From positions 1-20,835 of IMG/VR virus record IMGVR_UViG_3300045733_000143: a DNA stretch of 20,835 nucleotides; one strand, given 5' to 3'. Under the pieces are notes generated by a model, which saw nothing but the letters and a program-made list of their open reading frames with translations, had not been told where the DNA came from and did not search any database. Within the stretch, counting starts at the first letter, position 1; each line of letters starts with the position of its first letter. The translations under genes were made by a program, and so were the position numbers. This document shows, piece after piece, positions 1 to 20,835 of the stretch. This DNA comes from a virus.

Positions 1-180
1 GGCGTCGGTGAGGACCCCGTTGTCGGTGAGTGCCTTGCAGAGGATGGCGACGGCGGCGAGACTCGCGGCGTCGCCGACCCGGGCGTCCTTCGGGAGCGTC
101 GTCAGGTTCGACCCGAGGGCGAGTCCGAGTTGGTTCGCGAGGTCTCGCAGGACCGTGAAGTAGGTGCGGACGGTGGCCAT
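1..180 (-). CDS. Unknown phage protein, N-terminal part (cut by window edge)
   Basis: The reading frame opens with ATG at 180 and stays open to the left edge, giving 60 residues that begin MATVRTYFTVLRDLANQLG and end ALTDNGVLTDA. The ATG shares one base with the TGA of the preceding fibre-like gene (TGATG junction), which fixes the start and indicates translational coupling. The fragment is predicted mostly helical, with no signal peptide, no transmembrane segment and no motif I can name. Its position after the fibre-like tail gene is where actinophages often carry small tail-tip, holin or lysis genes, but nothing in these 60 residues supports one of those roles. I do not recognise the family. 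Confidence 0.6.
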   Translation of the reverse strand, partial: MATVRTYFTVLRDLANQLGLALGSNLTTLPKDARVGDAASLAAVAILCKALTDNGVLTDA

Positions 181-719
181 CAGAGCGCGATGACCACCAT
201 TTCGCGGAGTTGGAATGTGCCGGTTGCTCCACTCACCCGATATAGGTGTTTGAAGTTGTTGGATCCAGCAGTGAGGCTTGTGTGCAGGTGGACCCGGGAC
301 GCACCGATGACGCGGTCTGCACTGTTCTCGTCGTAGGAGATTCGGTAGTCGTCGCTCGCTGCGACTGTGGTGGCTCCCGATACGCCGTAGGAAACGGCGC
401 ATCGGGCGCCTTCCGTACTATTGCTCATCTCGCAGGAGAACAGGACCAGAGCCTGTGTCCCGGTGGTGACGGTGACGATCGGGCCTTGGGTAGCGAGATT
501 GGCGTAGGACGTTGATGTCGTGGTCTGCGCGGTGGAGATGTAGTCGGAGGAGATGGCGCGTTCGGCGATGGCGTTGGCACCGGTCGCGACGAAGATCCGG
601 CCCGCCGTGGTGGCTTTCGCGGGCGGAGTCTCGAGCATGTTGTCGCGGAGTTGCTGGTTGAGTTGTGCGGCGGTCAGTACGGATCCGGACGTGAACGTCA
701 TTGGAGCGGTCCAGCTCAC
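180..719 (-). CDS. Fibre-like minor tail protein (179 aa)
   Basis: The protein starts at a GTG whose GTGA overlaps the stop of the upstream Cys-rich gene. The frame is open further upstream, but there it only shadows that gene. Residues 1-40 (VSWTAPMTFTSGSVLTAAQL then NQQLRDNMLE) match the short N-terminal motif common in actinophage and Gram-positive phage tail or fibre proteins: an aromatic/Thr stretch, then LTAAQLN and LRDN. The rest is rich in Ser, Thr and Ala with alternating beta-strand character, such as ALVLFSCEMS and AGSNNFKHLYRVSG, and ends FQLREMVVIAL, as expected for a beta-sandwich tip domain. It probably sits at the distal tail and may contact the host surface. No enzymatic motif is seen. 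The tail assignment is supported by the motif and position; receptor binding is inference. Confidence 0.7.
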   Translation of the reverse strand: MSWTAPMTFTSGSVLTAAQLNQQLRDNMLETPPAKATTAGRIFVATGANAIAERAISSDYISTAQTTTSTSYANLATQGPIVTVTTGTQALVLFSCEMSNSTEGARCAVSYGVSGATTVAASDDYRISYDENSADRVIGASRVHLHTSLTAGSNNFKHLYRVSGATGTFQLREMVVIAL

Positions 720-1108
720 GGCGCCCTCCCAATGGCGTGTGTGGGTGCTGACATGAGGGCCGGTAGGCCGATGGTTATCCGGTCGCCAAGGATTTCCAGG
801 TCGGTGACCGGAGGCAGGATTCCGTGGGTGAAGTTCTCGCGGAGCAGGTCGTGGATGGTTTCCCCGGGCCGCCAGTTCCTGGTCGCAGGGGCCGACCGGA
901 TCCGCAGGAGCGCCTCGATGTGGTCGATGTTCGCCGGCCAGGACGCGGCGCAGTCCATGCGGCATTCGGTGCAGCGGAACCGGTTCCCGGTGAGTCCCCC
1001 CACATGGCCGGTGCCTGGGTCTGGTCCGTACCGTTCGGCGTTCGGGCAGCCGTCGCGGGGGCAGTTGGCGACCCATCGTCCCCACGAGCAGTAGACGACG
1101 GCGTCCAC
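716..1108 (-). CDS. Cys-rich (zinc-ribbon-like) small tail-region protein (130 aa)
   Basis: The protein starts at GTG 1108, overlapping the stop of the minor tail gene by one base (TAGTG), and ends in a GTGA overlap with the next gene. It has six cysteines in two clusters: Cys7, Cys16 and Cys21 near the N-terminus, then Cys46, Cys49 and Cys53 in RFRCTECRMDCAASW. The CxxCxxxC cluster suggests metal binding. The C-terminal half (RNWRPGETIHDLLRENFTHG) is predicted helical. Similar small Cys-containing proteins occur next to minor tail genes in actinophages, but their function is not established to my knowledge. It could be a structural zinc knot in the tail tip or a folding factor. The gene call is well supported; the role is unknown. 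Confidence 0.7.
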   Translation of the reverse strand: MDAVVYCSWGRWVANCPRDGCPNAERYGPDPGTGHVGGLTGNRFRCTECRMDCAASWPANIDHIEALLRIRSAPATRNWRPGETIHDLLRENFTHGILPPVTDLEILGDRITIGLPALMSAPTHAIGRAP

Positions 1109-2637
1109 TAGTGGCCTAGGAACCCGGTGTTAAGGACGTCGGTGTCGAGGATCATCACGGTGGACGGGTCGTCGCGGCCGACGGATCCCAGGGTCCCCGT
1201 ATTAAGGACGGACGTGTCGAGGATCATCACGTTCGCGGGGTAATCCGGGGCTTTCTCGCACCCGAACTGGGTGGTGTGTAGCCGGTCTTCCCAGGCGATC
1301 GAGTGATGGATTGACCCGATGTGGAAATCGTCGTTGAGCCCAGTCTGGGCCTCGACGATGGTTATCCGGTCCGACAGGTCCCGGGCGAGTTGCTGGGTGA
1401 GCCGGGTGTCGTTGGCGCCCTTGAGGGTGATGGTTACGGTGGGGGCCCGGTCGGCGCGCTGGGACAGGATGGTTTCTCCGACGGCGAGGGCGTCCCAGAC
1501 TCCGGCCCACGGGGCATCGATCGAGGAGTCCGAGCGGCGCCCGCACCGGGTGATGGATGCGCCTTCCTCGACGTGGACCTGGATGGTGCGGATGGTGGCG
1601 ACCTGCGCGGCGCGCAGGGCCATGCCGGTGACGACGGCGGGTCCGCCCGTGGCGGTGATAAGGATCGTTGTCGCGGCGCCCGAGTTCCTGGTCAGGGAGA
1701 CGGTGACGGTCCCTGAGGTGAGGACGTAGTCAGTACCGGAGACCGGCGTGACGGCATGGACAAACGGCTCTCCGCTGGACGCGGTAACCATCTGGGTCTC
1801 GCCGTCAGCGAGGATGAACACGTCGTCCGTGGACCAGACGACATCGACAGTCCCGGACGGCTGCCGGGTCGTGACGGCGAAGGTGATCGAGTTGATGACC
1901 CCGGACCAGCCGGCGTCGCACGTGAACGGCTCAGAGAATCGCGGTTCGGCGCCGGAGTCCCGGAACGTGGCCTGCGACGTTATCGACGCCGTACGGATCA
2001 GGCGGTGGTGACGCCCACGGAACACGAAGTTCCCGTCGCCGTCGATGGACGCGAATGCGGGCGGTCCTTCGCTTGATACGAGGCGCTGGATGGCGTCCCA
2101 GGCGTCGGCTCCTTCCTCCCACCACCACGGGATGCAGGTCGCTCCGTAGTCGATGTCCCGGGCTGCGGCGGGCCAGTTGGCGGCGTCGAGGACGAGGTTG
2201 ATTGCCTGCCCGGTTGTGATGCCTGAGTAGACGGGTGTGGAGATCTGGTTTCCGACGAGGAGGGATAGTCCGTCGGCGAGGGTGAGGCTGACTTTCCTGG
2301 ATAACCTGTCGGGGGTGACCTCGTAGCCGTCGATGATCCCGCGCATGAGCGTGTACGTCGTGGCGGAAAGGGTCGCGGTGAGTAGCACGTTCCGGCCGGG
2401 ACCGGTGAGCCCGTACAGGGGGGATGAGGCGTAGTCGGGGCTGTAGTCCTTCGACCTGTTGTCGAGGTCGAGGGAGCCGCGTCCGGGTGATGTCGGGTCG
2501 AGTGCGCGGCCGGTTTCGCGGCCGAACCTGACGTCCACGGCTGGGGTTGCGCGGACCCTGGTGGTGACGACGTCCCCGGTGTCGGCGAAGTCTCCGTCTC
2601 CGAGCCAGTCGACGACGGCGGCGTAGGTGGCGGTCAT
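1108..2637 (-). CDS. Minor tail protein (509 aa)
   Basis: The ATG at 2637 overlaps the tape measure stop by four bases (ATGA). The N-terminus carries features typical of actinophage minor tail or baseplate proteins encoded just after the tape measure: VVDWLGDGDFADTGD, then RGSLDLDNRSKDYSPDY and SPLYGLTGPGRNV (within residues 8-85). The middle (about residues 100-250) reads like a distal-tail or hub fold, with GIIDGYEV and an Ile/Thr-rich beta region. The extreme C-terminus contains a duplicated 16-residue motif of the form VMILDTxVLNTGxLG. The protein probably forms part of the tail tip below the tail tube. No hydrolase motif is visible. Position, length and N-terminal signature support the assignment; the exact tail-tip position is inferred. 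Confidence 0.75.
   Translation of the reverse strand: MTATYAAVVDWLGDGDFADTGDVVTTRVRATPAVDVRFGRETGRALDPTSPGRGSLDLDNRSKDYSPDYASSPLYGLTGPGRNVLLTATLSATTYTLMRGIIDGYEVTPDRLSRKVSLTLADGLSLLVGNQISTPVYSGITTGQAINLVLDAANWPAAARDIDYGATCIPWWWEEGADAWDAIQRLVSSEGPPAFASIDGDGNFVFRGRHHRLIRTASITSQATFRDSGAEPRFSEPFTCDAGWSGVINSITFAVTTRQPSGTVDVVWSTDDVFILADGETQMVTASSGEPFVHAVTPVSGTDYVLTSGTVTVSLTRNSGAATTILITATGGPAVVTGMALRAAQVATIRTIQVHVEEGASITRCGRRSDSSIDAPWAGVWDALAVGETILSQRADRAPTVTITLKGANDTRLTQQLARDLSDRITIVEAQTGLNDDFHIGSIHHSIAWEDRLHTTQFGCEKAPDYPANVMILDTSVLNTGTLGSVGRDDPSTVMILDTDVLNTGFLGH
1111..1230 (-). repeat. Duplicated C-terminal motif in the minor tail gene
   Basis: Two in-frame copies of a 48-base unit, 1183-1230 and 1111-1158, encode VMILDTSVLNTGTLGS and VMILDTDVLNTGFLGH, separated by eight residues (VGRDDPST). 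DNA identity is high but not complete, which suggests an older tandem duplication kept under selection. LDTxxLxTGxL motifs are a recurring C-terminal element of actinophage minor tail proteins; two copies in one protein suggest modular extension. Confidence 0.75.
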
Positions 2638-5600
2638 GCGGCGAGCCGCCCTTGGCGACGCAACCGGTCGAACGACTTAGAGGCCCAGTCGTCGAAGTCT
2701 GCGGGGGAGGTAATGATCCCGTGGTTGTGCAGGTGGATGTGGACCTCGCCGCCTGCCGAGTGTGGCCCGAGGACTCGCTCAGGACGGCCTGTGCCGTTGT
2801 AGGCGAGGCTGAGTCCCGGCGGGAGCATCCCGCCCTGGTCGTACCAGTGGGGGGACCGGCCGAGCCACCGGGCGTAGGCGCGGGATGGGTTGCCGTAGAC
2901 GTCAGCGATGTACCGCATCCCGGCGAGGATCTGCAGGGACGGGTTGGTGACGCCGTACACGCCGTATTGCCTCGCCGTCCCGGCCAGGAACTGGGGGATG
3001 CCGAACGCCGTGGAGGTGGGGTTCTTGGCCCGGTTGTTCCAGCCGGACTCGCCGATCCAGAGTGCGCGGAGGGATGACCACATGGAACCGGTCCAGCCCC
3101 GCAATGCGGCGAGGATGTGGCCGATGGCCATGTTCGCCGTGTTCCCGCCGCCTCCGCCGGAGCCGCTGATGTCGGGCATGGCGGCGTTTCCCATGGCGGA
3201 GTCGAGGCGGGAGTTCACGAAGCTCCCGTAGCCGCGGGGGATCTTTGCCGATCCGCGGATGGTGATGAGGCCGCCAGAGGCATACCCGCTGGCGTTGATG
3301 GCTTCCAGGAGGCCGCGGTGGCGGGACGTAGCGGAGGCGTTGACGACGTATTCGCCGCTGGCAGCGTGGATGAGCATGTTGTCGGTCCGGGACGGAGGTC
3401 CCGGCAGGATCCCACCCGCGGCCCGCACCGTCGCCGAACCGGTCTGCCGGCCCGTGGCATCGAATAGGCGCCGCGTCAGGGAGCCGTCGGCGTTCACGGC
3501 GATCCGGACGGTCTTGCCGTTGATGGCCTGGATGTCGCCCTTGAGGGCCTGGACGGAGTGGCGTGCACCGGCCATGCCTGGGATGAGAACCCGAGTCGTG
3601 GCGACATGGGGAATCCCGAGGATGGCATCGGTGTATGCCTTGGCCTGCTTCTTCGACCCACTGAACTTGAGGGCCGCGTCGTACAACCTCTGCTTGGCCT
3701 CGTCGAGGCGGGCATTGAACTGCTTGGCCGGGACATTCTGCTGCCGCAGGGTATCCAGGTAGCCGAGACTCGCCTTTGCCTGCGCGTCGAGGGCCTCCCG
3801 GTTCGCCCTGCCCTTCACGGTGTGGACGTCGAGGGTCCGGCCGTTCGCCTTGAGGGCGTCCGCGGTGGCCTGTAGGGATGCCCAGTAGGCGTCTTCTCCT
3901 CCGCGTAGCTGGAGGAGCGCATTCTTGGTGGCGTCCAGCTCCGTGACCAGTGCCGCTTGGGCGGCGGTCTGCTCGGCCGCCGCCTGCTTCATCTGACCGT
4001 TCCAGTAGGCCAAGACAGCCGCCTGCGCTGAGGTGTCTTTCAGCGCGGTCGTCATGGCGGTCTGTGTGGCGGTGTGCTGCTTTCCGGCCTCGACTGCCTT
4101 GCCGAGGTCCGAGGACACGCCGGTGATCTTCCCGCGAAGGTCGGAGTACTGGATCCCAGTTGCCCCGGCCTGCTTGCCGGACGCCAACAATGACAGCAGG
4201 TTGCCGTGGTTCGCGGCGTCGAGGCGGCCCAGCGCATCAGCGTTCCCCATGGCGGCCAGGGTGACGTCGTTGAGGTTTAGGCCCAACTTCTGGGCCTGGC
4301 TGATGATGCCCTCTTTCTGTAGGCGGTTTATGACGACTTCGCGGGTGTTCGCCGTGAACGCACCCGTGTTCGCGTCCAGGGATGCCGTGAGGTCCTTGAC
4401 CCGCTGGACAGCCTGCTGGTGGCGGTTGATGAAGAAACCGAGGACGGCTGTAGCGCCAGCGACTGCAAGGGTCCATGGACTGGCGAGCATGCCAGCGAAC
4501 CTCGCAATGCCGACCAGTGTGCTGGCTTCCTGCACGGTCTTGATGGCGGCGGAGACACCCTTGATCGCGTACGCTGCGGCGACGGCCGATGAGGCCACGC
4601 CGACGAACACCCCGGCGAACATCTTGACCGCGCCCGGCGAGTTGGCGAAGGCCCCGGCCACCCCGGTCACGGCGGGCAACACCACGTTGTTGAGGGCCTT
4701 CGCGAACCCCACCCAGAGCGGCAGGAGTTTCGCTCCCAGCGCGGCCTTCTGGTCCTCCAGGGACGCGGCGAGGATCCGCTGCTGGTTCGCCAGCCCGCCG
4801 CTAGTCCGGGCGAAGTCGCCCTGCGCGGTCTTCGTCTGGTCGAGCATCAGAGCGTAGGCAGCCTGCGCTTTAACGGCCGGCGGCAGGACGTCCTTCGTGG
4901 TCTTGACCAGGCCGAGGCTCAGGGCCTCCTGGCGCAGAGTGGCGTCGTTCATGTTCACACCGAAACGCCTGAGCGGTTCGGTCTCACCGACGAGGCCGGC
5001 GCGGATCGCCTCCAGGACCTCAGCCGGGGACGCGTTGTTGAAGGACGCCATGTCGGCGGCGAGCTTCTCCAACCTGACCGACATCGTCGCGGCCTGCTCC
5101 TGCGGCAACTTGAGCGCGACGAACAGGTTCCCGAACGTTCCCGCGGCTTCGAGCGCCGCGGCCTTGGAGATCCCGAACGATTTCGCGGAGACGTTCGCGA
5201 AGGCGGCCACTTGCCCGGCGCTCTGGCCGAAAACGACCTGCACCTTGCTCTGGGATTCGTTGACCGACGACGCGGCCTCGATGGATCCCTTCGCGAACTC
5301 GACCAGTCCTTGGCCTGCGGCCGATACGGCGTCCGTCAGCTTGAAGACGGCGGCGGTCCCGAGCTTGTCCTTAAATTTGGACATCGTTCCGCCGGACCGC
5401 TCGGTGGTCTCCGACGTCCTCTTGGTTTGCTTCTCCAGAGCGAGCTGGGACTGGGCTAGGCGTGCGGATGCTTCCCGTGCTTGCAGCGACCCGGACCCGT
5501 ACTTCTGGGCCGCGGTGGCGGCCTTCTCGGTGGCCTTCGCGACCCTGATCTGCGCGAGTTCGACAGTGACTGCGGTCTCTTTGGCGGTCTTGCTGACGGA

Positions 5601-5660
5601 CCGCAGGGAGTTGGAGGCCCTGTCGGTCGCGAAGATCTCGAAGCCCAGCGTCTCAGCCAT
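2634..5660 (-). CDS. Tape measure protein with lytic-transglycosylase-like domain (1008 aa)
   Basis: This is the longest gene in the window, in the canonical place after the tail assembly chaperones. ATG 5660 is preferred over the in-frame ATG at 5672 because GGGGG lies five bases upstream of it. It overlaps the frameshifted chaperone by eight bases. Residues 1-110 are helical and Ala/Lys/Gln-rich (coiled coil). Two hydrophobic Ala/Val/Gly stretches follow (about 335-375 and 390-425), as usual for tape measures that enter the host membrane. Residues about 855-935 form a lysozyme-like domain: catalytic-type Glu871 in WIGESGW, then TSTAFGIPQF, MRYIADVYG and a tryptophan-rich end. The C-terminal tail has a VHIHLHNHG motif. 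It sets tail length and probably cuts peptidoglycan during DNA entry. Tape measure identity is very likely; enzymatic activity is inferred from the Glu and its context. Confidence 0.92.
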   Translation of the reverse strand: MAETLGFEIFATDRASNSLRSVSKTAKETAVTVELAQIRVAKATEKAATAAQKYGSGSLQAREASARLAQSQLALEKQTKRTSETTERSGGTMSKFKDKLGTAAVFKLTDAVSAAGQGLVEFAKGSIEAASSVNESQSKVQVVFGQSAGQVAAFANVSAKSFGISKAAALEAAGTFGNLFVALKLPQEQAATMSVRLEKLAADMASFNNASPAEVLEAIRAGLVGETEPLRRFGVNMNDATLRQEALSLGLVKTTKDVLPPAVKAQAAYALMLDQTKTAQGDFARTSGGLANQQRILAASLEDQKAALGAKLLPLWVGFAKALNNVVLPAVTGVAGAFANSPGAVKMFAGVFVGVASSAVAAAYAIKGVSAAIKTVQEASTLVGIARFAGMLASPWTLAVAGATAVLGFFINRHQQAVQRVKDLTASLDANTGAFTANTREVVINRLQKEGIISQAQKLGLNLNDVTLAAMGNADALGRLDAANHGNLLSLLASGKQAGATGIQYSDLRGKITGVSSDLGKAVEAGKQHTATQTAMTTALKDTSAQAAVLAYWNGQMKQAAAEQTAAQAALVTELDATKNALLQLRGGEDAYWASLQATADALKANGRTLDVHTVKGRANREALDAQAKASLGYLDTLRQQNVPAKQFNARLDEAKQRLYDAALKFSGSKKQAKAYTDAILGIPHVATTRVLIPGMAGARHSVQALKGDIQAINGKTVRIAVNADGSLTRRLFDATGRQTGSATVRAAGGILPGPPSRTDNMLIHAASGEYVVNASATSRHRGLLEAINASGYASGGLITIRGSAKIPRGYGSFVNSRLDSAMGNAAMPDISGSGGGGGNTANMAIGHILAALRGWTGSMWSSLRALWIGESGWNNRAKNPTSTAFGIPQFLAGTARQYGVYGVTNPSLQILAGMRYIADVYGNPSRAYARWLGRSPHWYDQGGMLPPGLSLAYNGTGRPERVLGPHSAGGEVHIHLHNHGIITSPADFDDWASKSFDRLRRQGRLAA

Positions 5661-6209
5661 CGTCGCCCCCATTCCGCACTTGGTCGATGTACTCGCAAGC
5701 GTCCTCGAAGTCCTCGATGCTCATTGCGTCTTGTTCGGCTGGGCCGATGTGGAGGACTTGGCAGATCACCCAGCGGTAGGAGCGTCTTCGGTACCGGAGA
5801 CTGTTTCGCTCTGCGATGGCTCGCTGGGCTGGGCTTTTGGGACGCTCGCCTGTTCGCCGAGGGATGCGATGAGGAGTTCGCGTTGCTCGGGGTCGATGTC
5901 GTCGTCGAGTTCGACGCGGGCGAGGATCTGCGCGAGTTCGTCGTCTTCGTAGTCGACGGCGATTTCGTCGGCCCGCAGGTTGAGGTCCCTGAACTTCCGG
6001 CCGGGTTCCGTCCGTTTCAGGAGGACGAACAGGGCGGCCCGGTAGGCGCGGCGGTTGCCCTTCATGAAGAGGCGCCCGAACTCGTCGAACGTTTCCCAGG
6101 CCTCGCCGCCGAGGGACTCGATCAACTCAGCCTCGACGGACATGAGCTTGTTGGGACGAAACGAGAACTCCCGCTTCTCGCCTTCCTCAGGTGTCCATAC
6201 GAGTCTCAC
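5653..6209 (-). CDS. Tail assembly chaperone, -1 frameshift product (185 aa; gpGT-type)
   Basis: Ribosomes reading the chaperone frame reach C CCA AAA (5841-5835). After a -1 slip they would add 60 residues read from 5835 to the TGA at 5653-5655. The joined protein has 125 residues from frame 0 and a new C-terminus that includes NSLRYRRRSYRWVICQVLHI and MSIEDFEDACEYIDQVRN. The Arg/Tyr/Trp-rich then acidic C-terminus resembles the second chaperone domain that many siphoviruses make this way. The extension ends just inside the tape measure start, as expected for gpG/gpGT pairs. In the family, the long form recruits tail tube subunits to the tape measure. The -1 frame has no plausible start of its own at its beginning, which favours frameshifting over a separate gene. 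Frame, site and position agree; expression has not been tested. Confidence 0.85.
5666..5670 (-). promoter_or_regulatory. Ribosome binding site deciding the tape measure start
   Basis: GGGGG with spacer CGACG precedes ATG 5660. The upstream in-frame ATG 5672 has no comparable purine tract and would place this tract inside the gene. Confidence 0.6.
5766..6209 (-). CDS. Tail assembly chaperone, short form (147 aa; gpG-type)
   Basis: The GTG at 6209 overlaps the previous stop (GTGA) and is preceded by GGAAGGAG with an eight-base spacer, so it is preferred to longer upstream starts. The protein begins VRLVWTPEEGEKREFSFRPN. It continues as an acidic helical protein, with AELIESLGGEAWETFDEFGR and VDYEDDELAQILARVELDDD, and ends in a Ser/Pro/Glu-rich tail. 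Small size, acidity and position between tail tube and tape measure are those of the N-terminal tail chaperone of siphoviruses. It acts transiently in the cytoplasm, coating the tape measure, and is not expected in the virion. Its last 22 codons lie beyond the slippery site and are replaced in the frameshifted form. Confidence 0.87.
   Translation of the reverse strand: MRLVWTPEEGEKREFSFRPNKLMSVEAELIESLGGEAWETFDEFGRLFMKGNRRAYRAALFVLLKRTEPGRKFRDLNLRADEIAVDYEDDELAQILARVELDDDIDPEQRELLIASLGEQASVPKAQPSEPSQSETVSGTEDAPTAG
5835..5841 (-). other. Programmed -1 ribosomal frameshift site CCCAAAA
   Basis: On the coding strand the heptamer reads C CCA AAA in the chaperone frame and fits the X XXY YYZ rule. 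It lies about 70 bases before the frame-0 stop. The -1 frame downstream is open for 60 codons and ends at the tape measure start. I did not identify a convincing stimulatory pseudoknot by eye. Confidence 0.85.
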
Positions 6210-6649
6210 CGCTGCAACTCCTTCCTGATTCCCGCGATGATCGCGGCACGCACATCCGGTCCGGACTCCTCCATCGGCACCGAGAACCACCCCGGCCGGA
6301 CCGACTGCATGCCCGCGCTACGCCGCCGCCGCCACTTCCCGTAGATGGCGTGCCGGACCTGTCCCCGGTTGATGAGGGCGAGTTGCTGCCGGACCTGGCC
6401 GCCGACTGCCTCGACCCGGACGCCAGGCCTCGACCGGGATCGGTTCGGGGTGACGGTGATCCGGGACCCGGCGACCGCCGAAGCGAGGCCGCCCCGCCGG
6501 GGGAGGTCCGTGAGGGCCTTCCGGCGGGCCTTGACCACGGCGACCTCGACGGGCGGGGCGAGGACCTTGGTCAGGACGGCGGGGAGGTTGTCGGCGGCCC
6601 GTTCGAGACGGGCAGCGAGCCGCCGGAAGTCGTCCCCCCCGTTCGTCAT
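6206..6649 (-). CDS. HK97 gp10-like head-tail/tail completion protein (147 aa)
   Basis: The ATG at 6649 overlaps the tail tube stop (ATGA). The protein begins MTNGGDDFRRLAARLERAAD, an amphipathic helix. A Lys/Arg-rich stretch follows (VAVVKARRKALTDLPRRGG), then a beta-rich part with ITVTPNRSRSRPGVRV, and it ends IAGIRKELQR. About 145 basic residues with an N-terminal helix followed by a short beta domain is the pattern of the HK97 gp10 family and of small actinophage tail proteins. In the family these sit at the neck or assist tail completion. Here the gene follows the tail tube rather than preceding it, an order seen in some actinophages. The exact role is uncertain; a general minor tail protein is the alternative. 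Confidence 0.6.
   Translation of the reverse strand: MTNGGDDFRRLAARLERAADNLPAVLTKVLAPPVEVAVVKARRKALTDLPRRGGLASAVAGSRITVTPNRSRSRPGVRVEAVGGQVRQQLALINRGQVRHAIYGKWRRRRSAGMQSVRPGWFSVPMEESGPDVRAAIIAGIRKELQR
6218..6225 (-). promoter_or_regulatory. Ribosome binding site for the tail chaperone
   Basis: GGAAGGAG lies inside the last codons of the upstream gp10-like gene, eight bases before GTG 6209. It decides this start against longer in-frame alternatives. Confidence 0.65.
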
Positions 6650-7044
6650 CCGACCTTCGCGATAGCTGAGGCCGCGTTCCAGGACGCCTTGATCTCCACG
6701 GCTCCGGAGACGGCCCCAGACCCGGAGAAGTCGGGAAGAACGGTGCCCCACCAGTACTGTCCAGACGTGAGGGTATTGGGGTAGAGGTAGAACTTCCGCG
6801 CCACTCCGTCGACAGCTGCTGTGTAGGTCTGGACGGTCGCGTCGTCATAAAACCCCGCGAAATCACCGGAAGCGTCCGGAAGGCCGGCAACGTAAACCTT
6901 GTTGCCGTCCCCGAAGCAGGTCACGTCGACCTTGTCGGTGGAGAAGTTGATGCTCCATGAGGTGAGATCCGCGACGGGTTCCGCGGTTCCCCCGGAAGCG
7001 AGAGCGAGATACACCCTTCCGCCGCGGGCAGCGATACGAGCCAC
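6646..7044 (-). CDS. Major tail tube protein (132 aa)
   Basis: It starts at GTG 7044, preceded by GGGAGG with a seven-base spacer; the tract also overlaps the stop of the upstream glycosyltransferase gene. The sequence is compact and beta-rich. VYLALASGGTAEPVADLTSW and STDKVDVTCFGDGNKVYV match the tail tube pattern, in which a strand leads into a 'xxDVTxFGDxxK' segment with a following loop. DFAGFYDDAT and WWGTVLPDFSG give the second sheet. Position just before the gp10-like and chaperone genes fits. It polymerises into hexameric rings around the tape measure to form the tail tube. At 132 residues it is short for a major tail protein but within the range of the simple one-domain type. It lies directly downstream of a glycosyltransferase gene, so it is one candidate substrate. 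Confidence 0.82.
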   Translation of the reverse strand: MARIAARGGRVYLALASGGTAEPVADLTSWSINFSTDKVDVTCFGDGNKVYVAGLPDASGDFAGFYDDATVQTYTAAVDGVARKFYLYPNTLTSGQYWWGTVLPDFSGSGAVSGAVEIKASWNAASAIAKVG

Positions 7045-7056
7045 TGTGTTGCCTCC

Positions 7057-8115
7057 CTAAATGGTGACCGGAATCCGGTCGAGGATCCGCAGCAGGTGCC
7101 GCGCATGCTGGATGAAGGTCCTGTTCGACACCGCGGCCCGTGCAGCCTCCGCGGCGTATTCCCGTTCCGTCTGATGGGCAAGCCACCACCGGAGCAGTTC
7201 CGATGCCTCCTCCGGGCCGGAGAACGACGGCAACATCGGGAGAACCCGGTCGGACTCCATGCGGGGATCCCGGAGGAAGAACAATCCGCACGCGGCCATC
7301 TCAACCTCGCGGGGCCCCATCGCCACCCCCGCCGGAGTGTCCGCCTCGTCATGCTCACGGCGGTACAGGTTGATGCCGCAGCGAGCGGCCTGATAGACCC
7401 GGGCAGTCTCGGTGTTATCGCAGCAATGCTCCGGGTCGGGGTCGGCGAGGTGGGCGCGGAGCGGGGAATCCTCGGCGAGGCCCTGCCAGTTCCCGGCGAG
7501 GAGAACATCCCGTCCGGCGAGGTCCATGTGCTCGAAGAACCAGCGGCGAGACCCGAACCCGGTGCCGACGAATCCGAGGTCGCAGATCAGTTTCGGGTCG
7601 GGCCGTGCCGGGTGGTGGACGATGGGCCGGAACGCGTGGGGGGCGTAGGACGTATTGGCGACTTCCCGGAACCGGTCGAGGTTCAACGGGTCGTTGATCA
7701 TGTTGATGTCGGCGTGCTTGGCCAGCTGGATTTGCCGCGCGTCCTCGTAGGGACTCTCGGTGTGCATGATGATGACCCGGGTCCCGTACCAGCGGGCCTG
7801 GTCGAGCATCTGGGGTGGGATGAAGAACCCGGAGATGACGAGGAGGACGTCTGGGCGGAGTTTGAACAGCATGGCGGCGAGGCCGTTGATGGCAAGTTCG
7901 CCGGCCTGGTCGTTGGTGAGGGCTCGCCGTATCCGGAGTTCACCGTGCTCGCCCGGGTCACCGATGTCGATCATCGCGTGGGAGTAGAGCGCCAGGCGGT
8001 CGTCGAGGTTGAACTCCGTGACTTGCTCGCCGAGTGCGCGGAGGGCTTCGCACCACCCGACATGGACGTCCTGCACGGACCAGGAGGGGCCGGGTTGAGC
8101 GACGACCCACCGCAT
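7057..8115 (-). CDS. CgeB-like glycosyltransferase (352 aa)
   Basis: ATG 8115 overlaps the stop of the tail-terminator-like gene (TAATG). The layout is that of a GT-B enzyme. An N-terminal Rossmann-like half (residues 1-160) includes MRWVVAQPGPSW, RPDVLLVISGFF and TRVIIMHTESPYEDARQ. A C-terminal half has CDLGFVGTGFGSRRWFFE, VYQAARCGINLYRREHD and GPREVEMAACGLFFLRDPRM (about 267-286). The last segment is the donor-binding region of the CgeB/Glyco_trans_1_2 type, where a Glu-containing helix precedes a strand and an Asp/Arg turn. The protein is full length for the family. It would move a sugar from an activated donor to an unknown acceptor in the cytoplasm. It is embedded in the head-tail and tail genes, far from the other sugar genes, which suggests a virion or tail target. 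That link is inference. Confidence 0.85.
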   Translation of the reverse strand: MRWVVAQPGPSWSVQDVHVGWCEALRALGEQVTEFNLDDRLALYSHAMIDIGDPGEHGELRIRRALTNDQAGELAINGLAAMLFKLRPDVLLVISGFFIPPQMLDQARWYGTRVIIMHTESPYEDARQIQLAKHADINMINDPLNLDRFREVANTSYAPHAFRPIVHHPARPDPKLICDLGFVGTGFGSRRWFFEHMDLAGRDVLLAGNWQGLAEDSPLRAHLADPDPEHCCDNTETARVYQAARCGINLYRREHDEADTPAGVAMGPREVEMAACGLFFLRDPRMESDRVLPMLPSFSGPEEASELLRWWLAHQTEREYAAEAARAAVSNRTFIQHARHLLRILDRIPVTI

Positions 8116-8513
8116 TATCCGACCTCTACCGTGATGTCCGCGGACAGGTACTGGACGCCGTTTACCTCGGTGAGGACGTCGGGGCCGGCGGACACGGCGC
8201 GGGTGAAGGCGACGACCCCGCCGAGGGTCGGGTCTGTCTCCAGCGCCAGCCGGACCGAGGACGTACCGGACCCCGACAGGAACGCGTCGAGCTGGTCCTG
8301 TGCGGTTCTGGCGTCGATATAGGCGACGAGGACTGTGACCTTGAACTGCCAGCCGTCCACGTTCCCGAAGGCCTGGTCAAACGCCGACAGTTGCCGGGTC
8401 ACGACCGCTGACGGCGGGTTGATGGATCCCGGCGGGTAGGAACTGGCTCGGAGTCCGCCGACCCCATCCACAGCATCGGCGAGGGCCGCCCGGATCTGCG
8501 TGACAGTGGACAT
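8115..8513 (-). CDS. Tail terminator-like protein (132 aa)
   Basis: ATG 8513 overlaps the adaptor stop by one base (TGATG). The longer in-frame extension only shadows that gene. The protein begins MSTVTQIRAALADAVDGVGG and continues LRASSYPPGSINPPSAVV. It then has a strand-rich core (FKVTVLVAYIDARTAQDQLD) and a SVRLALETDPTLGG segment, and ends in strands (GVQYLSADITVEVG). This pattern is common to small actinophage proteins encoded between the head-tail adaptor and the tail tube. They are usually annotated as tail terminators or neck proteins that cap the tube and join it to the head. No catalytic motif is present. The order adaptor, this gene, glycosyltransferase, tail tube is consistent apart from the inserted enzyme. 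Confidence 0.7.
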   Translation of the reverse strand: MSTVTQIRAALADAVDGVGGLRASSYPPGSINPPSAVVTRQLSAFDQAFGNVDGWQFKVTVLVAYIDARTAQDQLDAFLSGSGTSSVRLALETDPTLGGVVAFTRAVSAGPDVLTEVNGVQYLSADITVEVG

Positions 8514-9424
8514 CAGGCCACGCCACCCGGGTACAGCCGGTACGGCCCCGCGAACCCAGCAACCTGTGGGTTGGCGCGGATCCGGACGACCCCGAAGTCC
8601 CCCATGCCAGCGATCCCACCGGCCGGCGCGTCCTTCAACTTGAAGGCTTCGGCGGCGGCGATGAGCGCGGCCTGCCGGATCCCGTACGGGACAGTGGGCC
8701 ACCCCCATGTCCCCGTGACCTGCACCAGGTCGTCACGACAGGCGTAGCGCAGCGCTGGGAATAGTCGCGTGACGATACGGATCCCGGTGTAGGGGAGTTG
8801 TTCCGGCGCGGCGGTCGGGTTGCGCGGCGTCAGATAGTAGTCCGACGTGGACCAGGTCGTCTCGAAGGCGCCGTCGGCGTCGTCGTCGGTCTTGACCGCG
8901 GTGGCGGTGACGAGGTCACAGAACGGGCCGAACGCGAGGCAGTCCGAATCCTCCGGGACGAAGGTCCTTGCGGTTCCAGCCGCGGTGCGCCAGAACGTGC
9001 GCTGGCAGTAGTGCTCTATCGCCCGGGATGCCGCGAAGCAGGCCTGGTGCAGTTCGTAGTCGTCCGCGGTGTCCGTGGAGGGAATGGATAGGCGGGACTT
9101 GAGTGCCTCGATGGTGGCGTACAGGTTCCCCAGGGTCGTCTCTTGGACTTCCCACGTACCCGCTGTCGCATCAGAAGCGGCCCCGGTCCCGACCCACTGG
9201 TACTGCCAGGTGCCGGCCTCCGGGCATGCGACGTCCTTCGTGTAGAGGCCGGCGCTGGTCCTTGTGATCTGCGACGCCGCATACGTATACGCGGTCACGG
9301 TCTGGGACGGGGATGTGATGGTGAGCGTGAGAGTGGTCGGATCGGTTGGGGTCCCGGAGACGGTGAACGTGTTGCCGAGGGTCGCGAGTTCGCTGGTTGA
9401 GGCGTTGAACACGGTCGACGACAT
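8513..9424 (-). CDS. Head-tail adaptor (gp6-like) with N-terminal Ig-like domain (303 aa)
   Basis: ATG 9424 follows AGGAGGGG, which overlaps the preceding stop. Two parts are visible. Residues about 12-95 form a Thr/Ser-rich beta-sandwich resembling an Ig-like domain: FTVSGTPTDPTTLTLTITSP, then AGTWQYQWVG. From about residue 100 a helical connector domain begins: LGNLYATIEALKSRL, DDYELHQACFAASRAIEHYC and GIRQAALIAAAEAFKLKD. This is the helix pattern of HK97 gp6/lambda gpW-type adaptors that bind the portal ring. The adaptor is expected at the head-tail junction. The Ig-like domain would project outward and could bind other surfaces, as Ig-like domains on phage virions do. The Ig call rests on strand pattern and the Cys/Trp spacing, so it is less certain than the connector part. 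Confidence 0.75.
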   Translation of the reverse strand: MSSTVFNASTSELATLGNTFTVSGTPTDPTTLTLTITSPSQTVTAYTYAASQITRTSAGLYTKDVACPEAGTWQYQWVGTGAASDATAGTWEVQETTLGNLYATIEALKSRLSIPSTDTADDYELHQACFAASRAIEHYCQRTFWRTAAGTARTFVPEDSDCLAFGPFCDLVTATAVKTDDDADGAFETTWSTSDYYLTPRNPTAAPEQLPYTGIRIVTRLFPALRYACRDDLVQVTGTWGWPTVPYGIRQAALIAAAEAFKLKDAPAGGIAGMGDFGVVRIRANPQVAGFAGPYRLYPGGVA

Positions 9425-9432
9425 GCCCCTCC

Positions 9433-11103
9433 TCAGTCGCTCACAGTTGACATGGACACGGCACGGGCGGTAACTGTCGCCGCGAATGGGGATCCCGAGA
9501 TGGATGGGGTGGACTGGGCGTTGCGTTCCCCGCCGGTAACCAAGCCGTCAAACGCTGCCGCCGTGGCGAGTGCCGCGTCTGCCGCCACGAGGACCGCTAT
9601 GGCCGCGTCGTACGCGGTCCCGGTGGCAGCCGCCGCTTCGGCCGCCGCTTCCCGCAGAAGGGTTACGGTCGCGTCGTATGCGGTTCCTGTGCTTCCGGCG
9701 TTCTCCGCCGCGGCGGTCCCGGAGATACCGGCGTCGTACGCGGTGCCTGTTCCGGCCGGGAGTCCGGCGTTCGCGGTGCCAGAGCTGGACGTCGAAACGG
9801 TCGCGTCGTACGCGGTCCCGGTTCCTGCCGCACCCTCCGCCGTCGCCGAGACGGACTGGGACGCGTCGTACGCTGTCCCGGTTCCAGCGGGGCATTCGGC
9901 GTTCACTGACGCCGCGGCAGATGTTGACACCGTGGCGTCGTACGCGGTCCCTGTTACTGCCGAGCTTCCCGCTGCTGCCGATACGGACGTCGACACCGTG
10001 GCGTCGTATGCGGTGCCCGATCCCGTTGGGCATTCGGCGTTCACTGACGTCGCCGCCGACGTCGTAACGGTCGCGTCGTACGCGGTCCCGGTTCCAGCGG
10101 GGCATTCGGCGTTCACTGACGCCGAGGACGACGTCGACACGGTCGCGTCGTACGCAGTTCCCGTAGCGGCGGCGGCCTCTGCTGGCTGTGCGACTGCCGC
10201 CCCGAGGTCTCCCGCTACGCCGGTCCCGGAAACGGCGGACGCCGTGGCCGAGACAGCCGTGGTGGCGTCCCCAGCCGCTCCGGTCCCAGCGGACGCAGTA
10301 GGCGGTGCAGCGACCGACGGCGCAGCGTCTCCAGCCGCGCCGGTCCCAATGGATACGTCCGACGACGCTGCGACCGACGGCGCAGCGTCGCCGGCGGACC
10401 CGGTTGCTGCCGAGTTCTCCGCCGCGGCGTTCGTCCCACCGGCGGCGGCCTGCTTGATCGCGACGAGCGCGAGGACAGGGTGCGTGGTGGAGTGTCCAGC
10501 CGCACCGACGGTCAGTGTCGTCGAGAGGGTCACCGTCGATGTGAGAGTCCTGACCCCGAACCAGGCCGTGTCCTGGTCCCGGGCGGTGAAGTGGATCGGG
10601 TTGGTGATGAGGTCGGTGACGCTGTTCGTCCAGGTCGGTGGGGTCGAGAACGACGCGTCGGTCCCGGACGAGGCGGCGAAGAAGAGTGCGTAGTCGTTGG
10701 CGTTCGTCGTCGATGACCCGGCGGTGAAAACGTTCGCCTCGGCCCCGCCCTGGGTGGCGTCGATCCAGTGGACATCGACCGGTGTCGTCGTGTCAGCATT
10801 GTCGATCTCGACGACGAGGATCCCGGCCCCCGCTGCTCCTGCGGCGGGGGTGATGGAGACATTGTCGCTGCTCGTTGCGGTCGCGACCCGCCAGTAGATT
10901 CCGGCTCCGACCCAGTTGACCCCGCCGTCTATCTTCGTCCAGTTCGTGATCGTGAAGTCGTTGTGACCCGCGTTGGCGCCGAACGAGTCGTCGGCCCACA
11001 CGAACGCGACGAGGACCCGCCCCGAGGTAGCGGTCACGGTCCGAGTGATAGGGGTCGCGGTGGTGGAGGTCAGGAGAGTTGTCGCTAGGACGGCGTAGGC
11101 CAT
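9433..11103 (-). CDS. Repeat-containing phage structural protein (556 aa)
   Basis: ATG 11103 is preceded by GGGGAGGGGAGGG. Residues 1-220 look like a beta-sandwich, with ITRTVTATSGRVLVAFVWAD, VNWVGAGIYWRVA and HPVLALVAIKQ, similar to carbohydrate-binding or jelly-roll folds. Residues about 229-527 consist of about 14 tandem units of 19-24 residues. Each has a core such as GTGTAYDATVS or GTGAAGDAAPS followed by an Ala/Ser/Thr-rich spacer, sometimes with Asn-Ala-Glu-Cys-Pro. A 29-residue tail follows. Similar GTGTAYDA repeats occur in actinophage structural proteins, but I know of no proven function. It may be a head fibre or decoration, or a virion-surface adhesin. Serine and threonine richness also makes it a possible glycosylation target. 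Gene certain; function unknown. Confidence 0.75.
   Translation of the reverse strand: MAYAVLATTLLTSTTATPITRTVTATSGRVLVAFVWADDSFGANAGHNDFTITNWTKIDGGVNWVGAGIYWRVATATSSDNVSITPAAGAAGAGILVVEIDNADTTTPVDVHWIDATQGGAEANVFTAGSSTTNANDYALFFAASSGTDASFSTPPTWTNSVTDLITNPIHFTARDQDTAWFGVRTLTSTVTLSTTLTVGAAGHSTTHPVLALVAIKQAAAGGTNAAAENSAATGSAGDAAPSVAASSDVSIGTGAAGDAAPSVAAPPTASAGTGAAGDATTAVSATASAVSGTGVAGDLGAAVAQPAEAAAATGTAYDATVSTSSSASVNAECPAGTGTAYDATVTTSAATSVNAECPTGSGTAYDATVSTSVSAAAGSSAVTGTAYDATVSTSAAASVNAECPAGTGTAYDASQSVSATAEGAAGTGTAYDATVSTSSSGTANAGLPAGTGTAYDAGISGTAAAENAGSTGTAYDATVTLLREAAAEAAAATGTAYDAAIAVLVAADAALATAAAFDGLVTGGERNAQSTPSISGSPFAATVTARAVSMSTVSD
9523..10419 (-). repeat. Tandem in-frame repeats (about 14 units, 19-24 codons each)
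   Basis: Units are anchored by codons for GTGTAYDA or the variant GTGAAGDA, visible on the plus strand as recurring cgtcgtacgcggt. Two 40-base segments, 9875-9914 and 10085-10124, are identical, and a third partial copy lies near 10028. Near-identical neighbouring units allow gain or loss by recombination without breaking the frame. The four units nearest the N-terminus (GTGAAGDA type) are more diverged from the others, suggesting two rounds of expansion. Confidence 0.9.
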
Positions 11104-11134
11104 TCAGCCCTCCCCTCCCCGGTAGGTCACACCG

Positions 11135-11605
11135 TCAGAGGGTGAAGCGGAATACTCCGTTTGTGTTCCAGACGACCGTGAAGGTCCCGGATGTGACGGA
11201 GTTGGATCCACCGAAGTAGTTGAAGCAGGCTCCCTGGTCCGCGACCGGCGTGGTGAGGGTGTCGTCGTAGACGAGTGCTCCGTATACGGCTGCGAGGGTC
11301 GCGGTCGCCCCGGAGGCGGTATCTGCGGCGTCGAAGAACACGACAGCGCTGGTAGCGGAGTTCAGGGACTGCGAGGCCAGTGCGACGCCAGTGGCGGCCC
11401 ACTGGCCGGCGGAGCTGACCTCGTTCGCGGATGCCCACTGGCCCACGTTGTAGGCGGAGTTCGCGGACGTCACGTTCTGGTCGGGGGTCGGGGTTGTGCC
11501 GTACAGAGCCGCCTTGAAGGAGTCCGCGTCGAAGTCCATCGCGCACACGTTCCCGAGGACGTCGGCGAGCATCGGCCGAAAGATCTTACTGTTTGTCCAG
11601 GCCAT
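11135..11605 (-). CDS. Phage structural protein of unknown role (156 aa)
   Basis: ATG 11605 lies two bases after the stop of the Cys-containing gene, with AGGTGA just upstream. The protein begins MAWTNSKIFRPMLADVLGN. It continues with SFKAALYGTTPTPDQNVTSA and NVGQWASANEVSSAGQWAAT, then a beta-rich Ala/Thr/Ser region. It ends FTVVWNTNGVFRFTL. The N-terminal MAWTNxKIF and the 'FKAALYG..PTPD' stretch are features I associate with a common actinophage structural protein located between the capsid and connector genes. Its fold looks beta-rich, without membrane segments. It could be a head decoration or minor capsid component. Neighbour context supports a virion role; the specific role is not known. 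Confidence 0.65.
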   Translation of the reverse strand: MAWTNSKIFRPMLADVLGNVCAMDFDADSFKAALYGTTPTPDQNVTSANSAYNVGQWASANEVSSAGQWAATGVALASQSLNSATSAVVFFDAADTASGATATLAAVYGALVYDDTLTTPVADQGACFNYFGGSNSVTSGTFTVVWNTNGVFRFTL

Positions 11606-11607
11606 CC

Positions 11608-11919
11608 CTATTCACCTATCCCGGTTGCGCACGGCGCGAACACCGTGCAGTCCTGTCCCTCGTCTCGGGTCGTGACGACCGCCATAACTGGCCGGCCCTC
11701 GGCGTCGGTTTGGACGTCCTCACGTCCTACCCAGTCGCCGCGCTCAACTGCCTTCACGTGCGCCGCCGTGCCGGCCTCAACCATGGGTGCCAGTAGTAGA
11801 CGCAATCCCCGGCACGGATGGAACGGGGTGTGCGGGGCGGATTCCCTGGTGATGTGTACGTGGTCGCAGTTCGGGCACGTCCACCGTCTCTCCGGTGCGG
11901 CGAGGATCGGCGATGTCAT
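11608..11919 (-). CDS. Small Cys/His-containing phage protein (103 aa)
   Basis: ATG 11919 overlaps the beta-helix gene stop (ATGA). The longer frame upstream only shadows that gene. The protein begins MTSPILAAPERRWTCPNCDH. It has CPNC at residues 20-23, followed by several histidines and a further Cys in HTPFHPCRGLRLLLAP, giving a likely zinc site of CxxC plus His/Cys. The C-terminal half (DWVGREDVQTDAEGRPVMAV, then DCTVFAPCATG) is a beta-hairpin pattern common to small actinophage head-region proteins. No DNA-binding helix is evident. It may be a structural metal-binding component encoded with the head genes. The gene is well supported; the function is not established. Confidence 0.7.
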   Translation of the reverse strand: MTSPILAAPERRWTCPNCDHVHITRESAPHTPFHPCRGLRLLLAPMVEAGTAAHVKAVERGDWVGREDVQTDAEGRPVMAVVTTRDEGQDCTVFAPCATGIGE

Positions 11920-12968
11920 GTGATTGCCGCCCCTGTGTCGTCCCACACGTTCCCAGACATGGTGATCTCCGGGTCGTCCTGCGCGGCCATCGGCCCGTAG
12001 TACCCGCACGTTGACCAGTACGTCCGGCCGAAGTGGTTACCGATCAGCCGGATGTTGCTGATCGTCTTGCCCGTCGGGGGATTGGCTCCGGCGTACAGGG
12101 TGTATCCGCCGCCGTTTAGGAGGTTGTTCTCCACGGTGATCCCGGAGATGTTCCCCTGATCGGCACCCAGCATGATCGCCGACGTTTCGGACAGTGCGTT
12201 GTCGATCGTGTTGTGCCGGATCGTGATGTTACTGCCCGAGGTGACCTGGATACCGTCGTTGTGAGAGTCGCCTGTTGGGATCATGCCGTGTATCCAGGAG
12301 TCCTCGACGAGGACGTTCCCGTTCGCGAACGCACCATCCGACCCGCCGCTGATCTCGACGCGGCGCAGCGTGTAGTCGGACCAGCCGACCCCGACCGTCG
12401 CACCGGTCGTCGCGATGACTGTCGAATCCTCGATGGTCAGTGCGGTCGAATCGTTCTCGACCGCGGTCCAACAATCGCCCGTGATCCGCGAGTTCCGGAT
12501 CGTCACGTTCGGGGCGTTTACCGTGACGCATCCCCGGATGTCCATGCCGGTGATGACCTGCCCGGCTGTCGTCAAAGTCCATGACCCGGAGTGGATAGTG
12601 AGCGCTGTCCCGTCCGGTACTCCGGTAGACGCCGCGTCCGGGAATCCCGCTGGGGACACCGTCGGTGTGGTTGTCGCGGTGGTGGTCGGTGTCGTCGTGC
12701 TCGTGGTGACCGGCGTGGTGGTCGTCGTGGTGGTCGTGGTGGTGGTGGTGGTGGGGTGGGCCGCCTCTAAGGCGGCGACCCGCGACTGCAGGGTGTCGAG
12801 GCGAGACTCCAATGCAACGATCCGCTGCTGACGGCACGTGTCGGTGTTCGCCGTGCACGGCGGCGTGTATGCGGTCCTCCCGGGCGTGGGTACTGCCACC
12901 CAGATCAGTAATCCCACGGCGACCGCTGCGATGGCGAATAGGGGGACGATGCGCCACTTCCTGGTCAT
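11916..12968 (-). CDS. Membrane-anchored or exported coiled-coil/poly-Thr/beta-helix protein (350 aa)
   Basis: ATG 12968 overlaps the previous stop (ATGA) and has no good ribosome binding site, so it is probably translated by coupling. The order is: basic N-terminus MTRKWR; hydrophobic segment at residues about 8-26 (signal anchor or signal peptide); Cys38 and Cys45; coiled coil with leucine/valine heptads (about 50-70); Thr/Pro linker (73-106); and a right-handed parallel beta-helix (about 120-350). The helix shows repeated rungs such as ALTIHSGSWTL, VTIRNSRITG, LTIEDSTVIA, ITIRHNTIDN and ISNIRLIGNHF. Beta-helices of this type occur in polysaccharide lyases, tailspikes and surface adhesins. 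No complete lyase active site is evident by eye. An exported protein inside a head operon is unusual. It may be a surface protein made in the infected cell, or a virion spike whose hydrophobic N-terminus is buried. Confidence 0.75.
   Translation of the reverse strand: MTRKWRIVPLFAIAAVAVGLLIWVAVPTPGRTAYTPPCTANTDTCRQQRIVALESRLDTLQSRVAALEAAHPTTTTTTTTTTTTTPVTTSTTTPTTTATTTPTVSPAGFPDAASTGVPDGTALTIHSGSWTLTTAGQVITGMDIRGCVTVNAPNVTIRNSRITGDCWTAVENDSTALTIEDSTVIATTGATVGVGWSDYTLRRVEISGGSDGAFANGNVLVEDSWIHGMIPTGDSHNDGIQVTSGSNITIRHNTIDNALSETSAIMLGADQGNISGITVENNLLNGGGYTLYAGANPPTGKTISNIRLIGNHFGRTYWSTCGYYGPMAAQDDPEITMSGNVWDDTGAAIT
12651..12752 (-). repeat. ACC/ACG microsatellite encoding a poly-Thr linker
   Basis: The coding strand runs ACC and ACG codons almost without interruption, giving a 13-residue uninterrupted Thr run followed by a Thr/Pro/Ser/Ala mixture. 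On the plus strand it is a ggt/cgt triplet tract. Triplet slippage would change linker length without a frameshift. Thr/Pro-rich exported segments are typical substrates of actinobacterial O-mannosylation, a general property, not shown here. Confidence 0.9.
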
Positions 12969-13195
12969 GGCATTCGAGGTTTCCGCGTGGCCGGGCGACC
13001 GGGACGCGTCTCTACGTTCACTACCGGAGCCGGCCGCGTCTCGACCTCCGGCTCCTCCTCGACCGCCACGGCCAGGCCTGCGCGGACCAGGTGCGCCGCC
13101 TCGTCCGCGTCGCACTCCAGCACCCCGTCAGGAGGAGGCCACTCCGCGCCTGGACCACGGGTTCCGCTGATCCCGACGAGCATCCGAACCTTCAC
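12965..13195 (-). CDS. Small conserved phage head-region protein (76 aa)
   Basis: GTG 13195 overlaps the stop of the GT-B gene (GTGA) and has GAAGGAG seven bases upstream, so it is chosen over a longer frame starting at 13225. The protein begins VKVRMLVGISGTRGPGAEWP, followed by a DGVLECDADEAAHLVRAGLA segment and an acidic then Pro/Arg-rich tail. Short proteins with this 'KVRMxVxISGTR...W.P.....D.EAA.L..AG.A' pattern commonly follow the major capsid gene in actinophages. Here the four sugar genes separate it from the capsid gene. It may bind capsid or connector. The function has not been established to my knowledge. Confidence 0.75.
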   Translation of the reverse strand: MKVRMLVGISGTRGPGAEWPPPDGVLECDADEAAHLVRAGLAVAVEEEPEVETRPAPVVNVETRPGRPATRKPRMP

Positions 13196-14157
13196 CGCGA
13201 CACTCCTTCGTAGGCTGATTCCCACAGGCGCCAGCCGTCCTCGACGGTCCAGCGCGACGCGACCTCACGGGCCTTGATGCCCATCTCGGTCCGCATCGCC
13301 GAGTCGTTCACGAGATCCCGGATCCGCTGCTCCCACTCATGCGGGCGGCGAATCAGGAACCCGGACACGCCGTCGACCACGAGATCCCGATATGGCTCGC
13401 TGTCGGTCGCTACGACCGGGATCCCCAGCGCCGCGTACTCCAGCGCCTTGATGTGGCTTTTGCTGCGGTTGAACGTGCTGTATGTGAGCGGCGCTAGCCC
13501 GATGTCGAAGTCGATGGACCGGTAGTAGTCCCATGGATCGTCTGACCACTTCGTGAACCGGCACTGGCGCTTGACCGTCGGTGAGTAGTCCGTCCCGATC
13601 AGATGGACCTCGACGTGCGGGTCGCGGTCCAGGACCCGGCGCAGCGGCTGTGCCACCTCGGCGATGTCGAGGCCGTGGGATGCTCCGCCGGCCCAACCGA
13701 TGACCACCTTGTCTCGGCGTGGCCGTTCGATGTCGAGCAGGCCTGCTGGGATGTGGTTTGGCAGAACAACCGTGTTCGGGTTGTGAGCCCTCATCACCTC
13801 AGCAAGCGGTTCCGTCGTCACCGTCACCATGTCCGCGACCTGCGCGGCGTGGATCACCGTGTCCTGCGGAACCGGCTTGCTGTAGACCCGGTGAGCCATC
13901 CAGTTGACGGGCTCCACACTGAACACGTCGTCGTCGATCTCGTAGACGAGTCGGGACGTCGCCTTCAAGCGCCGCCAGATCGGAAGCGCGTCATGCTTGT
14001 CCATCCGCTGACCCACGATGATCGAATAGTCGCGGGCCGCCTCGGACCATCCCGGCCACGTCTGCACGTCATGCCCATGCCGGCCCAACTCGCCGAGCGG
14101 CAACGTGACCCGGTAGAACCCACACCCAGATGCGTCGTGCATCCCGAAGACCCGCAA
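13192..14157 (-). CDS. GT-B glycosyltransferase (family 4-like, 321 aa)
   Basis: The likely start is TTG 14157, one base after the GT2 stop. The conserved first strand RVFGMHDASGCGFYRVTLPL begins right there, although a longer frame to 14241 exists and ATG 14142 is an alternative. The N-terminal half covers residues 1-145, including VYEIDDDVFSVEPVNW and DMVTVTTEPLAEVM. The C-terminal donor domain starts VVIGWAGGASHGLDI (151-165). It contains FDIGLAPLTYSTFNRSKS and the nucleotide-sugar segment SHIKALEYAALGIPVVATDS (234-253). DGVSGFLIRRP follows. This is the signature of retaining GT4-type enzymes. It would transfer a sugar from an NDP/GDP donor onto an unknown acceptor in the cytoplasm. It is last in the sugar cassette and coupled to the following small head gene. 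Confidence 0.87.
   Translation of the reverse strand: MRVFGMHDASGCGFYRVTLPLGELGRHGHDVQTWPGWSEAARDYSIIVGQRMDKHDALPIWRRLKATSRLVYEIDDDVFSVEPVNWMAHRVYSKPVPQDTVIHAAQVADMVTVTTEPLAEVMRAHNPNTVVLPNHIPAGLLDIERPRRDKVVIGWAGGASHGLDIAEVAQPLRRVLDRDPHVEVHLIGTDYSPTVKRQCRFTKWSDDPWDYYRSIDFDIGLAPLTYSTFNRSKSHIKALEYAALGIPVVATDSEPYRDLVVDGVSGFLIRRPHEWEQRIRDLVNDSAMRTEMGIKAREVASRWTVEDGWRLWESAYEGVSR
13203..13209 (-). promoter_or_regulatory. Ribosome binding site deciding the small-protein start
   Basis: GAAGGAG with the seven-base spacer TGTCGCG precedes GTG 13195. Confidence 0.65.
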
Positions 14158-14158
14158 C

Positions 14159-14794
14159 TCAGGCCGCCCAACCGTCGTGATGGACCACGGTCGGCTCACC
14201 ATCGACGAACACCCCAGGAAGCCCCCGAGCACGCCACTCACGGACGAGCCGGAAGTCTCCGGCGTTCATGACGTGGAACCCGTCCTCAGGCCACGCCACC
14301 GGGTTCCACGTGGCCGTCCGGAGCGCCTCGGCCCGGCACATGATCCCGTCGGAGTCCATCTGGCCATGCGCGAACGACGGATCACCGATCACCTGCCACG
14401 GCTGCCCTCGGACCACGAACTGCACCCGCGACACCGACCACATCGCCTCGGCCGCCTCCATGGCCGCGACATGCCTCGCCACGTGTTCGGGTCGGACCTC
14501 GTCGTCATCGCCGAGGAACCCGACGAACTCGCCCAGCGCCAGCCGGGAACCGATCATCCACGGGAACGCGCCGCATGAGGCGTCGTTGGTGCCGTCGCGC
14601 CATGATTCGTTGAGTTCGACAAACAGGATCCCCGGCTCGCCGGCCAGCCTCTCCGCGAGGCCGCGGTTCCGGTCCGAGACGATGACGTGCTGGACGTCCG
14701 GCCAGTCCAGTGCCCGCACCGACGGGATGCACCGGTCGAGCAGCAGGCTCATCCTCGACGGGACGGTAGGGGTCACGATCGACGCGAGGCTCAT
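14159..14794 (-). CDS. Family 2 (GT-A) glycosyltransferase (211 aa)
   Basis: ATG 14794 overlaps the dehydratase-like stop (ATGA). The protein begins MSLASIVTPTVPSRMSLLLD, the first beta strand and helix of a GT2 Rossmann-like fold. The metal/nucleotide motif GDDDEV has Asp96-Asp98. An acceptor-side WPEDGFHVMN includes Glu170-Asp171, matching the 'ED' catalytic-base region of inverting GT2 enzymes. The C-terminus (PGVFVDGEPTVVHHDGWAA) carries the histidines often near the metal site. At 211 residues it is a minimal single-domain enzyme without a membrane helix, so it is more like protein- or small-acceptor-directed enzymes than processive synthases. It is probably one of two sequential transferases in the cassette. 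Donor and acceptor unknown. Confidence 0.85.
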   Translation of the reverse strand: MSLASIVTPTVPSRMSLLLDRCIPSVRALDWPDVQHVIVSDRNRGLAERLAGEPGILFVELNESWRDGTNDASCGAFPWMIGSRLALGEFVGFLGDDDEVRPEHVARHVAAMEAAEAMWSVSRVQFVVRGQPWQVIGDPSFAHGQMDSDGIMCRAEALRTATWNPVAWPEDGFHVMNAGDFRLVREWRARGLPGVFVDGEPTVVHHDGWAA

Positions 14795-15678
14795 GACGCC
14801 CCCAGCTCGGACTCGACCATCCACCGGGCGAGTCCCGAGAAGTCCGTGCGCGGCTGCCAGTCGATCCGCTTGTCCGGCTCGGCGGTGAGCATCGGGACGT
14901 CCGTCGGCTGCGACCTGGACGTGTCCAGCGTCACCCAGTCACGCCAGTCCAGGCCGACGACCGAGAATGCTTCCGCCACCCAGTCCTGCGACGAATGTGG
15001 GTCACCCGTCGACAGGGTGTACTCGCCCGGCTCGGCGTCCGCGACCAACTGCATCGCCTTGGTGAAGTCCGGTGCCCAGCCCCAGTCCTGGAAGCGGCCC
15101 AGCCACCCGAGCGACATCCCGCCCGACAGGGGATCCGTGAAGATCCTGGCCACCGCCGCCGTCACGGTCCTGGTGAAGAACTCGCGGCCTCGACGCGGCG
15201 AGTGGTGACCGCCCATGACTGCGACCGACACGCACATCCCCTGGGACCGGTAGTCCGCGGCAATCGCACTGGCAAAGCTTTTCGCCGCCCCGTACGGACC
15301 GTGCAGGGCAATCGAGCCGGCCTGCACCACCCGCGCTTCGGGGGCCACCGCCCCGACCGCCTCCATGAGGCGGAGGAACCCGAGGCCAGTCACCTCGCCG
15401 GCAAGGATCGGCTGCGACCACGACGCCGACGGAGCCGACAGCGCCGCCAGGTTGTATACGACGTCCGGCCGGGCCTGGTCGACCGCGCGATACAGGGAAC
15501 CGGAGTCGAGGAGGTCGCCCTCGACGAGGGTCGCCGACGGCACGAGCAGCGAGATCCTCCGGCGCCGAGCAACGTCCTGGCCGTGGACGAGACCAAACAC
15601 GTCGTGACCGGCGTCGACCAACTGCTCCGCGAGATAGGACCCGTCCTGCCCCGTGATCCCCGTGATGAGCGTCCTCAC
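14791..15678 (-). CDS. GDP-mannose 4,6-dehydratase-like SDR enzyme, atypical active site (295 aa)
   Basis: GTG 15678 overlaps the methyltransferase stop (GTGA). The Rossmann motif GITGQDGSYLAEQLVDAGHD (residues 7-26) is almost diagnostic of the GDP-mannose 4,6-dehydratase family. Support also comes from NLAALSAPSASW (76-87), YGAAK with Tyr129/Lys133, HHSPRRGREFFTRTVTAA, and a C-terminus PTDVPMLTAEPDKRIDWQPR similar to the family end. The segment before the YxxxK is QAGSIALHG. Bacterial GMDs have QASTSELYG followed by a loop of about 17 residues, so the catalytic-type Glu appears replaced by Ala and the loop is missing. The protein is shorter than the usual 340-375 residues. It may be a reductase or epimerase acting on a 4-keto sugar rather than a dehydratase. 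Family certain; reaction open. Confidence 0.85.
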   Translation of the reverse strand: MRTLITGITGQDGSYLAEQLVDAGHDVFGLVHGQDVARRRRISLLVPSATLVEGDLLDSGSLYRAVDQARPDVVYNLAALSAPSASWSQPILAGEVTGLGFLRLMEAVGAVAPEARVVQAGSIALHGPYGAAKSFASAIAADYRSQGMCVSVAVMGGHHSPRRGREFFTRTVTAAVARIFTDPLSGGMSLGWLGRFQDWGWAPDFTKAMQLVADAEPGEYTLSTGDPHSSQDWVAEAFSVVGLDWRDWVTLDTSRSQPTDVPMLTAEPDKRIDWQPRTDFSGLARWMVESELGAS

Positions 15679-16868
15679 AGCAGCACCGGCACAGGGATGG
15701 GGACGATGAACCGTCCTCCGCTGTCGAGCCATTCCCGTTCGCGGCGGATCACCGGACCCAGGTAGTTGTGGATCAACATGAGCGCGGTAGCGCCTTCGGG
15801 TAGCGGTGCGTCCGTGATCGGGATGTGCGTCCCTGGCGTGAACTTCCCGACCTTCGTCGGCGTCAGGTCATGTACGGCGGCGACCTTCTTGGGGCCGAGG
15901 CCGCACCAATTCAAGATCGTGCAGGACTTCGCGCTGGCCCCGTAGCCGACGACGATCCGGCCGTCATCCAGCTCCGCGTCAACCAGGCCGCAGATCCGTT
16001 CCCGGAGCATGTCGGCGCGGCCCTGGACCTCCGAGTAAGTGCCGGAATGGCACAGCCACTCCTCGCGGGGCGGGACCTGCGGACAGTACCGGGTGCGTCT
16101 CGCTGTGACCCTGATGCTCCCGCCCTGAGCCGGAGTCCTGGACCAGCCCGTCAGTTCGAGCCCGTTCGCGGTCATCGTCTCGGCCAACGTCGAGACCGAG
16201 AAGAACGTCCTGTGCTCGTGGTAGACGTGGTCGAACCCGTTGCCCAGCAACAGATCCGCCAGATACTGCACCTCGATGACAGCGATGCCGTCGCCCACGA
16301 GCAGGTACCGGATCCCGGCGAAGAAGTCGCCCAAGTCAGCGACGTGCGCCGCCACGTTGTTCGCGATGACCAGGCCCGCCGGCCCGTGGCCCTCTCGGAT
16401 CCTCTCCGCCACGGCCAGCCCGAACGGCTCACCGACGACGTCCAGGCCGCGTCCACGAGCCACATCCGCCGGGCCGGACGAGGGCTCTACACCCAGGGTC
16501 CGACAGCCAGCAGTGTGGAGTTCGCCGAGGAGCGTCCCATCATTGCAGGCCACCTCGACGACCAGGCCATCCGTGGCCTGCTTATTTGCCGGCGCCAACA
16601 GCCAGTCCGCGTACTCCTGGAAGTACGCCACCGCGGCCGGCGACGACCCGGTGTAGAAGCCGTAGTCGGCGCCCCACAGCTGATCGTCCGGGACCACCTC
16701 GGTGAGCTGGACCAGCCAGCAGTCCTCGCACACCTGCAGGCCCAGCGGCCACCACGCCTCAGGATCATCCAGAGACGCAGGGAACCGATCAGCCAACGGC
16801 GACGTACCCAGATCCAGGAACTCCGTGACCCTCGCCGAACCGCAACCGCCACACACACTTCTCCGCAT
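15675..16868 (-). CDS. SAM-dependent sugar C-methyltransferase (TylC3/NovU-like, 397 aa)
   Basis: ATG 16868 follows GGAGG with a five-base spacer and is preferred over GTG 16874. The three-domain plan of sugar C-methyltransferases is clear. The N-terminal zinc site has Cys6/Cys9 (SVCGGCGS) and Cys47/Cys50 (LQVCEDCWLVQ), with LGTSPLADRF between them. The SAM motif is VVEVACNDGTLL (103-114), followed by VIANNVAAHVADL. Catalytic YHEHRTFFSV is at 216-225 and GGSIRVTA at 249-256. The C-terminal domain contains GYGASAKSCTILNWCG. The length matches the family. These enzymes methylate C-3 of TDP-4-keto-deoxysugars, usually after a 2,3-dehydratase/4,6-dehydratase step. No dTDP-glucose 4,6-dehydratase is in view, so the substrate may come from the host. 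First gene of the cassette, 78 bases after the capsid gene. Confidence 0.92.
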   Translation of the reverse strand: MRRSVCGGCGSARVTEFLDLGTSPLADRFPASLDDPEAWWPLGLQVCEDCWLVQLTEVVPDDQLWGADYGFYTGSSPAAVAYFQEYADWLLAPANKQATDGLVVEVACNDGTLLGELHTAGCRTLGVEPSSGPADVARGRGLDVVGEPFGLAVAERIREGHGPAGLVIANNVAAHVADLGDFFAGIRYLLVGDGIAVIEVQYLADLLLGNGFDHVYHEHRTFFSVSTLAETMTANGLELTGWSRTPAQGGSIRVTARRTRYCPQVPPREEWLCHSGTYSEVQGRADMLRERICGLVDAELDDGRIVVGYGASAKSCTILNWCGLGPKKVAAVHDLTPTKVGKFTPGTHIPITDAPLPEGATALMLIHNYLGPVIRREREWLDSGGRFIVPIPVPVLL

Positions 16869-16873
16869 GAGCA

Positions 16874-16878
16874 CCTCC
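16874..16878 (-). promoter_or_regulatory. Ribosome binding site deciding the C-methyltransferase start
   Basis: GGAGG with spacer TGCTC precedes ATG 16868. The in-frame GTG at 16874 would overlap this tract. Confidence 0.65.
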
Positions 16879-16895
16879 GCACAGGTGTCGGTGGG

Positions 16896-16931
16896 CCCGG
16901 AGGACCGGCCATGCGGGACCGGCCCTCCGGG
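16896..16931 (-). terminator. Strong hairpin after the capsid gene, likely partial terminator
   Basis: The RNA of the minus strand can form a 15-bp stem (two G-U pairs, otherwise Watson-Crick) with a six-base loop, CCGCAT, starting CCCGGAGGGCCGG. It lies 15 bases after the capsid stop and about 28 bases before the methyltransferase start. No uridine tract follows, so it is not a classical factor-independent terminator. Stable stems without U tracts can still attenuate transcription or stabilise upstream mRNA in actinobacteria. Confidence 0.65.
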
Positions 16932-16946
16932 GGTAGAAGGAACAGA

Positions 16947-18197
16947 TCAGGTAGCCGTCGCCTGCAACGTCTTGATCGCACCCGTCAGGTCCACCAGGGC
17001 ACCGTCACCGCGGAGAATCCCCCGGAACGCAACCATGTCCGACCCGAACAGGAAGTCGTCGGACCGCTCGAAACGGATACCGCCGACCATCCGGACGAAG
17101 AACTGCGAGAAGTCACCGAACGCGATGGCCTTCGCCCCGGTCGCTACCGCCGGCATGAACGGATCGCTCACGAGCGGTTTCCCGAGCAGAATGTCCGGCG
17201 CACCGATCTGGATCGACGGCTGCCAGATCGGCTGACCCGTTGTGTCCGTGATCTTCCGCAGTGCACCGACAGTCGCGTCCCGCATGATCCAGTAGCAGGA
17301 CCGGGACTGCCGATACGGAGCGATCACCGAGTACTGCAGGTCCACGAGATCCCCATACACAGGGACACCCGACTTGCCGGTCGTCGTACCGGTCACGCCC
17401 ACAGTCGCCGAGGTCATGAACCCCGTGGGCTGCGACGTCCCCGTACCGGTGACCAGGTCGGCGCCGAACTTGTTGCCCAGCGCCCGGCCGACCTGCATCG
17501 CGAGGTAGCCCTCAAGGTCGACACCCTCGTCGTCGATCAGCTCGCGGCTGACCTGCAGGAGGATGCCGTACTTGTAGGCGCCCAGAGTCGCGAGCCCGAA
17601 CGCCGGATCGCTCGACGGAAGCGTCGTGGCCTGCGCCGCGGAAGTCGCCGTCGAATGGGACGTGGTCTTCGGGATCTGCAGATTCTCCCCGCCGGTCGTG
17701 TTCAGGACCGTCGGGTTGGTCTGCATGACCCCGGACACCTCGATGAGGTGCGCGACGAGCCGGTTGTAGAACGACGTCGGCAGCAGGTTCCCGCCAGCTC
17801 CGGTCGCCGAGGTGGACAGCGCCCGGAGATCCAGCCGGGATTGCGGCTTCACCTCGAACGCGCGGGGGGCACCCTGCTCGCCGCGGAGGAACGACCGGAG
17901 CTGCGCCTCCATCGACGTGCCGTCGTCGGCGCTCTTGCCGGAACCGGATCCACGATCCACGGGACGACCCTGGATCCGGTTGAACGCGTCGTCGGCGTCC
18001 TTCGACCTCTGCTCCGTCTCCAGAGCCGACTTGATGCGCTTGTCGAGCTGGTCCAGTTCACCGTTCAGGGCGTCCCACGTGCCCTGCTCCTCGGCGCTGA
18101 ACGCCCTGTTCTGGTCAGCAGCAGCGGCGGCGACGGCCTTGGCCTGTTCCCAGACGTTGAGCCTGCGGTCGCGCAACTGCTTCGTGATCTCGGACAT
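16947..18197 (-). CDS. HK97-type major capsid protein with delta domain (416 aa)
   Basis: ATG 18197 follows an AGGAG in a hairpin loop. Residues 1-105 are an acidic/helical, Ala/Glu/Lys-rich coiled coil (for example LDQLDKRIKSALETEQRSKD), as expected for the delta domain that replaces a separate scaffold and is removed by the adjacent protease. From about residue 125 the HK97 core begins (STSATGAGGNLLPTSFYNRL). It includes GENLQIPKTTSHSTA, QVSRELIDDEGVDLEGYLAM, CYWIMRDATVGALRKITD and FGDFSQFFVRMVGGIRFERS, all characteristic of the fold. Hundreds of copies form the icosahedral shell. No unpaired cross-linking signature is evident to me. Being next to the sugar cassette, it is the most abundant possible target of virion glycosylation. 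Confidence 0.95.
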   Translation of the reverse strand: MSEITKQLRDRRLNVWEQAKAVAAAAADQNRAFSAEEQGTWDALNGELDQLDKRIKSALETEQRSKDADDAFNRIQGRPVDRGSGSGKSADDGTSMEAQLRSFLRGEQGAPRAFEVKPQSRLDLRALSTSATGAGGNLLPTSFYNRLVAHLIEVSGVMQTNPTVLNTTGGENLQIPKTTSHSTATSAAQATTLPSSDPAFGLATLGAYKYGILLQVSRELIDDEGVDLEGYLAMQVGRALGNKFGADLVTGTGTSQPTGFMTSATVGVTGTTTGKSGVPVYGDLVDLQYSVIAPYRQSRSCYWIMRDATVGALRKITDTTGQPIWQPSIQIGAPDILLGKPLVSDPFMPAVATGAKAIAFGDFSQFFVRMVGGIRFERSDDFLFGSDMVAFRGILRGDGALVDLTGAIKTLQATAT

Positions 18198-18205
18198 GCG
18201 AGATC

Positions 18206-18223
18206 AACCCCTCTCCTGGGGTT
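18206..18223 (-). promoter_or_regulatory. Hairpin presenting the capsid gene Shine-Dalgarno in its loop
   Basis: The coding strand reads AACCCC-AGGAGA-GGGGTT followed by GATCTCGC and ATG 18197. A six-bp stem holds the AGGAG ribosome binding sequence in a six-base loop. It could present the site, delay initiation or bind a factor. It lies in the 164-base gap between protease and capsid genes. That gap otherwise shows no open frame and no clear -35/-10 promoter to my eye. Confidence 0.6.
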
Positions 18224-18361
18224 AGCAGCGGATGGGTTGCGCGACGTGGATTCGTTGCCTGCGTCGCCGTGCGAGGTGCCGTTCTGTGGCCCGGTGGATG
18301 CGATGCCGACCGGACTCCGTGCCGTGTAGCCGTCCAGGTGAGTAGGTGGGTGCTGCCCTGC

Positions 18362-19048
18362 CTACAGAGACGGGTCTTCCCTCCGCGCCATCAACGTGGC
18401 CATCGCCAACGGCGCGAACGTCGTCCGCTTCCTCGCCAGAGCAATGCCCTGGTCGGTACGGACGAAGAACTTCTTCAAGCCGTCCTCGGCGGCCAGAGAC
18501 CGGACCTCCTCGAAGTCAGCCTCGAACCGGGATGCCAGAGAACGCAGACCAGCCGACGAATCCGTGTAGGCCGGCATGTTCACGGGGGCCACGTCCACGA
18601 GAACGCCGTTCGACTGCAGGGTTCTCATCGGGTACCCCTGATCCGTCAGCGACCACTCGTCGCCCTTCGGGGGAACCATGAATGCGAACGACGACTTGCG
18701 GACGTCGCCGCGGGACACGAGTTCCAGAACATCCCCGCGCGATGCCGGCGGATCGACCGTGTAACTGAGGCCCTGGTCGTCGATCTGCAACGACAGCGTC
18801 CCGGCTCCGGTCGTTCCGAGGAGCATGTTGTCGTCGTGGTTGTAGCGGGCCATCACGTCAGGCCAGCCGGCGGCTCGCGCAGCGTTGAAGAATGCCGGCC
18901 CCACCTGTTCCACGAACCCACCCAGGTTCCGGGACAGCCGGTTGAAAACGGCGGCGTAACCGCCGATCCGCTTCTTCCCGTCACCCACGTCCCTGACCTG
19001 CACGATTACTGGCGTGTACCGGCGCTCGACGGCGCTCGTGTCGGCCAT
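18362..19048 (-). CDS. HK97-family prohead protease (228 aa)
   Basis: ATG 19048 is chosen; GGGAGG lies 11 bases upstream, somewhat far. A TTG at 19075 is the alternative. The family (S78-type serine protease) is recognised by IGGYAAVFNRLSRN, with His71 in MARYNHDDNMLLG, and by Ser120 in RKSSFAFMVPP. A VDVAPVNMPAYTDSSA segment completes the herpesvirus-protease-like fold. The enzyme cleaves the delta domain of the capsid protein and itself inside the prohead, triggering maturation. Gene order portal-protease-capsid is classical. The C-terminus (ALARKRTTFAPLAMATLMAR) is basic and may be autoproteolysed. No separate scaffold gene is seen, consistent with the delta domain. Confidence 0.92.
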   Translation of the reverse strand: MADTSAVERRYTPVIVQVRDVGDGKKRIGGYAAVFNRLSRNLGGFVEQVGPAFFNAARAAGWPDVMARYNHDDNMLLGTTGAGTLSLQIDDQGLSYTVDPPASRGDVLELVSRGDVRKSSFAFMVPPKGDEWSLTDQGYPMRTLQSNGVLVDVAPVNMPAYTDSSAGLRSLASRFEADFEEVRSLAAEDGLKKFFVRTDQGIALARKRTTFAPLAMATLMARREDPSL

Positions 19049-19110
19049 CTCTGATGCCGCCTCCCTGCGCGTCAAAGCGCTGTTGGGTTATTCATCCGCA
19101 TGTCTGGGCC

Positions 19111-20325
19111 TCACTCGGGGATGACCCATGTCAATTCGTCCAGACCTGAACCCAGCAACCGCGGAAGACCGCGAGCAGGACCAGCACCGGCCGCAGCCGT
19201 GATCGCAGACAGCGGCGCATACGACCCGCCGCCCTGACCGTCCGGCAACGGCGGACGATCCTCACGCGCCCGGATCTCGTCGATACTCGACGTCCCGATC
19301 ACACGCTCGATCTGGTTAATCTCCCAACGGGTCTTCGCGTCAGCCCGGACCACCGCATCAGCGTTGAACCGCACGTACTGCCGCTCCGGGAGCAACGCCG
19401 ACAGTGCCGTCTCCAGGCGCACAAGCCACGGACGGACATCCGAAACGCGCCGCAACTGCCGCGACTCCTCCGTGCTGTACGTGAGGCTGCCGGGTGGTTC
19501 GCCGCCGATCTCCGTCGGGTCAATCCCGTAGATCGACGCGATCTGGTTCGCCGTCAGACGCTGCGTCTGCACGAACTGCGCCTGCTCCGGAGGAATCGTG
19601 ATCGGCGTGAAATCCCAATCCCGCCCATACACGATCGGCGCACGCGACTTGATCGCCTTAACCAAACGGTTCTTGATGACCCCCGCCTGGACCTCCGTGA
19701 CCTCCGCCTCGCTGTTCTTGAATGTTCCGGGAGGTATCCCGCCCGCAGCCATGAACCCGGTCCCGTACTCCTGCGCGGAGATCCCCTGGTTCACGGTCAA
19801 CGCGAACGCCTCGATCGGCGACAGTCCGAGAGTCCGGCCAGGAAGCGTGATCCAAGGGATGTGGACGATCTCATCCCTGCGGATCTGGCGACCCATCCAG
19901 TACCAGATCGGGACGGCCGGATTCATGTCATCGACGGAGAACTCGCCAACGGGACGCCAGAACACGCCCGTCGGGTAACCGAACCCGTCCCGCGACGTGA
20001 TGAAGCCGATTGCGTTGCCCTGCATCGACAACGACGACACAGCCCGCGTCAACCAGTCGACGATGGTCCCCTCGTCGGACAGGAACTGGAGCAGCTGCGG
20101 CAGGCCAGCCATCGGCTGCCGTTGGTCACCCAGCCGCCGATACCCCTTCAACGGGAGTGTCGAGATGAAGTCAGCGAGGAACCGGTTCGCCGCGAACACG
20201 GGAGCCAGGCGTAGCGCCCGGTCCTGGGTGACCGTCTGCGGCGACAGGATGTCATCCCCGGAACCCCAGGGAAGCGCCGCGACCGACCGCTGCTCAACCG
20301 GGCGCCGCCGGAACGGATTACGCAT
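19111..20325 (-). CDS. Portal protein (HK97 family, 404 aa)
   Basis: ATG 20325 has GAGGGG five bases upstream; GTG 20331 is less favoured. The protein begins MRNPFRRRPVEQRS, the usual short basic start. Family features include RLAPVFAANRFLADFISTLP, AVSSLSMQGNAIGFITSRDG, GRQIRRDEIVHIPWITLPG, AAGGIPPGTFKNSEAEVTEV and GIDPTEIGGEPPGSLTYSTE. About 400 residues is typical. Twelve copies form the portal ring at one capsid vertex for DNA entry and exit. It docks the terminase on the outside and the head-tail adaptor (8513-9424) after packaging. The gene starts 9 bases after the terminase stop and is followed by a 62-base gap before the protease. Confidence 0.95.
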   Translation of the reverse strand: MRNPFRRRPVEQRSVAALPWGSGDDILSPQTVTQDRALRLAPVFAANRFLADFISTLPLKGYRRLGDQRQPMAGLPQLLQFLSDEGTIVDWLTRAVSSLSMQGNAIGFITSRDGFGYPTGVFWRPVGEFSVDDMNPAVPIWYWMGRQIRRDEIVHIPWITLPGRTLGLSPIEAFALTVNQGISAQEYGTGFMAAGGIPPGTFKNSEAEVTEVQAGVIKNRLVKAIKSRAPIVYGRDWDFTPITIPPEQAQFVQTQRLTANQIASIYGIDPTEIGGEPPGSLTYSTEESRQLRRVSDVRPWLVRLETALSALLPERQYVRFNADAVVRADAKTRWEINQIERVIGTSSIDEIRAREDRPPLPDGQGGGSYAPLSAITAAAGAGPARGLPRLLGSGLDELTWVIPE

Positions 20326-20330
20326 CGCCA

Positions 20331-20336
20331 CCCCTC
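20331..20336 (-). promoter_or_regulatory. Ribosome binding site deciding the portal start
   Basis: GAGGGG lies overlapping the terminase stop region, with spacer TGGCG before ATG 20325. Confidence 0.6.
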
Positions 20337-20835
20337 ACCACACCGAGCCGAGCACGTCATAGGAGCGGTCCTGGACCAACGACAGACGCCACAACGCGCA
20401 CGTCGCAGACACCAACGGGCAGATATCCCCCAGAGCACGACGACGCGAGAACTTCCACAAGCCGTCTCCGATATCAGTCTTCGCGGCATTCCCCAACGCC
20501 GTGTTCAGCGACGGATCATCCACATGCCGAAGGCCACCGTTCGTGACCTGCTCCTGGAGCGCGCCGCACGCCTGACCCATCTCCCGCGACGTCATCAACC
20601 GGATCCCACGGACACCAGCGTCAACGTCCGGCTGAGACACCACCTGGAACCCGGCCTTACGCAGCTTCTCCACGAACGACGTCGCCGCCCCGGACGCGTC
20701 CATCACCCACCCGAGCGGCTGATACGTCTGGTCCAACTCGACCATCCGAGCGACCAGCCAATCCGTACCGTCCCGGTGCTCGACCACCTCGACCTGCGGA
20801 AGGCCATCGATCCGGTAACCAGCAGCAGAGATCGC
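20335..20835 (-). CDS. Terminase large subunit, C-terminal nuclease part (cut by window edge)
   Basis: The frame is open from the right edge of the window and ends at TGA 20335, giving 166 residues. The start is outside the window. AISAAGYRIDGLPQVEVVEH, GWVMDASGAATSFVEKLRKA and WKFSRRRALGDICPLVSATC match the C-terminal RNase H-like nuclease part of phage large terminases. VMDASG gives a candidate metal-binding Asp, and the distal acidic residues lie in the DICPLVSA segment. The ATPase domain with its Walker motifs must lie to the right. The enzyme cuts and pumps DNA through the portal. It sits directly before the portal gene in the same operon, as expected. Confidence 0.85.
   Translation of the reverse strand, partial: AISAAGYRIDGLPQVEVVEHRDGTDWLVARMVELDQTYQPLGWVMDASGAATSFVEKLRKAGFQVVSQPDVDAGVRGIRLMTSREMGQACGALQEQVTNGGLRHVDDPSLNTALGNAAKTDIGDGLWKFSRRRALGDICPLVSATCALWRLSLVQDRSYDVLGSVW

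Follow-up and report, generated by a model that had tools for sequence, protein, structure and literature searches.

A predicted sugar-modification cassette behind the major capsid gene of an uncultivated actinobacteriophage

Organisation of the gene cluster

The window analysed here is the whole stretch of 20,835 nucleotides of the viral record IMGVR_UViG_3300045733_000143. The following features, all on the minus strand, are considered:

16947..18197, minus strand: major capsid protein (MCP), HK97 type, 416 aa, ending in ...KTLQATAT
16896..16931, minus strand: stem-loop of 15 stacked pairs between the MCP stop and the cassette
15675..16868, minus strand: putative NDP-sugar C-methyltransferase (CMT), 397 aa (profile, PDB, alignment)
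14791..15678, minus strand: GMD-family SDR, 295 aa from GTG at 15678 (profile, alignment, model)
14159..14794, minus strand: GT-A (GT2) glycosyltransferase, 211 aa (motifs GDDDE and HHDGW retained)
13192..14157, minus strand: GT-B (GT4-like, phrog_7162) glycosyltransferase, 321 aa from TTG at 14157 (profile matches)
12965..13195, minus strand: small head-region protein, phrog_2616, no assigned function (phrog match, synteny)
7057..8115, minus strand: GT5, a further GT-B type glycosyltransferase (PF13524), directly upstream of the major tail gene
6646..7044, minus strand: major tail (tube) protein (phrog_10528, phrog_1407, phrog_9522 and phrog_4574, all "major tail protein")

The reading frames of the four cassette genes are open and their domains unambiguous, confirming the initial annotation of a four-gene cassette, here found intact, between the genes of the MCP (TIGR01554, 282 bits; phrog_10; relatives at 57-75% in viral loci) and the small head-region protein. 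The close junctions reported there were likewise recovered by reading the sequence: the CMT and SDR genes overlap in GTGA (SDR start at 15678), the SDR and GT-A genes in ATGA (at 14794), and one base separates the GT-A gene from the GT-B gene, whose start residue at TTG 14157 is the same in its relatives. A further GTGA overlap, previously not mentioned, joins the GT-B gene to the small gene (start at 13195), so that the coupled chain reaches into a head gene.

The stem-loop 3' of the MCP gene had a z-score of -2.6, and of 75 relatives most had strong folds at this position (mean z -3.2, based on simple shuffles). No sigma-70-like promoter was found in the cassette region, and no gene of a 4-keto precursor pathway was detected in the 20.8-kb fragment.

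Predicted functions of the cassette proteins

The CMT contains the domains PF08421, PF13489 and PF08484 (Methyltransf_13, _23 and _14), all above cut-off, and matches the KijD1/TcaB9/TylC3 family of sugar 3-C-methyltransferases in the PDB over its full length (E 7e-73). The zinc-binding cysteines 6, 9, 47 and 50 and the SAM motif EVACNDG are kept, and the catalytic Y216-H-E218-H219, invariant in 24 phage CMTs, aligns with YDEH in 5t64, a sugar 3-C-methyltransferase of solved structure. Like its kin the protein retains 95% of the invariant positions. The PDB match and the kept catalytic and zinc residues thus agree with the initial assignment to the TylC3-type C-methyl-sugar enzymes, which stands as a prediction.

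The assignment of the second gene as a GMD-like SDR holds for family and for the extended-SDR fold, but not for function. The protein matches the GDP_Man_Dehyd profile with 190.8 bits, and its structural model (pLDDT 88) has only GMD proteins among its best Foldseek matches (TM about 0.87). However, it reached just 163.5 bits against TIGR01472 (GMD), the cut-off of which is 415, the catalytic TSE motif is changed to SIA with alanine in place of the catalytic glutamate, and a catalytic loop of 17 residues is deleted. Since the residues of the dehydratase are gone, the name GMD-like does not fit its function, and the SDR is, as predicted from these changes, not a working GDP-mannose dehydratase. 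The NAD(P) motif GITGQDG (GxxGxxG) and PYGAAK (Y-x3-K) are retained.

SDRs that lack the glutamate, carry the short loop and keep the Y/K pair were found alongside a CMT in 23 phage loci, and the signature SIA.HG-PYGAAK and GHHSPRR is common to proteins that are 40-62% identical. A parallel SDR class has an SSSA motif and a loop of four residues. Because the signature is shared and conserved, and because of the parallel class, the change is likely under selection. As the same change recurs in the CMT-linked SDRs of other phages, the comparison suggests that the protein is a 4-ketoreductase or epimerase which would act after methylation on a 4-keto sugar made by the host. Mere decay of the SDR was also considered and largely dropped, the same conserved signature being present in three other loci (L283, L263 and L314).

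The GT-A protein scored 29.3 bits against PF00535 (Glycos_transf_2; cut-off 23.3); its DxD-type metal motif GDDDE is kept among relatives, as is HHDGW. The GT-B protein matches Glyco_trans_1_4 (PF13692) and PF00534 above cut-off, with a C-terminal GT-B donor domain and the conserved glutamate motif KALEYAALGIPVVA. By profile it matches GT4 enzymes of bacteria, among them TarM, which acts on teichoic acid, and its best cultured relatives are found in the Streptomyces phages Zuko and KimJongPhill (35-36% identity). The cassette glycosyltransferases could use other donors or acceptors than those proposed below. GT5, overlooked in the initial annotation, directly precedes the major tail gene in 76 of 78 testable loci. 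Neither GT5 nor GT-A had a match in a tblastn search of cultured phage records.

The cassette site in related phages

In 20 related phages and prophages the MCP and small genes are only 42-574 bases apart, which bears out the earlier statement that the small protein normally follows the MCP and provides the proposed comparison with relatives that lack the insert. In 14 other relatives this site is filled by 3.8-7.7 kb of sugar genes, with GT-B as the constant gene adjoining the small gene. The remaining cargo varies and comprises a CMT with a GMD-type gene, an O-methyltransferase with either an FAD oxidoreductase or an SDR, or a second C-methyltransferase set. The FAD oxidoreductase of the type-2 cassettes had no PDB match; its N-terminus weakly resembles D-amino-acid dehydrogenase.

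On an MCP tree of 37 rows the empty and filled states are separated by two changes and sort largely by lineage, and the presence of a cassette is therefore typical of the window's own lineage, while the type of cargo changed at least four times. One seemingly empty locus inside the filled clade (L078) has a small-like ORF directly after the MCP gene and a GT2-like ORF 3 kb further on. In phages with a different capsid gene, the order MCP-GT2-CMT-SDR-GT2-head-tail adaptor was observed.

Phage CMTs were detected in at least 148 viral loci. The CMT gene lies downstream of the MCP gene in 33 of 67 testable loci and upstream of it in none (0/67); in the other 34 no MCP was detected within 4.5 kb upstream of the CMT at the sensitivity used. 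A nucleotide search with the cassette gave no match in cultured phages. Used by themselves, the patterns P0003 and P0002 retrieved no relative; other searches did find relatives.

Proposed pathway and alternative explanations

The cassette is presumably an actinobacteriophage module that is expressed late and glycosylates the virion, a reading to which we give somewhat better than even chances. A host RmlB or GMD would provide a nucleotide-activated 4-keto-6-deoxyhexose, which the CMT would methylate at C3. The altered SDR would then reduce, or epimerise and reduce, the 4-keto group to yield an NDP-3-C-methyl-6-deoxyhexose, and the GT2 and GT-B enzymes would transfer at least one sugar, including the C-methyl sugar, to a virion protein made by a neighbouring gene, most likely the MCP. 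GT5 probably does likewise for the tail tube. Hosts appear able to supply the precursor, since RmlB exceeded the curated cut-off in 46 and GMD in 24 of 60 actinobacterial genomes. We infer the substrate, the step order, the product (a C-methyl deoxysugar) and the acceptor (the capsid). In this reading the four genes probably produce a rare sugar with a methyl branch and link it to the virion. The branched-sugar glycosylation proposed initially is backed by the CMT, the two glycosyltransferases in the head operon and the exchangeable cargo, but its SDR step had to be revised due to the lost dehydratase residues. The same three features make virion glycosylation fit better than either wall modification or a remnant.

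Wall modification would mean that the cassette alters a host surface glycan, such as teichoic acid or a wall polysaccharide, and thereby brings about superinfection exclusion or lysogenic conversion, its place in the head operon being due to chance. Prophage-encoded cytosolic glycosyltransferases that modify wall teichoic acid exist, TarP of Staphylococcus aureus being a precedent, and as GT-B resembles GT4 enzymes including TarM, the lack of membrane helices does not speak against a cytosolic wall target. However, the cassette genes encode no GtrA flippase, no GtrB lipid-carrier glycosyltransferase domain and no membrane protein (highest KD19 of the four proteins 1.52), the cassette is translationally coupled to a head gene and recurs behind the MCP in phages with different capsids, and genes of a late operon would stay silent in a lysogen. 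We therefore regard it as unlikely. A glycosylated virion protein whose donor is not C-methylated, with a decayed SDR, a CMT left without substrate and glycosyltransferases that use host sugars, would be consistent with an SDR that keeps 73% of the positions at which the other 21 phage SDRs do not vary (at least 84% in the others) and with several CMT loci, L020 among them, that have no SDR. It seems rather improbable given the well-conserved CMT, the SDR signature shared by divergent proteins, the parallel SSSA class, the open SDR frame and the confident model.

Sugar hypermodification of phage DNA bases appears very improbable: phage glycosyltransferases acting on DNA are known from work cited in PMC12619734, but no base-hydroxylating or pyrimidine-modifying gene was recognised in the 20.8 kb of this incomplete fragment, and in its position in the head operon and its variety of cargo the cassette does not resemble DNA-modification clusters. 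Enzymes of the CMT family typically belong to macrolide and other antibiotic sugar clusters, as would be expected if the cassette were a remnant recently captured from a deoxysugar cluster of the host, an origin also raised initially. This origin is disfavoured to the point of being barely credible, since the window CMT is 40-60% identical to phage CMTs but only 26-40% to actinobacterial ones, 84 phage CMTs form approximately one group against 35 actinobacterial sequences (2 label changes compared to about 30 after shuffling), and the cassette genes are intact and widespread. Judged from these comparisons the cassette is a phage-borne, cargo-variable, capsid-linked module and not a recent natural-product remnant.

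More tentatively, and with somewhat less than even confidence, we propose a capsid-linked "glycan island" of actinobacteriophages, in which a fixed site behind the MCP gene with a constant GT-B would receive exchangeable cargo that varies the surface sugar and includes phage-made C-methyl-branched deoxysugars, and in which the glutamate-less, short-loop SDRs would be a new enzyme class of C-methyl-ketosugar reductases derived from dehydratases.

Comparison with known systems

Virion glycosylation by phage glycosyltransferases is already known from Che8; the predicted C-methyl sugar, the variable cassette and the altered SDR are new. Such glycosylation was recognised only recently, few examples exist, and the literature covered contains no phage-made branched sugars. 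The mycobacteriophages Che8 and Rita are actinophages with their own glycosyltransferases (Freeman et al. 2023, via PMC11256854 and PMC12619734), and their MCP (PMC11256854) and tail tube carry glycans. In the window glycosyltransferase genes are linked to the same two genes. The passages covered on Che8 and Rita report no C-methyltransferase or tailoring SDR, both of which are present here. For Maravista the glycosyltransferase genes are described as situated close to the genome's 3' end, whereas here they directly follow the MCP gene together with swappable cargo.

The CMT shares with TylC3, TcaB9 and KijD1 full-length homology, the zinc domain, the catalytic Y-x-E-H and the C-terminal domain, but differs in its separate place on the tree, its location in a capsid operon and its GMD-family SDR partner. 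The predicted steps resemble the pathway proposed for virenose, in which GMD or RmlB is followed by TylC3-like C3 methylation of the 4-keto-6-deoxyhexose and 4-ketoreduction (PMC3539893). Virenose is a bacterial lipopolysaccharide sugar, whereas the present cassette lacks the dehydratase and couples phage glycosyltransferases to head genes. Unlike the Gtr serotype-conversion cluster, the cassette has no GtrA or GtrB domain and no membrane helix.

A class of uncultivated soil actinophages thus ties sugar synthesis to the capsid gene, with three SDR classes of predicted different activities and with glycosyltransferase genes beside capsid and tail tube genes. Different sugar kits at one spot point to swappable phage sugar coats, and the change of sugar type between close relatives suggests selection on the surface chemistry of the particle, for which protists, antibodies, particle stability and host binding are possible agents.

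In Mycobacterium phages glycans were located at the C-termini of capsid and tail tube (PMC12619734). A C-terminal threonine of the MCP was present in 16 of 17 filled sites compared to 9 of 20 empty ones (p = 0.0017, uncorrected), but as this amounts to just two independent contrasts on the tree, inseparable from ancestry, the residue is regarded only as a lead to the acceptor. Zuko and KimJongPhill carry a block of UDP-glucose dehydrogenase, (methyltransferase) and glycosyltransferase which, like the cassette, combines a sugar-tailoring gene with a GT-B relative; it has no CMT and is located immediately ahead of the terminase and head genes, whereas the cassette lies behind the MCP gene.

Gene order behind the capsid gene

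The genes discussed here all lie on the minus strand of the window, a 20,835-base fragment of the virus record. The order begins with terminase (partial), portal, protease, MCP, CMT, SDR, GT2 (GT-A), GT4-like gene (GT-B) and small protein, continues with a beta-helix protein, two small genes, an Ala-rich repeat protein, head-tail adaptor and tail terminator, and ends with GT5, major tail protein and tape measure.

16947..18197 (-), HK97-type major capsid protein (MCP)
15675..16868 (-), TylC3-type NDP-sugar C-methyltransferase (CMT)
14791..15678 (-), SDR resembling GDP-mannose 4,6-dehydratase (GMD)
14159..14794 (-), glycosyltransferase GT-A
13192..14157 (-), glycosyltransferase GT-B
12965..13195 (-), small head-region protein, phrog_2616
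7057..8115 (-), fifth glycosyltransferase (GT5)
6646..7044 (-), major tail protein

The four cassette genes (CMT to GT-B) named in the initial annotation have open reading frames and clear domains; GT5 was missing from its list of sugar genes. Read from the sequence, the CMT/SDR and GT-B/small gene junctions are GTGA overlaps, the SDR/GT-A junction is an ATGA overlap, and a single base separates GT-A from the TTG start of GT-B. The starts of the SDR (15678) and GT-B (14157) are consistent with those of relatives. The 78-base gap between MCP and CMT contains a strong stem-loop (16896-16931) directly 3' of the MCP stop. Most of 75 relatives, cassette-bearing and cassette-free, likewise have a strong stem-loop behind MCP (mean z -3.2 against simple shuffles); these structures may tune the ratio of MCP to downstream products.

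Filled and empty sites

The proposed insertion after MCP was borne out at the level of the lineage by comparing loci with a related MCP (52-75% identity), drawn from IMG/VR and from actinobacterial genomes. The small gene lies 42-574 bases behind MCP in 20 loci (empty sites) vs 3.8-7.7 kb in 14 distinct loci (filled sites), counts that depend on a similarity match to the small gene and place loci with a diverged small gene in neither class; many of the latter also carry methyltransferases, NTP transferases or glycosyltransferases behind MCP. All 14 filled sites contain sugar genes and end with a GT-B homologue (48-68% identity), which in 13 immediately precedes the small gene; in L064 one short ORF, from mechanical ORF calls as in all compared loci, intervenes. 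On the MCP tree the filled or empty state requires two changes and the cargo type four. A C-terminal Thr of MCP occurs in 16/17 filled vs 9/20 empty cases, an association confounded by ancestry.

Cargo types behind MCP (L-numbers, compared loci)
CMT, GMD-like SDR, GT2: window, L013, L014, L023, L082, L022; L020 without SDR
O-methyltransferase, FAD oxidoreductase, GT2: L108, L031, L035
O-methyltransferase, SDR, GT2: L067, L083, L095, L096, L064
Second set (other SDR, CMT, cupin, nucleotide-sugar dehydrogenase, GT2): L043; partly L036, L055, L061

The second C-methyl-sugar set has a CMT at about 31%, and its nucleotide-sugar dehydrogenase is found in L043 and L036. The cargo appears to have been swapped between phage backgrounds, since the nearest MCP relatives of the window (L031, L035, L108) carry the O-methyltransferase and FAD type and the nearest CMTs (58-60%) are those of phages whose capsid gene is a different one (L246, L002).

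One related phage encodes, in its post-MCP region (L045:11541-13541), a protein of 667 aa that carries a domain of the animal haem peroxidase type (PF03098). Behind MCP in L037 (13205-14701) lies a 499-aa NTP-transferase and phosphotransferase (APH) fusion, perhaps a sugar-nucleotide activating enzyme.

The C-methyltransferase and the SDR

The window CMT retains the zinc Cys, the SAM motif and Y-x-E-H. An alignment scan yielded at least 148 viral CMT loci. A tree of 84 phage and 35 actinobacterial CMTs separates the two almost fully (2 label changes vs about 30 when shuffled), and host CMTs share 26-40% identity with that of the window. One 44% CMT from the host set lies on a short contig that we assign to a phage because of its CMT-SDR-head-tail-adaptor order. 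Of the 67 loci long enough to judge, 33 have an MCP-like gene within 4.5 kb upstream of the CMT and none has one downstream; several other phages have the order MCP, large GT2, CMT, SDR, GT2, head-tail adaptor.

The description of the SDR as GMD-like holds for the fold (the first 31 Foldseek hits are all GMD entries; model pLDDT 88) but not for the dehydratase residues: SIA replaces TSE, the catalytic loop is short by 17 residues and GHHSPRR replaces NHESPRR. Of the positions that do not vary among the other 21 phage SDRs it retains 73%, less than any other SDR in the set. Among 54 distinct CMT-linked SDRs, all keep the Y and K; [ST]SE and the loop are intact in 29, SSSA with a 4-residue loop occurs in 19 (e.g. 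L277, L309, L213), Asp takes the place of Glu in two, and four share the window signature (window, L283, L263, L314). This recurrence and the parallel SSSA class argue against private decay.

By established SDR chemistry, an enzyme lacking this Glu should no longer carry out 4,6-dehydration yet could still transfer hydride; the SDR is most simply read as a predicted 4-ketoreductase (or epimerase-reductase) completing a C-methylated ketosugar. The pathway proposed for virenose follows the same logic, with 4-ketoreduction finishing a C-methylated ketosugar (PMC3539893). The sugar precursor would be supplied by the host; RmlB exceeded the cut-off in 46 and GMD in 24 of 60 sampled actinobacterial genomes.

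Glycosyltransferases

GT-A retains the GDDDE and HHDGW motifs. GT-B matches phrog_7162 (201 bits); its profile matches include TarM and MshA/BshA-type GT4 enzymes. In its best cultured relatives, the Streptomyces phages Zuko and KimJongPhill, the gene instead follows a UDP-glucose dehydrogenase just before the terminase gene, KimJongPhill adding a methyltransferase. GT5 has at least 183 viral relatives and no match in the cultured phage records searched. Of 78 testable loci, 76 have GT5 immediately before the major tail gene, a striking parallel to the glycosyltransferase beside the capsid gene.

Proposed role

The best explanation proposed for this incomplete genome of an uncultured virus is virion glycosylation. 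The cassette would be expressed late, together with the head genes; CMT first and SDR second would act on a host 4-keto-6-deoxy sugar, which the glycosyltransferases would then place on a virion protein, most likely MCP, and GT5 would probably serve the tail tube. That virions can be glycosylated in broadly this way is established for mycobacteriophages (PMC11256854; PMC12619734).

The main rival, less likely but with some probability, is a host wall glycan as target, against which speak to a degree the lack of a membrane or flippase gene in the cassette and its being locked to the capsid gene. Modification of DNA by the cassette enzymes, or an origin of the cassette as a natural-product remnant, seems a weak explanation beside virion glycosylation.

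Directly behind the small gene, 11916-12968 encodes an N-terminal membrane anchor, a coiled-coil-like stretch, a long poly-Thr linker, which would be a good O-glycosylation target, and a right-handed beta-helix. Its relatives are absent from all other loci compared except L132. This contig and L029, from other metagenomes, encode 100% identical proteins and represent the same virus resampled; neither covers the cassette. Also in the head region, 9433-11103 encodes a 556-aa protein consisting mostly of GTAYDATVSTS-like repeats.
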